A DNA stretch of 64,000 bases from Bdellovibrionales bacterium RIFOXYC1_FULL_37_79 (lineage in GTDB: Bacteria > Bdellovibrionota > Bacteriovoracia > Bacteriovoracales > Bacteriovoracaceae), in the NCBI GenBank assembly GCA_001770015.1, contig MEQB01000016.1, positions 1-64,000 on the forward strand, written 5' to 3'. Below are positions 1 through 64,000 of this stretch, in pieces. How positions within the stretch are numbered: the stretch's first letter is position 1; every line of letters starts with the position of its first letter. Below the pieces are notes generated by a model that saw only the letters and a program-made list of their open reading frames with translations, was not told the DNA's origin and ran no database searches. The position numbers were made by a program, and so were the translations under genes.

Positions 1-345
1 TCATCAAAGAAATGGTACTACACTTGATCTACGGGGCCAAACAATATTTAACTAGTTTTGTTAAAAAAAAATTCCCCAAAGTTAGCTAACCTTACGATAT
101 TGAAACGACAAATTCTTCAAAAGAGTTGATTTTTCTATTTGTCTTGGCCTAAACAAAAAAATGCTTTTTCGCTCAAGTACCCTATCCAAATTTATAATTC
201 TTTTTATAAAGATTATCTGCCTGAAACAAATGCACAATTTTATTAAATTCTGCATTTGTTTTTCAATATTTCATGAAATTATGCATATATTAATTTATGC
301 GTATTTTATGCTTGCCACTTTCAAATTACGGAGTAAAATGAAAGC
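1..345. other. Left-edge non-coding stretch
   Basis: Very AT-rich. A reading frame open from the left edge ends at a TAG at 53-55 and could be the last 17 codons of an upstream gene; its residues match nothing I recognise. The remainder up to the ATPase start shows no gene I can support. A GGAG at 330-333 is the likely ribosome binding site for the gene at 346. Confidence 0.4.
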
Positions 346-1527
346 ATGGTTACAAGATTGTTAAGACCCCGAAATAATTATAGCTTTTTTCTCTTAGGAC
401 CACGGCAAACTGGTAAAACTTTTCTTATCAATGCCACTTTTCCAAAAGAAACCACTCAAATGTATAACTTGCTTAATACTGATGAGTATATGAGGTATAT
501 TGCTAATCCATCTCTATTTCGAAATGAAGTGATTGCTAGGGATAAAAAAATAACTCATATTTTTGTTGATGAGATACAAAAAATTCCTGATCTATTAAAT
601 GAAATTCATTCTATCTTGGAAAATCCAAATATTGATGAGCGCTCTAAGCCCTATTTTATTTTATCTGGTTCATCCGCCAGAAAACTAAAGCGGGCCAATG
701 CTAATATGCTAGCTGGTAGGGCGATCACCTACGCACTCTATCCATTATCATATCAGGAATTAAAAGATAATTTTGATCTTTTAAGTGTACTGAAATATGG
801 AACCCTTCCGAGGATATATCTGGAGAAAGATGATTCCTTAAAAAAAGAAATTCTTCGAAGTTACGTCGAGACATATTTAAAAGAAGAGATCGAACAAGAG
901 GCACTTATTAGAAATGTTGGATCTTTTGTCCGTTTTTTAAATATTTCAGGACATGAAAGTGGAAACATTATCAACTATTCCAACATTTCTAAAGACACCG
1001 GTGTTTCTCACATCACTGTCAAAGAATATTTTAAAATTCTAGAAGATACACTGATTGGGAATTTTCTTTTTCCTTTCGGAAAATCGAAAAGAAAACGTTT
1101 AGGACGTCATCCCAAGTTTTATTACCTTGATACTGGAGTTATCAGAACTCTATGTAAAAAATTAAATAATGAACTTGAGCCTGCTACCACGGAATACGGA
1201 TCAATGTTCGAACATTGGATTATTAATGAAACTCTCATGCTTAACTCTTATTTAAAAAAAGATTTGGTGTTTTCTTTTTATCGTACCGAACATGGCGCAG
1301 AGATCGACTTAATTATTGAAACTCCAAAAAATGAAATAATTGCCGTAGAAATTAAAAGTAGTGAAACACCCAACCCGACATCGTACATGAATGGTTTCAA
1401 ATCTTTTTCAGGCGCTGTAAAAAAAATTCATAAAAAAATTGTTGTATGCAATGCTAAATATCAAAGCAAAGAAGATGATATTGATATTTATCCCTGGAAA
1501 ACGTACTTTGATTTTATCATGTCTTAG
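346..1527 (+). CDS. AAA_14/DUF4143 family ATPase
   Basis: Predicted P-loop ATPase of about 393 residues with the AAA_14 plus DUF4143 architecture. Visible motifs are Walker A GPRQTGKT at residues 18-25, Walker B HIFVDEIQKI near 70-80, and the LSGSSARKLKR sensor-like stretch that typifies the family. A C-terminal HGAEIDLII...IAVEIKSS block looks like a PD-(D/E)xK nuclease-type core. Family members are widespread, often multicopy, and their cellular role is poorly defined (mobile or defence-associated roles have been suggested). GGAG lies 12 bases upstream of the ATG, so the start is plausible but not certain. It converges on the lipoprotein gene at 1533. A diverged paralogue lies at 7921-9117. 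Confidence 0.9.
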   Translation: MVTRLLRPRNNYSFFLLGPRQTGKTFLINATFPKETTQMYNLLNTDEYMRYIANPSLFRNEVIARDKKITHIFVDEIQKIPDLLNEIHSILENPNIDERSKPYFILSGSSARKLKRANANMLAGRAITYALYPLSYQELKDNFDLLSVLKYGTLPRIYLEKDDSLKKEILRSYVETYLKEEIEQEALIRNVGSFVRFLNISGHESGNIINYSNISKDTGVSHITVKEYFKILEDTLIGNFLFPFGKSKRKRLGRHPKFYYLDTGVIRTLCKKLNNELEPATTEYGSMFEHWIINETLMLNSYLKKDLVFSFYRTEHGAEIDLIIETPKNEIIAVEIKSSETPNPTSYMNGFKSFSGAVKKIHKKIVVCNAKYQSKEDDIDIYPWKTYFDFIMS

Positions 1528-1532
1528 TTTTT

Positions 1533-2027
1533 TTATTTTTTAATCGTAATTGAAAGAACTTCTTTATAATTATTATATTCAATTTGACGTTTTTCATGAT
1601 CACAACTGAGATAGGTTAAATCTCTAATTACATGAGGGTGGAGAATTTCTTTTGTTTTATATTCGCAATGAAAAGAAATCCAGCGTTTTTCAAGCTTTTT
1701 AAGAGAAAATTCTAAAGAAAAATCATCCGCTGGATAATATTTTGCAAAAATGAGTTGATCTTTTTCATCAAATCCAAAAGTCCACTCTTGATAACCTTCT
1801 GTTGAATGATCATAAATCCAAGATTCTTGATGAAGAATCTTTTTATCTTCAACGATTTCTCGAGGTTCCCCAAAAATTTTATTAATTTTTTCTTTCGTCC
1901 ATATTTTTGCAGAAATATTCTCCAAGATATTCCAATAAAGATCTGAGCCTTTTTTTGGTATTGGAGTTTGCTGATAGCTACTACAGGAACAAATCATTAA
2001 AATTATGATGAGAAGATATTTATTCAT
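1533..2027 (-). CDS. Putative small lipoprotein
   Basis: About 164 residues. I place the start at MNKYLL (2027) because it is followed directly by a hydrophobic segment and a Cys-containing lipobox-like ICSC, and because its ATG overlaps the stop of the upstream gene by four bases (ATGA coupling). The mature part has many aromatic and charged residues, including a WTKEKINKIFGEP segment reminiscent of small outer-membrane-assembly lipoproteins of the SmpA/BamE kind, but I cannot assign it. Likely co-expressed with the exported HExxH protein. Confidence 0.65.
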   Translation of the reverse strand: MNKYLLIIILMICSCSSYQQTPIPKKGSDLYWNILENISAKIWTKEKINKIFGEPREIVEDKKILHQESWIYDHSTEGYQEWTFGFDEKDQLIFAKYYPADDFSLEFSLKKLEKRWISFHCEYKTKEILHPHVIRDLTYLSCDHEKRQIEYNNYKEVLSITIKK

Positions 2028-2734
2028 TGTTTGTCTCCAAGAAATTTTGATAGCCATTTGGTAATTGATGGGAAATTTTTTATCATGAATTCTTGTTCTG
2101 CATAAAAATATTCGACATTATTTGCAAAATCTTCCTCAGGATCATACTTTCCGTCAAGAGCCGAAAAGGAAGTTCGTTTGGTTGTGAAAGACTCTGTCTG
2201 ATTTGAATCAATCCATTCGGCAACTCTCCAATACTGCTTGCGTTCTTTTGTTGAAAGAAAACCATAAAGCAGGTGTGCCAGTTCATGAATTAAAATTCGC
2301 TTTAAATCCGTCTTGAAGGCAGCACTATAAAGGACAATAATTTTTTTAGTCGGAGCACTTGTCGCAGGATTATCCTCTGTTGCTGATTTTTTTGCACAGA
2401 AAATTTTTAACTCTCCAACCTGAGTAAGAATTTTAGGAAGAGTGCTGAAAATCTCGGCAATATTTTTTTGTTCGTTTACTGTACATTTTTTAAAAATTTC
2501 ATTTTTAAAAGGCCAGTCTTTAGGAATTTTCATTTGAAATTTTACCTTAAGTGGCCCATCACTTCGATAATTTTTGCAGTAGCTTGAAACATCCGCCTCA
2601 GAAACATGAGTTCCATCAGTACGATAATACGCTGTACGAGAATGTCCGCTTACAGGGTATTTCCCATCAGAACATTCAAGACCATGGGCTGGATTTAAAA
2701 TGATTAAATATAAAATAATAGAAAGCAATTTCAT
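2024..2734 (-). CDS. Exported HExxH zinc-metalloprotease-like protein
   Basis: 236 residues with an N-terminal signal peptide (cleavage probably after NPAHG). RILIHELAHLLYGF holds a HExxH zinc motif with H150, E151 and H154. A later EEDFANNVEYFY segment around residues 200-211 could supply the third zinc ligand (Glu), as in gluzincin-type peptidases. Four cysteines in the mature part suggest periplasmic disulfides. It is the first gene of a two-gene unit with the lipoprotein downstream. Family not recognised; zinc peptidase activity is inferred from the motif. Confidence 0.7.
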   Translation of the reverse strand: MKLLSIILYLIILNPAHGLECSDGKYPVSGHSRTAYYRTDGTHVSEADVSSYCKNYRSDGPLKVKFQMKIPKDWPFKNEIFKKCTVNEQKNIAEIFSTLPKILTQVGELKIFCAKKSATEDNPATSAPTKKIIVLYSAAFKTDLKRILIHELAHLLYGFLSTKERKQYWRVAEWIDSNQTESFTTKRTSFSALDGKYDPEEDFANNVEYFYAEQEFMIKNFPSITKWLSKFLGDKQ

Positions 2735-2885
2735 TTTATAATTATAACTAAATATACTAAAACATGGAAGAACAATGTATTATTCATAAATTGAAATTAT
2801 ATTTTTAAAAAAAATAATTTTTCCTCGGAGAATTGATAATACCTCATAAGCAATTCAAACTTAATATTAATTTGATTCGATTTCA

Positions 2886-3113
2886 CGTTCTTCCATCGCT
2901 TGTTTTTTGATAGCCGACTATGGTAATTAAATACCCTCAAGTATCACTCAATCGATCATTAACAAATTTTTGTCATTTATTCCAAAAAATTACTGGAACA
3001 CCTAAATCAATTGCCTTCTCGATATTCAAAATCATTTTTGCTGCATAAGATTCAGAAAAATTGCCACCCCAATACGTTTCATGACCTTTCCAATAATTAT
3101 AATTTTCTAAAGT
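2886..3113 (-). pseudogene. Decayed copy of the papain-like gene at 9480-10571
   Basis: Read on the minus strand, this stretch gives 76 codons that align without gaps to the C-terminal third of the papain-like protein at 9480-10571. About three quarters of the residues are identical (shared blocks include MILNIEKAID, PVIFWNK and TIVGYQK). It has two in-frame TGA codons, where the intact gene has Trp and Gly, and the catalytic His of the GGHLTTIVGY motif has become Tyr. There is no start, and the similarity ends at both sides. This is a fragmentary, inactivated paralogue. Confidence 0.9.
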
Positions 3114-3156
3114 ATCAATTCATTAAATAGGAGAAAAACCTGTAATTTAAGTCAGC

Positions 3157-3327
3157 TCAGGCTATCCAAATTAAATCGCCAAGCGGCGGTAGTTCGTAAC
3201 GATGATAAAATCGATCTTTTAAATATTCACCAAAACTTATTCCCAATTTTCTGCAAGTACCCATCAATCCTAAAAAAATATCGGGATGACAGTTTAATGT
3301 TAGAAAGAAGCTCAAAAAATTTATCAT
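3157..3327 (-). pseudogene. Transposase-like C-terminal remnant or short ORF
   Basis: An open frame of 56 codons on the minus strand whose ATG overlaps the TGA stop of the acetyltransferase (ATGA). The last 40 residues (TCRKLGISFGEYLKDR, then ELPPLGDLI) resemble the C-terminus of IS66-type and related transposases as I remember them; this needs a search. It may be a remnant that merely happens to be open. The bases between it and the papain-like relic hold nothing else. Confidence 0.4.
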
Positions 3328-3878
3328 CTATTCAAATAATTTTCATTTTTTAAATCCAAAACCATATGAACATCATCAATCCGCTCACCCTGAACTCTAA
3401 AGCGATCTTTTGTTATTCCGACTTCTTCAAAGCCAAATTTTTTATATAAATTTAATGCCGACTTATTGGCCACGGAAGTATTCAAATCAACCCAGTACAA
3501 AAATTCTTGTTCTCGTGCCCAAGTAATTGCTGTTTCCATTAATCGACTTCCCCAACCTGAACGACGAAATTTTTTAATTAATCCTATAGATAAATCACAA
3601 CGATGAATCTCGTTTAAATCACTTTCACCTTTGAGTCTTATGTGACCGACAATTTCTTCATCAACCAAAAGCCCCCAGACCCTACTCCAACCAACTATCC
3701 CTGGTTTTGTATTCCAAGCTATTTTACACTTTTCAATTTTGGTATTATCAGCATTAGGTAATTTACTTAAAGGGTAATGAATCGTATTACCATCAATTCC
3801 TGATTCTTTGGCATGAATCATCAAATGCTTGGCGTATGCTTCTGCGTGACTACCCTTAAGAACAATAATATTGATCAT
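3324..3878 (-). CDS. GNAT family N-acetyltransferase
   Basis: 184 residues. The acetyl-CoA binding motif A is visible as IGLIKKFRRSGWGSRLME, followed by the motif B region (NTSVANKSALNLYKKFGFEEVG) typical of GNAT enzymes. The N-terminal substrate-binding half is not diagnostic, so the acetyl acceptor is unknown. No strong ribosome binding site is seen. It sits 25 bases downstream of another GNAT gene on the same strand, in a region containing relics. Confidence 0.85.
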   Translation of the reverse strand: MINIIVLKGSHAEAYAKHLMIHAKESGIDGNTIHYPLSKLPNADNTKIEKCKIAWNTKPGIVGWSRVWGLLVDEEIVGHIRLKGESDLNEIHRCDLSIGLIKKFRRSGWGSRLMETAITWAREQEFLYWVDLNTSVANKSALNLYKKFGFEEVGITKDRFRVQGERIDDVHMVLDLKNENYLNR

Positions 3879-3903
3879 TATTCAACTCATTTAATTCCAT
3901 CAA

Positions 3904-4446
3904 TCATTTCTCGGAAATATGTTTATTATAATTCTCTCTAGAGAGTCGTCTTACATAAATCAAAGCGTCCTTGTGAGACCAATTATACACTTCCCCTCGA
4001 AGAATTTTAAAACCTAAACTCTCATACATTTTTTGAGCGGCAATATTTTCCGCATTTGGAGTAGCTTCGATTTCTTTACAATCGGTATGCTTAAACAAAT
4101 AATCAACTATCCCTACTAATAGTTCCCTACCATAACCCTTTCCCCAATACTCTGGGAAAAACTTTAGGTCAAAATCACTAACTCCTTCTTCATTTGGTTT
4201 GGTTAACTTGCTTTCACCTATAAAATCATTTGTTTCCTTCAATATAACTATCAAACGGGTATTAAATTCTGAATTACTCTGAACAAGATATTTATTCCGA
4301 AGCTCTTCTTTTGAAACACCAAGGCCATCAGGAAAACCAACATGCTCCATTACTTTTGGATGATTCCAAAGTTTAAAATAATGTTCGACATCTTTATCAC
4401 TATTGTTTGCAATTCTTACGATTAATCTTTTTGTTTCAAAAACCAT
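3904..4446 (-). CDS. RimJ/RimL-type GNAT acetyltransferase
   Basis: About 180 residues. The opening FETKRLIVR and the later FFPEYWGKGYGRELLVGIVDY plus NIAAQKMYESLGFK are typical of Acetyltransf_3 (RimJ/RimL-like) enzymes, which acetylate protein N-termini, small molecules or antibiotics. The start is set at 4446 because a textbook AGGAGG lies six bases upstream; the longer frame to 4467 would overlap tldD. It follows tldD by 13 bases and is probably co-transcribed. Confidence 0.85.
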   Translation of the reverse strand: MVFETKRLIVRIANNSDKDVEHYFKLWNHPKVMEHVGFPDGLGVSKEELRNKYLVQSNSEFNTRLIVILKETNDFIGESKLTKPNEEGVSDFDLKFFPEYWGKGYGRELLVGIVDYLFKHTDCKEIEATPNAENIAAQKMYESLGFKILRGEVYNWSHKDALIYVRRLSRENYNKHISEK

Positions 4447-4459
4447 AAAAACCTCCTGT

Positions 4460-6070
4460 CTACCCACAATTTATATCTTTCCACAAAATGTAAGGCCCAC
4501 CGCAACCAGCATCAACACCTTCTTTGTGATATTTCCCACATCCTCCAAATTTAATATCTGGAATGTTATCTGGATTCGAAGTTTTGGATTTGGCAATGAT
4601 TTTTTCAAGCAAGGTAAACACCGGATCTGATAATTCAATATGCCCGCCACTTGGGCCTAAGAAAAGTTTTCCAGTTAATTTTCCGTTGGAAATTTCTTCA
4701 AAATAAGATGCACCTGCAGTAAGGCTTCCGCCTTTGGGATCTTCCATTCCTCCTTGACTAAGTCTTGCTAAAAATCCATATTTCACCATAGCAATCAATT
4801 CATCCAAGGTCTTATCTCCTGGAGTAAAATAGGTATTAGTTTGTCTGGCCATGAGTGGGCGACGCCAACTTTCTCTTTTACCGTTTGCCATTCGAGGTAC
4901 ACTCAGTTTTATCGAAGAAGCAAGATCGGCCATGGGTAGAGAAAGCATCCCCTGATCCAGTATTTTTTGAGAGCGGGCAAACATTCCTTCATGATCAAAA
5001 AAATAACTACCATTAGGCCCATAGTTTTTTTTATCCATGTTAAACACTGCCGGATTATTTATTATGGTGGCCTGATCATTTCCTACTTTAATTTTATCTT
5101 CATGAAGTTTCTTCGCAATACTTCTTCCCTTCATCCAGGTATCGCCCTCTTGGGTATGGCCAAAGGCCTCATGAGCGATCACCCCGGTTACATCTGACCC
5201 GGTAATCACTTGATACCTGCCTGGTTTTAAAAATTCCGCCTTATCCAATTTGACTGAGGTACAACTCACCTCATCCAAATCTCTATCGGAAAACTTAATA
5301 ACCTCAAGCCCCCCTAATCCACCTTTTAAACTTCGAGACTGTCTCCCAATCTTGGTTACACCAAACGCTCCACCACAAGTGAGAAGAAGAGATTGTGACA
5401 TATTTTTGTAGCGATCAACAAAAATATGTATTTTTATTTCCTGATTTACAAAGTTCTGGATTTCTACCAAATCCTCAAAAACATCCTCATTTTTTAGTGC
5501 TTGGTTATGTTCCCTTACAAATTTTTTTGATCGTTCAAATAAATCACTTCTTAATTTGCGAGTCATTTCCTTGAGTGAATGAATATCTGTCTGATTTGGA
5601 TCAATTTCGTAGCTCGCACCAAAATGAACCAGGGTTTTTGCATCTGGATTCTTTGGTATCTGGGCAACCAATTCTTCGTCAAGTCCCCGAGAAAGCTCTT
5701 CACTCCAAGTCGAAGGAGTGTAGCTATGAACCTGATAGGCATAATGTTCATCATATTTTTGATCAAGAAAAAATCTAAAATCTTTAGCCATTTTAATTAA
5801 AAATGCTTCATCCAATTGATTGGTGCTTCGCTCGTAATGAATACCGTTTACCAATGCCCTTAACACAATTCCTCTATCAAGACTTTCAGTGGAAGATTCA
5901 ATTTGGGCACAGCTACTTTGTATGGATTTATTTTCTTCAAACCAGGCAAAACAGTATCTGCAATTTTCTTTTCCTGATTCTAATATTGAAACCAAGTTTG
6001 GCATAATCCTTCTAATTTTATCTAAATGCTTAGGAAAACCAATTCTCTTTTTCATAATTTGATTATTCAT
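4460..6070 (-). CDS. tldD: TldD-type metalloprotease subunit
   Basis: About 536 residues, full length or slightly long for TldD. The catalytic zinc motif HEAFGH (H300, E301, H305) followed by TQEGD is intact in the C-terminal half. TldD pairs with TldE to form a heterodimeric, barrel-shaped peptidase that degrades unfolded or modified peptides (CcdA antitoxin and microcin B17 leader in E. coli). The start at 6070 is preceded by AGGAG and lies one base after the tldE stop, so the two are translationally linked. No ribosomal-peptide precursor was recognised nearby. Confidence 0.92.
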   Translation of the reverse strand: MNNQIMKKRIGFPKHLDKIRRIMPNLVSILESGKENCRYCFAWFEENKSIQSSCAQIESSTESLDRGIVLRALVNGIHYERSTNQLDEAFLIKMAKDFRFFLDQKYDEHYAYQVHSYTPSTWSEELSRGLDEELVAQIPKNPDAKTLVHFGASYEIDPNQTDIHSLKEMTRKLRSDLFERSKKFVREHNQALKNEDVFEDLVEIQNFVNQEIKIHIFVDRYKNMSQSLLLTCGGAFGVTKIGRQSRSLKGGLGGLEVIKFSDRDLDEVSCTSVKLDKAEFLKPGRYQVITGSDVTGVIAHEAFGHTQEGDTWMKGRSIAKKLHEDKIKVGNDQATIINNPAVFNMDKKNYGPNGSYFFDHEGMFARSQKILDQGMLSLPMADLASSIKLSVPRMANGKRESWRRPLMARQTNTYFTPGDKTLDELIAMVKYGFLARLSQGGMEDPKGGSLTAGASYFEEISNGKLTGKLFLGPSGGHIELSDPVFTLLEKIIAKSKTSNPDNIPDIKFGGCGKYHKEGVDAGCGGPYILWKDINCG

Positions 6071-6071
6071 T

Positions 6072-7466
6072 TTACTCTCCTGCAATCTTCACACCGGTTT
6101 TAATCAACATGGCATCTGGACCACTATATCCCCTCGGTGTAGAAAAATCATCGGCTGGTTTGTTGAATTTTCTTTCATTATTACTGAATTGAAAATGACA
6201 TAAATTTTCTCCAAGGTCACCAGAAACAATTCCACCCTTGATGATTGATTTTAGTTTTCCATAATGATAAAGCTTTCCTAATTTAATCTCGCTACTCCAA
6301 CTTAAAGAAGAAGGATTTACCATTAGTGATGTAAAAGAAACTATCTCTAGGCATTCTGCTTGAGCTTTAAGTAATTCTTCTTTTGCATATCTGCCAAGCG
6401 GAACAATCATATTTCCAACAATACAATTATGTGGTTTTCCCAAATACTGCCCCATCCTGTGAGTTATCATCTGCAAGGTTACGGTATCGTTGTCCACGAC
6501 TTTGCCTGCTTTTGCACATAATCCTTCACTCGTAAATTTCGTACTTGCCGCCATGATAGGTAAAGTTGGATCAATGGTGATACTTAGAATATCTGACTCA
6601 GGCAATTTTTCTCCTTTAAAAACTTTTTGTCCAGGAAGCATATGGGGTGTTTTATAGTATTCCCTGTAAGCATTCATCTGAATTAATAAACCATCCAGTA
6701 ATCTGGCAATCGCCTCAGTGTTTATTAAGACCACTGCATTCTCTTGAGTCCTTGGTAAGATAGCATCATTCAAACTCAGGGTCTGCTCAAGCGCTTCATC
6801 AATAAACCGACTAATATTCATATCCTCGATTCCTATTGCAGATTTGATCAAATGAACTTCTTGCGTATTCGGAAGTGGTAATTTCTCCATGGCAATTTCA
6901 AAATAAACATCGGTACGATCCTGCTCACCTATTAGTCCAGTGGAAGTTTCAAAATAAGTACTTCGATTATTGGTATAAAGTTCTGCACTATTGACCTTCA
7001 CTCCCTGCAAACTCTTTACTTTAAAAGAAGCCTCTTGAATTAGTTTTTGATGAGCAGCTGCCATATTATTCTTGAGAGCTGGATCATAAGTGATTATGTC
7101 CTTAACCTTCTCATTTTCAATCTTAGGAAGATCCCATAGTTGATTGTTAACCGTCAAAGCATTGTTTAGAGTTTTTAATATCTGATCATTCAGCGGAGAA
7201 AGTGGATCAATATTACAGGTAGAATTTCCCATCATAACCGGATTCCCGTGCCGGGTAAAAATCTCGATTGAATAAGCATGATCAAAAACTTCTCTTTCTT
7301 GATAACCGACCAAACCCAATTTTTCATCACCCAACATCAAACTTTGAATCGAACGAACATCCGATAGCAATATTTTCCATCCATGAAAGACATCTTTCTT
7401 TTCCTTTTGAGTTTTAATAATTTCGTTTTTGAGTTTAGGCAAAAATTGATCATTAGATAATCCCAT
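6072..7466 (-). CDS. pmbA: TldE/PmbA-like peptidase partner subunit
   Basis: About 464 residues, U62/TldE fold. It lacks the HExxxH zinc motif of TldD; the corresponding stretch reads INTEAIARLLDGLL, as expected for the non-metal-binding TldE subunit. The start at MGLSN (7466) is supported by GGAG six bases upstream. It is the first gene of a likely tldE-tldD-GNAT-GNAT transcription unit. Function is by homology: TldE shapes the closed proteolytic chamber with TldD. Confidence 0.9.
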   Translation of the reverse strand: MGLSNDQFLPKLKNEIIKTQKEKKDVFHGWKILLSDVRSIQSLMLGDEKLGLVGYQEREVFDHAYSIEIFTRHGNPVMMGNSTCNIDPLSPLNDQILKTLNNALTVNNQLWDLPKIENEKVKDIITYDPALKNNMAAAHQKLIQEASFKVKSLQGVKVNSAELYTNNRSTYFETSTGLIGEQDRTDVYFEIAMEKLPLPNTQEVHLIKSAIGIEDMNISRFIDEALEQTLSLNDAILPRTQENAVVLINTEAIARLLDGLLIQMNAYREYYKTPHMLPGQKVFKGEKLPESDILSITIDPTLPIMAASTKFTSEGLCAKAGKVVDNDTVTLQMITHRMGQYLGKPHNCIVGNMIVPLGRYAKEELLKAQAECLEIVSFTSLMVNPSSLSWSSEIKLGKLYHYGKLKSIIKGGIVSGDLGENLCHFQFSNNERKFNKPADDFSTPRGYSGPDAMLIKTGVKIAGE

Positions 7467-7516
7467 GATAACTCCACATTGAAAATTTAGAAACATTTTA
7501 TGCTAGCCAAGAACAT

Positions 7517-7681
7517 TTAAAAGAGCAAGCCAATCTCAAAAGTAGAGTGCGCCCCTAAGACTGGATCTTGCTGCATTTTTATTAATTTAGCATAGAGATG
7601 TATAAGATTTTCTACATTAAGCGAATAAAATATTTCATCAACTTGACTTTTATAAATTTGATTATTTTGAGCAAACACCAT
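7517..7681 (-). other. Orphan 54-codon reading frame in intergenic DNA
   Basis: An ATG-initiated open frame with a protein-like composition (VDEIFYSLNVENLIHLYAKL, then QDPVLGAHSTFEIGLL). The ending vaguely recalls the C-terminus of DNA polymerase III gamma/tau or delta-prime-type proteins, which often end with an LEMALL-like segment, but I cannot confirm this. No clear ribosome binding site. It lies between two features in a zone rich in gene fragments and is probably a relic. Confidence 0.3.
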
Positions 7682-7771
7682 ATTTCATAATAAACTCCGC
7701 TACTCCGCAAAATAATTGACATTTTTTCTAAGCCACTCTCTTCAACCTGCCTACAACGATTATAGTGCACA

Positions 7772-7915
7772 ATTATTTTTAATTACGTTGATCTGTCCAC
7801 CTAAATTTTCTGCATGGACCATTCCAATGGGAAAAAGTTTTAAATGGATGATCTGATAATAAGTCTCATGAGGATACATTTCTTCCCAGGTCTTGCCGTA
7901 ATCTTTTTTAATATT
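7772..7915 (-). pseudogene. 3' fragment of a cyclase-family gene (copy of 11751-12572)
   Basis: On the minus strand about 46 codons match the C-terminal part of the cyclase-family protein at 11751-12572 nearly perfectly (KDYGKTWEEMYPHETYYQ, then LKLFPI and MVHAENLGGQIN). Roughly nine bases in ten are identical. There is no N-terminal part, and the match breaks off at INVIKNN before a stop. It begins just outside the stop of the ATPase gene at 7921, suggesting that a rearrangement boundary lies here. Confidence 0.9.
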
Positions 7916-7920
7916 TATTC

Positions 7921-9117
7921 TTAAGTAAATATTTGATCAATTCCTTCATAAAAAGACAAAAATTCAATTCCGTTTTCTACATACGCTTTATCAATATCAC
8001 TCAAAACAAGACATTTTGCCTCAGAAAATTCATCTCTAAAATCAATTAATGGCCTAGTTATATTCTTTTCAAAATACTTGGATGACTTTATCTCGATAGC
8101 AATAGGTGGTGAATTAATATTTTTTTGCATAATAATATCGATCTCACTACCATGATTGGTCCGGTAGTGAAAAATTTTATAATCGTATTTTTTGTTGCGT
8201 TTTAATATTTCATTAATGACCAGATTTTCAAACAATCTTCCATAACGATAAGTAGCAGGATTGAGCTCAACCCCAAGTTCCCCCTTAAGGGCATTCAAAA
8301 CTCCATTATCAAAGAAATAAAACTTCGCAGACTTTTGTAGCTGTTTTCTAATCGAATTTGTCCAAGCCGGAATTTTGGTAACAATCAATGTATCTTGCAA
8401 TATTTGATAATAATCTCTAACAATCTGATCGGAAACTCCCACCGTCCTGGCAATTTTACTACGATTGATAATCTCACCATTTGCAAATGCTGCCAATTCT
8501 AAAAATTGCTCAAACGCTTCAAGGTTTCTCACTCGTGATTCTTGCTGTATCTCTTCTTTCAAATAAATAAAACAATATGTTTTTAAATACTCGGTTTTAA
8601 GCTGGACATCATCAGTGATAAAGGCTTTGGGAAGTAATCCATATTGTAAAATATTTTCCAGGTGAAGTCGAAAATCTACCTCATCAAAACTTAATGTATT
8701 GAATGGAATATAAATTGCCCTTCCGGCCAGCAAATTGGTTTCTTCTCTTTTTAATTTTCGAGCAGAGGAACCCGTTAAAATAAACTGTAATCTTTGATTA
8801 TATTTTTCTATCAAACGGTGAATCTCATTTAGCAACTTTGGAACTAGCTGAATCTCATCGATAAAAATAAGTGCAGAATCATTTTTACTGAGATTAAGAT
8901 CCACTTCTTTAGCAAGCTTTTCAGAATCACGAGCATATTTTTTATAATCGGCATGGGACAAAAGATCGATCCTCGAGCTATTTTGAAAATCGCCTAAAAT
9001 ATTATTGATGTAATGACTTTTTCCCGTACCACGAGGTCCAAGAATCAAAACCGAAGCATTTTTCTTTAAAATATCATAACATATTGAATTTCTTTTAATT
9101 ATACTATTTTTATTCAT
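7921..9117 (-). CDS. AAA_14/DUF4143 family ATPase, second copy
   Basis: About 398 residues. Walker A is GPRGTGKS at residues 27-34 and Walker B is ALIFIDEIQLV. The family sensor LTGSSARKLKREETNLLAGRA and a C-terminal HGSEIDIIM...IAIEIKSSK nuclease-like core are present. It is clearly paralogous to the gene at 346 but much diverged. I choose MNKNS (9117) as the start; the longer frame would read through a perfect inverted repeat. No obvious Shine-Dalgarno sequence is seen. It is flanked by a cyclase fragment on one side and non-coding DNA on the other, consistent with an accessory gene. Confidence 0.9.
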   Translation of the reverse strand: MNKNSIIKRNSICYDILKKNASVLILGPRGTGKSHYINNILGDFQNSSRIDLLSHADYKKYARDSEKLAKEVDLNLSKNDSALIFIDEIQLVPKLLNEIHRLIEKYNQRLQFILTGSSARKLKREETNLLAGRAIYIPFNTLSFDEVDFRLHLENILQYGLLPKAFITDDVQLKTEYLKTYCFIYLKEEIQQESRVRNLEAFEQFLELAAFANGEIINRSKIARTVGVSDQIVRDYYQILQDTLIVTKIPAWTNSIRKQLQKSAKFYFFDNGVLNALKGELGVELNPATYRYGRLFENLVINEILKRNKKYDYKIFHYRTNHGSEIDIIMQKNINSPPIAIEIKSSKYFEKNITRPLIDFRDEFSEAKCLVLSDIDKAYVENGIEFLSFYEGIDQIFT

Positions 9118-9163
9118 AAATTTGGTATTATTTATATAAATATTTATAAATAATACCAAATTT
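9118..9163. repeat. Perfect 19-base inverted repeat at an ATPase gene start
   Basis: Arms 9118-9136 (AAATTTGGTATTATTTATA) and 9145-9163 are exact reverse complements, separated by eight bases. The repeat abuts the chosen ATG of the AAA_14/DUF4143 gene, so it is positioned as an operator or as a hairpin in the 5' leader. The arms are AT-rich, but a perfect 19-base match is unlikely to be chance. Confidence 0.75.
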
Positions 9164-9361
9164 AATAGATTTTATCAATAAATATTACATAAATTTTGTA
9201 GCCAAACTAAACCTTTGAATAGTCAACTCCACTTAAATAGATCAAAATTCATCCAATATACTCCTGGTATAGAGCATCGCTGGGCTTCACTTACGTCTAG
9301 CGTTGTTTATCTTGATGAAAAAGTCACCTGAATAATATTATTTAATCGTGTTTAATATTTT
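9164..9361. other. Intergenic stretch, no supported gene
   Basis: Between the inverted repeat and the short ORF at 9362. The plus strand has one 49-codon frame ending at a TGA near 9331 without an ATG start; its residues match nothing I know. It may be upstream control DNA or relic sequence. Confidence 0.35.
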
Positions 9362-9457
9362 TTAATTTATATCAGAAACCAAATTACACTCTTTCCCTGC
9401 GAGTTTGACAGATAATATCACAAAGATTAAACCCAATATCACAATAATCTTTTTCAT
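9362..9457 (-). CDS. Possible 31-residue exported peptide
   Basis: A very short ATG frame encoding a signal-peptide-like N-terminus (MKKIIVILGLIFVILSVKLAG) and about ten further residues (KECNLVSDIN). AGGA lies about 12 bases upstream. It sits 22 bases downstream of the papain-like gene, on the same strand. It could be a genuine micro-protein with a single cysteine, or the surviving 5' end of a decayed exported gene. Confidence 0.35.
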   Translation of the reverse strand: MKKIIVILGLIFVILSVKLAGKECNLVSDIN

Positions 9458-9479
9458 ATAAGACTAGATCCTTTTGCAT

Positions 9480-10571
9480 CTAATTTAAAAACACCACCGG
9501 TATAATAATCCCGACCAACAAAGTCTTCAAGGTTTCCTTCTCAAAATATGAATAACCTTTTTCTTTAATTATGGGAGAAGTCGTACCATCAACCAATCGC
9601 TCAATTCGCTCTGCATTCACACCACCACTATTTTTAATACGAAACCAGGTTTTACCGTCTGCTACTTTTTGATAGCCAACTATAGTAGTTAAATGCCCGC
9701 CAGTATCACTTAACCGACCATTAACAAATTTTTGCCATTTGTTCCAAAAAATAACTGGAATGCCAAAATCAATTGCTTTCTCAATATTCAAAATCATTTC
9801 TTCTGCATGAGATTCAGCAAAATTGCCTCCCCGATATGTTTCATGATTTTTCCAATAATCATAGTTTTCTAAACTAAAAATTTCTCTTCCAGGTAAAAAT
9901 CCATCCTTGTTAAAAACAACTTGAAAATCAACAGACTTGAATTCAATGAAATTCAAAATATCTATTGGAGATATTAACCGTACTATATGATTTGAAAAAT
10001 CAACATAAGAAAAATAGTCTGCAGAAACTGAAAAACTTTGAGGTGTGTCGAATACCTCATGAATCATGGCTTGGACATCTGATAGTGTTTTTCCTGATTC
10101 ATTGAATTCTTCAAAAGTGGTTTCTGCCAATTCAAAATATTTATCTATATCCAAATTAAAGATTTCCTGATCTCCTGATTTGATTACACTAGGATAAGCT
10201 GAATCTGGAACCATTCCATACTTCATGACCGCTTCAAGAATAATAGAAACTCCCAAATTACCAACATGCAGTTCTTCGAAAGCTGAGATCTCAAATCTCT
10301 GATCATCTTCTATCCATAATTTTTCAACGAGCGTCAGTAATATGGATTTAACCATGTATTTTTCTGAAAACTTAAGATGCATTTTGGTTTTCTTGTACCA
10401 ATAATGCTCAAGTAAACCAATCATGGCAAAACTTTGGCAAAAAGGCGTATTGAATTGATTTTGAGGATCTTGTAGCTCATGATGGAGATCAAGACTTTTA
10501 TTATTACAATAGGCAGTTGCAGAAATGACAAAGCTTACCAATAGAATAATCCCACCTATTTTCTTTGCCAT
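9480..10571 (-). CDS. Exported papain-like (C1) cysteine peptidase
   Basis: 363 residues with a signal peptide (MAKKIGGIILLVSFVISATAY). The papain active-site set is recognisable: an oxyanion Gln (Q39) six residues before the catalytic Cys in NTPFCQSFA (C45), His in TGGHLTTIVGYQ (H293), and Asn in RIKNSGG (N314). An FSEKYMV segment follows, as in C1 peptidases. The prodomain appears minimal or absent. The likely site of action is the periplasm or outside the cell. A decayed relative lies at 2886-3113. Peptidase activity is inferred; the substrate is unknown. Confidence 0.8.
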   Translation of the reverse strand: MAKKIGGIILLVSFVISATAYCNNKSLDLHHELQDPQNQFNTPFCQSFAMIGLLEHYWYKKTKMHLKFSEKYMVKSILLTLVEKLWIEDDQRFEISAFEELHVGNLGVSIILEAVMKYGMVPDSAYPSVIKSGDQEIFNLDIDKYFELAETTFEEFNESGKTLSDVQAMIHEVFDTPQSFSVSADYFSYVDFSNHIVRLISPIDILNFIEFKSVDFQVVFNKDGFLPGREIFSLENYDYWKNHETYRGGNFAESHAEEMILNIEKAIDFGIPVIFWNKWQKFVNGRLSDTGGHLTTIVGYQKVADGKTWFRIKNSGGVNAERIERLVDGTTSPIIKEKGYSYFEKETLKTLLVGIIIPVVFLN

Positions 10572-10659
10572 ACGATCTCCTGGCTTTTTAACAATAAAAC
10601 AACGTATTAGAAATTAATCACGCAGTCAATTATCACTTAGAGTTTCTTGAACATTTTAC

Positions 10660-10785
10660 AAAATATTTACACCTACGGGGACATCTCTTTGCAGTTTATT
10701 CATTCCAAGCGAAGCAGTGAAGCAGTTGACGAGATAAACACTTTTCCTCGTTATGGTGGAACTATTGTTCATGACTGCTGGGCGA
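10660..10785 (+). mobile_element. IS66-type transposase remnant
   Basis: The plus-strand frame contains QFIHSKRSSEAVDEI, then RYGGTIVHDCWA. This matches the IS66 TnpC core in which a HPKRGKEAMDEIG-like block leads to VHDGW, whose Asp belongs to the DDE catalytic region. Similarity starts and stops within about 40 codons, and no neighbouring TnpA/TnpB or terminal repeats were seen, so this is a scrap of a dead element. Confidence 0.75.
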
Positions 10786-11013
10786 TGATAATGAAAGACC
10801 TGCTTAAAGGAGCAGCAGCAATCGTTTCCCTTTACCTGCAAAACACAAATCAAGAAAAAAATATTTTTCCATTAAAACCGTGTAAGAAGTATATGCCGTT
10901 TTTGCCTTCAAAAAAATAAGACCATATAATTATGGGTAATAGAAAGATTACTTATAGAAACTGGCTCCGCTCGGTGTTATAAGGGCGAAAAGAAAAACTT
11001 TTGGAGGTTCAAA

Positions 11014-11517
11014 ATGAAAACAACTATTGCTTTATCAGCTTTGTTGTTAGTATCTAATGCTTTTTCACTCACTTGTACGGATGATTACGGAAATAGCAAT
11101 CTTAGTATTTCAACTTTCGTTAATTGTGGCAATACTTACTATCAAATTCAAGGCACCTTAAAAAACAAACCTTTTAACACCACCTATATGGAAGGCGGAG
11201 ATAAGGCAAAACAAATTCTTAACGATGTTCAAAATGGATTATGTAAACCAGTAGATGAAGACGGCGACCCTATGGATAGCAACGCAAATATTCCTGCCAA
11301 TACACCTAACTGTACTCAAGAACAAATGCAATATCTTGGTATTGGAATGTATATTATGATGACTCAAGGACAAAATGATACCAGCATAGGGGAATACACT
11401 AATTTTGGTTTTTCAAAAGATGAAAATAGTGATCTTCCGCTGGCCTTCTTTAATTCCAAACAACTCTTACTTTTTACTGGCGGTTGTGACTCAGAAACGC
11501 TTACTTGTAATCATTAA
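11014..11517 (+). CDS. Exported cysteine-containing protein of unknown function
   Basis: 167 residues. A clear signal peptide (cleavage after SNAFS) and strong ribosome binding site (GGAGG, five bases before the ATG) support it as a real gene. The mature protein is acidic, Asn-rich and holds seven cysteines, suggesting disulfides in an oxidising compartment. No known domain recognised. It is monocistronic, followed by a strong hairpin, and sits between the IS66 remnant and the cyclase operon. Confidence 0.75.
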   Translation: MKTTIALSALLLVSNAFSLTCTDDYGNSNLSISTFVNCGNTYYQIQGTLKNKPFNTTYMEGGDKAKQILNDVQNGLCKPVDEDGDPMDSNANIPANTPNCTQEQMQYLGIGMYIMMTQGQNDTSIGEYTNFGFSKDENSDLPLAFFNSKQLLLFTGGCDSETLTCNH

Positions 11518-11542
11518 TTCATAATTCTGGTAGTAAAAATAT

Positions 11543-11584
11543 TTATAACTATGAGTTCTCTCAGATGGGAATTCATAGTTATAA
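11543..11584 (+). terminator. Strong hairpin after the exported-protein gene
   Basis: Arms starting TTATAACTATGA at 11543 and ending at 11584 form a 12-base perfect stem that extends further with a G-U pair. It lies 26 bases after the stop at 11517. The following bases are A/T-rich but lack a clean T run, so terminator activity is probable rather than certain. Confidence 0.6.
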
Positions 11585-11750
11585 TATAAAAATTAAACTC
11601 TTTTAAGAACTACCCACCTTGACTGATATTTATCAATGTTCGACTCACTACCAATTTTCTAAAACATCAAGGCTTTTGTCTTTGCCCAATGCGAATATGG
11701 CAAAAGAAAATTTATAATAAAAAAAACAATATCAGCTCTCTTTTCATAAA

Positions 11751-12572
11751 CTAATTCTCCTCCCCAGTCATCGCCACAATCCGGCACATGGATGATTCCA
11801 GCTCAATACCCTTAAGTGGGAAACAACCAATCCATGCACGTTTATTTTTAATTTCGTTGATCTGTCCACCTAAATTTTCTGCATGGACCATTCTAATGGG
11901 AAAAAGCTTTAAATGCATGACCTGATAATAAGTTTCATGCGGATACATTTCTTCCCAGGTCTTGCCATAATCTTTTTTGAGTTTTGCTTCTGCTTCTTTA
12001 AAACATTTTGGATGCCAATCTTTAATGATCGTATTCATTGGATGATCAGCACTTCCACAATCGACTCCTATCCAATTAATTTTTTTCTTAATACACCACT
12101 TATGAAATTCTGGAGATGGTCCCGGATGTTTGACAAAATATCTCACTTCATCACATTTTTTTTGATCCCAAGCGTATCTATTATATCCAGTATTAATAAT
12201 TAAAATATCGCCTGCCTTTACTTCCACACGGGATTCAATCATCTCAGGAGTATATAAACTATAATCACTCACTTCCTCAGATATATCAACCACCACCCCA
12301 GGCCCGCACCATTCGGTGATCGGAACTTCACCAATCGTTCTACCCGCCGAATAAAAATGAATCTCACCATCCATATGAGTTCCCACATGATTACTGGTGG
12401 TAATAATCTGACCATTTGCTCCCTGTCCCATATGAGCACCAGCAATTCTTTTAAAATATTGAATTCCAAGCGGCATATATGAAGGCCACGGAGGAGTATG
12501 GATACTTAAATCCTGAGTTAAATCATAAATTTTCATTTTTTCCATCATGTCCAAAAATTTTGCATTATCCAT
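11751..12572 (-). CDS. Cyclase-family (kynurenine-formamidase-like) metal hydrolase
   Basis: 273 residues, PF04199-type cyclase fold. The metal-binding signature HVGTHMDGEIHF is complete (H62, H66, D68, H72). Relatives hydrolyse N-formylkynurenine, isatin or other cyclic or linear amides. It is the last gene of a five-gene operon with isochorismatase-fold, DUF2877, FdrA and DUF1116 proteins, 15 bases after DUF1116, and has AGGAG before the ATG. That context suggests opening or hydrolysis of an amide or ureide that feeds the carbamoyl-transfer enzyme. A 3' fragment is duplicated at 7772-7915. Confidence 0.85.
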   Translation of the reverse strand: MDNAKFLDMMEKMKIYDLTQDLSIHTPPWPSYMPLGIQYFKRIAGAHMGQGANGQIITTSNHVGTHMDGEIHFYSAGRTIGEVPITEWCGPGVVVDISEEVSDYSLYTPEMIESRVEVKAGDILIINTGYNRYAWDQKKCDEVRYFVKHPGPSPEFHKWCIKKKINWIGVDCGSADHPMNTIIKDWHPKCFKEAEAKLKKDYGKTWEEMYPHETYYQVMHLKLFPIRMVHAENLGGQINEIKNKRAWIGCFPLKGIELESSMCRIVAMTGEEN

Positions 12573-12587
12573 AACACGCTCCTTTAA

Positions 12588-13982
12588 CTATATCGTCTCA
12601 ATAAATTCTTTATAAGCTTTTATAAATGGTTCTATAGGGGCAGACAAAACTCCGGCTCCCACTTGTCCGATACCAGGATTTTTATGAGCAACTCCCGTAT
12701 TAATCACCGGAAGAATATTTTTCTCGATTACTTTTAAAACATCAATTCCGGTTGGCGTTCCCCTGAAATTTAAATAAGGTATTTGATAAATATTATTTTC
12801 CCGTTCGGTAATCTCATACATTTTGAGAGTGAAATTTGTTGCATCCTCACTCTTACCGCCAACAAATTGCACAATCGCTGGACTTGAAGCCATGGCGAAT
12901 CCTCCAAGACCCGCAGTTTCGGTGATGGCCGAATCACCAATATCTGGATTTGCATCCGCTTTGGTAAAGCCAGGAAAATAGAGGGCATCGGGCACTAAAG
13001 CTTTTCCAACAAACCATTTATCATTTGTTCCTGAAAGCTGAATTCCAAAATCTGTTCCATTTCTGGCCATCACTGTAAGAAGACTCGAGTATCTTATATC
13101 TCTCCCCGCATCCAAGCTCGCCTTTGCTTGTGCCATGGAAAGATTTAAAAAGAAGTGGTCGTTACCATTAATAAAATTTAAAACATCAATCGCATTTTGA
13201 TTTGATTTGCTGGTCTTTACAATATGCGGAGTAATTTGACGATAAAACAAAGAGGTCCCCGCCCGATTTCTGTTATGAACCTCATCGCCCATATGAAGTG
13301 CCTGGGCAATAATATTTTTTAAATCAATGCCGCCTGAAATTTGAATTGCATCTTTTAAAACGGGATAAAGAACATCTTTCATCCAATTAAGTCGTTCAAT
13401 TACGGATGAGTCATAAGCTCCATAGCGGAGAACTTTTCCAAGTCCTTCATTCATCGTAGTAAAGGCTTTATTTTTATGTTCCAGGTTTTCAATAATAAAT
13501 ACGGGCATAGAGGGACTAATAATTCCAGCCATGGGACCTACACTGTGATATCCATGACAAGGAGCAAATTTGATTTTACCGGCAAGAATTAAATTCTCTG
13601 CCTCCTCAATATTTTTTGCCATTTGCTCATATATCAAAGCACCAAGAACGGCTCCCTTCATCGGTCCACACATTCTTTCCCAAGTAATCGGTGGGCCCGC
13701 ATGTAAAATTAAATTTTTTTCCATTTGGGGAATGACATTTATTGCTAAATCCATACCTACCAGCACCGGTCTGGCTGCCAAAATTTTAGTAATCACCTCA
13801 GTGTTGGCCTTGCTAATTTTATCCATATTAAAAAGAATTTTTTGATAAAGACTGGGATCATTAACCAATGGTGGCCGCCAATCCACATGCAAAGCCCGAG
13901 CCTGATTATTTTTTAAATCACTATAAAAGTTTTTAATTCCAATGTTGATAACCTGGGGTTTTTGTTTAAGTAGATTATTCAT
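12588..13982 (-). CDS. allG: DUF1116 protein, AllG-like transcarbamoylase subunit
   Basis: 464 residues. The family hallmark HVDWRPPL near the N-terminus, GPPITWERMCGPMKGA and CHGYHSVGPMAGI identify the DUF1116 (YlbE/AllG) family. In E. coli, AllF, AllG and AllH together form oxamate transcarbamoylase, which converts oxalurate and phosphate to oxamate and carbamoyl phosphate. Here it overlaps the end of the FdrA gene by eight bases, so it is translationally coupled. The gene symbol is by family; the substrate in this organism is not shown. Confidence 0.85.
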   Translation of the reverse strand: MNNLLKQKPQVINIGIKNFYSDLKNNQARALHVDWRPPLVNDPSLYQKILFNMDKISKANTEVITKILAARPVLVGMDLAINVIPQMEKNLILHAGPPITWERMCGPMKGAVLGALIYEQMAKNIEEAENLILAGKIKFAPCHGYHSVGPMAGIISPSMPVFIIENLEHKNKAFTTMNEGLGKVLRYGAYDSSVIERLNWMKDVLYPVLKDAIQISGGIDLKNIIAQALHMGDEVHNRNRAGTSLFYRQITPHIVKTSKSNQNAIDVLNFINGNDHFFLNLSMAQAKASLDAGRDIRYSSLLTVMARNGTDFGIQLSGTNDKWFVGKALVPDALYFPGFTKADANPDIGDSAITETAGLGGFAMASSPAIVQFVGGKSEDATNFTLKMYEITERENNIYQIPYLNFRGTPTGIDVLKVIEKNILPVINTGVAHKNPGIGQVGAGVLSAPIEPFIKAYKEFIETI

Positions 13983-15531
13983 TTTCCCCTCGATTTAATT
14001 TTTTAAGTATTCGAACACAAAGGTAAGCACCTTGTGCATTTGAAAGTGGCACAATTACATCCATTTCTTTTAATTTTTTTATTATTTCCTTTTTATTTTG
14101 AGGATCACCATCAGTACCCGTAACCGTACAAATAATTAACAAGTCTTTATTGGCATCTTTAGCCTTTTTTATAGTTGGTAAAAATTCCTGGCCGGGATTT
14201 TTATTTGATCCAAATCCTAAAACCAAATCAACATATAAACACGCCACTTCAGGATCTTGTGCTTCCTTTAAAATCCTTTCATTTCGAAGAGTATAATCAA
14301 TCATGGGATGCGGTCTACCCTGGGTAAATTCATCTGCTCCTAAATCAATGATTGTATTTTTTATACTCAAACTGGGATCATCCAATAATTTTGAGGTCTC
14401 CGCTTTTAGGTTGGAATGAATATCTTGAATTAATTCCTGTCCCATAACCAGTAGGGTTTCGAATGCAAAAGTACCTCCACTAAAGAGTCCTCTTAGATAC
14501 TTTTGTTTGAAATTTAATTTTTTCACTTGGTTCTTTAATTCAGCGTCATACTGATCTTTATCCAAAGTAATTACCCGATTCAAAGATAATTCCAATGCTT
14601 TCATCGCCCCCTCTTCCAAGGTCTTGGCATAAATCATATTATATTTTTCAACTAAAGATGACTTGGCACCTAAAAAGACCGCTACGACTTGTTTATTAGT
14701 CTTTAAAGTAAGCTTGCCAATTTTAGCAAGCACATCGACATGGGGAGGTTTGGAAACCAGTAAAATAACTTTGGTATTCTCATCTTCAATTAATAAATTG
14801 AGTGCTGATAAAAAAGTAATCCCACCTATCTCTTTACCAACATCTCGTCCACCGGTGCCAATGGCATGACTTATTCCTCCCCCTAAATTGGTAATCAGCG
14901 AAGTAACTTCTTGGGTTCCAGTACCAGATGCACCAACCACACCAATATCTCCCGAATGTACTTTATTTGAAAAAGCCAAGGGAACACCGCCAATAATGGA
15001 TGTCCCGCAATCTGGTCCCATCACCAGAAGATTTTTTGAATCAGCATATTTTTTCAGCATCAATTCATCTTCAATAGAAACATTATCTGAAAATAGCATG
15101 ACATTCATACCACTATTTAAGGCCTTCATCGATTCTGTTGTCGCATATTTTCCAGCGATAGAAATAAGCGCCACGTTAGCATCTTTCATTTCACTTTTAG
15201 CCTGACCCATACTAAAAAATATTTGTTCATTACCTGTATTTTTTCTTTTTTTAAGGTCAATCAAAATTTCGTCAAGTTTTAAAATTGCTTCTTCAGAGAT
15301 TTTTTGATTCTCACCCTTGATCGAGATAAGCAGATCATTATCTAGGGCCTTACTAAAATCCTCAACGTATAATCCCGAGGCTTTTAAAATTTTTCGATTC
15401 TCCAAAGTTCCCATAACGATAGCAGCATCTATTACCCTTTTTAATTCTTTTATTTTTTTGGTTGCTACCATCAAGGTTATAGAATCAAAATATTCCCCAG
15501 ATTTAATTAATGACTTAATAACGTGGGCCAT
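13975..15531 (-). CDS. fdrA: FdrA-like protein, AllF-type transcarbamoylase subunit
   Basis: 518 residues with a succinyl-CoA-synthetase-like fold. Motifs seen are VMGPDCGTSIIGG, GVVGASGTGTQEVTSLI and GTGGRDVG, typical of FdrA and related to the CoA-binding and ligase domains of acyl-CoA synthetases. GGGAG precedes the ATG. It overlaps the DUF2877 gene upstream by 25 bases and DUF1116 downstream by eight, so the three subunits are tightly coupled. Role by family: subunit of a carbamoyltransferase that makes carbamoyl phosphate from a ureido acid. Confidence 0.88.
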   Translation of the reverse strand: MAHVIKSLIKSGEYFDSITLMVATKKIKELKRVIDAAIVMGTLENRKILKASGLYVEDFSKALDNDLLISIKGENQKISEEAILKLDEILIDLKKRKNTGNEQIFFSMGQAKSEMKDANVALISIAGKYATTESMKALNSGMNVMLFSDNVSIEDELMLKKYADSKNLLVMGPDCGTSIIGGVPLAFSNKVHSGDIGVVGASGTGTQEVTSLITNLGGGISHAIGTGGRDVGKEIGGITFLSALNLLIEDENTKVILLVSKPPHVDVLAKIGKLTLKTNKQVVAVFLGAKSSLVEKYNMIYAKTLEEGAMKALELSLNRVITLDKDQYDAELKNQVKKLNFKQKYLRGLFSGGTFAFETLLVMGQELIQDIHSNLKAETSKLLDDPSLSIKNTIIDLGADEFTQGRPHPMIDYTLRNERILKEAQDPEVACLYVDLVLGFGSNKNPGQEFLPTIKKAKDANKDLLIICTVTGTDGDPQNKKEIIKKLKEMDVIVPLSNAQGAYLCVRILKKLNRGENE

Positions 15532-16328
15532 GGATACTCCCTTTTAATAACTTCATACAAACCAACCAATTGATCGAGCCCTGAAGAATACCCAACTTGA
15601 GATTGCTCTTCAAAAGCCTCTTTTAAATCATTAAGTGATCCGCTAGATAAAACCTTAATAAAATTCTTCATCCGGCAAGAGACCAATCCTTTAAAAGCAC
15701 TTTTTAAAAACCAGTTGGATAACTCATTTTCTCCAAGCGAATTTTCTAAAATTAGCTTGAGTATTCTATCTCGGTAAGAATCAATTTGTCTTGTACATAA
15801 CATCTTTAAATGAATTCCAATCATCATTCCCATTAAAAAATCATCTCCGGAAGGAGTAAGACCTCTTCCAAGCCCTCTGAGCATTTCAATACCTTCCAGC
15901 AAATCCTCTTCAAAAATGACACGTTTACCCTCTAATAATTGATATTTTAAATGATCATCAAAACTTATTGGTTGATTAGGTTTAGCTTGATCATCAATCA
16001 AATAAGAAAGGTTTTTATTTTCTAAAAGACGTTCTCGAAAATATTCCAGTTTTTCCCTCGGAATTTGAATTTTTACTTCCTTGAAATTGGAACTTGATCG
16101 CTTGACATCATTTTGTTTTAAGTATTCCTTGGTTAATACCATTTCTTGATTATAATTATCCAAATTCTCAACCACAATATTATAAGGGCCACCACCTACT
16201 TCAGGAGTAACCAGAGAAAACATACTATCATCTGAAATATTCATATAATTCACAACATGAATAAATTCGCTGTGAATCTTATATTGACCAGGTATTAAAT
16301 AATCGCCAACCTCAAAAATTTTGAGCAT
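15507..16328 (-). CDS. allH: DUF2877 protein, AllH-like transcarbamoylase subunit
   Basis: 273 residues. LRGLGRGLTPSGDDFLMGMMIG is the DUF2877 (YlbF/AllH) signature, here around residues 150-171. It overlaps the isochorismatase-fold gene upstream by 17 bases and FdrA downstream. The family forms the third subunit of the AllFGH oxamate transcarbamoylase. Nothing in the sequence reveals which ureido acid is used here. Confidence 0.85.
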   Translation of the reverse strand: MLKIFEVGDYLIPGQYKIHSEFIHVVNYMNISDDSMFSLVTPEVGGGPYNIVVENLDNYNQEMVLTKEYLKQNDVKRSSSNFKEVKIQIPREKLEYFRERLLENKNLSYLIDDQAKPNQPISFDDHLKYQLLEGKRVIFEEDLLEGIEMLRGLGRGLTPSGDDFLMGMMIGIHLKMLCTRQIDSYRDRILKLILENSLGENELSNWFLKSAFKGLVSCRMKNFIKVLSSGSLNDLKEAFEEQSQVGYSSGLDQLVGLYEVIKREYPWPTLLSH

Positions 16329-16881
16329 CTTTCAATAGCTTTACAAGAGTTTTAAATTCAGAACGATCCACTCTTTGCAGTAAATAAAACAAGAGTGTTT
16401 CTGTACTCATAACATAAGCTCCAGCTTTTTCCATCAAAGCAAGTCCATTTTCCCATTTTAACTTGGTGGATGAGACACAGGCATCCTTTAAAACGATTAC
16501 ATGATAATTATCTGACAACAAATCAATAACAGTTTGTAAAACGCATATATGGGTTTCCAAACCTGATACCACTACAATCTTGCGACCATACTTTTTTAGA
16601 TTATCTTTAAAATCTAAATTTTTAAAACAACTGAAAGTTACTTTATCTGTAAAAGCATCACCTTTCCAAATTTTACAAATCTCATTATCCGTATGTCCAA
16701 GACCTTTCACGTAATGTTCAGTTCCAATCATTGGAATTTTTAAATCACCAAACATTTGAATTGTTGTTAACACGTTTTTTCTTGCCTGCTTTAGAACATT
16801 AGATGGAATAAGTGGGTAAAACTTATCTTGCATATCAATGACGAGATAAAGAAGGTTTTCAATTTTAATATTGTTCCACAT
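16312..16881 (-). CDS. Isochorismatase-family cysteine hydrolase
   Basis: 189 residues. An early LVIDMQDKFYP carries the catalytic Asp. KIVVVSGLETHICVLQTVIDLL carries the nucleophilic Cys in the conserved G-x-E-T-H-I-C-V context. Relatives (YcaC, nicotinamidase, N-carbamoylsarcosine amidase, ureidoacrylate hydrolase) cleave amides or carbamoyl groups. It leads the operon of carbamoyl-transfer genes, consistent with cleavage of a ureide or amide. The start codon sits inside an inverted repeat (16879-16912) whose loop carries the ribosome binding site. Confidence 0.88.
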   Translation of the reverse strand: MWNNIKIENLLYLVIDMQDKFYPLIPSNVLKQARKNVLTTIQMFGDLKIPMIGTEHYVKGLGHTDNEICKIWKGDAFTDKVTFSCFKNLDFKDNLKKYGRKIVVVSGLETHICVLQTVIDLLSDNYHVIVLKDACVSSTKLKWENGLALMEKAGAYVMSTETLLFYLLQRVDRSEFKTLVKLLKDAQNF

Positions 16882-16912
16882 ATGATTTTCCTTTTTTAAA
16901 AGAAATCATATG
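16879..16912 (-). promoter_or_regulatory. Inverted repeat enclosing the ribosome binding site and start codon
   Basis: Arms 16879-16888 and 16903-16912 (CATATGATTT and its exact complement) flank a 14-base loop containing AAAAAAGGA. The proximal arm includes the ATG of the isochorismatase-fold gene. In RNA this would pair the start codon; as DNA it could be an operator. It is well placed to control the whole operon. Confidence 0.6.
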
Positions 16913-17060
16913 TTTAAAATGATCTTCTATCAAATTTTTTATCGATCATAAGCAAAATTCACAACAATGCCAAAACATCCAACCGTTTGAAATTACATAA
17001 TTATTTTCATGCCTATATTAAACGACAAAATTAAAAACCACTCTAGTTACGCAGTTAAAA

Positions 17061-17798
17061 TTACTTTCGTGTTGCTGTTTTGCGAGTTGCCTTCTCATGA
17101 TGCTGTTTTTCAGCCAGATACTTTTTGACCATCTCAAGATTTTCATATCTATCGACCACATCTTTCTTGGCGAGTTGACCTCTTAACTGTCCTATAAACG
17201 TTCTCGGCCAAGTAAGTTGAACCATGTTCACAATCCATTTAGGAATGTTGCCTCTATAATCATTAAAAAATGAAATTTCCACATAAGTTTTTGTATCATT
17301 AAAAACACTTTTTAAATAAGTATTTCCCGAATAAGTATGACCCCTAACAAAGCCTTTTCGATTTGGCATTTGAGGATGAGTAACCGAATATATGATTGCC
17401 TTCACTTCTTTTTTTTCAATATCATAATTTGTCCTGATATACACAAGAAAATCTCGATCCTCAAAAGGCCAAGGAGCATCAAAACTGGCATAGTCTATAA
17501 ACTCTCCAAACGCAACCTGTTCGACTGTTTTGGAAATATCCAAACGTGGAACCCATTCCGTTTTGCGACTGGCATCAGTCAATACGGTTAAAACTTTGGT
17601 GATGGGGTAATCTAAAATGGTATGAACCTTTATTGGAATCAATCCCGACCGGTGAGCTCTTTTCGCCTCATAAACTTGAATACTGTCTTCGTCAGAATAT
17701 TTCGTCCATTCAATTTTATCCAACTCATCTTGATTATTGGAGGCGGACAACCAAGATGCAATTAATCCAAAAAAAACAAAAATAATTATTCTTTTCAT
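17061..17798 (-). CDS. Exported START/SRPBCC-domain protein
   Basis: About 245 residues with a signal peptide (MKRIIIFVFFGLIASWLSAS). The core (DYPITKVLTVLTDASRKTEWVPRL, then APWPFEDRDFLVYI) is typical of START-like lipid-binding domains of bacteria, and the end is Lys/Arg-rich with a repeated ATRK. MKRII at 17798 is preferred because AGGA lies upstream. It probably binds a hydrophobic ligand in the periplasm; the ligand is unknown. It follows the ABC importer operon by about 68 bases and may share its transcript. Confidence 0.8.
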   Translation of the reverse strand: MKRIIIFVFFGLIASWLSASNNQDELDKIEWTKYSDEDSIQVYEAKRAHRSGLIPIKVHTILDYPITKVLTVLTDASRKTEWVPRLDISKTVEQVAFGEFIDYASFDAPWPFEDRDFLVYIRTNYDIEKKEVKAIIYSVTHPQMPNRKGFVRGHTYSGNTYLKSVFNDTKTYVEISFFNDYRGNIPKWIVNMVQLTWPRTFIGQLRGQLAKKDVVDRYENLEMVKKYLAEKQHHEKATRKTATRK

Positions 17799-17866
17799 CA
17801 AGATCCTGTTTTCCATATGTCATTACTGCTAACCGTCCCTAGTATATCGGAATATTGAAATAATGG

Positions 17867-18895
17867 TTAATGAGTTTGCACCAAAAATTCAGTTTTTAAA
17901 ATAACCAACAAATCCTCTAGAGTATTAACCTTTATCTTTTTTTGATCGTGAGATATTTCCCAATAATTTGTGTCTCTATTATTTGAAACAATTTGAATCA
18001 CCGGGTATCCAGGAGTATTACACTCAAGCACTCTAAAAGATTCTTTTCTTAAAAGATGTTTTGTCCATATCTTGCTTTTATTATCCTCCCCCACCAGGGA
18101 GACCACAAATTCATTTTCTTTCTTTTCTTTAAAAATTCCAATTTCGTCATCAAAAACAAACTGGGGATGATGAAAACACTTTTCAAAATCACCATTAATT
18201 ATAAAATCTTCTGGCACTCCTGCTTTCATTCCTCCCTTTTGATCTATAAGCCAGATCCATGAAGCAAGCTCCAATATTAGCTGCCAATCGTGCGAAGAAA
18301 ACAAAACAGCTACTTTCTTTTCAATTGCAATTTTTTTTAAAATCCCCAAAATTTCCAACTTTCCAGGTAAATCCAAAAAAGTGGTTGGCTCATCCAAAAG
18401 TAAAATATTCGTATCTTGCGCCAAAGCTCTTGCAATAAAAACTTTTTGCCTCTGACCATCACTCAATTCATCAACTTTTTTGGACAGTAAATGAGAAATG
18501 CCCAGAAGCTCAATAGCCTGATCTACAATTTTTTTATCAGGACTACCCAATTTGCCCATAAAATTGGTATAGGGGTATCTCCCAAGCTCGATTAAATCAT
18601 TTACCAATAAATGTGTATCACTAGCTTTTTCAGTTAAAACAATGCTAATTATTTTGGCGTAATCTAAATCGCTCCATTTATCAATAGCTTTGTTTTTGAC
18701 ATCAATCTCGCCATCTAATTTTTGTAAAAACCTAGAGAGAGTGCGCAATATTGTCGTTTTTCCACAACCATTATGTCCCATCAGACAAATCATATCTCCA
18801 GGATAAATTGAAAAATTGATGTTTTCCAAAACAGTCAATTGGCCATAACCTACTTTTAGATTTTTTGCAGTTATAATTGGTGACAAAGCCATCAT
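17867..18895 (-). CDS. ABC importer ATPase, FepC/BtuD type
   Basis: 342 residues. Walker A GHNGCGKT, signature LSDGQRQKVFIARAL and Walker B ILLLDEPTTFLD, followed by the switch His in FSSHDW. The family is usually about 250-270 residues; here a tail of some 80-90 residues follows, of unknown role. It overlaps the FecCD permease by four bases (ATGA), completing an SBP-permease-ATPase importer for vitamin B12, haem or an iron siderophore. Confidence 0.93.
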   Translation of the reverse strand: MMALSPIITAKNLKVGYGQLTVLENINFSIYPGDMICLMGHNGCGKTTILRTLSRFLQKLDGEIDVKNKAIDKWSDLDYAKIISIVLTEKASDTHLLVNDLIELGRYPYTNFMGKLGSPDKKIVDQAIELLGISHLLSKKVDELSDGQRQKVFIARALAQDTNILLLDEPTTFLDLPGKLEILGILKKIAIEKKVAVLFSSHDWQLILELASWIWLIDQKGGMKAGVPEDFIINGDFEKCFHHPQFVFDDEIGIFKEKKENEFVVSLVGEDNKSKIWTKHLLRKESFRVLECNTPGYPVIQIVSNNRDTNYWEISHDQKKIKVNTLEDLLVILKTEFLVQTH

Positions 18896-19896
18896 GAGCG
18901 GTAAACCTTTTTATAATTAAGAAGAATAATAAAAATAATAGGCCCTCCAACCAATCCCATAATACCGTTGATCGGTAACGTCATATCACCCATAAAACCA
19001 GACACAAATTCGCTGGCAAGGGTCATGATGGCCCCGAGTAAAGCGACACCCGGTATTAAAACAAAATGATTGGATGTTTTCAAAAAACTCCGTGCCAGAT
19101 GAGGAGATATAATTCCGACAAAGGCAATAGGGCCACAAAAAGACGTGACGGTTCCTGATAAAATAGCCGTAATCACTAAAAGTATTTTTCTGGTTTTTAA
19201 CACGTTAAGACCGGACGATCTGGCATATTTATCGCCCAATAAAAGCAAATTAAGCTTAAAAGCGAGATAAAACAAAAATATAGCACCTATTGAAATGATA
19301 AGGGCAAAAATAACAATCTGCTCAGACGACACCCGCTGAAAACTCCCCATCGTCCATAATAAAAAATTCTTGATCTTATTTGATTCGCTAAGAACCACCA
19401 ATATACTGATTATCCCCGTAATAACCTGGCCAAACACAAGACCTATCACAAGCAGAATCAATTGATTGACAAGCATCCTGGATAAAATCATAAGCACAAA
19501 CAGGGTAAGCAGGCTTCCGGCTGATGCAAAAAAAATGGTGCTTAATTGTCCTACAAAATTTGGGAAAAAAATAAAAACTGAATCCAATGCCATGATACCG
19601 ATAGCGACCCCCAACGATGCTCCACTTTGCACACCCAATATGTAAGGATCAGCCAGTGGATTATTAAAATAGGTTTGCATAACCAAGCCTGTTAACCCAA
19701 GAGCAACTCCTGCCAAAAAAGCTGTAATAATCTTAGGAAACCGGATCTCCCATAATATAGTTTGCCAATCGGGAGTACGACTTGCACTGAACAGTTCATT
19801 AAAGGGAATATTTACCGGACCGATTATCATTAACAAAAAAATCAGCAATATCACTGCGAAACATAATAATAAAATTCTTGATTGGATACTGTTCAT
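18892..19896 (-). CDS. FecCD/BtuC-type ABC permease
   Basis: 334 residues, very hydrophobic, with many predicted membrane spans. Family features seen are RFPKIITAFLAGVALGLTGLVMQ near the start, NPLADPYILGVQSGASLG, and a C-terminal GPIAFVGIISPHLAR. It follows the substrate-binding protein by four bases. It transports cobalamin, haem or iron chelates by family; the exact substrate is not determinable. Confidence 0.93.
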   Translation of the reverse strand: MNSIQSRILLLCFAVILLIFLLMIIGPVNIPFNELFSASRTPDWQTILWEIRFPKIITAFLAGVALGLTGLVMQTYFNNPLADPYILGVQSGASLGVAIGIMALDSVFIFFPNFVGQLSTIFFASAGSLLTLFVLMILSRMLVNQLILLVIGLVFGQVITGIISILVVLSESNKIKNFLLWTMGSFQRVSSEQIVIFALIISIGAIFLFYLAFKLNLLLLGDKYARSSGLNVLKTRKILLVITAILSGTVTSFCGPIAFVGIISPHLARSFLKTSNHFVLIPGVALLGAIMTLASEFVSGFMGDMTLPINGIMGLVGGPIIFIILLNYKKVYRS

Positions 19897-19900
19897 AAAA

Positions 19901-21016
19901 TTATTTTAGCTTATCATACCAAAGCGGTTGTTCGCCTGGTAACACATTTGGATGAAAAATGATAACCAAATCTTTTATTAGCAAATCTGGTCGCATAATA
20001 CCAGTTTCCCAGTAATTCATATTTTTCCACTGATTAACTTTAAGTATATGATTATATATCCGCCCTGTTTGCAAGACATTTAACTTTAAATATTTGTCAT
20101 CGCTGTTTTTAAGCTCCTTCAAACTGAACCAGGTATTTTGCGTCAGCCAAATTTCACTGTCCACAAGCTTGGACCAAACCGCCTCAATACTCATTTGTAA
20201 AGTCCTTTTGGTTTTTTTATCTTTCCAAATATAATCACCACCTGCATCAGCAATAAGTTTTACAATATCACTCTCACCCCCAGGGGCTGTCCAAATCCCA
20301 TGATTATTTTGTCCAATCAACACTCTAGGTTTTTTTAAATTTTTTACCTGGTCTTTTGTTCGGTTATAACTTTTTTCAATATCATCAAATATTTTTTGAG
20401 CCAGCTTAAACTTATTATAAAACAGTGACACAAATTTGACCCACTCTGCCCTACCCAAGAGAGAAATCTCATTAAAATCATCATTCAATATCACTAATTG
20501 ATTTAATTTTTCCAATTGAGACAAACTTTCTTCATCTAAAACCCCCGCAGAATATCCTAAAATCATATCCGGTTTTAATAATAAAATTTTCTCACGATTA
20601 AATGGATAATCTACGTTGATTATTTTTTTTTGATTTACCAGCTGAATAATATTGGAAGATGTTATCAATTTAGTATCAGGAAAACCTACGAGCGAATGGT
20701 GTTCGTCGAGCATCTCCAGCACTGCCAGATGCGTAGTGGACGTGACCACAGCTTTTTTAACCGGAGCCTCTACCAACAAATAACCTGGACAGTCCTTTTT
20801 TTTTCCATAATTAATCAAAATTTTCTGTTTTTTGGTTTTCACTAAAAAAAATGTTTTCCCTTGAAATATTTCAAATCCCTTGGCGTATTTATTTTTAATC
20901 AAGCTAAGATCAGATTTACTAAAGCAAGCCTGGGAGGCTTCCATAAAACCAACCAGACTCGCTAGATAAATCGTATAAATTATTTTTTGAAGTATAGTTT
21001 TGAATCGAGTGCCCAT
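19901..21016 (-). CDS. Periplasmic binding protein of the BtuF/FepB class
   Basis: 371 residues with an N-terminal signal peptide. The PF01497 pattern is recognisable: VVTSTTHLAVLEML, KPDMILGYSAGV, then PRVLIGQNNHGIWTAPGGES. It binds the ligand for the FecCD/ATPase pair. Its start overlaps the end of the coiled-coil protein gene by 37 bases, so the operon continues upstream. No cobalamin riboswitch was recognised upstream. Confidence 0.85.
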   Translation of the reverse strand: MGTRFKTILQKIIYTIYLASLVGFMEASQACFSKSDLSLIKNKYAKGFEIFQGKTFFLVKTKKQKILINYGKKKDCPGYLLVEAPVKKAVVTSTTHLAVLEMLDEHHSLVGFPDTKLITSSNIIQLVNQKKIINVDYPFNREKILLLKPDMILGYSAGVLDEESLSQLEKLNQLVILNDDFNEISLLGRAEWVKFVSLFYNKFKLAQKIFDDIEKSYNRTKDQVKNLKKPRVLIGQNNHGIWTAPGGESDIVKLIADAGGDYIWKDKKTKRTLQMSIEAVWSKLVDSEIWLTQNTWFSLKELKNSDDKYLKLNVLQTGRIYNHILKVNQWKNMNYWETGIMRPDLLIKDLVIIFHPNVLPGEQPLWYDKLK

Positions 21017-21675
21017 CTATCCATTCTCAGGTTTTCATCTTCGATTTGATACCGTTCCATTTTACGATCAATATCTTGCAAAGCAAGTTCTAAAGCTGAA
21101 TACTGCTTCTTTATCACTAGATTATCTTCCTCCAGTTTGGTTAATTCCTCACGCCATTCATTTTCCAATTGTTCACGCAAAACGGTATAACGATCATTGA
21201 CTGCTTCAACCTTGGACATGTGCTGGCTCAGAGCTTCTTTAGTCCGACCAAGACGTCCACCTATGGCCAAACGTTTTTTTTCTAATATCTTTAAAAGTTC
21301 TTTTCCCATTTTTAAATTATTCACCAAATCGGGACTGAATAATTTTAAATAAGCTCCCGCCACCAAATAAATATTTTGGGCACATCCTTTGAAATCACTG
21401 ATCCTAATGAGCAAATAATCATTACTTTTACCTATAATATACGATTTGCAATTTCTGCGATCATCTTTTTCATCCCAAAACTCAATTTTATCGCCCTTGT
21501 TTAAATATTTCATGTTAAGAAAATCGACTTTCAATCTGATAATTTTTCCCGCCTCGGTTACTCGGGCAATCCGTCCGGAAAAAGTTCCTTCCTCGTCAAT
21601 CTGTGCTGAATAAACGCACCATATCTTAAAAAAAACAAAGATTAATAACCCATATGAAAACCATTTCATATCCAT
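20980..21675 (-). CDS. Exported coiled-coil protein of unknown function
   Basis: About 231 residues. A signal peptide or anchor (KWFSYGLLIFVFFKIWCVYSA) leads into a small domain that may be OB- or SH3-like (GRIARVTEAGKIIRLKV). A long predicted coiled coil follows (charged heptads from about residue 130 to 225). Starts at 21687 (TTG), 21675 or 21669 are all possible and no clear ribosome binding site decides. It sits between the PTPS-like and ABC importer genes. Confidence 0.65.
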   Translation of the reverse strand: MDMKWFSYGLLIFVFFKIWCVYSAQIDEEGTFSGRIARVTEAGKIIRLKVDFLNMKYLNKGDKIEFWDEKDDRRNCKSYIIGKSNDYLLIRISDFKGCAQNIYLVAGAYLKLFSPDLVNNLKMGKELLKILEKKRLAIGGRLGRTKEALSQHMSKVEAVNDRYTVLREQLENEWREELTKLEEDNLVIKKQYSALELALQDIDRKMERYQIEDENLRMDRWALDSKLYFKK

Positions 21676-21716
21676 ATTATCTAACAATTTTAAAGATTAA
21701 GAAAGATATGGAGAGA

Positions 21717-22604
21717 TTAATTATGAAAAATTGCCCCTTTTCCAATTCCCTCAAAAGCCTGGATCATTATCTGATCATTTTGCTCACACTTTGAACTTAT
21801 TATGGAGAAAAAATATTTTGACAGGTTTTCCACACTAGTTTCCGTGTTAACCAGATGAACCAACCTACCGGGAAGCTTCAATTCAAAGGTACCCTGGTTA
21901 CCCCTATATTTCAAATGTACTGTTTTAAAGTCGTGCAAAGATCCCTCGAAGATACCCTTACTGGTTATTTCATTTAAATTAATTAGATTCTCTCTAAATG
22001 CAAAATGAACCGTTTCTTTAAAAAGATCCAAAACTAAGTATCTTTCCAGGTCTGGTCTTCTTTGCTTATTCACCCAAATACGCACAGGGTTTTTATGTCC
22101 ATGCAAAAGACGCTGGCAATTGCCATAATGGTTTTTAAGGCCATGGGTATATTGAAACCAGTATTGATCCGAAGCTTTGGTCTCCTCCTCTAAAATAATT
22201 TTTACAAAAGATATAGACGGAGGAAGATTTTTGGCAACAATTTCCTCCAGGTATTGTTTTACTGTAGTTAAATTGATTTCACTTTCGACCAATGCGCAAA
22301 TGGCAGTTTTAGGTGCACGATAATAAAAAGCATCACTTAAGTTTATTTTTTCTTCAATAAAAACTTCATCATCCTTGATTGTAACTAATTCTTTAGGTAC
22401 CAGCATTCTGTGATCAACATAATCATCAATTATTTTTTTCACCATTTTTTTGGTTGTAGAAAAATCACTTATAATACCATCATTGTCAGTCTGTCCTGAA
22501 AGCTCAATATGAATGTGTACAGAATACCCGACTGGCCCTTTTTGCTTATCCCAATAAGCAAAATCCAATAGACTAACATTTTCATAAAATAATTTTACAC
22601 TCAA
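21717..22604 (-). CDS. Tandem 6-pyruvoyltetrahydropterin-synthase-like protein
   Basis: 295 residues, about twice the length of QueD. The first half carries the later PTPS elements (HIHIELSGQT, GIISDF, then YVDHRMLVP) without an HGH motif. The second half has the zinc and catalytic set (YTHGLKNHYGNCQRLLHGHKN) and ends with NTETSVENLSKYF...AFEGIGKGAIF, the usual PTPS tail. This suggests a two-domain PTPS-superfamily protein with one metal site. PTPS/QueD enzymes act on dihydroneopterin triphosphate; long relatives are known in proteobacteria without an assigned role. The methyltransferase-fold gene lies four bases upstream. Confidence 0.8.
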   Translation of the reverse strand: MSVKLFYENVSLLDFAYWDKQKGPVGYSVHIHIELSGQTDNDGIISDFSTTKKMVKKIIDDYVDHRMLVPKELVTIKDDEVFIEEKINLSDAFYYRAPKTAICALVESEINLTTVKQYLEEIVAKNLPPSISFVKIILEEETKASDQYWFQYTHGLKNHYGNCQRLLHGHKNPVRIWVNKQRRPDLERYLVLDLFKETVHFAFRENLINLNEITSKGIFEGSLHDFKTVHLKYRGNQGTFELKLPGRLVHLVNTETSVENLSKYFFSIISSKCEQNDQIMIQAFEGIGKGAIFHN

Positions 22605-22608
22605 AGTT

Positions 22609-23286
22609 TCACCTTTTTTGAATAATTATACTTGATGTAAACACCTTTAAATGTAAAGGCTCCTCGTATTTGAGAATTTTATAATCCTTAAAAACTGACA
22701 GCAGTTCTCCCGGTTTAAAAAAATGTTCAACTGACAAGTTATTAATTTCTTTCGTGTCCTTATTCAACACGGTATATCCCTCTAGCATTAAAATTCCTCC
22801 GGGCCTTATCCAGTTCCATATTTTTTTTATCAACGCCCTATCGGTAAAATAAAATGCGATAACTGCATCATATATGGGACCACCACCCGAAAATTTATAA
22901 GCATTTTCTTGCACGATATTAATTTTAACTTCAAACTCTTTCATGAGAAAATTAGCCTTTTCAATTAAATCTGGATTGTTCTCCAATCCCGTTATGCGAA
23001 AACCTTTTCTGGCAAGAAAAACTGCATTCTGACCTTCTTTGAAATTGATATCAAGCACTTTGCCTGCACTAGCAATATAGTGAAAATTTTCTGTTAAAAA
23101 CCATGAAGGGACACTCGTAGAAAAATCATCACTTAGACCAGCCTTGCTACTTGGAATATTCCTGTCTTTTAAAACTCTGACACCGCTTAGCAATTCGTAT
23201 CTTTCGCCAGAGATAGGAGGTCTGGTGTAACCGGTTTCAATGGATGCAAATAAAACCCAAAAATATATAACCGTTAAATATTTCAT
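22609..23286 (-). CDS. Signal-peptide-bearing SAM-methyltransferase-fold protein
   Basis: 225 residues. The core resembles TehB/class I methyltransferases: motif I at about residues 77-92 (VLDINFKEGQNAVFLA) and a motif IV-like YDAVIAFYF, then WIRPGGILMLEGYT. Two oddities are visible. Motif I lacks the glycines of the usual DLGCGEG loop, and the N-terminus (KYLTVIYFWVLFASIETGY) looks like a signal peptide or anchor. A periplasmic site would be unusual because SAM is cytosolic. It is probably co-transcribed with the PTPS-like gene. Confidence 0.75.
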   Translation of the reverse strand: MKYLTVIYFWVLFASIETGYTRPPISGERYELLSGVRVLKDRNIPSSKAGLSDDFSTSVPSWFLTENFHYIASAGKVLDINFKEGQNAVFLARKGFRITGLENNPDLIEKANFLMKEFEVKINIVQENAYKFSGGGPIYDAVIAFYFTDRALIKKIWNWIRPGGILMLEGYTVLNKDTKEINNLSVEHFFKPGELLSVFKDYKILKYEEPLHLKVFTSSIIIQKR

Positions 23287-23351
23287 TACCCACTCCGCTA
23301 TTATTATTAATTATTGTCATGGGGAATACTCTTTGACAATTGTTTAGTGAA

Positions 23352-23780
23352 TTAACTGGTCTGTTTTATTACAGGAGGACCATCAGATTCATTTGGTTCT
23401 TGAACTTCAGGATCAGAATTTGAATTATTTAAACTGACTTTTAAAGCTTCATATGCTCTCTCAATAATTTTAAAATGATAATTAATTTTTTCTTCAATAG
23501 TGGCCGGCATATCTTCGGTATGAAACAAATACCATCCCAACTCTTCTGCTTCCTTATAAAAATTTTCCATGGAATATATTATTTCGCTTGAAAACTCTTT
23601 AAGCTCATCCAACTTTAAATCATAATATCTTGATCTAAAAACTTGTTTCAGATGTTCCCTGGTTCTTTTTAACACCATTGTTCTAAGATAATCCTCTTTT
23701 CTAAAGATTATCCGGTTATAAAGAGCCTCACAGTCCAGCTTAATCAAAAGTGATATTTTTTCAATTGTATTATTTTTCAT
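23352..23780 (-). CDS. Small charged helical protein, unknown
   Basis: 142 residues, cytoplasmic by composition, rich in charged residues, with predicted long helices and an acidic Pro/Ser tail. It overlaps the preceding gene by four bases (ATGA), so the two are a translationally coupled pair. No known domain. An interaction between the two products is an inference from coupling only. Confidence 0.6.
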   Translation of the reverse strand: MKNNTIEKISLLIKLDCEALYNRIIFRKEDYLRTMVLKRTREHLKQVFRSRYYDLKLDELKEFSSEIIYSMENFYKEAEELGWYLFHTEDMPATIEEKINYHFKIIERAYEALKVSLNNSNSDPEVQEPNESDGPPVIKQTS

Positions 23781-24232
23781 ACGGGTAATTTGGCCCTAGT
23801 TCCACCCGGCCACTTATGTAACTGCTTACCTGTTTGATAATATTTTTTTGCTATTTCACAAACCACCATTTTAAGATTGGCCGGCAAACTGTAATGATTA
23901 TAGACATTAAATCTTGCAATTTTAGTAAAAATATCTATTTTTCCAAACGAAGTTACATCATGTAAATGAAATCTTCTGGATTTTAAATAAAAATTTAAAA
24001 TTCTTTTTTGAATGTCTAAAAACTTCATTCGAGATTTTAAATCATTAACAACCACCATGACATGAAATAAATTTTTATCCTTTTTAATATCCAAAAAATC
24101 CTGCAACCGCACAGGCACTAACGTAATGTTAAACACATTAAAATACTCAGCCAGTTGGGAGTATGACTCGGGCAATTCCTCTCCCAATTGTAAAATAAAA
24201 ATGTAATCATTTACGATAAAACCTGTATCCAT
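23777..24232 (-). CDS. Small protein of unknown function, coupled to its neighbour
   Basis: 151 residues, no signal peptide, with mixed alpha/beta character and a basic C-terminus (KQLHKWPGGTRAKLPV). No family recognised. It overlaps the 142-residue gene by four bases. It lies between a matrixin and the methyltransferase-like gene in a minus-strand series of mostly exported proteins. Confidence 0.6.
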   Translation of the reverse strand: MDTGFIVNDYIFILQLGEELPESYSQLAEYFNVFNITLVPVRLQDFLDIKKDKNLFHVMVVVNDLKSRMKFLDIQKRILNFYLKSRRFHLHDVTSFGKIDIFTKIARFNVYNHYSLPANLKMVVCEIAKKYYQTGKQLHKWPGGTRAKLPV

Positions 24233-24272
24233 ACAACCGTTCTTCGGAACAATGAATCGGGCTTTTTATTTA

Positions 24273-25079
24273 TTATTTTTTTATATTACCAAGGGGAAAT
24301 TCTTTCACCAAGTATTTCAACAAATAACCAATAGCTTTTAAGAAGATAATCAATAGGAGAGAAGAAAAGACGGTTATTATGGTATTATAATAGGATTGAG
24401 TCGAAGGGTTTTCCCCCGCAAATGCCAAAGAACCACAACTTGGAATTATGCCATGACTGGTTTCCTTATTGGCCATATAACCAATAGCACTTCTATAATC
24501 ATTTAAGGCCACGGCTTCCTTGGCTCCATTAACATCATCATTTTGAAGTGCGGAAATGCTAGTGGTATAAGGAAACATTATGGCATCCACATCAGTATGT
24601 CCAAGCCCAATAGTATGTCCAAATTCATGTAGAATTGTTTTGCCAAGTAACCCCGCAAAATTTTGTTTAAGAGTGGAATTTTGGGCATTTAAAATTATCA
24701 CAACCCTGTCAAAAAAGTTTCCATTGTTATATCTAATGGTGACCGCCAGGGTTCCCACCGGATCGTAGCCAGTATCTTCCGCAAAATTGGACGACCATCT
24801 AATAAAATTACCTGACGGATTTCCCGAATAAACCTGAGAATTCAGTTCCCACACGTTAACTCCCACTTCTTCCTCCCATTCTTGTATGCTAGATAAAGAA
24901 TGGTGGTATAATTCATCCCACTCCGCAGATGTATCCGCATATATTTTAAAATTGATTGGATATGATTTCCAATAAATTCCAAATTCAAAATCCTCGGTAA
25001 ACGTATATGCGTCGCTTGCAATTGAATAGAGTAACGTAATCAGAAAGGAAAACAATACCAAAAGTCCTTTTTTTAGCAT
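24273..25079 (-). CDS. Exported matrixin-type zinc metalloprotease
   Basis: 268 residues. A signal peptide (MLKKGLLVLFSFLITLLYSIASDA) leads to a metzincin domain with the full zinc motif HEFGHTIGLGH (H151, H155, H161) and a Met-turn in DAIMFP. There is no obvious prodomain cysteine switch. A hydrophobic segment near the C-terminus (TVFSSLLLIIFLKAIGYLL) followed by KEFPLGNIKK suggests a membrane anchor. It probably cleaves proteins at the cell surface or in the periplasm. Confidence 0.88.
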   Translation of the reverse strand: MLKKGLLVLFSFLITLLYSIASDAYTFTEDFEFGIYWKSYPINFKIYADTSAEWDELYHHSLSSIQEWEEEVGVNVWELNSQVYSGNPSGNFIRWSSNFAEDTGYDPVGTLAVTIRYNNGNFFDRVVIILNAQNSTLKQNFAGLLGKTILHEFGHTIGLGHTDVDAIMFPYTTSISALQNDDVNGAKEAVALNDYRSAIGYMANKETSHGIIPSCGSLAFAGENPSTQSYYNTIITVFSSLLLIIFLKAIGYLLKYLVKEFPLGNIKK

Positions 25080-25123
25080 TTTTACATCCTTGTAAAAATA
25101 AAATAATTTAATTCAAAAAATAA

Positions 25124-25456
25124 TTATTTACTTAGTTGGGACGTGCATAGAAATCCATTTCTAAGCGAAACAATATATTCCTCGCCCACCACAAAATTAA
25201 ACGGACCATATTTTAAAATTTTAATTACTGGATTTGCACTTGGATTCCCATTCATTTTTTCGACCATGTCAAAATGAATTTCAATCCAATCAGGAGCATT
25301 TTGAGTAGGGCCTGGATGTAATACCTTTGTTACAACGCCTGCAAACTTGTCAGGACACTCTTGAATTGGTTGGGTAAACCCCAACCCGGCATTGGCCAGA
25401 ATAATTAAAAATAAAATTAACAGTGATTTAAAAGGCGTTCTAAAAAAGGTATTCAT
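25124..25456 (-). CDS. Small exported protein, unknown
   Basis: About 110 residues from MNTFFR, chosen because GAGGG lies eight bases upstream and a signal peptide follows (cleavage near LGFTQ). The mature protein has two cysteines and a beta-rich pattern (GVVTKVLHPGP, then WIEIHFDMVEK), so it may be a small beta-barrel of the OB type. It precedes the matrixin gene by 44 bases. Confidence 0.65.
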   Translation of the reverse strand: MNTFFRTPFKSLLILFLIILANAGLGFTQPIQECPDKFAGVVTKVLHPGPTQNAPDWIEIHFDMVEKMNGNPSANPVIKILKYGPFNFVVGEEYIVSLRNGFLCTSQLSK

Positions 25457-25496
25457 CCTAAAACCCTCATTTTCTTGATCATCCATAATCATCTTT

Positions 25497-25652
25497 TCAC
25501 CGGTTATCTTCCTGATTTCCGGTTACCTTTAATGTTGCAGAAACCATGCCATCTAATTTCCATGAAAAATCAGGTACGTCCAAACTTGCGAGACACAATG
25601 CATTGTTGGTGGTGGTGTCGTAAATTCCAAAGGTACACAGGATCTTCTGCTA
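25497..25652 (-). other. Orphan reading frame, possible 3' gene remnant
   Basis: 51 codons on the minus strand, bounded by stops, with protein-like content (CTFGIYDTTTNNALCLASLD, then PDFSWKLDGMVSATLKVTGN). It has no convincing start and lies immediately upstream of the small exported gene. It may be the end of a lost exported protein. The remaining bases to 25707 hold nothing I can identify. Confidence 0.3.
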
Positions 25653-25707
25653 AATTTAGGTGAATTCAATAGATTGTCTTAAGATATTTTAGCAATCTGA
25701 CTTTTAC

Positions 25708-28700
25708 CTATTTTTCGCTGAACCAAAACAAGTTGCCTTTCGATGACATCTTGAACAGAAATCCTTTATTAATTGGAGTGGGGTCATTATTCATATTGCT
25801 TGAAAAAACAATATTCTCATCCGTTAGGGAGAATGTAAAAACAGGAATCAATTCTTTTTGTTCACTAAGATTATCATTTAATTTCCCAATACTCACATAC
25901 TGTCTTTGGGAATCTCCGTCCAAAAATATATCTATAAATTGAATATAATCAAGTGAAACACTATAAAAAAATATTCCTTTTACGGAAGTATAAAAGGGTG
26001 AAGGAAGAAAATAAAATCTAAAATTATTACTGCTGGGTATCTCCAATCTTTCATGAGTGATCATATTTTCAACCGCATAAGAAAATGGAAGACCCTCCTC
26101 ATATATACTTACTAAATATTTATTTGAATTAATAATTGTTTTACCTGGAAATAAAATCTCTTCAAACTGAGAATTGGTATATTTATAGACATGCTGGTTC
26201 CAATTTTCATCCATTGACTGGAAAAAAACATAATTTTCATCTTGCGTATGACTGATTGAGTATCCCAAATATTGCTTGTTAATTATTTCGAGATTTTGAT
26301 TCAGCGCTAAAAAATCAATCTTCGGAAGATTTCCACCAAATCGAATAGTGATCAGCGCATTTAAATCGTCTATTACATTTGAAACACAAGAAGTCTTTTC
26401 CAGTGGTGAATAGACTTCACCATCAGCCTTATCAATAAATATAGTGCAGGTTTCAGTATCCATACCTTTGGCCAAGTGATTAAGAATCAAATATTGCCTG
26501 GTTTCACCCACTACTGAATATTGCGAAAGATCATCTAATTTAAAATTTAATTCCTTAACCGTAGAGTTTTCATTTTCGCCACTCAAAATAAACTTACGAT
26601 TATCTCCACCTGATAATTGAAAAATTAACCGCACATTATATTGAGCCTCTCCCGTTAATCCATCAGTATTCGTCAGTTCCCGAATATTATATTTAGAAAT
26701 TAAAGCGGCTTCATGAAGATCTTCCAAACTTATTTTAAAAATATAAAGATCAAACCCAGCCAGGACTGAAAAAATAGATGATGAGTGCCACAACGTCTTA
26801 ACATTCACTCCCAGGTAATCATTTTCTAATTTAATACTCTCTACGTTTGCCGTATCCGGTCTATATAAAATAACGGTCTTACCCTGGTCATTTTCTTGAA
26901 CCCCCACCGTAAATCCGGTTTGAGGATGCTGGGACAAACTTATGATTTTTTCTGGCAAAGCAATTTCTTTATTATTTTCTAGATCAATCAATTTTTGATT
27001 ATCAATCAACGCAATCCCGTTGGAACTTATTTGTAGCGATGATAAATTAGAAGCCAATTTAAGATAATTATAATCAAATCGTTTACTACCCCATCTTTCC
27101 TCTTTAGAAACTCTGGGATCGCTATTTAAAAATGGTAAAAAGCTCATCAAATCAAAAAACAAGAAATCTTCATTATTCACATTTAAAACAAATTTTTCCA
27201 TTGCTGAAACCAATTTTCTATACTCCTTATTAGAAAATATCCTTTGAAATTCTGCCACCATCTCATCGATTTTGAATAATGAACCATCCATTTCATAAGT
27301 ATTATACTTCCGCCAGTTGACATCACCCAACTCGCAAATATTGGAACCTACACATTGCAAACTAGCTATTTGCTGATTAATCACTCGTGTTCTTTGCTCA
27401 ATAGCAGCTTTGGTTTTTTGAAACAGCACCTGGGCAATAACGTCAGGATTGGCTCCCCACCGTATATTTATCGAATCACGTGGGTCAAAGGAGTATAGAT
27501 TATATTCCCACAAATATTTGATTTTTTCCAAACTATATTGCTGATCATTAATTTCCACGAATCGTTCTTTCAAAGAACTCTGCCATAATAAATTCAGATC
27601 ATGATTACTCTGGCTACCAACAACAAAACGATCTATTGCATAGATGGCCTCCGATATTCTGTTATCTCTGCTGGGTGTACTCCAATTTTCGTAATTCAAA
27701 GTAGTTGGCGAACAATCTTCAATCTGGCAAATACGATAACCTTCTTCCACAATTTCAATTCTTCTATTAATCATCTCCAATACATCATCAATTTGCTTAT
27801 TCAAAATTAACTTAGGTTGATAATTTAAATTCAATCTTTTAAAAGTAGCAAAGGCAAAACTAATTTCTGATCCCATATAATCACTAGCATATTGTTCTTC
27901 TGAATAAGCAGGCATTTTGGTTTTATTAACCAACTTCCAGGTACCTGAAATATTAATTGGCCATCTTATTTGAATAAGACCGCCATTATCGGAAGAAACA
28001 TGGGTTATCGGTGAAAACATCTCCTCATGCATAACTCTGATTGCCCTGGGCACTGTACCAGAAAGGAGTAAAATTGGAATCTGTTCACTATCTTGATAAT
28101 TGGTTTTTGAAATTATTCGGGTATGTCCAGACTCTCCATGTAATGTAAGATAAATGATCCCTGAAATTAACACATCGGTAGCGATTTTTACCGGATATGA
28201 ATCGGCTAAAAGAGTATGGGTGTAAGTATTGTCCAGTAAATAATTAAGAGCCGCTAAAAAAAGCTCATCGTTATGCCAATCAGCAGCGGTTTGCAAATTT
28301 TTCCACTCATCCTTAAAAGATTCGTGAGTAAAAAACATACCAGAACCAGCCAGGGTATTGGCTGCCGGTAAATAGTTTATCCTGGAAAATATCCATCTTA
28401 AGGCATAGGCAACATCTGCACAATCAACCGACACACCATGCTCTTTTAAATATTCCTTATTAACACTTTCTTCAATCCAGCGTGCATACTCCTTTTCCCA
28501 TTGTTCACTCCAAGTATTTTTAATCTTCCATATATGTTTTTTTAAAACACTTTTTTCGATAGTGGAATCAGCAACAGAATTATCAGTAACCGATAATATT
28601 TCATCTAGAGCAAGGAAATCCCAAATTTCTTTATCAACAAATTGATTATAGTGCTTGTGAAGATATGCATTTAATAGTTTCTTGGAGGGGAAAAACAAAT

Positions 28701-28887
28701 GATGAACCCTCTCTTGTAATTTTCCATTGGGGGCATAATAATGATCCAGATAGTAATGACCTTCCTCCGAATAAGTCACTACATAAGTCGTCCCCAAACT
28801 ATTCTTAAAAACCCAGTCCTGGGCATATGAATTAGAAAAAATTACTAACCATAGTATAGTGAGTGTGATTAACTTTTTATTATTCAT
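25708..28887 (-). CDS. Large exported protein with candidate Cys-His active site
   Basis: About 1059 residues. The start is placed at MNNKKL because a signal peptide follows (cleavage near SYAQD). In the first third, GVSVDCADVAYALRWIFSRI (C156) and LTLHGESGHTRIISKT (H255) look like the Cys and His of a papain- or transglutaminase-fold domain. The C-terminal 500 residues have repeated beta-strand patterns, possibly a beta-propeller. No family recognised. It is the most upstream gene of the minus-strand exported series. Confidence 0.7.
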   Translation of the reverse strand: MNNKKLITLTILWLVIFSNSYAQDWVFKNSLGTTYVVTYSEEGHYYLDHYYAPNGKLQERVHHLFFPSKKLLNAYLHKHYNQFVDKEIWDFLALDEILSVTDNSVADSTIEKSVLKKHIWKIKNTWSEQWEKEYARWIEESVNKEYLKEHGVSVDCADVAYALRWIFSRINYLPAANTLAGSGMFFTHESFKDEWKNLQTAADWHNDELFLAALNYLLDNTYTHTLLADSYPVKIATDVLISGIIYLTLHGESGHTRIISKTNYQDSEQIPILLLSGTVPRAIRVMHEEMFSPITHVSSDNGGLIQIRWPINISGTWKLVNKTKMPAYSEEQYASDYMGSEISFAFATFKRLNLNYQPKLILNKQIDDVLEMINRRIEIVEEGYRICQIEDCSPTTLNYENWSTPSRDNRISEAIYAIDRFVVGSQSNHDLNLLWQSSLKERFVEINDQQYSLEKIKYLWEYNLYSFDPRDSINIRWGANPDVIAQVLFQKTKAAIEQRTRVINQQIASLQCVGSNICELGDVNWRKYNTYEMDGSLFKIDEMVAEFQRIFSNKEYRKLVSAMEKFVLNVNNEDFLFFDLMSFLPFLNSDPRVSKEERWGSKRFDYNYLKLASNLSSLQISSNGIALIDNQKLIDLENNKEIALPEKIISLSQHPQTGFTVGVQENDQGKTVILYRPDTANVESIKLENDYLGVNVKTLWHSSSIFSVLAGFDLYIFKISLEDLHEAALISKYNIRELTNTDGLTGEAQYNVRLIFQLSGGDNRKFILSGENENSTVKELNFKLDDLSQYSVVGETRQYLILNHLAKGMDTETCTIFIDKADGEVYSPLEKTSCVSNVIDDLNALITIRFGGNLPKIDFLALNQNLEIINKQYLGYSISHTQDENYVFFQSMDENWNQHVYKYTNSQFEEILFPGKTIINSNKYLVSIYEEGLPFSYAVENMITHERLEIPSSNNFRFYFLPSPFYTSVKGIFFYSVSLDYIQFIDIFLDGDSQRQYVSIGKLNDNLSEQKELIPVFTFSLTDENIVFSSNMNNDPTPINKGFLFKMSSKGNLFWFSEK

Positions 28888-28988
28888 ACAGACGATGCGC
28901 CAATTAAAAATGCAACCCATTAGTCTCGTTCGTAGTCCAATAGGAAACAAGTGTAAACATGAATGTAAATTTTTACCTATAGATATCT

Positions 28989-29426
28989 TTATATTTTTTT
29001 TCTAAGGATATACTGAACACATTTGTATCCGTTTTTCCCGATTAATCCCAGGCATGCAGTATTTTCCGGTTCAATATTTAAATAGGTTGAATCAAACCCC
29101 AAATCCTTCGCAGACCTCTCAGCATGTTTAATAAGCCTGGTGGCAATTTTAAGATGACGAAATTTGTTCAAAACATATATTTCATTGATCCAAATCGTGC
29201 TTGAACAATCACTTTTCCTGACATCCAAATCAACATAACCAACAATCCTAGCATCAATCATTGCTACAAAGCACAGATATGATTTACTCCTAAGACGCTT
29301 TAGATAACGCATTTTAGTTTTTTCGAATTGAGTCTCCGTGTATGTTTTAAAATTGCATTTCAAAACATAATCAACCACAAAATCAATTTCAAACTTATCT
29401 GCTGGGGTTATAATAATTTTTTTCAT
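28989..29426 (-). CDS. GNAT family N-acetyltransferase
   Basis: About 145 residues from MKKIII, preceded by a purine-rich GAGAGAGA. Motif A is visible (INEIYVLNKFRHLKIATRLIKHAE), with a later NTACLGLIGKNGYKCV matching the GNAT motif B region. Acceptor unknown. It lies 39 bases after the sodium-pump decarboxylase beta subunit gene and might be the last gene of that transcript. Confidence 0.82.
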   Translation of the reverse strand: MKKIIITPADKFEIDFVVDYVLKCNFKTYTETQFEKTKMRYLKRLRSKSYLCFVAMIDARIVGYVDLDVRKSDCSSTIWINEIYVLNKFRHLKIATRLIKHAERSAKDLGFDSTYLNIEPENTACLGLIGKNGYKCVQYILRKKI

Positions 29427-29465
29427 TTCTCTCTCTTTAGTACCCAACAAGAATGTAAACACCAA

Positions 29466-30593
29466 TTACATTTTACCAAGCACAACCCACAATACACCTG
29501 CTGCAATTGCGGAGCCTATAACACCGGCGACGTTTGGGGCCATGGCGTGCATAAGAAGATAATTTGTTGGATCATTTTTTAAACCTATCTGGTGTGCAAC
29601 TCTTGCAGAATCAGGCACAGCGGAGACCCCGGCAGCCCCAATGAGTGGATTAATTTTATCCTTACAAAATACATTCATAATTTTAGCAAACAAAACACCA
29701 CCGGCCGTGGCCACCATAAAACTAAAAGCTCCCAACGCAAAAATAAGCGCCGACCTTCCTGTCAAAAACGTTTGGGCCTGAGTGCTTGCACCTACGCAAA
29801 AACCAAGAATCATCGTGACTGTATCAATTACCGCATGCCTTGCGGTATTAGCCAATCTTTCAGTTCTGGTACTTTCCTTTAACAAGTTACCAAAACAAAG
29901 CATTCCAATAAGAGTCAGTGCACCAGGCGCAATAAGTACTGAAACCAGAAAGACGACCACGGGAAAAATAATCTTTTCCTTTTGACTCACAACTCTGGGC
30001 GCCTTCATGCGGATTCTGCGCTCTTGTCTGGTCGTAAGTAAATTCATAATAGGAGGTTGAATCACCGGGACCAATGCCATATAGGAATATGCCGAAACCG
30101 CAATCGCTCCAAGTAATTCAGGTGCCAGCATCGATGATAAGAAAATAGCCGTCGGTCCATCCGCTCCGCCGATAATCCCAATCGCTCCTGCTTGCTGAGG
30201 CGTAAAGCCCAAATAAAGGGCTCCCACAAATGTCATAAAAATCCCCAGTTGCGCAGCAGCTCCAAGTAATATCAGTTTGGGACTTGAGATCAAGCAAGAA
30301 AAATCAGTCATGGCCCCGATACCAAGAAAAATGAGTGGAGGATAAATGCCGTTAGTAACCCCCAAGTAAAGATAGTATAGAACACTGCCTTTATCATAAA
30401 CACCCAGAAGCATTCCTTGAATAGGCGGGATATTACCAGCTATCATCCCAAACCCAATGGGAATAAGTAATAATGGTTCCCAGTCATGTTTAACGGCAAG
30501 AAAAATAAAAAGAGCTCCAATAAACATCATTACAATATTTAGAAAGGTAATGTGAACAAAGCCTGTGCTTGCGATATAACTCATGAAATCCAC
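29466..30593 (-). CDS. mmdB: Sodium-pump decarboxylase beta subunit
   Basis: 375 residues, multi-span membrane protein of the OadB/MmdB family. Hallmarks are GIGAMTDFSCLISSPK, IGIIGGADGPTAIFLSSMLAP and NPLIGAAGVSAVPDSARVAHQIG. The subunit decarboxylates the carboxybiotin carried by the biotin protein and couples this to sodium export. Position in an operon with the carboxyltransferase, gamma and biotin subunits supports it. Whether the acyl donor is methylmalonyl-CoA, oxaloacetate or glutaconyl-CoA is set by the alpha subunit. Confidence 0.95.
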   Translation of the reverse strand: MDFMSYIASTGFVHITFLNIVMMFIGALFIFLAVKHDWEPLLLIPIGFGMIAGNIPPIQGMLLGVYDKGSVLYYLYLGVTNGIYPPLIFLGIGAMTDFSCLISSPKLILLGAAAQLGIFMTFVGALYLGFTPQQAGAIGIIGGADGPTAIFLSSMLAPELLGAIAVSAYSYMALVPVIQPPIMNLLTTRQERRIRMKAPRVVSQKEKIIFPVVVFLVSVLIAPGALTLIGMLCFGNLLKESTRTERLANTARHAVIDTVTMILGFCVGASTQAQTFLTGRSALIFALGAFSFMVATAGGVLFAKIMNVFCKDKINPLIGAAGVSAVPDSARVAHQIGLKNDPTNYLLMHAMAPNVAGVIGSAIAAGVLWVVLGKM

Positions 30594-30612
30594 AAATCAA
30601 CTCCTAGATTTA

Positions 30613-31056
30613 TTATTCTAATTCAACCAGAACTTGGTTTTGAATAACGGTCTGACCTTCAGAAACATGGACTTTTTTAATGGTACCAGATGCCGAAGCA
30701 CTAATATCGTTTTCCAATTTCATGGCCTCTAACATAAGAACTTTTTGTCCCTTGGTCACCTTGTCTCCCGACTTCACAAATATTAATTTGATTTGCCCGG
30801 GAATTGGAGAAACTATAGTTCCTCCGGTAATAGCGGCTCCTGAGGTAGCTTCAACCTTTGCTGTAAGTTTGGTTTTTAGAGCAAGACTTGGAACGACCGT
30901 GCTAACCATCTTTTGTCCACCAATCTTTTGAATATCTTTTATGGCCACCTTGTATTCTTTATCATTAACGACAGCCTGTATTTCATTAGCTGAAACATCC
31001 TTTAGCTCAACCGCATATTCCTTTTCATTAATAACCATTTTATAAAGTCTCACCAT
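30613..31056 (-). CDS. mmdC: Biotin carboxyl carrier subunit
   Basis: 147 residues. A C-terminal biotinyl domain carries VLMLEAMKLEND with the biotin-accepting Lys113; the usual EAMKMEN has Leu in place of the second Met. An Ala/Thr/Val-rich linker (about residues 50-80) separates a conserved N-terminal domain, as in sodium-pump carriers. It shuttles the carboxyl group from the alpha to the beta subunit. Confidence 0.93.
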   Translation of the reverse strand: MVRLYKMVINEKEYAVELKDVSANEIQAVVNDKEYKVAIKDIQKIGGQKMVSTVVPSLALKTKLTAKVEATSGAAITGGTIVSPIPGQIKLIFVKSGDKVTKGQKVLMLEAMKLENDISASASGTIKKVHVSEGQTVIQNQVLVELE

Positions 31057-31062
31057 TACCTC

Positions 31063-31470
31063 CTACCAGCTTGTTTTTGATGATCTTCGGGAAAGACCAT
31101 TTATCTTTCCAGCAATCTTCCAGTTACTTCCAGCTACATCTTCTTTCCATGTGTATTGTTGATTGCCCCCTAAAAAACTATGCTCTAAGTGCAGTGCGGT
31201 TGTTATGGAAAGCATAATCTCATCCATATTTTCCTTGGCCAAATTGGCAGAAGAAAGATGCTTAGGGGAAGCCGTTTCTTTTTTAAAGCGGATTCTGGCC
31301 CTTTGTTTGATTTTTTCTTTGCGTTTACTTAAAAAATCCAAAAAATATGGTAAAAATTCAATGTATAAATAAATCAAAACCAATCCAACAAAAACTATCA
31401 ACATGCCCATCAGGCTGAATGTATACGCATTAAAATCATCTATAATTGCGTTTGAAAATCCCATATTCAT
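31063..31470 (-). CDS. mmdD: Sodium-pump decarboxylase gamma/delta subunit (OadG type)
   Basis: 135 residues. One membrane span near the N-terminus (LMGMLIVFVGLVLIYLYIEF), then a charged linker and a C-terminal segment ending WKIAGKINGLSRR. This is the usual OadG/MmdD layout, which anchors the carboxyltransferase to the beta subunit. It lies six bases from the biotin carrier gene. Confidence 0.85.
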   Translation of the reverse strand: MNMGFSNAIIDDFNAYTFSLMGMLIVFVGLVLIYLYIEFLPYFLDFLSKRKEKIKQRARIRFKKETASPKHLSSANLAKENMDEIMLSITTALHLEHSFLGGNQQYTWKEDVAGSNWKIAGKINGLSRRSSKTSW

Positions 31471-31481
31471 TTTTTCATTCC

Positions 31482-33032
31482 TTACAAAGGTATATTGCCG
31501 TGCTTTTTAGATGGATTGGTATCCCGCTTGTTTTCAAGCAATTTGAGCGCTTTAATAATTCTTATTCTCGTTTTTGAAGGCCCTATTATATCATCGATGT
31601 ATCCCTTATTTGCAGCAGGATAAGGGCTGAGCATAATATCTTTATATTCTTCCTCTTTGGTTTTTAAAAATGCGCCGGGATTTTCAACATTTTTTGATTC
31701 CTTGGCGTAAAGAATTTCTACTGCCCCCTTCTCTCCCATAACTGCGATCTCAGCAGTGGGCCAAGCATAATTAATATCACCTCTTAAATGTTTAGAACTC
31801 ATCACACAATAAGCGCCACCATAAGCCTTTCTAGTAACCACACAAATCTTAGGAACCGTTGCTTCAGCATAAGCATAAATCATCTTGGCACCATTTCTAA
31901 TAACACCGGCATATTCCTGCTGAGTCCCTGGTAAAAATCCTGGAACATCGGTAAATGTTACAATTGGAATATTAAAACAATCACAAAACCTAATAAACCT
32001 AGCACCCTTCACTGACGAATTGATGTCAAGCACACCTGCCAAATGAAGTGGTTGATTAGCAACAATACCAACACTTCTGCCGCCGTACCTGGCAAAACCA
32101 ACAATTATGTTTTTAGCAAAGTCACCATGAATTTCCACGAACTCTCCGTTATCCACGGTTTTATGGATAACTTCTTTCATGTCATAAGTTTGCATCTGAT
32201 TATCTGGTATCAAATAATCCAACGACTCCTCCGCTCTATCGAAGGGATCATGACATTCAATCGTCTCCGGGTGTTCCATATTATTTGGAGGAATATGATC
32301 AAGAATTTTTTTAATATACTCGATTGCATCACTTTCTGATTCAGCACTGTAGTGAACTAATCCAGATTTGGTGGCATGAACGTCAGCCCCTCCCAGTTCC
32401 TCAGTAGTGACGTTCTCGTGAGTCACAGTTTTTACAACTTTAGGACCAGTCAGGAACATATAACTATTATTTCTTATCATAACCACGAAATCAGTTAAAG
32501 CGGGTGAGTAAACAGCGGCACCTGCACATGGCCCAAAAATAACGGATATTTGAGGAACCACCCCTGACAGCATAACGTTCTTAAAAAAGACTTCAGACAC
32601 TCCTGCCAACGAGTCAATTCCTTCTTGAATCCTGGCCCCACCTGAGTCATATAAACCAATAATTGGTGCACCATTTTTTTCTGCTAAACACATTATTTTA
32701 CAAACTTTTTCGGAAAGAACTTTTGATAAAGAACCTCCAAAAGTTGTAAAATCATGAGCAAAAATATAAACGGTTTTACCATTTATGGTACCATAGCCGA
32801 CCACCACTCCATCACCTAGTATTTTGCTTTCGCTCATATTAAAATCAGTGCAATTATGCGTCCTGAAGGCATCAAATTCTTCAAAGCTACCACTATCAAG
32901 CAACATCTCAATCCGTTCTCTAGCGGTTAGTCTTCCTTTCTCATGATGTTTGTCTATTTTGTCCTGCCCTCCACCAAGCATGGCCTTCATTTTTAAATCC
33001 CGGAGTTCATTTTGTCTTATTTCTTTATCCAT
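31482..33032 (-). CDS. mmdA: Methylmalonyl-CoA decarboxylase alpha / acyl-CoA carboxyltransferase
   Basis: 516 residues, the PccB/MmdA carboxyltransferase family, full length. Characteristic segments are HEKGRLTARERIEMLLD, YDSGGARIQEG, FGPCAGAAVYSPALTDF and DVPGFLPG. It transfers the carboxyl group from an acyl-CoA to biotin. With the three genes downstream it forms a membrane-bound sodium-pumping decarboxylase. The sequence favours methylmalonyl-CoA-type over oxaloacetate-type alpha subunits (pyruvate carboxylase fold). AGGAAG precedes the ATG. Confidence 0.92.
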   Translation of the reverse strand: MDKEIRQNELRDLKMKAMLGGGQDKIDKHHEKGRLTARERIEMLLDSGSFEEFDAFRTHNCTDFNMSESKILGDGVVVGYGTINGKTVYIFAHDFTTFGGSLSKVLSEKVCKIMCLAEKNGAPIIGLYDSGGARIQEGIDSLAGVSEVFFKNVMLSGVVPQISVIFGPCAGAAVYSPALTDFVVMIRNNSYMFLTGPKVVKTVTHENVTTEELGGADVHATKSGLVHYSAESESDAIEYIKKILDHIPPNNMEHPETIECHDPFDRAEESLDYLIPDNQMQTYDMKEVIHKTVDNGEFVEIHGDFAKNIIVGFARYGGRSVGIVANQPLHLAGVLDINSSVKGARFIRFCDCFNIPIVTFTDVPGFLPGTQQEYAGVIRNGAKMIYAYAEATVPKICVVTRKAYGGAYCVMSSKHLRGDINYAWPTAEIAVMGEKGAVEILYAKESKNVENPGAFLKTKEEEYKDIMLSPYPAANKGYIDDIIGPSKTRIRIIKALKLLENKRDTNPSKKHGNIPL

Positions 33033-33341
33033 GTTTCTTCCTGCGATAACTGGTTTAAAATCGTACTGGTTTTATCCTTTTGAATGACTTTGGTTTTATA
33101 CTTTATTTGTTCCATTTTTGAAATCTTTGATTTTTTCAAAATTAATTAGGTTCTTATAAATACTTTTTATTTCCTGACTGAATAATTCCACAATCAAAAC
33201 TTAATAGGAACTTAACCAGTGGTAGCTAGGCAAATAGATCTTTATAGTTAATAAAATGAGAGTGGACTATATACTAGATAATAGCTGCCGATAGGCTTCG
33301 ATATTTTTTAATATTTTTAATTTTTTAAAAAGGAGAATCTT
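33033..33341. promoter_or_regulatory. Divergent promoter region, mmdA and ppdK
   Basis: 309 bases between divergent genes with no reading frame of note. It must carry both promoters and is strongly T/A-rich. GGAG at 33332-33335 precedes the GTG start of ppdK by six bases. I could not pick promoter boxes with confidence. Confidence 0.5.
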
Positions 33342-36065
33342 GTGTCCATTAAGTATGTTTATTTTTTTGGAGATGGTAAAGCAGAAGGTACTGTTGATAT
33401 GAAAAACCTTTTAGGTGGAAAAGGAGCTAACTTAGCTGAAATGAACAGGATTGGTATCCCCGTGCCTCCAGGGTTCACCATAACTACAGAAGTTTGCACC
33501 CTGTATAACCAAAAAGGCGAAAACGGAATTAAAAATGCAATCAATTCTCAAGTAGAAGAAGGTGTAAAAAAAGTTGAAAAAGTCATGGGAACCAAATTTG
33601 GTGACAAACAAAATCCATGCCTCTTTTCGGTAAGATCGGGTGCTAGGGCTTCTATGCCGGGAATGATGGACACCGTTTTAAATTTAGGCCTTAACGAAGA
33701 AGTGGTTAAAAATCTTTGTGAAAAAACCAAAAATCCTACCTTTGTGTGGGACTCTTACCGAAGATTTATTCAAATGTATGGCGACGTCGTTTTAGACATG
33801 AAACCGAAAACCAAAGAGGATATTGATCCCTTTGAAGAAATCATGGAACACATTAAAGAAAAGAAAGGAATAAAAAACGACAACGAACTGTCACCAACTG
33901 ATTTACAGGAACTATGCAAACAATACAAAGCGGCTGTAAAAGAAGTAACCGGAAAAGATTTTCCAAACGACCCATGGGAACAACTATGGGGAGCTGTCAT
34001 GGCAGTGTTTAATTCATGGAATAACGAAAGAGCTATTTTTTACAGAAAACTGAATAATATTCCTGATGAATGGGGAACTGCGGTCAATGTACAAGCGATG
34101 GTCTTTGGAAATATGGGCAATACGTCTGCCACAGGTGTGGCATTCACCCGTGATGCAGCTACCGGGGAAGACCTTTTTAACGGCGAATATTTAATCAATG
34201 CCCAAGGTGAAGATGTAGTCGCAGGAATTAGAACTCCTCAACAAATTACTCTTGAAGGTTCCAAAAGATGGGCAAAACTAGCAAACGTAAGTGAATCCGA
34301 TAGGAAAAATAATTATCCCTCACTTGAAGAATCCATGCCTGAAGCCTTCAAAGAACTCAATGCTACTCAACAAAAACTAGAAAATCATTACAAGGACATG
34401 CAAGATTTGGAATTCACCATTCAAGACAAAAAGCTGTGGCTTTTACAAACTAGAAGCGGAAAAAGAACTGGTGCCGCTATGGTGAAAATTGCGGTGGATA
34501 TGCTCCAAGAAAAAATGATTGATGAAAAAGAAGCTTTAATGAGAGTCAACCCATCCAAGTTGGATGAACTTCTCCACCCGGTATTTAAAAAAGAAGCGGT
34601 GGAAAAAGCAAAAACAATTGCTAAAGGATTACCAGCTTCTCCTGGAGCAGCCACTGGAGAAATTTGTTTTTTAGCCGAGGATGCTGAAAAATTAGCAGCC
34701 AAAGGTAAAGAAATTATTCTAGTAAGAATTGAAACATCTCCAGAAGATTTAAAAGGAATGAATGTTGCCAATGGCATCTTAACAGCACGAGGAGGAATGA
34801 CTTCTCATGCGGCTGTTGTTGCCCGAGGCATGGGCAAGTGCTGCGTTTCTGGTGCCGGATCAATTATCATTAACTACAAACAAAGAACCCTCCTTACCGG
34901 AGGTAAAACTTATAGGGAAGGAGATTGGATTTCACTAAATGGTACCACCGGGGAAGTTTATGAGGGACGAATTGAAACCACTGAAGCAGGAATCTCCGAT
35001 GATTTTGCCACTCTTATGAAACTTTGTGACAAGCATACCAAGCTGCATGTAAGAACAAATGCCGATACCCCCCACGACTCAAAAGTGGCCATTAGCTTTG
35101 GTGCACAAGGTATCGGTCTCTGTCGAACAGAGCATATGTTTTTTGAAGGTGAGCGCATTATTGCGGTTCGAGAAATGATTCTGGCCAATGACGAAACCGG
35201 AAGAAGAAAAGCCTTAGACAAACTTCTCCCAATGCAAAGAAGTGATTTCGAGGGAATTTTTACAGCGATGAATAATCTACCAGTTAACATTCGTCTCCTG
35301 GATCCACCACTCCACGAGTTTGTTCCTCATGACGATAAAGGACAGCAGGAAATGGCAGAAACGATGAGAGTTTCGGTAGCAGATATAAAGCACAAGGTAG
35401 AAAGTTTGTCCGAATTTAACCCGATGCTGGGACACCGTGGTTGTCGGCTTGGGAATACCTATCCAGAAATCACCGAAATGCAGACCAGGGCCATTATTGA
35501 AGCGGCTCTCAACGTTAAGAAGAAAGGCATTGTCGCCAAACCTGAGATTATGGTACCGCTAGTTGGAACCGTCAAAGAATACATCATGCAAGAACAGATA
35601 ATAAAAAATACCGCCGAAAAAGTATTTAAAGAAAAGAATGATCGGATTGAATTTATGGTGGGAACCATGATTGAAATTCCCAGAGCTGCCCTAATTGCTG
35701 ATGAGATTGCCAAACATGCCGAATTTTTCTCTTTCGGAACTAATGATCTGACACAAATGACTTTTGGTTATTCAAGAGACGATGCTGGAAAATTTTTACC
35801 AGTCTATCTTGCCAAAGATCTAGTTGCCGCTGATCCATTTCAAATTCTAGATCAAACTGGTGTAGGTCAGCTGGTTGAAATGGGAACTCAAAGAGGAAGA
35901 AAAACTAGACCCAATCTTAAGGTAGGAATTTGCGGAGAACACGGAGGCGAACCAAGCTCAATTGAATTTTGCCACCGAGTTGGTATGAACTATGTAAGCT
36001 GTTCTCCTTACCGGGTACCAATTGCCAGACTGGCTGCGGCTCAAGCTGCTATCAAAAACAAATAG
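33342..36065 (+). CDS. ppdK: Pyruvate phosphate dikinase
   Basis: 907 residues, typical full length. Domain order: N-terminal ATP-grasp (LLGGKGANLAEM, SVRSGARASMPGMMDTVLNL), central phosphohistidine domain with GGMTSHAAVVARGMGK (catalytic H489), and C-terminal PEP/pyruvate barrel with GLCRTEHMF and GICGEHGGEPSS (C864). It interconverts pyruvate, ATP and phosphate with PEP, AMP and pyrophosphate. The start is GTG with a good GGAG site. Divergent from the decarboxylase operon and followed by a hairpin terminator. Confidence 0.97.
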   Translation: MSIKYVYFFGDGKAEGTVDMKNLLGGKGANLAEMNRIGIPVPPGFTITTEVCTLYNQKGENGIKNAINSQVEEGVKKVEKVMGTKFGDKQNPCLFSVRSGARASMPGMMDTVLNLGLNEEVVKNLCEKTKNPTFVWDSYRRFIQMYGDVVLDMKPKTKEDIDPFEEIMEHIKEKKGIKNDNELSPTDLQELCKQYKAAVKEVTGKDFPNDPWEQLWGAVMAVFNSWNNERAIFYRKLNNIPDEWGTAVNVQAMVFGNMGNTSATGVAFTRDAATGEDLFNGEYLINAQGEDVVAGIRTPQQITLEGSKRWAKLANVSESDRKNNYPSLEESMPEAFKELNATQQKLENHYKDMQDLEFTIQDKKLWLLQTRSGKRTGAAMVKIAVDMLQEKMIDEKEALMRVNPSKLDELLHPVFKKEAVEKAKTIAKGLPASPGAATGEICFLAEDAEKLAAKGKEIILVRIETSPEDLKGMNVANGILTARGGMTSHAAVVARGMGKCCVSGAGSIIINYKQRTLLTGGKTYREGDWISLNGTTGEVYEGRIETTEAGISDDFATLMKLCDKHTKLHVRTNADTPHDSKVAISFGAQGIGLCRTEHMFFEGERIIAVREMILANDETGRRKALDKLLPMQRSDFEGIFTAMNNLPVNIRLLDPPLHEFVPHDDKGQQEMAETMRVSVADIKHKVESLSEFNPMLGHRGCRLGNTYPEITEMQTRAIIEAALNVKKKGIVAKPEIMVPLVGTVKEYIMQEQIIKNTAEKVFKEKNDRIEFMVGTMIEIPRAALIADEIAKHAEFFSFGTNDLTQMTFGYSRDDAGKFLPVYLAKDLVAADPFQILDQTGVGQLVEMGTQRGRKTRPNLKVGICGEHGGEPSSIEFCHRVGMNYVSCSPYRVPIARLAAAQAAIKNK

Positions 36066-36087
36066 TTTTTCACATAAAAATTAAAAG

Positions 36088-36119
36088 AAGAAGGCTCAAA
36101 ATGTGGGCCTTCTTTTTTT
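36088..36119 (+). terminator. Intrinsic terminator after ppdK
   Basis: Stem AAGAAGGCTC (36088-36097) with GGGCCTTCTT (36105-36114), ten pairs with one G-U, followed directly by a T run. It lies 22 bases after ppdK; the reverse strand is also T-rich after the stem, so it may also serve the converging hydrolase gene. Confidence 0.85.
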
Positions 36120-36129
36120 AATCACGGTA

Positions 36130-36780
36130 TTACAATATTGCACTTTTTATTAACCATGTTTGCAAATCATACACCGAAGATAGGGATAAATCCGGGCGTG
36201 GATCTTTCTCCGTTAAAGGTATTAAATATTTACTCCAGGTAACATGAATCGCTTTGCATCCAAAGCGACGGGCCCCCTCTATATCGTGGGCATGATCACC
36301 AATAATAATTATCTCCGCTGGAATAACATTGAATTTCCTGGCAATCAGTCCAATGCCTTCCGGATGAGGTTTATTCTTATTTACGCTCGTGCACCCAATA
36401 ACCATTTTGAAAAAATGATCCAACTTATTTCTCTTTAAAATTTTTATCGCAGATTCGGTATCACGCCCTGTCCAGACTGCTAACGTAAATCGCTTATATA
36501 AATTTTCAAGAAGCTCTGGTATCCCATCATAAAATACACTTTTGCCTGCATACTTATTGGAAAAATCTATCAACCTCTTCTGAGCCTTTAATTCGTCGGC
36601 TGGTGTTTGCAAATATCCTGAAAATAGTTCATTTGGACTCCTCGTCCTGATTACCTCAATATCCTCATTCGTCATTTTAATATTCCAGGGAGAAAGGGCA
36701 TAATCAATGCTCTTGAAAATCATATCCCCTGAATCGATTATGGTTCCGTCTAGGTCAAAAATGCATACTTTAATATTCAT
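36130..36780 (-). CDS. HAD-family hydrolase, phosphoglycolate-phosphatase-like
   Basis: 216 residues. HAD motif I DLDGTI at the N-terminus (nucleophile in IFDLDG), motif II LAVWTGRD, motif III with KPHPEG, and motif IV IIGDHAHDIEGAR are all present. Gph-like phosphatases hydrolyse phosphoglycolate or other phosphorylated metabolites. The substrate cannot be told from sequence. Confidence 0.88.
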   Translation of the reverse strand: MNIKVCIFDLDGTIIDSGDMIFKSIDYALSPWNIKMTNEDIEVIRTRSPNELFSGYLQTPADELKAQKRLIDFSNKYAGKSVFYDGIPELLENLYKRFTLAVWTGRDTESAIKILKRNKLDHFFKMVIGCTSVNKNKPHPEGIGLIARKFNVIPAEIIIIGDHAHDIEGARRFGCKAIHVTWSKYLIPLTEKDPRPDLSLSSVYDLQTWLIKSAIL

Positions 36781-36860
36781 AGACCCTCTATGTTCGTCGC
36801 GTCAATGTGTGCTATTGAATTAAAGTCAGTCGAACTCTAGCATTTGCTCTTAACAATTAC

Positions 36861-36879
36861 TATTATTTATTAAATAATA
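36861..36879. repeat. AT-rich 19-base palindrome
   Basis: Arms TATTATTTA (36861-36869) and its complement (36871-36879) around one base, in the divergent region between the HAD gene and a small gene. The same nine-base half occurs in the inverted repeat at 9118-9163. The A/T content makes chance plausible. Confidence 0.4.
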
Positions 36880-36915
36880 CTCAGGATAACTTTTTTTATT
36901 TAAATTGGAGTAACG

Positions 36916-37155
36916 ATGAACGATGAAAACATTAAAGCTGAATTAGAGAGACTACGCGCTGAGAACGAAGCCCTTAAAAAAACCAGCTCAAAAGGTCTTA
37001 CCATGAAAGTCAGCCAAAAGGGTGCTCTATCCATTTACGGAATGGGACGATTTCCGGTAACTCTCTACAAGGAGCAATGGTTAAAACTTCTAGATATGTC
37101 AAATGACATTCGCGCGTTCATAAAAGCAAACGAAGAAGAATTAAAAACCAAATAG
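36916..37155 (+). CDS. Conserved small protein of unknown function
   Basis: 79 residues: a short N-terminal coiled-coil-like stretch (IKAELERLRAENEALKK), then the conserved core SQKGALSIYGMGRFPVTLYKEQW followed by LKLLDMS. I recognise this core as widespread in bacteria, including cyanobacteria, without a function. GGAG lies seven bases before the ATG. Confidence 0.8.
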   Translation: MNDENIKAELERLRAENEALKKTSSKGLTMKVSQKGALSIYGMGRFPVTLYKEQWLKLLDMSNDIRAFIKANEEELKTK

Positions 37156-37171
37156 ATTTCAAAAATCTTAT

Positions 37172-37504
37172 TTATAACGAGTCAACAATTCCATCTTTGC
37201 ACTTTGGCAGGCTTATTTCGCCGTATTTAGAAGTCTTGCTTATGAGACAACAACGATTTTTCTTAGACTCTTTTTCAATCATTTGTTTACACATTTCCGG
37301 CGTTCTTTCTACGGGATCCAACATAAGATGACCATTTCTGATTCTCGTAGATTCCATACACCTTGCAATTTTATATTCCTCGTAGATTCTAAAAAGATAC
37401 TCCCATTCCACGGTCTTGCAAAAATAAATTGCCTCAACTTCAGGAGCCTTATTGCTTGCACACGCCCCTAATATCCATAAAATTAAAAATGTTAAAACTT
37501 TCAT
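37172..37504 (-). CDS. Small cysteine-rich lipoprotein
   Basis: 110 residues with a good lipobox (ILGAC at the signal peptide end). The mature part contains several cysteines, including an adjacent pair in KNRCCLIS, and no known domain. It is preceded by a short divergent region shared with gshA. Confidence 0.65.
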   Translation of the reverse strand: MKVLTFLILWILGACASNKAPEVEAIYFCKTVEWEYLFRIYEEYKIARCMESTRIRNGHLMLDPVERTPEMCKQMIEKESKKNRCCLISKTSKYGEISLPKCKDGIVDSL

Positions 37505-37578
37505 TTCAAACCCTTTATCAATAGACTTTTAATCCCATCTTTTATATCACAATACAGGTATTATAATAATTTGTTGAG

Positions 37579-39150
37579 TTGTTTAATTTGAAAAAAACAC
37601 CTTTGGATAATATTTCTTTTTTTGAACACGCTGAACACCACTGCTTACTTAACCATATTTCAAGAGGAATCGAAAGGGAGTGCCTAAGGATCAGTCCAGA
37701 CGGGACCATCGCCCAAACCAGACACCCCGAAAGCTTGGGAACAAGTCTCACCCACCCATTTATCACTACCGATTTTTCAGAGTCCATGATTGAATTCATT
37801 ACACCAATATTCAACACCCCCAAACAACTTCTCAAATTCTTAAATGATCTCCACATTTTCGCGGTTAATAATATTGGTGAAGAAATGCTTTGGCCCCTTA
37901 GCATGCCTTGCCTGCAAAAAAATCAACCAATTCCTATCGCTGAATATGGTGATTCAAATATTGGAAAATTTAAAAGATTATACCGCATCGGTCTTCATCA
38001 CCGCTATGGCAGCAACATGCAAATTATCTCCGGCATTCACTATAATTTTTCAATGCCGGAAGAGTTTTGGCCAGCTTACCGAAACTATCTTCAAAACCAA
38101 AAATCCATTATGGATTTTAAATCTGATGGTTATCTCAATCTTATCAGAAATGTTCATCAATACGGCTGGCTAATTAGCTATCTTTTCGGAGCTTCGCCCA
38201 GCGTTTGCCCCCATTTTATTTCCTCTAAGAAGCAAACCAAAGACATGATTTTATCAGACAATTATAAAAATTTTTACCTCCCCCATGCTACCAGTTTAAG
38301 AATGAGCCACCTTGGATATCAAAACAATGCCAGCACCCAAATTGCTATTTGTCATAGACACTTGGATAGTTACGTTGAGGATTTGCGCCAGGCAGTTCAA
38401 ACTAAAGATCCAAATTGGGAGAAGCTTGGTATCTTTAAAAACGGTAACCGCATCCAAATTAGTGATTCCATTTTACAAATTGAAAATGAATATTATTCAA
38501 GCATCCGGCCCAAGAGAAGAACTCTCCCCAAGGAACGCCCGACTACGGCACTACTAAAACGAGGAGTCGAGTATGTTGAACTACGAAATGTTGATATTAA
38601 CCCTTTCTCCGCAATTGGTATTAGTGAATCCCAAGTAAAATTTTTAGATATTTTTTTAACCTGGTGTCTTCTGCGTAAAAGTTTAAATTGTAATCATGAA
38701 ACCCAAACTCACCAAAAATATAATCAAGAAATAGTGGTGTTACATGGACGGGAAAAAAACTTACCACTTCGAAAAGAGAAAAAAGAAATTAAACTTTCTC
38801 AATGGGCAATCGAGATCTTTAAAGAATTGGAAATTATCAGCAATTATTTTGATAAGGCAACCGGGGATGGATATCAAGAAACCGTTAAACTTTACAAAAC
38901 CTTCCTAGATGATCCCGAAAAAACCTTTTCCGCCCATGTACTAAAAGAAACTCTTAAAGATAGTTTATTTCAACTAGGACTGGAAAAAAGTAACCTTTAC
39001 AAGGATTATTTTCTTCACCAGGACCTCTCAAACGATATGCAAACGTTTTTCACATCTTCGGTTGCTAACTCATTTCATCTGCAAAAAAAATTAGAAGAGG
39101 ATAATCACGAAACTATTGAGGATTATTTAAACGACTATTTGAAAAACTAA
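37579..39150 (+). CDS. gshA: Glutamate-cysteine ligase, GshA type 1
   Basis: About 523 residues. The N-terminal GIERECLRISPDGTIAQTRHP followed by SLTHPFITTDFSESMIEFITP and later QIISGIHYNFSMP match the proteobacterial GshA family (ATP-dependent joining of glutamate and cysteine, first step of glutathione synthesis). No in-frame ATG exists upstream of the conserved region; TTG at 37579 or, better spaced from a GAG, TTG at 37588 are the likely starts. No gshB is visible in this window. Confidence 0.93.
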   Translation: MFNLKKTPLDNISFFEHAEHHCLLNHISRGIERECLRISPDGTIAQTRHPESLGTSLTHPFITTDFSESMIEFITPIFNTPKQLLKFLNDLHIFAVNNIGEEMLWPLSMPCLQKNQPIPIAEYGDSNIGKFKRLYRIGLHHRYGSNMQIISGIHYNFSMPEEFWPAYRNYLQNQKSIMDFKSDGYLNLIRNVHQYGWLISYLFGASPSVCPHFISSKKQTKDMILSDNYKNFYLPHATSLRMSHLGYQNNASTQIAICHRHLDSYVEDLRQAVQTKDPNWEKLGIFKNGNRIQISDSILQIENEYYSSIRPKRRTLPKERPTTALLKRGVEYVELRNVDINPFSAIGISESQVKFLDIFLTWCLLRKSLNCNHETQTHQKYNQEIVVLHGREKNLPLRKEKKEIKLSQWAIEIFKELEIISNYFDKATGDGYQETVKLYKTFLDDPEKTFSAHVLKETLKDSLFQLGLEKSNLYKDYFLHQDLSNDMQTFFTSSVANSFHLQKKLEEDNHETIEDYLNDYLKN

Positions 39151-39156
39151 ACCAAG

Positions 39157-39186
39157 ATGGATGACCGAACTTTTTCGATCATCCAT
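39157..39186. terminator. Candidate bidirectional terminator hairpin
   Basis: Arms 39157-39168 and 39175-39186 (ATGGATGACCGA with its complement, one mismatch) between the converging gshA and the exported-protein gene at 39211. The loop is short (ACTTTT). It lacks a strong T run on the plus strand, so activity is uncertain. Confidence 0.5.
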
Positions 39187-39210
39187 TATAATTATAATTG
39201 CTGAATAAAA

Positions 39211-39768
39211 TTAAAGACCAAGTCCTTCCAGTATTTGTTGAATTTGTTCGTCGCTTTGACCATTTTCATGGGCAAGATCAACAAAATCCGCAGCAAAGGA
39301 GTTTATATTTACTAACTTACATGTATAGTCCGACTCTCCACTTAGCGGTAGGGTCTTAATACACTTCATGTTGCCAACTGGGTAAATTATTTCATTAACC
39401 ATTTCTATCGGCTCAACATTAAGTGACTCAACAATTAACTGAGCAACTTTTCCAGTAATCGTCAAATTACCATTGAAAGAGATACCCATTGGGGAATTAT
39501 CCTTGTGGGTAACCACTAAAAAATCACATCCGCTTAAAACGTTACAAGAAATACCAAATGGTTCAATTCCCACAAACTTCTTTTCTTGAGCATCGGGCAT
39601 AACATTCAGAGCATTATAGATATTAATAGCATCAATCAAAGAGTTTTTAGTAGGCACGGGCTGGTTAGTTGCTCCATCAATTCCAAAACCACCAGTAACA
39701 AAGTGATAATCGCTGGCGAAAACACCAATAGAAAAAAGAATCCAAAACAAGCAAACAATTTTTTTCAT
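39211..39768 (-). CDS. Exported protein of unknown function
   Basis: About 185 residues with a signal peptide (MKKIVCLFWILFSIGVFAS). The start is set at 39768 because GGGGAG lies six bases upstream of it. There are cysteines at intervals (SCNVLSGC, KCIKTL, YTCKL), suggesting two disulfides. No domain recognised. Monocistronic by position. Confidence 0.65.
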   Translation of the reverse strand: MKKIVCLFWILFSIGVFASDYHFVTGGFGIDGATNQPVPTKNSLIDAINIYNALNVMPDAQEKKFVGIEPFGISCNVLSGCDFLVVTHKDNSPMGISFNGNLTITGKVAQLIVESLNVEPIEMVNEIIYPVGNMKCIKTLPLSGESDYTCKLVNINSFAADFVDLAHENGQSDEQIQQILEGLGL

Positions 39769-40051
39769 AAACATCTCCCCTGAATAAAATTACTATCTTA
39801 GAATATCAATCCCAAGCCCAACCGTTATATGTTTTGTGATTTATGATTGGCAATGCTTTACAAAACATCCTGTAAAAATGACCGACGTTAACTTCTTTCT
39901 AATTGTGGAAAAGCTATGCAAATCAATTAACAAATAAGTTTATATTTGGTCCATAAAAAATTAAATGCATGGCGTTGTAAATTTTACAGATGTAAGACAT
40001 ATTCATAAGAGAATTGTTGCGATTTTGTTAGATTTAGATTATTTTTAACGC

Positions 40052-41389
40052 ATGACACCTCTAATTTATGGTTTAAAAAAAATTCATTTTTTTGTAAAAA
40101 TAGTTACGATAACAGCTTGCCTCTTTTTGTGTTTTAACGTTTACGCCAGCAAAACTATCCTCCAAGGTAACATTATTATCCTACAGGGCTTTAACTGGGA
40201 ATCTTATGCGAATCCATCGGGGTGGTATAACGTTGTTAATTCTGTCACATCAGAAATCTCTGAAGCTGGTTTCGACTACATCTGGCTTCCTCCTCCCAAT
40301 TTAGCCTATGATGGCGAAGGAATTTACCCTCATTCGAGAGGCTATATTCCACTGGAATATTACAATCTAAATACGCCCTACGGAACCCATGTTGAACTTA
40401 AAAAATTAATTCAAAATTTAAAATCTAAAAAAATTAACGCCCTTGCGGATGTTGTAATCAATCATCGTGGCAAGCATGCCGGCACTCCAGAAAATCCAGT
40501 TTTCAAAAATCCTGATTGGGGACTTTGGGCTTTTACCGGTGGTGATGGACTTATCGGTCAAGGCGCACAAGATACCGGAGAAGCTACCGATTACGCCTAC
40601 GACTTGGATCTTACCAACAAACACATATTGGGCTACCTCAAGGACTGGATGAAATGGCTTATCACCGATATTGGATTTGCCGGATTCAGATATGATTTTG
40701 CCAAAGGTTTTTCGGGACGCTTTATAGGGGAAATAAATCAGTATACCACACCACTTTATTCCATCGGAGAATATTGGACTGACATGGATTGGAGCTGTTT
40801 TGGAAAAAAAATCTGCTATAACCAAGATGCCCACCGAAATAACATTATCAAATGGCTTAATTCAATATGGCCTAACTCCATCAACCTAAGCCAAGCTCCC
40901 GACGCTTTTGATTTCACGACCAAAGGAATCTTGCAAACCGCTATAAAAGAAAGTGAGTTTTGGAGACTCATGGATCAACAACAAAAAGCTCCTGGACTTA
41001 TCGGAATTATGCCTGAAAAAGCCATAACTTTCATTGACAATCATGATACTGGTTCAACCCAGAACCACTGGCCTTTTGGCGATAAAGATCAAATCATGCA
41101 AGGTTATGCATACATTCTAACTCATCCAGGAACACCTTGTGTATTTTGGGATCACTTTTTTGACTGGGGCTTAAAGGAAAATATTAAAAAACTTACCTAT
41201 CTTCGCAAGCAACAAGCGATAAAATCAACCTCCACCTTATACATCAAAGAAGCTTCTTACGGACTTTATGCCGCTTTTGTTGATAATAAAATTGCCGTCA
41301 AAATTGGTCCAAGAAGCTGGCATCCTGATTTAAATATATGGCAGCTATATCACTCCGGAAATGACTGGGCTGTGTGGATTAAAAAGTAA
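40052..41389 (+). CDS. Exported alpha-amylase, GH13
   Basis: 445 residues with a signal peptide ending near VYAS. The GH13 sites are present: LADVVINHR, the nucleophile GFRYDFAKG (D215), the acid SIGEYW (E240), and FIDNHDTG (D332). The layout, with a short C-terminal domain ending WIKK, resembles plant-type amylases (GH13_6). It hydrolyses internal alpha-1,4 links of starch or glycogen in the periplasm or medium. It converges on the receiver gene with one base between stop codons. Confidence 0.93.
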   Translation: MTPLIYGLKKIHFFVKIVTITACLFLCFNVYASKTILQGNIIILQGFNWESYANPSGWYNVVNSVTSEISEAGFDYIWLPPPNLAYDGEGIYPHSRGYIPLEYYNLNTPYGTHVELKKLIQNLKSKKINALADVVINHRGKHAGTPENPVFKNPDWGLWAFTGGDGLIGQGAQDTGEATDYAYDLDLTNKHILGYLKDWMKWLITDIGFAGFRYDFAKGFSGRFIGEINQYTTPLYSIGEYWTDMDWSCFGKKICYNQDAHRNNIIKWLNSIWPNSINLSQAPDAFDFTTKGILQTAIKESEFWRLMDQQQKAPGLIGIMPEKAITFIDNHDTGSTQNHWPFGDKDQIMQGYAYILTHPGTPCVFWDHFFDWGLKENIKKLTYLRKQQAIKSTSTLYIKEASYGLYAAFVDNKIAVKIGPRSWHPDLNIWQLYHSGNDWAVWIKK

Positions 41390-41390
41390 T

Positions 41391-41741
41391 TTAGGAAAAA
41401 AGTTTGTTTAACATTGCGATGACATCATCCTTGTTAAATGGTTTAAATAATGTTCCATCAACCAATGATTCCTCGAATTTTAAACTTCCCGTGGAAACCA
41501 CAATTTTACCTACACCCGGCATGGTTTTAAGAATTTCTATTACTTTTTCACCCTTCATCCCAGGCATACTTAAATCAGTAACAACAAAATCAAAATTAGC
41601 CTTTTGGGCCCTTTGAATACCTTCCTCTCCAGAAGAAGCCTCCTCAACTTCCAATCCTTCGTTTTGCAAATAAAAGTTAAGAATCTCTCTAATCTCCTCT
41701 TCATCTTCAATTATTAAGGCCCTTTTCCCTTGAAAATTCAC
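41391..41741 (-). CDS. Stand-alone CheY-like receiver protein
   Basis: About 116 residues if started at the GTG of VNFQGKRAL (41741), for which GGAG lies six bases upstream; the longer frame to 41777 would begin inside a palindrome. Receiver features seen are an acidic EDEEE cluster, the phospho-acceptor Asp in VVTDLSMPGMKG, the Thr/Ser switch in VVSTGS, and Lys in LFKPF. There is no output domain. Partner kinase not in the window. Confidence 0.88.
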   Translation of the reverse strand: MNFQGKRALIIEDEEEIREILNFYLQNEGLEVEEASSGEEGIQRAQKANFDFVVTDLSMPGMKGEKVIEILKTMPGVGKIVVSTGSLKFEESLVDGTLFKPFNKDDVIAMLNKLFS

Positions 41742-41753
41742 TCCGCACTCCAA

Positions 41754-41780
41754 ATAATGTGTCTTATTAAGACACATTAT
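41754..41780. promoter_or_regulatory. Perfect 13-base palindrome upstream of the receiver gene
   Basis: Arms ATAATGTGTCTTA (41754-41766) and its exact complement (41768-41780) with one central base. It lies 12 bases ahead of the preferred GTG start. This is either a strong dimeric operator or a 5'-leader hairpin. No T run follows, so it is not a normal terminator. Confidence 0.7.
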
Positions 41781-41833
41781 ACATCTGTTTGAAAAAAAAC
41801 TACATTGATTTAAACCTGAGCAAATTGCTTATA

Positions 41834-42379
41834 TTAAATGAACCGGTATGATGTATTCTTGATTTTTTTAGCATACAGATTTCTTATAACTATAAAAATA
41901 TCCTTGTATTCCTGGGTTTGATAATCAGGATAAGTCCAGTCCCAGTGATTAAACTTTCCATCTTGGTAAAACAACTCACTCTCCCCATATATCCCTTTAG
42001 ATAAATAAATTCGTTGCTGATGATTTTTGGTAGTCGCCAAGATAAGAGCAGAAGCACAGAGATACCCTGGATCAAGATTAATCTGCCTAACTAATTGATG
42101 ATCACGAAGTGTATCTTCAATTTCATTAGTTTTAATTTTAATACTCGGTAATTCCTCAGGTGAAATTAAATTTTTGAAGCTGGCAAACTGCCGGAACAAC
42201 GGCCCCCCCATTTCTTTTACATAATACATAGTATGATTAAAAAAAAGCTCCTCGGATTCAAAATCAAAATCACCGTAACAACACACCAATTCTTCTTTTG
42301 ATTTTAAAAGCTGATCTTTTGCCTTATAGATAAAACCAATAACTAAATTAACCGGAGGCCTTTCAATTATTTCACCCAC
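41834..42379 (-). CDS. DUF4416 protein
   Basis: 181 residues. NLDPGYLCASALILATTKN, then QRIYLSKGIYGESELFY and HWDWTYPDYQT are the DUF4416 signature. The family is found in deltaproteobacteria-like and thermophilic bacteria; its function is unknown. It is the last gene of a likely trio with acylphosphatase (eight bases away) and the TAXI binding protein. Confidence 0.88.
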   Translation of the reverse strand: MGEIIERPPVNLVIGFIYKAKDQLLKSKEELVCCYGDFDFESEELFFNHTMYYVKEMGGPLFRQFASFKNLISPEELPSIKIKTNEIEDTLRDHQLVRQINLDPGYLCASALILATTKNHQQRIYLSKGIYGESELFYQDGKFNHWDWTYPDYQTQEYKDIFIVIRNLYAKKIKNTSYRFI

Positions 42380-42387
42380 AACAAACC

Positions 42388-42666
42388 TTAATATGTAATT
42401 TTAAAATCATCATAATTACAAAAGGAATCAATTTTGACAACCTTTACGCTAAGCACTTTTGCCAGTGGGGGCCCTTTTTTAAGCCAACCATGAAGCACAT
42501 CCAAACTCTCACTATCACCTTGGGCCAAGACTTCAACATCGCCATTTGATACATTCTTTACATATCCCCGGATATTCAAGTGAGTTTTAGTAACAAAGCG
42601 GACAGTACTTGCACGAAAACACACCCCCTGCACCCGCCCACTTACAACAAACTTAAAACACTGCAA
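42388..42666 (-). CDS. acyP: Acylphosphatase
   Basis: 92 residues, normal length. GRVQGVCFRAST holds the phosphate-binding loop with the catalytic Arg, and IRGYVKNVSNGDVEVLAQG holds the catalytic Asn. It hydrolyses acyl phosphates. It lies four bases from the TAXI binding-protein gene. Confidence 0.93.
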   Translation of the reverse strand: MQCFKFVVSGRVQGVCFRASTVRFVTKTHLNIRGYVKNVSNGDVEVLAQGDSESLDVLHGWLKKGPPLAKVLSVKVVKIDSFCNYDDFKITY

Positions 42667-42670
42667 TCAA

Positions 42671-43663
42671 CTACTCCTTGATCAACTCGCTGGGGATAAA
42701 TCTGGTAAGATTTTTCTCATTATAATATTGTAAAGCACCTGGATGAATAGGGGCAGTTAACCCCATTAAACAATTTTCAACAGTTAAATTCTCATGAGAA
42801 GGATGAGATTTTTTAAACCTTTCAAAATTATCAAAAACTGCCTTGGTAAGCAGATAAACCAAATGGTTATCCACATCTGACGATGTTACTAAGGTGGCTT
42901 TTACGCCAAAAGTTTTAAGGGCCGTATCCAAAACAGTTGGGTAGATTTTTTTAGGAACCTCCACTTCAACGTAGTATGAGTGTTTATCAACCAATCTGGA
43001 GATAGACACACTATCAAGCGGAATAATATTTATCTTCTTATTTTGCTTTACTATATTTAGCACCATATCGTTAGGATTACCAATGGTGTAAAAAAAAGCA
43101 TCAATCCTGTTTTTTAAAAATCTCTCATATGCTTCCGAAGCATTCAAATATTCAGGAATAATATTTTTTTCGCTTAGTCCGTAAGCTTCCAATACATCCA
43201 TCGCATTTCCCAGTTGTCCAGATCCAGGATTACCTAAATTAACCCTTTTACCCACCAAATCTATGGTTTTATAAATCCCACTCTCAAGCGAAGCTATCAA
43301 AAGCACACTTTCTGGATGAATAGAAAAGACGGATCTCAATTTGGTTTGCCGCCCCTTTTTCTCCCACTCACCGAACCCATTCCAAGCCAAATATTGCTTA
43401 TCTGATTGAGCTATTCCAAACTCCATGTCCCCAGATAAGACAGCATGTATATTATAGACAGAACCTCCCGTACTTACATAATCTACTTTAACATGTTCCT
43501 TATGCAAAATTGTTTCCAAAAGGGAAGAAATTTCTTTTCCTGTGGGGTAATAAATGCCGGCCGTACTTCCTGTTCCAATTTTGATTACCCTGTCATTATT
43601 TAAAAATAAACATGAACTTACCAGAAAGGATAACATCGTCATCAAAATTATTTTTACTTTCAT
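42671..43663 (-). CDS. TAXI-type TRAP solute-binding lipoprotein
   Basis: 330 residues. A lipobox (LVSSC) leads into KIGTGSTAGIYYPTGKEISS, then VDYVSTGGSVYNIHAVLSGDMEFGIAQSD, the TAXI family pattern. Such proteins bind carboxylates such as glutamate for a fused TRAP membrane permease, but no TRAP permease gene is present here. It is an orphan receptor, or its partner lies elsewhere. Confidence 0.88.
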   Translation of the reverse strand: MKVKIILMTMLSFLVSSCLFLNNDRVIKIGTGSTAGIYYPTGKEISSLLETILHKEHVKVDYVSTGGSVYNIHAVLSGDMEFGIAQSDKQYLAWNGFGEWEKKGRQTKLRSVFSIHPESVLLIASLESGIYKTIDLVGKRVNLGNPGSGQLGNAMDVLEAYGLSEKNIIPEYLNASEAYERFLKNRIDAFFYTIGNPNDMVLNIVKQNKKINIIPLDSVSISRLVDKHSYYVEVEVPKKIYPTVLDTALKTFGVKATLVTSSDVDNHLVYLLTKAVFDNFERFKKSHPSHENLTVENCLMGLTAPIHPGALQYYNEKNLTRFIPSELIKE

Positions 43664-43772
43664 TAATATTGACCAATCTCTTTAATAACTAATAATCGTG
43701 AATCTTACCATAAACCTACAGTCCATGGCCAAAATGAAACAACTTAAAAAAATCAATGTTTGATAAAAGAAG

Positions 43773-44444
43773 TTATAGACTATTTTCTCTACACAGTTCA
43801 TTTAGCTCACGCAATTGATTGCCATTTTGTAGAGAAAAATAAGCCGCTTTCTCAATCGTAAGCATGATATCAATATTTTCCACAAAAACGTGAGGAGAGA
43901 CCTTTAATGGAATGTGGGCAAAATTAACAATCGCCCGCACTCCCATGGGTACAATCAGATCAACAATTGGCTGAGCCTCATTTTCTGGAACTGCCAAAAT
44001 GACGATCTCAATATTGTTTTTTTCAAAAACATCTTTAATTTTGGAAGTATGGTAGATGGGACAAATCAAATTAGAATTAAATTTTATTTCCTCATTTTTA
44101 TCAAAGGCAGCTACTATCGGAAGATCCTGCATTTTGCCACCAAAGTAGGAAAGAATAGCCTTGCCCAAATTACCAACTCCAAAAATAGCGACCTCTTGTC
44201 GCTTTGATTTTCCAAGCAGATCAGAAATTTGATTAATAATTTCTTTTACCCGGTACCCACTCTTAGGACTACCCGAATGCTCCAAAAACATCAAATCTCT
44301 TCTGACTTGTACCGCTGATAAATTAGCAAATCTCGCCAGTTCATGGGAATAAATATTCTCTCTACCACAAGCACTTTCGTAGGTAAGAAGTCTTCGGTAT
44401 AAACTTAATCGTTCGATTGTCTTATCAGGAATTAAAGATTGCAT
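43773..44444 (-). CDS. rex: Redox-sensing repressor Rex
   Basis: 223 residues. An N-terminal winged-helix domain (LSAVQVRRDLMFLEHSGSPKSGYRV) and a Rossmann domain with GVGNLGKAILSYFGG (NAD/NADH site), then the AILAVP-like stretch VILAVPENEAQPIVD. Rex senses the NADH/NAD+ ratio and represses fermentative and respiratory genes. GVGNLG is slightly unlike the usual GxGxLG only at its middle. The divergent upstream DNA contains a strong palindrome. Confidence 0.93.
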   Translation of the reverse strand: MQSLIPDKTIERLSLYRRLLTYESACGRENIYSHELARFANLSAVQVRRDLMFLEHSGSPKSGYRVKEIINQISDLLGKSKRQEVAIFGVGNLGKAILSYFGGKMQDLPIVAAFDKNEEIKFNSNLICPIYHTSKIKDVFEKNNIEIVILAVPENEAQPIVDLIVPMGVRAIVNFAHIPLKVSPHVFVENIDIMLTIEKAAYFSLQNGNQLRELNELCRENSL

Positions 44445-44933
44445 CGTATACGCCTTAAAAAAATTAACTATTTCTTAACTAATCGTAATAGGTTTTTAAT
44501 TTTAATTAAAGGATAAAAGGTGTTCATTTAACCGGTTTAAAAAAAAATTTGCTGATAAAGTTTTCACATTAGTTGTGTAAAAAATAACATCGGGAGCTGG
44601 TAGTACCAGCTCCCGAAAAAAACGAAAAATCCACATTTGCTTTTTTGAACAGGAAATTTATTAACCACATCGGAAACACATGAAAAAAACTAATCTTAAC
44701 CACACGCAAAACTCAAACTACACTAATGAAAGCAATCGGATTTTTTATAGCTTAAATCTAGTTGCACACAATATATAACACTGTGCTGTTTTATTTTCAT
44801 CCTAATAATTTGAATCATAAAATAATTACAATAGTAGTCAGGTTAATCAAATTTAATAACATAGATCTTGTATTTATAATGAGTTATGTGTTACTTAATT
44901 TTGTAAATTTAAAAGACCTTCGTGAGGAAAAAA
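44445..44933. promoter_or_regulatory. Long divergent intergenic region of rex
   Basis: About 490 bases, very AT-rich, between divergent rex and the membrane-protein gene. It contains a GC-rich perfect palindrome (44590-44616) and, just beside it, TTTTCACA (44561-44568) followed by TGTG (44574-44577), an imperfect dyad. A TTGTGTAAAAAATAACAT stretch starting at 44573 loosely resembles one half of a Rex operator, not enough for a call. Confidence 0.4.
44590..44616. repeat. GC-rich perfect palindrome upstream of rex
   Basis: Arms TCGGGAGCTGGTA (44590-44602) and its exact complement (44604-44616) around a single base. It stands out by base composition in an AT-rich divergent region. It could be a hairpin of a small RNA, a terminator with an atypical tail, or a regulator-binding site. 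Confidence 0.7.
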
Positions 44934-45416
44934 ATGTTTTTAAAAATTTATCTTATTGGCGTTTTATCTACATTTGTTTGGGATTTATTTTGGTCGATTT
45001 ACCGGCTCTTTTCCAAAAGATCTCTACTCGACACCAACATGGCACTTATCGGACTCAGAAGGAGCATGCTTTCAGGCAATTACCGGGTAGGAGGAAATAT
45101 TTATAAGGAGCTCGCCATACTTTCTTTGTTTATTATTATCACGTCTGCAACCAGTTGGTTGGGATTTTGCTTTGAGCTAGGAAATTCCATTCATAACTTT
45201 TTAAAAAACCAAGGAGAACCGCAATCCCTTAAGGAAATAAGATGGAAAATGAAAAATGTACCCCTTCGGCCTAGCGAAGTTGCCCTCTTGGATATCCAAT
45301 GTGTTGAAATACAACGAGGGCAAAAATTCAATCCCGAACAACTTAAAAAAATCGAAGATGCTTACCAGAAAAGAGGATTTGATATTTCTCTATTAGGCAG
45401 GGGGGAAATAGTATGA
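44934..45416 (+). CDS. Membrane protein of unknown function
   Basis: About 160 residues. GAGG six bases upstream supports ATG 44934. Two membrane spans (LKIYLIGVLSTFVWDLFWSI and ELAILSLFIIITSATSWLGF), then a charged, partly helical C-terminal half. No family recognised. It overlaps the PstS-like gene by four bases (ATGA), so the two are coupled and perhaps functionally linked. Confidence 0.7.
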   Translation: MFLKIYLIGVLSTFVWDLFWSIYRLFSKRSLLDTNMALIGLRRSMLSGNYRVGGNIYKELAILSLFIIITSATSWLGFCFELGNSIHNFLKNQGEPQSLKEIRWKMKNVPLRPSEVALLDIQCVEIQRGQKFNPEQLKKIEDAYQKRGFDISLLGRGEIV

Positions 45417-46336
45417 TTTATAAAATATTTCCAATTGGCTGGCTGATTTTTTTCATGACAATATCATGTACGCCCACACGTGAAACAATAAACATAGACG
45501 GTTCATCTACCATTTTTCCAATCTCTAAAAGCATTGCGGAAGAATATAATAAAAAAAATCCCATCCCTCAAATAAATATTCACATTTCGGGTACCAGTGG
45601 GGGATTTCGAAAATTCTGTACTGACAAAATAGATATCAGTAATGCATCCCGAGTAATCAAAACCACCGAAGTAAATCTGGCTAAAGCAAATAATATAAAT
45701 TATATCGAGTTACCCATTGCTTATGATGGAATCACCGTCGTCATTAACAAAAACAATACCTGGGCGTCTGAAATGACGACCGAGGAATTATCCAGAATTT
45801 GGAATAATAACAGCAAAATTTTTAAATGGAGTGATATTCGCCCTCACTGGCCAGATCGAAAAATAAAATTATATGGGCCAGATACTGATTCAGGAACTCT
45901 TGATTACTTTATGGAAGCCATTAATGATAAACCACAAATCTCCCGTGAGGATTTTATTAAAAACCAAGACCACCATGCTCTTTTGACCAGCATAACAGAG
46001 GAAATCGATAGTCTTGGATTTCTAGGTTATTCGTTCTATAAAAAGAACCGGGATAAACTAAAAGCAGTGGCCCTTTCCTATAAGAATAATTCTTGGATCG
46101 CCCCAGATGTAATTACCATTAGCAATGGCACCTATAAACCGCTAATCCGCATTCTTTATCTCTACGTAAATACCGATAAATTAAAGCAAAAAAAAAGCCT
46201 ACGAGATTTTATGAACTTTTTTATGGAAGTGGCACCCGGCATGGTGGGACAGGCTGGTTACATTCAACTTAACGATGATCAATATACAAGAAACCTAATT
46301 ACTCTTGAGAAATATAGCTTGTTTGAAAAAGACTAA
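45413..46336 (+). CDS. pstS: PstS-like phosphate-binding lipoprotein
   Basis: 307 residues. Lipobox-like TISC at the signal peptide end, then INIDGSSTIFPISKSIAEEY, HISGTSGGFRKFC and GPDTDSGTLDYF, the phosphate-binding pattern. The family binds phosphate for PstABC, but no permease or ATPase gene follows. It may instead act in sensing or carry a different anion. The gene converges on the GT9 gene with five bases between. Confidence 0.85.
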   Translation: MIYKIFPIGWLIFFMTISCTPTRETINIDGSSTIFPISKSIAEEYNKKNPIPQINIHISGTSGGFRKFCTDKIDISNASRVIKTTEVNLAKANNINYIELPIAYDGITVVINKNNTWASEMTTEELSRIWNNNSKIFKWSDIRPHWPDRKIKLYGPDTDSGTLDYFMEAINDKPQISREDFIKNQDHHALLTSITEEIDSLGFLGYSFYKKNRDKLKAVALSYKNNSWIAPDVITISNGTYKPLIRILYLYVNTDKLKQKKSLRDFMNFFMEVAPGMVGQAGYIQLNDDQYTRNLITLEKYSLFEKD

Positions 46337-46341
46337 AAAAT

Positions 46342-47316
46342 TTATAACTTCAAAGCTAAAAACTTATGAATAAAATCAACCAGTCCTTTAATATCGCTGA
46401 TTTTTTGATTTTCCTTTTCCATATTGAGATTAATAAAACCAGTTTCAAAGGCAATTCTCATAGGAGATGACTCAAAATATTTAAATTTAGGCATATCCTT
46501 ATTATTTCTTGAAAGTAAAAATGAATCCCGCCCCAAGTAAGCAGATATGAAACTAACCCACTCAATATCGGTTATGACAATTGCTGATTCAACAAGACCA
46601 TCTTGTAATTCTGAATATGTCATGAAATTTTTAGAAATGAAGCTATTGCTCGAATTATGTGCTTTCAATTCCTTTAAAAAATCTCCACCATCTATCAGAT
46701 TAACTTTGTTGATTAGTGAAATCGCAAACTTTTTTTCCTCAAATTCTAAAAACAATTTAATTAATTCATTTTTATAATCAACTGTATTACTTAGGACAAC
46801 CAAAATTTCCCGGTTCTTGCTCTCATCTAAATTAGATTTTTTTTCAAAAAAAGTTTTTACCTTATAATCAGGATAATCCTTATCTAGAAAAGAACAAAAT
46901 AATTTTAAATATTTTTCATCGGGATTATCATTGGATTTTTTGTCATCACCTTCCAGCTTATGTGATAAGAAAATTGAATTCATGCCTTTTTTATAACCCA
47001 GTTTATGTTTGGCCTTAAAAGAAAATCCGAGAAATGATGACTTTAAAGAATTTTCAAGATCAATAAAAACATCCACATTAAAAACTTCTAACAAATTAAC
47101 CGCAAAGTGATGAACTCCCATAAGATTTGACTTGGACTCAGGTAAAAAGAAAACGTCTACCTTAAAAGAAAGGAAGTTATATAAATTATTTTGCCCCTCA
47201 TCTAAAACAATTGAAATTTTAACATCAGGATTCCCTTCTTTTATCAGATGTATCAAAGGAAAGCTCGAAACCACTTCTTCGTCAGTCAAAGGCCCCTTTA
47301 TAAGAAAAGTTTTCAC
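46342..47316 (-). CDS. GT9-like glycosyltransferase (heptosyltransferase family)
   Basis: 324 residues. The N-terminal pattern (GPLTDEEVVSSFPLIHLIKEGNPD, followed by a DVFIDLE segment and FKAKHKLGYKKG) resembles ADP-heptose:LPS heptosyltransferases, but the sequence is degenerate and several usual motifs are weak. Start is GTG, overlapping the EI24 stop codon by one base. The likely role is LPS core assembly; moderate confidence only. Confidence 0.6.
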   Translation of the reverse strand: MKTFLIKGPLTDEEVVSSFPLIHLIKEGNPDVKISIVLDEGQNNLYNFLSFKVDVFFLPESKSNLMGVHHFAVNLLEVFNVDVFIDLENSLKSSFLGFSFKAKHKLGYKKGMNSIFLSHKLEGDDKKSNDNPDEKYLKLFCSFLDKDYPDYKVKTFFEKKSNLDESKNREILVVLSNTVDYKNELIKLFLEFEEKKFAISLINKVNLIDGGDFLKELKAHNSSNSFISKNFMTYSELQDGLVESAIVITDIEWVSFISAYLGRDSFLLSRNNKDMPKFKYFESSPMRIAFETGFINLNMEKENQKISDIKGLVDFIHKFLALKL

Positions 47317-48059
47317 TATTCACCCGTCTTTGGATTATGTCGCAAACTATTTTTGGTATATAATACACTATAATAAATAACCGCAAGTGGATAACAGAAA
47401 AGGTTAACCACTGGAATAGATAATACAAACAAAAAAATTATTCCTGACAAAGTATAATTTAAACATAGTGTTTTATAATTATTAAAACATCCAAGCAGAC
47501 CAAGATTATCTCTAGACCAATTATAATCAATAAAAGCAACACTTAACAAAATAGCCGAAATGATAAAGCTTAATGGAATAAGGGGTGGAATGAAGCTTAA
47601 TAAAAAACCACCAATAGACAGAATAATAATCAGAATTAATTTTTTACTTTCATTTAACAAGGTCGCCACCATCTTATTCAGCATACTACTCATTGATGAA
47701 GAAAATGTTTCTTTAGGCATTTTGGTTATATGTTTATAAACTCTGGAGGATATTAAATCGTTAAAGGGGCAGGAAATCAAACAAACCACTAATACAAATG
47801 TATAGTTAACCGCAACCAATAGCACAACGGTCACCAATGTCACTAAAAAATAGTAAGCAATGGAACCCATCGTTCCTTCCGAAATTTTATCCATCACCCA
47901 TTGTTTTCCTGGTCCCATGATAAGATTAAATAACCACCCTCCCACCAAACCGTATAAAAATAATCCAATAAACAAAGGTACAAATGAAAATAACAACACT
48001 ATTTTATCTTTTCGTAATATTTGTAATGTTTCTCGAAAACTTTCTTTAATCAGTTTCAT
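47316..48059 (-). CDS. EI24/CysZ-type integral membrane protein
   Basis: 247 residues, with about five membrane spans. The family mark CPFNDLISSRVYKH appears near the middle, with FIDYNWSRDNLGLLGCFNNYK toward the end, typical of EI24-domain proteins (CysZ is a sulfate permease in E. coli). Substrate unknown here. It follows hemN by eight bases. Confidence 0.8.
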   Translation of the reverse strand: MKLIKESFRETLQILRKDKIVLLFSFVPLFIGLFLYGLVGGWLFNLIMGPGKQWVMDKISEGTMGSIAYYFLVTLVTVVLLVAVNYTFVLVVCLISCPFNDLISSRVYKHITKMPKETFSSSMSSMLNKMVATLLNESKKLILIIILSIGGFLLSFIPPLIPLSFIISAILLSVAFIDYNWSRDNLGLLGCFNNYKTLCLNYTLSGIIFLFVLSIPVVNLFCYPLAVIYYSVLYTKNSLRHNPKTGE

Positions 48060-48067
48060 AAATTTTC

Positions 48068-49372
48068 CTAAATGGTTCTACTAAATGTCACATTATTAGC
48101 AATAGTAGATAACCTTTTATCAAATTGCATACAGATATTTCTTAAAAATGATTTACCTGCTTCTAATATGATAACTTGATCACCTTCAAGTTTCACCAAA
48201 TTATCGTTTATAAAAGCTTGAACTTTAGCAACATCAATAGAATTTAGCTTAATTTTTTGTTTACACATAATTTCATGAATAATACTCTCTGTTTTTAAAT
48301 CATCATCGGATTTTACATGGCCTTTAACAAACGGAATCATCCCTTTATCAATTAGATCATAATACTCTAAAAAATTTTTTGAGTTTTGGATAAAACTCTT
48401 TCGAGTTGTTGAGATAGCACTAAAACCTAGACCAATCACCGTATCCACTTGATGATTTATATAACCCATAAAATTTCTATGTAAATTTCCGCCTTCGAGC
48501 GCTTTAAATAATAACGAACTTTCCAGCGCATAATGATCCATACCAACCTCTCTATATCCAGCTTTAAATAACAAATTCCTCCCCGTTTCCAATAATTTCC
48601 ATTTTTCTATTCCCTGTAAAAGATCGCTGGATAAAATATTATTTTGATTAGAGGCAAAATGAGGAACGAACGCAAAACTATAGAATGCAATAGTATCGGG
48701 ACGAAGAGATACTACTTGTTTAAATGTTTCTTCTATCCTTGAAACAGTCTGTCCTGGAAGGCCATAAATTAAATCAAAATTTATATCTTCAAACCCAATC
48801 ATCCTTGCCTGTTGAAAAATTTGGGAAACTTCTTCAAATGTCTGAAGACGACCAATTTTTTCCTGAACTGTTGGATCAAAATCCTGGATACCAAATGATA
48901 ATCGGCTAATTCCGTAATCAAAAATCTTTTGAAGCTGCAACTTGCTTGCATTTCTTGGATCAATTTCTATTGAACCTTTTAATTTTGATTTATCCAAATC
49001 CTTGAGTAACTTACCAAACAATTTATCAAGCTGCGAAACAGATAATAAACTCGGCGAACCCCCTCCCAAATGAAGAGAGTTGATTCTTAATGGCAAACAT
49101 TTCTGCCTATATAATTTCCATTCCTTCAACAAATAATTGATATATTTATCCAGATCATTTTCATCACATAATTTAATTCTATTGCATCCACAATAATGAC
49201 AGATATTTTTGCAAAAAGGGATATGCACATATAAATCAACCACCCCACCTTGATCAACATGCATTGGCCATTCATATTGGGAAGGTGGATTTTCCCAATA
49301 TGGAAGCGGAGGATAGCTGGTGTACCTAGGACCGGTTACGTCGTATTTTATTATCAGGTCTAAATATCTCAT
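48068..49372 (-). CDS. hemN: Oxygen-independent coproporphyrinogen III oxidase
   Basis: 434 residues, near full length for HemN. A radical-SAM cluster motif C54-x3-C58-x2-C61 in VHIPFCKNICHYCGCN, then LHLGGGSPSLL and SFGIQDFDPTVQEKIGR. It converts coproporphyrinogen III to protoporphyrinogen IX without oxygen, supporting anaerobic haem synthesis. It leads a unit with EI24 and GT9 genes. Confidence 0.93.
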   Translation of the reverse strand: MRYLDLIIKYDVTGPRYTSYPPLPYWENPPSQYEWPMHVDQGGVVDLYVHIPFCKNICHYCGCNRIKLCDENDLDKYINYLLKEWKLYRQKCLPLRINSLHLGGGSPSLLSVSQLDKLFGKLLKDLDKSKLKGSIEIDPRNASKLQLQKIFDYGISRLSFGIQDFDPTVQEKIGRLQTFEEVSQIFQQARMIGFEDINFDLIYGLPGQTVSRIEETFKQVVSLRPDTIAFYSFAFVPHFASNQNNILSSDLLQGIEKWKLLETGRNLLFKAGYREVGMDHYALESSLLFKALEGGNLHRNFMGYINHQVDTVIGLGFSAISTTRKSFIQNSKNFLEYYDLIDKGMIPFVKGHVKSDDDLKTESIIHEIMCKQKIKLNSIDVAKVQAFINDNLVKLEGDQVIILEAGKSFLRNICMQFDKRLSTIANNVTFSRTI

Positions 49373-49464
49373 ACTCTGTGCGTTAACCCTAAAATTACAT
49401 CAATCTGTTGGTCAAACGGATTATATGCTATAAGTTGAAAAAAAACGACTCTAAAGAGGAAAAT

Positions 49465-50616
49465 ATGGATTCAAATAGTCATTTCAAGCATGCTGAGCTA
49501 GTACCACCCTATATTCAAAATTTAAAACCATATCAAGCTGGAAAACCTGCCACCGAACTGGCAAGAGAAAGAGGACTTACCAAAATTTCTAAAATTGCCA
49601 GCAACGAAAATCCACTGGGGCCTTCCCCTTACGCGATCAAGGCCATGACCCAGGGACTATGGGATCTTCATCAATATCCCGACATGCATGCCTACCAACT
49701 TAAATCCATGTTAAGTGACCTCTATAAATTAAAAAAAGAAAATATTATTCTGGGGAATGGTTCCGAAGGAATCATGGCCAATATTTTCCGTACTTTTGTA
49801 AGACCTGGTGATGAGATATTAACATCGGAAAAAACTTTCATCGGTTTTTTTGTTTTGGCAAGTGGATCAGGATCTAAGCTCATAACCACTCCCCTCACTG
49901 AAGATTTTCGTTTTGATGTCAAAAAAATAGCAGCCCAAATTCATCAAAATACCAAAATAATTTATATTGCTAACCCGAACAATCCTACTGGTACCTATAT
50001 AACCAAGGAAGAATTTGATTACCTTATGAAATTTGTTCCCAGTCATACATTGGTAATACTGGATGAAGCTTATTTTGAATTTGCGCAAGGAAAAGAGGAC
50101 TATCCAGATTCTATGGACTACCGCTATGACAACGTTATAACCCTTAGAACATTTTCCAAAGCCTACGGACTGGCAGGTATTAGGGTTGGTTATGGATTTG
50201 CCCATGAATACCTGATTGGTAATTTAACCAAAATCAAACTTCCATTTGAACCCAATCTTATTGCTCAATTGGGAGCCTGTGCTGCCTTAAGAGATACCCC
50301 TCATCTAAAAAAAACTCTTAAAAATAATGAAAAAAGATATCATGAGGCGTTCAAATTCTTGAAAAAAAATGATTTAGAACCCATTAAATCTGTGGCAAAT
50401 TTTATTACCATCAAAACCGGTAGTGAACAGGCCAGCAATTGGATTTTTGAAATGCTGCTAAACCGAGGAGTTATTATTAGACCATTGAAGGCTAACGAAA
50501 TGTCTGACTTTCTCCGCATCTCACTTGGATCAAAAGATGAGATGAACCATTTCTATGAATCTATGACCGAAATCTTGCCGGAGTATCAAAGAATTAAAAA
50601 CCAAATTAAGAATTAA
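49465..50616 (+). CDS. hisC: Histidinol-phosphate aminotransferase
   Basis: About 383 residues, PLP-dependent fold type I. Features: YIANPNNPTGTY (phosphate and substrate region), LDEAYFEFA, and the PLP lysine in RTFSKAYGLAGIRVGYG. AGAGG sits before ATG 49465, so the longer frame to 49408 is not needed. HisC-like enzymes also act on aromatic amino acids. Its stop codon overlaps the stop of tig on the other strand. Confidence 0.93.
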   Translation: MDSNSHFKHAELVPPYIQNLKPYQAGKPATELARERGLTKISKIASNENPLGPSPYAIKAMTQGLWDLHQYPDMHAYQLKSMLSDLYKLKKENIILGNGSEGIMANIFRTFVRPGDEILTSEKTFIGFFVLASGSGSKLITTPLTEDFRFDVKKIAAQIHQNTKIIYIANPNNPTGTYITKEEFDYLMKFVPSHTLVILDEAYFEFAQGKEDYPDSMDYRYDNVITLRTFSKAYGLAGIRVGYGFAHEYLIGNLTKIKLPFEPNLIAQLGACAALRDTPHLKKTLKNNEKRYHEAFKFLKKNDLEPIKSVANFITIKTGSEQASNWIFEMLLNRGVIIRPLKANEMSDFLRISLGSKDEMNHFYESMTEILPEYQRIKNQIKN

Positions 50617-51899
50617 AGCTCGGCGACATTCAATTCAGAAATAAGGTGCTCAAAAGTCTTTTCTTCTCTGATGGCAAACATAAGGTTTTTCTTGATATTT
50701 TTTTCTGAGTAGTAACTTCTAATTTGCTCTTTATCCATTCCAGATTGATCGGCAGTCTCTTCTATCTTTTTTTCAAAATCCGCATCACCAGCTTCAATAC
50801 CATATTTATTGGCCAACTTATCCAATATAAGACCAGAAGAAACTTGAAATTTTGCTTTCTTATCTAGATCCACAGCCCATTTATTTAAATAATCATGAAT
50901 CATATTTTCATTAAACCCCTGGTATTTTAAATTTTTAGACATATCTTCTTTCAAATATTTAAGCTGTTCGGCGAGCATGGTCTTTGGAACATCAAAACTA
51001 TTATCTTCGACTAATTTTTCTAGAACTTCTTGATGCAATTTTTCTTTTGCTTTTCTTTCTTTTTGGTACATCAGGCTCTTTTTGGTTTTTTCATAAAAGT
51101 CTTGCATTGATTCATATTTAAATTCCTTCGCAAGTTCATCACTGAATTCTGGTAATTTTTTTTCCTTAATCTCCAATAGTTCTACTTCAAAAGTAACCTT
51201 GGCATCTTTTAAATCTTCAGCATGATAATCCATGGGGAAGGTGACCCCTATATTCTTCTTCTCACCTTTTTTCATACCGATCATTTGTTCTTCAAACCCA
51301 GGAATAAAACTATTAGAACCAATTTCCAAAGAATATTCCTTGCCCTTCATATCGTCAGGACGATCATTATTTTCTTTAACGCCCTCAAAATTAATTATCG
51401 CAATATATCCTTTCTCTAACGTTTTACCAGAATCTTCAATAGAGACTATCTCCGCCTTTGATTCCAGATAACTTTTTTTAACCTTTTCAATTTCATCATC
51501 ATTTAGAATTACTTTTTCTTTTGTAAAGGAAAGCGAACCCATGTCTTTTAATTCAAATTCTGGAAAAAGTTCTACTACTGCATCGAAAGCAATTTTTTCT
51601 CCGGCAATATATTTCATATTTTCAAACGATGGATACCCAACCACTTTCAAATTTTCTTTAGTGATCGCATCAAAAAATTCCTTCTGGATAAACGCGTTGA
51701 GAGCATCCGTTTCAATCTGGCCACCATAAATCTTTTTTACTACATCAATGGGCGCCTTACCTGCTCTAAACCCTTTAATATTTGAGCTTTTTTGCTTTTC
51801 CTTAACTTGTTTTTCTATTTGGGCGGATAAATCCATTTTCTCAAAATCAAAACATACTTTCTTTGTACAACTATTAATCACAACAACTTTGTAAGACAT
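50613..51899 (-). CDS. tig: Trigger factor chaperone
   Basis: About 428 residues. An N-terminal ribosome-binding domain with NIKGFRAGKAPIDVVKKIYG, a central FKBP-type PPIase domain (YIAIINFEG to VTFEVELLEI), and a long helical C-terminal domain. The start at MSYKVV (51899) is preceded by AGAGGAAG. It binds nascent chains at the exit tunnel. The gene normally precedes clpP, which is not in this window. Confidence 0.95.
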   Translation of the reverse strand: MSYKVVVINSCTKKVCFDFEKMDLSAQIEKQVKEKQKSSNIKGFRAGKAPIDVVKKIYGGQIETDALNAFIQKEFFDAITKENLKVVGYPSFENMKYIAGEKIAFDAVVELFPEFELKDMGSLSFTKEKVILNDDEIEKVKKSYLESKAEIVSIEDSGKTLEKGYIAIINFEGVKENNDRPDDMKGKEYSLEIGSNSFIPGFEEQMIGMKKGEKKNIGVTFPMDYHAEDLKDAKVTFEVELLEIKEKKLPEFSDELAKEFKYESMQDFYEKTKKSLMYQKERKAKEKLHQEVLEKLVEDNSFDVPKTMLAEQLKYLKEDMSKNLKYQGFNENMIHDYLNKWAVDLDKKAKFQVSSGLILDKLANKYGIEAGDADFEKKIEETADQSGMDKEQIRSYYSEKNIKKNLMFAIREEKTFEHLISELNVAEL

Positions 51900-52009
51900 A
51901 AATTCTTCCTCTTTAAAGCTTAATAATAAAACACTTATTGCGGGCAAGATAACTAGAAAGCTTGAAAAAGTCAAACCTGATTGATTTTGTCAAGAAATAT
52001 ATTGGCTTG

Positions 52010-52798
52010 CTAAAAGCCGTCCCTATAGTCAATTTTATTAAGATAAAGCCCCTCGGCGGGGGCAACCGGTCCATAATGTTTTTTGAAAGCACCATCAAAA
52101 GCATTATATAGATCATTTTCTGATATCCTGCCTCTTCCAACCATCCATAGAGTTCCCACTATCAATCGCACCATTTGCTTTAAAAAACCGTTTCCTTTTA
52201 TGCGAAGCACATAATAATCTGATGGCAGCACGTTCAACAGACCATTAGTATGATGTTGCTTTAACTCTATTTCTAAAATTTCTCTAATTGTATCGGGCGT
52301 ATCAGTACCAACACATCTAAAATTTATAAAATCTTTTCTGCCAATAAAACATTTTAAAGCAGATTGCATTTTAAGAATATCTAACTCAAAGCTTATATTG
52401 CCAAAATAATCCAAATTAAAAGGCAATGGCTTTTTTTGATTAGTAAAATAATACAAATATTCTTTCGAAATCGCCTCACTAATAGGATTAAATTTACCAT
52501 TTATACTACGGCAATCAATTATTTGAATTGCAGGATCAATAACACTATTGACGCCGTTTATAATGCCCATTTCCGGTATTTTTATCGGAATAGTAATCCT
52601 GGCAACCTGTCCCAAGGCATGTACACCAGCATCAGTACGGCTGGCCCCGAGGGTTTTAACCTCATCAGACTTTGCAATTATTTTTAAGGCCCTTTCTAAC
52701 TCCCCTTGAATGGTTTTAGATTGCCCATTGGTTTGAATCTGCCATCCAAAATAATCTGAACCTTTATAAACTAGCTTGATTTTATAAGAATATAACAT
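52010..52798 (-). CDS. truA: tRNA pseudouridine(38-40) synthase
   Basis: 262 residues. Motif YKGSDYFGWQIQ at the N-terminus and GASRTDAGVHALGQVA with the catalytic Asp, then a C-terminal half with GNGFLKQMVRLIVGTLW. It modifies U38-40 of tRNA anticodon stems. Single gene, no unusual feature. Confidence 0.95.
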   Translation of the reverse strand: MLYSYKIKLVYKGSDYFGWQIQTNGQSKTIQGELERALKIIAKSDEVKTLGASRTDAGVHALGQVARITIPIKIPEMGIINGVNSVIDPAIQIIDCRSINGKFNPISEAISKEYLYYFTNQKKPLPFNLDYFGNISFELDILKMQSALKCFIGRKDFINFRCVGTDTPDTIREILEIELKQHHTNGLLNVLPSDYYVLRIKGNGFLKQMVRLIVGTLWMVGRGRISENDLYNAFDGAFKKHYGPVAPAEGLYLNKIDYRDGF

Positions 52799-52829
52799 GC
52801 TCTTTTATTACATTAATAATATTGAAATA

Positions 52830-53801
52830 TCAAAAAGACTCAAATGAAAAGCCTATCCCCAAAGAAACACCCGAAATCTGAATATCATCTTGAAAGTTTG
52901 AATAGTAATGATATCTCGCCAAGACATTCAGCCACACCTTGGTTAAGTTCATTCCATAATAAAGGCTATGATAATATTTAGGAAAAATATTGCTTAGGCT
53001 TATTTTTAAAGCACCTTGACCGTAGTAACCAAAGCCAATTTGTCTTCGCCTCTTACCTCGTTCCCCCGAATTTCGGTCGGTCCGAGATTGCATAAGCCCC
53101 ATTGCAGACGGCCCTCCCTCAAGATTCAGTTTCAGCCATTTCCCAGGTCTGAGTCCAAAACCTACGGAAAAATCGGTGGGAAAGGTCGCCAAACGAAAGG
53201 TGGTATCCGATACTTCACGAGAATATATAAAAACCCCGGGGCCTTGGTTATAACCAAAACCCAGGTTTGTCCCAATAAACCAATCCAGATATTCTTTTTT
53301 TATATAGAAGTAATTATAGGCCAATTGGAGCGTTCCCACATTATAGGATTTTGGGTCATCTCGATAAACTTTATTAAACACATCCCCCTTGGAAACATAA
53401 TCAAAAGTATCCTTGTAATAATTAAGTGATATAGACTTTTTTCCCCTCATCTCAATATCATGCAAAAGAATCTTCATATCGTGTTCTAAATAATTCGTAG
53501 CGTTACTGAAAGTACCCATTGGAGTAACACCCACATCGGGAGCATGTTTATCAAGTTTTTTCTCCATCTGTTGATCATCATAACCACTCAAAAAGGGAGA
53601 TTTTTTATCTGTTTTTTTAAATTCAGGATCTTTTGCGCTACCAGGTAAAAATGTTGAATCTTTTTCAATATCCTTATAAATTTTTTCCATGTCTTTATCT
53701 AGCTTTTGCCCCAATACTGATTGACTGAAATCTTCAGCAAAAAGATTACTTGAAAAGGCCCAAAGAAGTGAGAACCCTAAATACATATTCCAATTAATCA
53801 T
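52830..53801 (-). CDS. Exported protein with predicted beta-barrel character
   Basis: About 323 residues from MINWNM, overlapping the pssA stop by eight bases. A signal peptide (ending near LFAED) is followed by a Lys/Asp-rich linker and then many alternating hydrophobic strands (YNYFYIKKEYLDWFIGTNLGFGYNQ-like). An aromatic end (GIGFSFESF, C-terminal Phe) is the usual signature of outer-membrane beta-barrel proteins. Function unknown. Confidence 0.7.
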   Translation of the reverse strand: MINWNMYLGFSLLWAFSSNLFAEDFSQSVLGQKLDKDMEKIYKDIEKDSTFLPGSAKDPEFKKTDKKSPFLSGYDDQQMEKKLDKHAPDVGVTPMGTFSNATNYLEHDMKILLHDIEMRGKKSISLNYYKDTFDYVSKGDVFNKVYRDDPKSYNVGTLQLAYNYFYIKKEYLDWFIGTNLGFGYNQGPGVFIYSREVSDTTFRLATFPTDFSVGFGLRPGKWLKLNLEGGPSAMGLMQSRTDRNSGERGKRRRQIGFGYYGQGALKISLSNIFPKYYHSLYYGMNLTKVWLNVLARYHYYSNFQDDIQISGVSLGIGFSFESF

Positions 53802-54576
53802 TTTCCCAATCAAAGACATCCTTGAGCTCCCATCGATGTGTAAAAAAATAGATTAATGAGCCAACCACATAAATCAATATCACCACCGGAATCATAAATT
53901 GCTCATAGATAAATGTTACTGCAATTAACAGAAAAATAATAATTAAAACTCTTTTTTTATGCATTCTCATCCATTCAGATTTTTTAAAGGAACAAAAGGG
54001 GATATTAGAAATCATTAAAAATGAATAAAAAACCGAATATGCCAATGCTAAAAAGGAAATATTATTGATAAACAATAGCTCGGTAGACAAAAGAACATAT
54101 CCCGCCAATGCCAAAGCCGCCACCGGTGTGGGGAGACCTTGAAAAAAATTAGGATGAACTCGATCGATATTAGCATTAAACCGGGCAAGTCTTAAAGCAC
54201 TACATAATAAAAAAAGAAATGCCACCACCAATCCTAATCTGCCATACCCCTGGCAAAAGCGATAATAAATCATGATACTTGGTGCAACTCCAAAAGTAAC
54301 CACGTCGCTCATGGAATCAAACTGCTCGCCAAAATTACTTTGCGTTCCCGTTAATCTGGCTATCCGCCCATCCACCATATCAAAAATACTACCCAGCAAA
54401 AGAGTCAGTCCGGCGTAATAAAATTTTTCACCTACCGAGAGAATGATCACTAAAAAGCCACAAGCCAAGTTCAGTGCAGTGAAAACATTCGGAAGAAAAA
54501 AAGCAAACTTTCTTTTATCAGTAATAATTTTTTTGTTGATTGTATAATGAAATTTTTTAAGCTTTTTCAATTTCAT
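53794..54576 (-). CDS. pssA: CDP-diacylglycerol-serine O-phosphatidyltransferase
   Basis: 260 residues, CDP-alcohol phosphatidyltransferase family. The catalytic signature is present in full: DMVDGRIARLTGTQ, followed by GEQFDSMSD with its two Asp. Several membrane spans follow. It makes phosphatidylserine. The overlapping upstream gene (54557) encodes a Psd-like protein, the usual next step. Confidence 0.93.
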   Translation of the reverse strand: MKLKKLKKFHYTINKKIITDKRKFAFFLPNVFTALNLACGFLVIILSVGEKFYYAGLTLLLGSIFDMVDGRIARLTGTQSNFGEQFDSMSDVVTFGVAPSIMIYYRFCQGYGRLGLVVAFLFLLCSALRLARFNANIDRVHPNFFQGLPTPVAALALAGYVLLSTELLFINNISFLALAYSVFYSFLMISNIPFCSFKKSEWMRMHKKRVLIIIFLLIAVTFIYEQFMIPVVILIYVVGSLIYFFTHRWELKDVFDWEND

Positions 54577-55168
54577 AATCCTTTGGTAAAGTTGCCACGC
54601 TGGTTCTACCGCCCAATAATATGCAATTTTCGTTGCGATTTAAAATATAATTATCAGAAATATAAAAAAATAATTTCCCTCCCCAGGGAAAATACCCCAT
54701 TGCGGCACCTCTTTTCCCTCGATCCCCAGGATAAACCCAAAGTTTTGGTAAAAATCCAAAAATATTTTTTTTGAAATGAATGATCAGGCTTTTATCATCA
54801 TCACACTTAAGGTTAATAAACACTTCATTCTCATTTTTCACAATATCATAAACCTCGGATGCCCTTGGAAAATATACCCCCAATCCTTTCATCAAATTAT
54901 AATGAAACTCTAAACATAGATAATCTTCTGGAATAAACACATGTTGTAGATGACCATTTTTTTTAATTTTTCCAGAAAATGGAACCACCAAATTTTCTAA
55001 CTTAAGATCATATTGTTCGATGATCTCTTCAATGCGAAATAACCACGCTATCACCATATAAATAATTGCAACAATACCGGCACCAAAGACACCCATCAAT
55101 CTAAATGATAAAAAAGTCAGCATAAAAAACGGAAAATGAAATTTCCAAGACAAGTAAGTATTGATCAT
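54557..55168 (-). CDS. Phosphatidylserine-decarboxylase-like protein lacking the cleavage Ser
   Basis: 203 residues, the length of short (archaetidylserine-type) Psd. Two membrane-like spans are followed by a Psd-like core: VVPFSGKIKK, VYPGDRGKRGAAMGYFPWGG, then ILLGGRTSVATLPK. Where Psd carries Gly-Ser for self-cleavage and the pyruvoyl group, this protein has G163-G164. Without Ser it should not form the pyruvoyl cofactor, so decarboxylase activity is doubtful. It overlaps pssA by 20 bases. Confidence 0.6.
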   Translation of the reverse strand: MINTYLSWKFHFPFFMLTFLSFRLMGVFGAGIVAIIYMVIAWLFRIEEIIEQYDLKLENLVVPFSGKIKKNGHLQHVFIPEDYLCLEFHYNLMKGLGVYFPRASEVYDIVKNENEVFINLKCDDDKSLIIHFKKNIFGFLPKLWVYPGDRGKRGAAMGYFPWGGKLFFYISDNYILNRNENCILLGGRTSVATLPKDYEIEKA

Positions 55169-55198
55169 ATCTTAGATTAGCAACAGGCCTGTAAAAAG

Positions 55199-55822
55199 TC
55201 ATTTTTTTGCCGGAATAAATTCCTTGTCCTCACTCCGGTAATATAAAGGTTCAACTCGTTTTTTCCTAGAAACAATTTGAGAGAAAATTTCTTGTGGAAT
55301 ATTTTTTATCCTTTCGCCTGTCAATATTATCTTTGAAGGCGACTTTACTAAGGAGTAAATATGGTCATTTTTGAAATGAGTATATACATTAGTTTCTAAA
55401 TCATTGATACGGGTTATGAACATTTCCTTGCTCACCAACTCTATTTCATCTGTTATGCAATTAAATAAAAAATACTCCCCTTTAAACGCCTCTGAAAACC
55501 AGATCCCCGCTGCAGACCCTTCGATTATTCTTGGAATTTCGTAATGGTAAAAAGAATAAACATTGATATTTTGCCACTCCAAGACCTGTGCGATTCCCTC
55601 AGACACTCTCATCCCGGTGTAAGAACCAGGCCCTGCAGCAAAAAGATAGCCTGTAAGTGTTTCAAAATTAAGTTTATGTTTTATAAGCATTTCATTAATC
55701 AAAAAATGCAAATCCGCAGTACTTTTCTGATTAAAAATCTCTAAATACTCAAGCCACTCCAGCTTTTCTGACAAGATTCCCAAAACCACATGATTAGTAG
55801 TATCTGTATAAAGCCAGGTCAT
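55199..55822 (-). CDS. tsaB: tRNA threonylcarbamoyladenosine protein TsaB
   Basis: 207 residues, slightly short and diverged. LFAAGPGSYTGMRVSEGIAQVLEWQ is the diagnostic TsaB segment. TsaB is the inactive ASKHA partner that scaffolds TsaD and TsaE in t6A37 tRNA modification. It sits three bases from rseP in the lipid/translation cluster. Confidence 0.88.
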   Translation of the reverse strand: MTWLYTDTTNHVVLGILSEKLEWLEYLEIFNQKSTADLHFLINEMLIKHKLNFETLTGYLFAAGPGSYTGMRVSEGIAQVLEWQNINVYSFYHYEIPRIIEGSAAGIWFSEAFKGEYFLFNCITDEIELVSKEMFITRINDLETNVYTHFKNDHIYSLVKSPSKIILTGERIKNIPQEIFSQIVSRKKRVEPLYYRSEDKEFIPAKK

Positions 55823-55825
55823 CGT

Positions 55826-57403
55826 TTAAAAAATTCTGGAAAAATCGTTAAATAACGCCAAAACCATTAATAACAATAAAAAAGATAAGCCAAACTGCTG
55901 GGCAATTTCCAATTTTCTTCTCGAAACCGGCCCACGATTAAAAATCTCAATAAAAATAAACATCAAATGTCCCCCATCCAAAATAGGAATTGGAAAAAGG
56001 TTAATAACCCCAAGGTTAACAGAGATTAAGGCCATGATCTGAAAAAAATAGGATAAGGATGTATTAAAGGATTCAGTCGCCGCTTGAGCGATTGCAATAG
56101 GACCACCAACACTTTTTAGCGAAACTTCTTTGGTCACCAATTTTTTGAAACCATCGGTCACTGCAGTTATACTGCCCACTGTTTTAGCAAAAGCTCTGTG
56201 GAAAGCATCCACTACGCTACTTGGTTTTGTAAAAATATAATTAACTGAAAGGATTTGCATATTACTTTCAACCCCAATTCTCTTACTATCCTTCCCGTCC
56301 GCTTTTACAATTTCTGGTTTTATCGGCCTTGTTATTGTTTGCTCGTTACGCCAAACAGTTAAAATGGTCGATGTGGAATTTTCTACCGTTTGTAATTTAA
56401 GTTTCAGATGTTCAAAAGAGTAAAGAGGCTCATTATTTAATGAAACCAAAACATCTCCCGCTTTGAACCCAGCTGCATCGGCAGGGCTATTCATTGAAAT
56501 ATTCTTTATTCTCAAGTCAATGGTTTTAAACCCGGCATTTGACAAATGTTCAAAAAAATTCTGCGAACTTGTCCAAGCTACAGATAAAATTTTAAAAACC
56601 GGACCGAGAATCATCTTTGACTCATTTTCATCAAATTTTTCAATAGGATAAATATAAAAATCATAATGCTTAAAATTATGCGCCACCGCTTCCAGCGATA
56701 TTTTCCAATTAACTTCCTTCTCATGCAAACTTAACGCAAATAATTTGCCACTTTTATCAACCAATATGGGCTTCCTCAATACTGGTGAATATTGTCCAAA
56801 TTCATTAAAGAAATTTTCCGCAGTAATTTGAATCGGTAATACCTTGATTTCAGTTAATCGTTCCACCGTTATCGACTCAATCTTATTCTTTCCCTCAAGC
56901 ATGATATCCGATGGACTCAAAACTTCTTTTCCATTTATTTTTCTTAAAATATCACCCGACCTAATTCCATAGGAGTAAAAATGCGACTCTTCAGTTATCA
57001 TTCCAAAACGGATTTCAGGCAACCTTTCTCCTATCAGCATTAATGAGAAAAAAATAAAATAAGCTAATAAAAAATTAGCCAGTGGTCCTCCAAATATTAT
57101 CCAAAATCTAGCAAGCTTACCCTGATACACAAAACTGAATTTTTTATCCTCTTCACGAATGCCATCCTTATTTAAAGGATCATCACCAAACATCTTTACA
57201 TAACCACCCAGTGGAATTAACGAAACAGCATACTCCGTAAAACCTTTTTTAAATTTAAGTAATTTCGGTCCAAATCCCAACGAAAAAACTTCCACCCTCA
57301 CCCCAAACAATCGGGCGACCAAAAAGTGCCCTAACTCGTGAAAAAAAATCAACGGGCCCAAGAATAGTATAAAAATAATAATTGCCTGGAGATAATTAAA
57401 CAT
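55826..57403 (-). CDS. rseP: Site-2 intramembrane metalloprotease RseP
   Basis: 525 residues. N-terminal zinc motif FFHELGHFLVARLFG (H22, E23, H26), two PDZ-like regions in the middle (MNSPADAAGFKAGDVLVSLNNEP is one) and a C-terminal PIPILDGGHL supplying the third ligand. It cleaves membrane anchor proteins such as anti-sigma factors in the envelope stress response. Longer than the E. coli protein (450 residues) owing to the insertion between domains. Confidence 0.93.
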   Translation of the reverse strand: MFNYLQAIIIFILFLGPLIFFHELGHFLVARLFGVRVEVFSLGFGPKLLKFKKGFTEYAVSLIPLGGYVKMFGDDPLNKDGIREEDKKFSFVYQGKLARFWIIFGGPLANFLLAYFIFFSLMLIGERLPEIRFGMITEESHFYSYGIRSGDILRKINGKEVLSPSDIMLEGKNKIESITVERLTEIKVLPIQITAENFFNEFGQYSPVLRKPILVDKSGKLFALSLHEKEVNWKISLEAVAHNFKHYDFYIYPIEKFDENESKMILGPVFKILSVAWTSSQNFFEHLSNAGFKTIDLRIKNISMNSPADAAGFKAGDVLVSLNNEPLYSFEHLKLKLQTVENSTSTILTVWRNEQTITRPIKPEIVKADGKDSKRIGVESNMQILSVNYIFTKPSSVVDAFHRAFAKTVGSITAVTDGFKKLVTKEVSLKSVGGPIAIAQAATESFNTSLSYFFQIMALISVNLGVINLFPIPILDGGHLMFIFIEIFNRGPVSRRKLEIAQQFGLSFLLLLMVLALFNDFSRIF

Positions 57404-57411
57404 AACCGTCC

Positions 57412-58320
57412 TTAAAATACCCCGTAGTAAAATAATACCAACAGATAAAATGGAGTTAGAAACAAAACACTGTCTAACCTATCATACACTCCACCGTGAC
57501 CTGGAATCAACGAAGAACTATTTTTAACACCACATTGTCTCTTCATTTTTGATTGAAATAAATCTCCCAGATGTGATATTGCACCCAAAAATGGAAATAA
57601 AACCATAATAAATGGGGATTTAAATTCAAAAAAACAAATATAATATAACGAAGCTAAAACTCCCGATAAAAAGACTCCACCAATCACTCCTTCAATCGTC
57701 TTATTAGGACTGACCGAAACCCATAATTTGTTTTTTCCAAATTTTCTTCCAAAAAACCATGCCCCAGTATCCATCCCGAAGCAAATTATAAAAAGCAAGG
57801 CTAACAGGTGTTTCCATTGGTCTTTTCCAAAAATGATCAGCAATATAAAAAGTGCAATATTCAAGAAAAAGTACAATCCCCAAAATACTTTAATTTTTTT
57901 TAACCAATAAACTATTGATAAATTATTTATCGATACAAAAAAAAGATAAATAATGGCCAAACAGTGTACCATAGTAACAAACCATGCAAATTGATAAAAA
58001 AGAGGGTGACTTGGCTTTAAAATACTGTCCACACTCTCCAAATTTATAAAACTCAGATAAAACGAATGGTATTGGGGATAACAAAAATATAGACTTAAAT
58101 TTATAAACAGCAAATATAAAAATACGTTTAAAAAATACCCAAAAGACTTTCTCTTATATTTAAACATATTTATAACTGTTTCATCAATTAGCAGAAAACC
58201 CACCAGTATCAAAAATATTATAAATGCATTTTCACCTAGAAAAAAAATAAATAACAAAATCACCAGAAGGACCGCAGCAGCCAGAACTCTTTTCGCTGTA
58301 TTTGATAACTCATTTACCAT
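57412..58320 (-). CDS. cdsA: Phosphatidate cytidylyltransferase
   Basis: 302 residues, many membrane spans. The C-terminal signature FQSKMKRQCGVKNSSSL, then PGHGGVYDRLDS identifies CdsA (CTP + phosphatidate to CDP-diacylglycerol). It precedes rseP by eight bases and overlaps uppS by 11. It supplies the substrate for PssA nearby. Confidence 0.93.
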   Translation of the reverse strand: MVNELSNTAKRVLAAAVLLVILLFIFFLGENAFIIFLILVGFLLIDETVINMFKYKRKSFGYFLNVFLYLLFINLSLYFCYPQYHSFYLSFINLESVDSILKPSHPLFYQFAWFVTMVHCLAIIYLFFVSINNLSIVYWLKKIKVFWGLYFFLNIALFILLIIFGKDQWKHLLALLFIICFGMDTGAWFFGRKFGKNKLWVSVSPNKTIEGVIGGVFLSGVLASLYYICFFEFKSPFIMVLFPFLGAISHLGDLFQSKMKRQCGVKNSSSLIPGHGGVYDRLDSVLFLTPFYLLVLFYYGVF

Positions 58321-59098
58321 TTTTATAACCTTGTGCCGTTTTATTTTTTACAGCCATTTGTGAAACCAGCCCCAATTCTCTGGTTGCGTTTATAAAACCA
58401 AATCTTCTTTCTCGTTTTAAAAATTGTCCATGTATATTTCTTAAATCGTCTTGAGTAAAATCCGGCCACTTGAGATCCATGAAAAATAATTCAGCATAAG
58501 CAAGTTGCCAGAGCAAAAAATTAGATATTCTATGATCTCCACCTGTCCGAATAAGAAAATCAACATCACCTAAATCAGGCGCAAAGAGGTTTTTCTCCAA
58601 TTTTTCCACATTCAATTCTTCGCCCGGATAATTTTTTATATGTAAATTTGCAGCAGATACAATCTCGGATCGTCCCCCATATCCAAAAGCCAAAGTAAGC
58701 TTCAATCCGTCAAAATCCTTCGTTTTATTCTCCATTTCATGAATGATTTTTACCGTTTCAGGCGGAAGCCCCGTAAGATCACCGATAACTCGAAATTTTA
58801 TTTTTTTTTCCAAGGCCCTCTTCTTTTCCTTTAAAATAAATTTCCCAAGAAGTTTAAACAATACTCTTATTTCCAACTCCGGTCTGGACCAATTCTCGGT
58901 TGAAAAGGAAAATAATGTTATCGCTTTTAAATTTAAATTAACTGCCTCTTCAATTATTTTACTTGCCACACTTGCACCACGAACATGTCCCCAAAAACGT
59001 GGATGCCTTCTTTCCTTGGCCCATCGGCCATTACCATCCATAATAATTGCAGCATGGTATAAAAGTTGAGGAATTTTTTCTGAATTGGTGATCATCAA
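58310..59098 (-). CDS. uppS: Undecaprenyl diphosphate synthase
   Basis: 262 residues. IIMDGNGRWAKERRHPRFWGH carries the catalytic Asp and the diphosphate-binding Arg; FSTENWSRP and TGGDHRISNFLLWQLAYAEL are standard. In the last block the usual TGGExRxSNFLLWQ has Asp for Glu (GGDHR). It makes the C55 lipid carrier for cell-wall precursors. It overlaps frr by four bases. Confidence 0.94.
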   Translation of the reverse strand: MMITNSEKIPQLLYHAAIIMDGNGRWAKERRHPRFWGHVRGASVASKIIEEAVNLNLKAITLFSFSTENWSRPELEIRVLFKLLGKFILKEKKRALEKKIKFRVIGDLTGLPPETVKIIHEMENKTKDFDGLKLTLAFGYGGRSEIVSAANLHIKNYPGEELNVEKLEKNLFAPDLGDVDFLIRTGGDHRISNFLLWQLAYAELFFMDLKWPDFTQDDLRNIHGQFLKRERRFGFINATRELGLVSQMAVKNKTAQGYKNGK

Positions 59099-59652
59099 AT
59101 CGTCATGATCTCTTGTTCTTTGAGTTTTATAACGTCATCGACATTTTTAATGTACTTATCAGTAACATCCTGTATTTCTTTTTGAATTTTTTTTGATTCA
59201 TCTTCTGAAATTGTTTTATCTTTTTCGGCTTTTTTAACCAGCTCGTTTTGATCTCTTCTAATGTTTCGTACCGCCACCTTGGTTTCCTCTCCAACCTTCT
59301 TTACTTCTTTCACTTGTTGCTTTCTTTTTTCTTCTGTCAAAGCTGGAAACGGAACCCGAATCAAATTACCATCATTAGATGGCGTTACTCCAATATTTGC
59401 GGCAAGAATGGACTTCTCAATAGCGGGAATCATCGTCTTGTCATAAGGTTGTATTTGTAACAATCTCGCTTCAGGAATACTCACTTGCCCCACTTGTTTA
59501 ATTGGCGAAGACATTCCATAGTAGTCCACCGTTATGCCGTCAAGAACCGAGTCAGTTGCTCTTCCTGTTCTAATTTTAGAAAGTTGATGTTTAAGGGAAT
59601 CTATGGCTTTTTCCATAGATACATTTACATTATTTTTCATTTTATTCCACAT
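59095..59652 (-). CDS. frr: Ribosome recycling factor
   Basis: 185 residues, the standard length. LSKIRTGRATDSVLDGITVDYYG, IQPYD and IRVPFPALTEEKRKQ are the family motifs, followed by a long helical domain ending KEQEIMTI. It splits post-termination ribosomes with EF-G. Confidence 0.96.
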   Translation of the reverse strand: MWNKMKNNVNVSMEKAIDSLKHQLSKIRTGRATDSVLDGITVDYYGMSSPIKQVGQVSIPEARLLQIQPYDKTMIPAIEKSILAANIGVTPSNDGNLIRVPFPALTEEKRKQQVKEVKKVGEETKVAVRNIRRDQNELVKKAEKDKTISEDESKKIQKEIQDVTDKYIKNVDDVIKLKEQEIMTI

Positions 59653-59713
59653 TCAAATACTCCTTCGTAACAATCTCAGATGATTATCCTAAAGTTAATA
59701 TGTTTTTTCAAGC

Positions 59714-60424
59714 CTACTTGGTCACCAAAGTACCAATTTTCTCCCCCATAACTGCCCTTTGCATATTATTGGCCTGAAAAACATTAAAAACCAATATTTC
59801 AATATTATTGTCCATGCACAGACTTACTGCAGTGGAATCCATAACCTTAAGATTATTTTTTAACACATCTAGGTAACTTAACGAATCATATTTAACTGCA
59901 TCCTTATGTATGAGTGGATCTTTGTCATAAACGCCATCAACCTTTGTAGCTTTCATTATTATTTCAGCATCAATTTCATTGGCCCGCAGAGCTGCAGCGG
60001 TATCTGTTGTAAAATATGGATTTCCGGTTCCTGCAGCAAAAATAATGACTCTCCGTTTTTCTAAATGTCTTATCGCTCTTCTTCTGATATATGGTTCCGC
60101 AATCCTACTAATTTGAATCGCTGACATCACTCGTGTATAAATATTTTCTCTCTCTAAACTATCTTGTAGAGCAAGCGAATTAATTATTGTCCCAAGCATT
60201 CCCATATGATCTGAAGTAGTTCGATCCATACCTGTATTTTTTGAACCGGCCATGCCTCTATGAATATTGCCTCCCCCTATTACAATGGCAATCTCAACAC
60301 CCATGTTGTACAAAGTTTTAATTTCTCTAGTAAACAAATTCAGCATATCGGGATTAATGCCAAACCTGTCCTCACCAGCCAATGCTTCTCCAGATAATTT
60401 TAGCAATATTCTTTTATATTTCAT
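59714..60424 (-). CDS. pyrH: Uridylate kinase
   Basis: 236 residues. [18 protein letters not shown], then [10 protein letters not shown] and [20 protein letters not shown] are typical of PyrH (UMP to UDP). It lies 61 bases upstream of frr and immediately after a terminator that follows tsf. Confidence 0.96.
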
Positions 60425-60440
60425 TTCAAATCTCCAGACG

Positions 60441-60468
60441 AAAAAAAAGGGACTATAAAAGTCCCTTT
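60441..60468 (-). terminator. Intrinsic terminator between tsf and pyrH
   Basis: On the minus strand a nine-base stem (AAAGGGACT with AGTCCCTTT) and a five-base loop are followed by eight T. It begins 11 bases after the tsf stop. It would separate or attenuate rpsB-tsf from pyrH-frr-uppS. Confidence 0.9.
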
Positions 60469-60478
60469 GGGTTTTAAT

Positions 60479-61126
60479 TTATTTTGTCATTGCAGCTATT
60501 TCTGCAGCTAGGTTATCCTCTCTCTTCTTCATCCCTTCTCCTACAATAAATTTATGAAACCTTCTTACGGAAATCTTCTCCCCTATCCTTAAGGTAAGTT
60601 CATTGATCAAGTCATTAACTGTTTTATCAGGGTTTTTAACAAATTTTTGATTATAGAGACACACTTCTTCTGCGAGTTTACTTAATTTTCCTTCTACAAT
60701 TTTAGGAATCATTTTTTCAGGCTTACCCTGTTCTTTTAATTGTGCAGCATAAATTTCTGCTTCTTTATTTTTAAAATTTTCATCCATTTCATCATCTCTG
60801 ACAAATTTTGGATCAGCAGCCGCAATATGCATTGCTACATCATGGGCAAAGTTTTGAAACTCGGGATTCTTAGCAACAAAATCAGTTTCGCAGTTAACTT
60901 CAACAATTACCCCGATCTTGTTATTCATATGAATATAAGACCCAATAATCCCTTCTGCTGCAATTCGACCTTGCTTCTTTTGAGCTGCTGCTAAACCTTT
61001 TTTTCGAAGATAATCAACAGCATCATCCATATTACCCTTACATTCTAATAAGGCTTTTTTACAATCCATCATTCCGGCGCCAGTTTTCTCTCTTAAATCT
61101 TTCACATCATTTGCAGTAAAACTCAT
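60479..61126 (-). CDS. tsf: Elongation factor Ts
   Basis: 215 residues, a short-type EF-Ts. LREKTGAGMMDCKKALLECKG at the N-terminus and IVEVNCETDFVAKN are diagnostic. It regenerates EF-Tu-GTP. Second gene of the rpsB-tsf operon. Confidence 0.96.
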   Translation of the reverse strand: MSFTANDVKDLREKTGAGMMDCKKALLECKGNMDDAVDYLRKKGLAAAQKKQGRIAAEGIIGSYIHMNNKIGVIVEVNCETDFVAKNPEFQNFAHDVAMHIAAADPKFVRDDEMDENFKNKEAEIYAAQLKEQGKPEKMIPKIVEGKLSKLAEEVCLYNQKFVKNPDKTVNDLINELTLRIGEKISVRRFHKFIVGEGMKKREDNLAAEIAAMTK

Positions 61127-61158
61127 ATCTTCATCCTTTTCACTAAATAGTTCTATTC

Positions 61159-61968
61159 CTATAATTCTTCAACTTCTTCTTCATCAACAATTTTTAAATC
61201 AATATCGTTTTCGTATTTCGATATAATTTCACTCTCTAATGAAGAGTCCTTCAAGAATTCATCAGAAGTCTTATCACGTTTGATACCTCTAGATCCCTCA
61301 ACTACAGAATCTGAAAAAAAATCTGCAAAAAGAGTTATGGATTTAATGGCGTCATCATTTCCAGGTACCACGTAATCAATTCCAGTTGGATCACAATTTG
61401 TATCAGTAATCGCTACTACTGGAATTTTTAGGTTATTAGCTTCTTTGACAGCAATTCTTTCACAATCTGGATCTATAATAAAAATAGCACCTGGCACCTT
61501 TCTCATGTTTTTAATACCACCAAGGTTCCTTTCAAGTTTGATAACATCCTTGTCAATTTTTGATCTTTCTTTTTTAGTTAAAAGATTAAAGTCACCAGTC
61601 TCTTTCATTTTCTCAACCTTACGGAGCTTATCAATTGAAAGTGAGATGGTTTTATAATTGGTTAGCATTCCACCCAACCAACGGTGAGTCACATAAAATG
61701 CTCCACACTTTTCAGCTGCTTTTTTCATAGTCTCGGAAGCTTGTCTTTTAGTACCTACAAATAAAATAGATTTTCCCGACGATGCAGTTTTTTTAAGAAA
61801 TTCATACGCCTTGCTTGCTTGATCAACAGTTTTTTGTAAATCAATAATGTAAATTCCATTTCTTTCACCATAAACATATGGCTTCATTTTGGGGTTCCAT
61901 TTTTGGGTTTGATGACCGAAGTGTGCACCTGCTTCTAAAAGCTGTTCTAAACTTAGTTTACCTGACAT
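61159..61968 (-). CDS. rpsB: 30S ribosomal protein S2
   Basis: 269 residues. LLEAGAHFGHQTQKWNPKMK at the N-terminus, THRWLGGMLTNYKT and VVAITDTNCDPTGIDYVVPGND are standard S2 motifs. An acidic tail follows. AAGGAG precedes the ATG. A structured leader is predicted just upstream. Confidence 0.97.
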   Translation of the reverse strand: MSGKLSLEQLLEAGAHFGHQTQKWNPKMKPYVYGERNGIYIIDLQKTVDQASKAYEFLKKTASSGKSILFVGTKRQASETMKKAAEKCGAFYVTHRWLGGMLTNYKTISLSIDKLRKVEKMKETGDFNLLTKKERSKIDKDVIKLERNLGGIKNMRKVPGAIFIIDPDCERIAVKEANNLKIPVVAITDTNCDPTGIDYVVPGNDDAIKSITLFADFFSDSVVEGSRGIKRDKTSDEFLKDSSLESEIISKYENDIDLKIVDEEEVEEL

Positions 61969-61991
61969 GGTTTCTCCTTATCTTTTTGAGG

Positions 61992-62038
61992 TTGATGGTT
62001 CATCTAATCACCCATTGCTACTTTTGGTAGACCATCAA
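61992..62038 (-). promoter_or_regulatory. Candidate structured rpsB leader
   Basis: Outer stem TTGATGGT (62031-62038 on the minus strand) with ACCATCAA (61992-61999) encloses a small hairpin CTAC/GTAG (62018-62021 with 62027-62030) directly adjacent to the outer stem. It lies in the 5' leader, about 24 bases from the ATG. S2 is known to regulate its own operon in proteobacteria; binding here is inferred. Confidence 0.5.
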
Positions 62039-62141
62039 TATAGGCGACTGAGTTTACCTTTAATTATTATCAAGCTACTTCTAACATAGTGAAAAGAAAG
62101 CTTCAAGACTAAATTTAAAAATTATAGCCAATATAAAAAAA

Positions 62142-64000
62142 CTAAACAGACTGCTCCGATCCACCAATTACTTTTCGCGGTTTTGATCCTTGAGCAGGGC
62201 CTATAATACCTTTTTCTTCCAATTGATCTATCAAATTAGCAGCTCGATTATATCCAATTTTCAGCCTTCTTTGAAGCATTGAAGCACTTGCCGCACGATA
62301 TTCCATAACCACGCTAACTGCTTCCTCGAAAAGTGTATCATCACCTATGGTCTCTTTATTGGAAATATGTGAACCATAAGCGTAAGGATCTTGGTTGGAA
62401 TTTTCTCCACCATTTTTAATAAAATCAATGGCATCTATACAAAAATCTGGTTTAATTTGTGATAATTTTGAGGTTAAGGCTTCAATTTCATCTTCATCTA
62501 CAAATGATGAGTGAACTCTTATCGTTTCTACTCCACTTTTATAAAGCATATCACCTTTCCCCAGCAATTTTTCTGCACCGATTGCATTTAAAATTGTTCG
62601 GGAATCAATACTAGTAGTCACTCTAAAGGACACCCTCGTAGGAAAATTTGATTTTATAAGTCCGGTAATCACATCCACAGAAGGCCTCTGCGTCGCAACA
62701 ACCATATGTATTCCAGCTGCCCGGGCCTTACCTGCAAGACGACAAATATTACTTTCTATTTCTTTTCCAGCTTTAGTCAAAATAAGATCAGCAAATTCAT
62801 CAACAATAATCACAATACTTGCTAAATCAAAAACGACTTGACCATTGGTAATATCGTAATATTTAGAAATTTTTGAAAGCATCTCAGGCGTTGCATTTTT
62901 TAATTTATCATTAAATCCTTTTAGATTTCTGACTTGAAATTCTTTCATTATGGAATATCTTCTGTCCATTTCTTTAACTGCCCATTGAAGCGCAAGAGAA
63001 GCAGTTTTTGCCTCCGTGACTACTGGCAAAAGCAAGTGTGGTAACTCACTATAAAGGGATAATTCCAGCTGTTTAGGATCTATCAGTATCAATTTCATTT
63101 GATCTGGAGATTTTTTAATAAGTAAAGACACCAACAATGAGTTGATAAAAACAGATTTACCGGACCCGGTGGAACCTGCCACCAACATATGAGGCATCGC
63201 TGCCAAATCAACCACAAAAGATTCACCAAATGCGTCTTTTCCAATAGCCAAGGGGAGATCAAATTTAGTTTTTTGAAAATCTTTTGATGTTAACAATTCA
63301 TCTAGATATATAATTTCCCTAGGATTTCTTGGAACTTCAATACCAACCGTCGTTTTTCCTCTCATCGGATAAACAATTCTAATCGGGGCACCATATAAAG
63401 CCATGGAAAGATCTTCTGAGCTAGATGTAATTTTCGAGACTTTTACTCCAGCACCTAGTTCCAATTCAAAAGTATCAACAACAGGTCCTTTTAGTATATT
63501 TATTACTTGTCCTTCAATTTTAAACTCATTTAGCTTTTCCTCAATGCGATCTATAATTTCTTCAAAATACTTTTCATCTGGAGAATTATTTTTTGACTTA
63601 TCTTTGGCAGTGCCAATAGTTTTAACAATTTGATAATATTTTTTATCATTATCTAGAGATATTTTTTTTATTTCAGATTTTTCATTCTCATTTTTATTTT
63701 CGTTCATTAAAATTAATTTTGCTGGCTCAACAACGTTGTCTGTCATCTCCCCAACATCCAATGATTGTTGTTGAATAGCTTCATTAACTTCAATATTAAT
63801 TTTTCTATTTCCTCTTAAAAAATTTGTTATATTATTTAAAAAGTTCCTTCTTATTTTATTAGGATAAAATTGAATTTTTTTTGGATTTACATTTATAACT
63901 TCTCGTTTTATTTCAACCGAGCTTGTCATCTTCTTCCTATAACTCACAATAAATTTAAAACTCTTAAGTAACAATAAAAGAAAATTTTTATCAAATATTA
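62142..64000 (-). CDS. ftsK: FtsK/SpoIIIE DNA translocase, 5' end beyond the window
   Basis: At least 610 residues. The motor has Walker A GSTGSGKSVF, Walker B VIIVDEFADLI, ATQRPSVDVITG and a C-terminal gamma winged-helix (EYRAASASMLQRRLKIGYNRA). The frame stays open to the right edge: upstream of the TTG at 63974 the residues read IFDKNFLLLLLKSFKF, like the end of a membrane region. I therefore treat it as partial, with the usual N-terminal four-span domain off the window. An internal start at ATG 63929 would give a soluble form. Confidence 0.85.
   Translation of the reverse strand, partial: IFDKNFLLLLLKSFKFIVSYRKKMTSSVEIKREVINVNPKKIQFYPNKIRRNFLNNITNFLRGNRKINIEVNEAIQQQSLDVGEMTDNVVEPAKLILMNENKNENEKSEIKKISLDNDKKYYQIVKTIGTAKDKSKNNSPDEKYFEEIIDRIEEKLNEFKIEGQVINILKGPVVDTFELELGAGVKVSKITSSSEDLSMALYGAPIRIVYPMRGKTTVGIEVPRNPREIIYLDELLTSKDFQKTKFDLPLAIGKDAFGESFVVDLAAMPHMLVAGSTGSGKSVFINSLLVSLLIKKSPDQMKLILIDPKQLELSLYSELPHLLLPVVTEAKTASLALQWAVKEMDRRYSIMKEFQVRNLKGFNDKLKNATPEMLSKISKYYDITNGQVVFDLASIVIIVDEFADLILTKAGKEIESNICRLAGKARAAGIHMVVATQRPSVDVITGLIKSNFPTRVSFRVTTSIDSRTILNAIGAEKLLGKGDMLYKSGVETIRVHSSFVDEDEIEALTSKLSQIKPDFCIDAIDFIKNGGENSNQDPYAYGSHISNKETIGDDTLFEEAVSVVMEYRAASASMLQRRLKIGYNRAANLIDQLEEKGIIGPAQGSKPRKVIGGSEQSV

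Follow-up and report, generated by a model that had tools for sequence, protein, structure and literature searches.

The operon at positions 11751-16881 of the window (the whole 64,000-nucleotide stretch analysed) may encode one half of an oxidative, ATP-conserving pathway for a uracil-type pyrimidine, the half in which the ring is opened and the carbamoyl group recovered. We give this reading a probability of about 0.5. We infer every substrate and reaction in it, on the observed basis of gene content, linkage, co-occurrence, shared residues, a non-xanthine active site and the company of uracil-type permeases. A Mo hydroxylase encoded on contig C11 would oxidise uracil or thymine to (5-methyl)barbiturate, which the cyclase-family hydrolase would open to ureidomalonate. 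The AllFGH-type complex would then use phosphate to split ureidomalonate into malonamate and carbamoyl phosphate, much as AllFGH acts on oxalurate. Carbamate kinase (C52) would convert carbamoyl phosphate to ATP, CO2 and NH3, and the isochorismatase-fold enzyme would hydrolyse malonamate to malonate and NH3. An earlier, sequence-only reading of the window had proposed that a cyclic amide is opened, a ureido acid formed and carbamoyl phosphate made for ATP, which fits the comparative evidence; to its question about the substrate, the gene company (permeases, hydroxylase) suggests a uracil-type pyrimidine as the answer.

The operon consists of five intact ORFs, all on the minus strand (Table 1), transcribed in the order isochorismatase-fold enzyme, AllH, AllF, AllG, cyclase. 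The successive junctions are overlaps of 17, 25 and 8 nt followed by a 15-nt gap, so the genes are tightly coupled. The claim of the sequence-only reading that they form one coupled operon is borne out by the intact frames, the overlaps and the Pfam scores. Promoter and terminator scans gave nothing above chance. No allantoin-pathway genes were found in or adjoining the operon, in agreement with that reading, which was probably also right that this is not an E. coli-style allantoin/oxalurate operon.

Table 1. Genes of the operon, in order of transcription, with their Pfam matches
Feature	Length (aa)	Position	Strand	Pfam match	Pfam cut-off (bits)
Isochorismatase-fold cysteine hydrolase	189	16312..16881	-	PF00857, 103 bits	
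AllH-like (DUF2877) subunit	273	15507..16328	-	PF11392, 68.5 bits	25
AllF/FdrA-like subunit	518	13975..15531	-	PF00549 (Ligase_CoA), 96 bits; PF02629 (CoA_binding), 42 bits	
AllG (DUF1116) subunit	464	12588..13982	-	PF06545, 325.5 bits	27
Cyclase-family metal-dependent hydrolase	273	11751..12572	-	PF04199, 122.7 bits	23.1

All three AllFGH subunits are present and intact according to ORF reading, Pfam and NCBIfam, AllF scoring 479.9 bits with the FdrA profile (cut-off 433). AllG has a homologue of solved structure, 3clq. We know of no published catalytic residues for the AllFGH family. The operon proteins retain the near-invariant positions that E. coli AllFGH and YahEFG have in common (87 in AllG, 72 in AllF, 11 in AllH). 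AllH shows 23-29% local identity to YahE/AllH of E. coli. The operon shares its three subunits and the conserved residues with the E. coli oxamic transcarbamylase AllFGH, which works with AllK (PMC11326118), and carbamoyl phosphate is the proposed product here too. It differs in sequence (AllF 38% and AllG 44% identical), in having no allantoin genes alongside and carbamate kinase on another contig, and in its partners, the cyclase and the Mo hydroxylase. The closest E. coli sequences belong to YahEFG-YahI (AllG 48% identical to YahG, AllF 39% to YahF), which also has the subunit order H-F-G of the window, but carries the carbamate kinase-like YahI and the amidohydrolase YahJ in place of the cyclase and hydroxylase.

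Conserved linkage ties these partners together. The cyclase gene is present in 64 of 80 loci of AllG relatives, and Mo hydroxylase subunits accompany it in 56 of those 64. AllG occurs in 9/129 genomes of the class, and these nine are exactly the ones that carry the hydroxylase (>70% identity, next best 32%) and the cyclase (>65% identity); all nine come from one family and are not fully independent. Hydroxylase and AllG lie on different contigs in five of the nine (G000, G059, G060, G061, G062). Because of this conserved linkage and exact co-occurrence, co-function of AllFGH, cyclase and Mo hydroxylase as one working unit is well supported. The AllFGH and two-hydrolase system of the sequence-only reading is a genuine gene set, but an incomplete one, lacking the Mo hydroxylase that is its constant partner in relatives. 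The pathway genes stay together in at least a dozen phyla. A clostridial locus is complete, with PucR-like regulators, AllHFG, cyclase, carbamate kinase, hydroxylase and a uracil-type permease. A literature search found no description of the combination of AllFGH, cyclase and Mo hydroxylase.

In this genome the three-subunit Mo hydroxylase is encoded at C11:4330-8078, on a contig separate from both the operon and carbamate kinase, and is 76% identical to an operon-linked orthologue. All aligned operon hydroxylases retain the catalytic-Glu motif, have Ala or Ser at the xanthine-dehydrogenase Glu position (GGxFGGKE) and a residue other than Arg at the Arg position. These positions, which we take to be bovine Glu802/Arg880, were located by way of the xanthine-type enzyme of this genome. 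The two other Mo enzymes of the genome have both Glu and Arg. The partner was accordingly rejected as a xanthine dehydrogenase, and its active site appears to be non-xanthine; the residue test is suggestive rather than absolute, since E. coli XdhA also departs from the signature.

The operon-linked NCS2 permeases point the same way: in 6/6 the uracil permease or RutG assignment outscores that of xanthine permease, one of them (L028) being typed by 70% identity to a profile-scanned permease. Compared with solved structures, one permease matches UraA at E 2e-76 and UapA at 1e-13. Counting against the uracil-type pathway, this genome has no UraA-type permease: it encodes a single PF00860 protein, for which NCBIfam gives no match.

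The same enzyme logic could serve a different cyclic ureide, for instance a modified pyrimidine or an intermediate derived from a purine or an imidazole. The family of Mo hydroxylases concerned accepts a wide range of N-heterocycles, and this genome also has a urate-type purine cluster (C36). A haloarchaeal cyclase relative (46%) adjoins a Mo hydroxylase, a cytosine deaminase and codB, which favours the uracil-type pathway. The haloarchaeal context is mixed, however, and in this respect counts against it: the cytosine deaminase is present in only one inspected locus, the hydroxylase is only about 25% identical, and the permeases score as xanthine type. These permeases and a hydantoinase-like protein, both neighbours of haloarchaeal cyclase relatives, would suit another ureide. 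The uracil-type score of every operon-linked permease, the missing xanthine-dehydrogenase residues and the fact that the genome's xanthine-type enzymes are separate genes all speak against such a substrate, which we regard as rather unlikely.

The cyclase has the family score, the fold and the HxGTHxD metal motif of PF04199, and its ADHPMNT block is conserved as well. It is predicted to fold like isatin hydrolase and kynurenine formamidase. We propose that it is the ring-opening hydrolase converting barbiturate to ureidomalonate. Its likeness to isatin hydrolase, a lactam-opening enzyme, was counted in favour of the uracil-type pathway, as was the finding of no arginine deiminase in the genome. 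The same likeness would suit a variant oxalurate pathway, as parabanate shares its vicinal dicarbonyl amide with isatin, on which the enzyme with the nearest fold acts. The cyclase would then produce oxalurate by opening parabanate or some comparable cyclic ureide with a five-membered ring, AllFGH would yield oxamate and carbamoyl phosphate, the isochorismatase-fold enzyme or an amidase would convert oxamate to oxalate, and in relatives a class III CoA-transferase would activate oxalate. E. coli AllFGH does act on oxalurate (PMC11326118), and type A loci carry a class III CoA-transferase, not found in this genome, that scores best as CoA:oxalate CoA-transferase, although under the cut-off. Such a best score would suit oxamate/oxalate chemistry and so counts against the uracil-type pathway. 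However, the conserved Mo hydroxylase and the uracil-type permeases would be left unexplained, the recurrent operon neighbours include no recognisable oxalyl-CoA decarboxylase-like gene, and AllF and AllG resemble YahFG at least as closely as they do AllFG. We consider this variant unlikely.

The isochorismatase-fold enzyme is the variable part, found among the compared loci only in Bdellovibrionota. It is YcaC-like (NCBIfam YcaC 49 bits, far under the cut-off), and residues fitting an Asp/Lys/Cys triad (VIDMQ, DKVTFS, ETHICV) are conserved in five Bdellovibrionota homologues. We propose that it hydrolyses the amide malonamate. The sequence-only reading had linked the two hydrolases to a route in which a cyclic or substituted amide is opened; ring opening is the role proposed for the cyclase, and the isochorismatase-fold enzyme is probably a downstream amidase. 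Its identity as BiuH was rejected (23.3 bits, equivalog cut-off 370); its local identity to the Peptoclostridium enzyme is 22%, and it does not match the enzyme encoded on the E. coli plasmid. This weighs against a biuret/allophanate-type operon to which a cyclase has been added, even though an isochorismatase-fold hydrolase with AllFGH, as in the operon, recurs as a set in the biuH-allFGHK clusters of nitrifiers (PMC12625717) and on E. coli and Peptoclostridium plasmids. Those clusters combine a BiuH-type hydrolase with carbamate kinase, and the inspected plasmid and Peptoclostridium loci have neither cyclase nor Mo hydroxylase. We regard a biuret/allophanate-type operon as highly improbable.

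Three tail modules never co-occur in the compared loci: the isochorismatase-fold enzyme (ISO); amidase with class III CoA-transferase; and a GNAT-like protein with thiolase and DUF35. Such mutual exclusion is expected for alternative disposal routes of one product. The third module is not readily explained by malonamate, which argues against the proposed pathway. Identity of the GNAT-like protein (type B loci) as malonyl-CoA decarboxylase was not supported: its predicted model is GNAT-like, and the 50 listed matches are general acetyltransferases or uncharacterised proteins, none of them malonyl-CoA decarboxylase.

The classical oxidative pathway, as cited in PMC3758960, converts uracil to barbiturate, followed by barbiturase and ureidomalonase. 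Oxidation to barbiturate and ring opening to ureidomalonate would be common to both routes, and the C11 enzyme is, by sequence, a candidate for the classical three-subunit Mo hydroxylase component. The classical route uses AtzD/Bar-type ring opening and hydrolysis to urea, whereas a PF04199 cyclase and phosphorolysis to carbamoyl phosphate are proposed here. PF09663 (AtzD/Bar-type barbiturase) has no match in this genome, but none in any control genome either. Plasmids were searched for a uracil-dehydrogenase-like gene beside a barbiturase; the best plasmid hydroxylases inspected (at most 36%) lie in unrelated clusters.

At slightly under even odds, we speculate that the operon represents a widespread, undescribed energy-conserving uracil/thymine catabolism combining Mo-dependent oxidation, a cyclase-type barbiturase and AllFGH-type phosphorolysis of ureidomalonate to carbamoyl phosphate, hence ATP. 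The oxidative pyrimidine route has been described as rare and the barbiturase family as small (PMC3758960). If the proposal is true, a different gene set runs this route in at least a dozen phyla, where most of the lineages are uncultured, and the ureido group yields ATP rather than being lost as urea. Uracil oxidation would then have concrete genes, barbiturases would have a second type, and a large branch of the AllFGH proteins would gain a role, with the annotation "oxamate carbamoyltransferase" often being wrong.

Carbamate kinase, reported absent by the sequence-only reading, is indeed not in the operon, but the genome carries it at C52:41987-42919 (TIGR00746 346.5 bits, cut-off 358; above the NF009007 cut-off), so the caveat attached to that claim was justified. 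With the genome fragmented into 74 contigs, an ordinary allantoin/oxalurate operon with its other genes elsewhere might be imagined, particularly as the search for allantoinase and hydantoinase suggested by that reading led to a hydantoinase-family protein at C36:4467. This protein scores as D-hydantoinase (502 bits, against 287 for allantoinase, which is below the cut-off) and can be accounted for as the HyuA of the urate cluster. An ordinary allantoin operon is the least probable explanation. In the reductive urate pathway with YgeW and YqeA (PMC12507026), a transcarbamoylase likewise releases carbamoyl phosphate for carbamate kinase, but its fold is unrelated to AllFGH and its gene cluster is separate in this genome, where YgeW is 67% identical to E. 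coli YgeW.

Family assignment is clear for each of the five proteins of the carbamoyl-transfer operon, and the sequence-only reading had placed their genes correctly. All reading frames are intact, and neighbouring genes overlap by 17, 25 or 8 nt, apart from one pair with a 15-nt gap between them. Positions that E. coli AllFGH has in common with its paralogue YahEFG are retained in AllG (87), AllF (72) and AllH (11). AllF is 38% identical to E. coli AllF and 39% to YahF, while AllG is 44% identical to AllG and 48% to YahG. Both are thus about equidistant from the two paralogue sets, which does not establish them as orthologues of the oxalurate enzyme.

Coordinates of the features discussed (C, contigs of the source genome; L, inspected loci)
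Feature	Sequence	Position	Strand
Operon: isochorismatase-fold hydrolase, AllH, AllF, AllG, cyclase-family hydrolase (in this order)	window	11751-16881	-
Cyclase gene relic	window	7766-7909	-
ATPase-like ORF	window	7921-9159	
Mo hydroxylase	C11	4330-8078	
Carbamate kinase	C52	41987-42919	
Urate cluster (L090)	C36	152000-171000	
Xanthine-dehydrogenase-type cluster (L089)	C43	1-14000	
GNAT-like/thiolase/DUF35 module	L022	464-2752	
GNAT-like/thiolase/DUF35 module	L082	6677-8973	
BiuH-type/AllHFG/carbamate kinase set (L155)	E. coli plasmid NZ_CP019909.1	5816-13026	

Across 80 loci encoding AllG relatives in the genome collection, AllH, AllF, AllG and cyclase genes follow one another in a conserved order, and behind them come genes for the three subunits (FAD, 2Fe-2S, molybdopterin) of a Mo hydroxylase. 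The cyclase is present in 64 of these loci, 56 of which also have hydroxylase subunits; many of the remaining loci are cut by contig ends. The same genes occur in a different order in a few lineages, chiefly Spirochaetota, and members of at least twelve phyla carry them. In the genome studied here the hydroxylase lies on another contig, its large subunit being 76% identical to the operon-linked counterpart of a Bdellovibrio MAG. In a set of 129 genomes from this class, nine encode AllG, and exactly these nine have the hydroxylase (>70% identity, next best 32%) and the cyclase (>65% identity). In five of the nine the hydroxylase is encoded on a different contig from AllG, so linkage alone is insufficient to explain this match. 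The carriers belong to one family and eight genera; non-carriers are many and include a same-genus sister. A 144-nt relic of the 3' part of the cyclase gene sits directly downstream of an ATPase-like ORF; the intact gene, to which it is 93% identical, lies about 3.9 kb from it. The relic suggests that DNA downstream of the operon was partially duplicated or else rearranged, an event by which the hydroxylase genes may have been separated.

We infer a route in which the Mo hydroxylase would convert uracil (or thymine) to barbiturate and the cyclase would open the latter to ureidomalonate. AllFGH would then use phosphate to yield carbamoyl phosphate, a source of ATP via carbamate kinase, and malonamate, which an amidase would split into malonate and ammonia. 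In E. coli, AllFGH handles oxalurate and oxamate (PMC11326118); ureidomalonate and malonamate are the homologues of these two with one more carbon. A barbiturase of AtzD/Bar type serves the classical oxidative pathway, which releases urea (PMC3758960). No description of AllFGH combined with the cyclase and Mo hydroxylase was found in the open-access papers searched.

The principal alternatives are a parabanate/oxalurate variant and a different cyclic ureide as the substrate. All NCS2 permeases adjoining related operons (6/6; five scanned directly, the sixth, in L028, typed by 70% identity to one of them) belong with uracil permease or RutG and not with the xanthine type. In a comparison with solved structures, one of them matched UraA with E 2e-76 and the urate-xanthine permease with 1e-13. 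A clostridial locus (L081) unites AllH, AllF, AllG, cyclase, carbamate kinase, all three hydroxylase subunits and a uracil-type permease. A pair of PucR-like regulator genes, of which one was scanned, stands ahead of them. The aligned operon hydroxylases all retain the catalytic-Glu motif but differ from this genome's xanthine-type enzymes at two signature positions, with Ala or Ser in place of Glu and no Arg at the Arg site; this signature is only suggestive, because E. coli XdhA departs from it too.

The fold predicted for the cyclase is nearest to that of isatin hydrolases and kynurenine formamidases, along with related cyclases. Its HxGTHxD metal motif and ADHPMNT block are conserved, including in a 46% identical haloarchaeal relative. 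Several haloarchaeal relatives adjoin a Mo hydroxylase, one also with cytosine deaminase and codB; the permeases there are of xanthine type, so this context is mixed. At four loci on haloarchaeal plasmids (L097, L108, L109, L111), cyclase relatives of about 45% identity have genes for Mo hydroxylase, XdhC/CoxI and MocA-like proteins as neighbours, and AllFGH is absent from the inspected stretches. These loci probably represent a related ring-opening route in archaea.

Carbamate kinase, suspected to be missing only from the window, was indeed found elsewhere in the 4.36 Mb genome (96% complete) and confirmed by NCBIfam; among E. coli enzymes it is nearest to YqeA (43%). A search of the genome for arginine deiminase found none. 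On contig C36, YgeW (67% identical to that of E. coli) and YgeY (54%) adjoin an SsnA-like amidohydrolase and a selenium-dependent-xanthine-dehydrogenase-type enzyme, making up most of the described reductive urate cluster (PMC12507026). This one kinase could serve both carbamoyl-phosphate-producing routes. Here and in L102, the urate cluster is also accompanied by PLP-dependent lyase-like proteins; a hydantoinase is encoded elsewhere on C36, apart from these genes. A separate xanthine-dehydrogenase-type cluster on C43 (Mo, FeS and FAD subunits, XdhC-like, MocA-like) adjoins an adenine phosphoribosyltransferase-like ORF.

Three tail modules never occur together across the AllG-relative loci: the isochorismatase enzyme (Bdellovibrionota), an amidase with a class III CoA-transferase (for the most part in Cloacimonadota and Bacteroidota), and a GNAT-like protein with thiolase and DUF35 (several phyla). 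We read them as alternative disposals of one acid amide, although the third module is not readily explained in this way. About 14 loci have this third module conserved next to their AllFGH operon, and its GNAT-like protein has no match in Pfam or NCBIfam.

Sequence comparison shows that the window isochorismatase enzyme is not of BiuH type. AllHFG, carbamate kinase and a BiuH-type enzyme occur together on E. coli plasmids and in Peptoclostridium, matching the biuH-allFGHK clusters of nitrifiers (PMC12625717). The E. coli plasmids, which are conjugative, additionally encode a protein with the C-terminal domain of allophanate hydrolase as well as a cytosine-permease-like protein, and their gene set possibly provides a phosphorolytic biuret/allophanate route.
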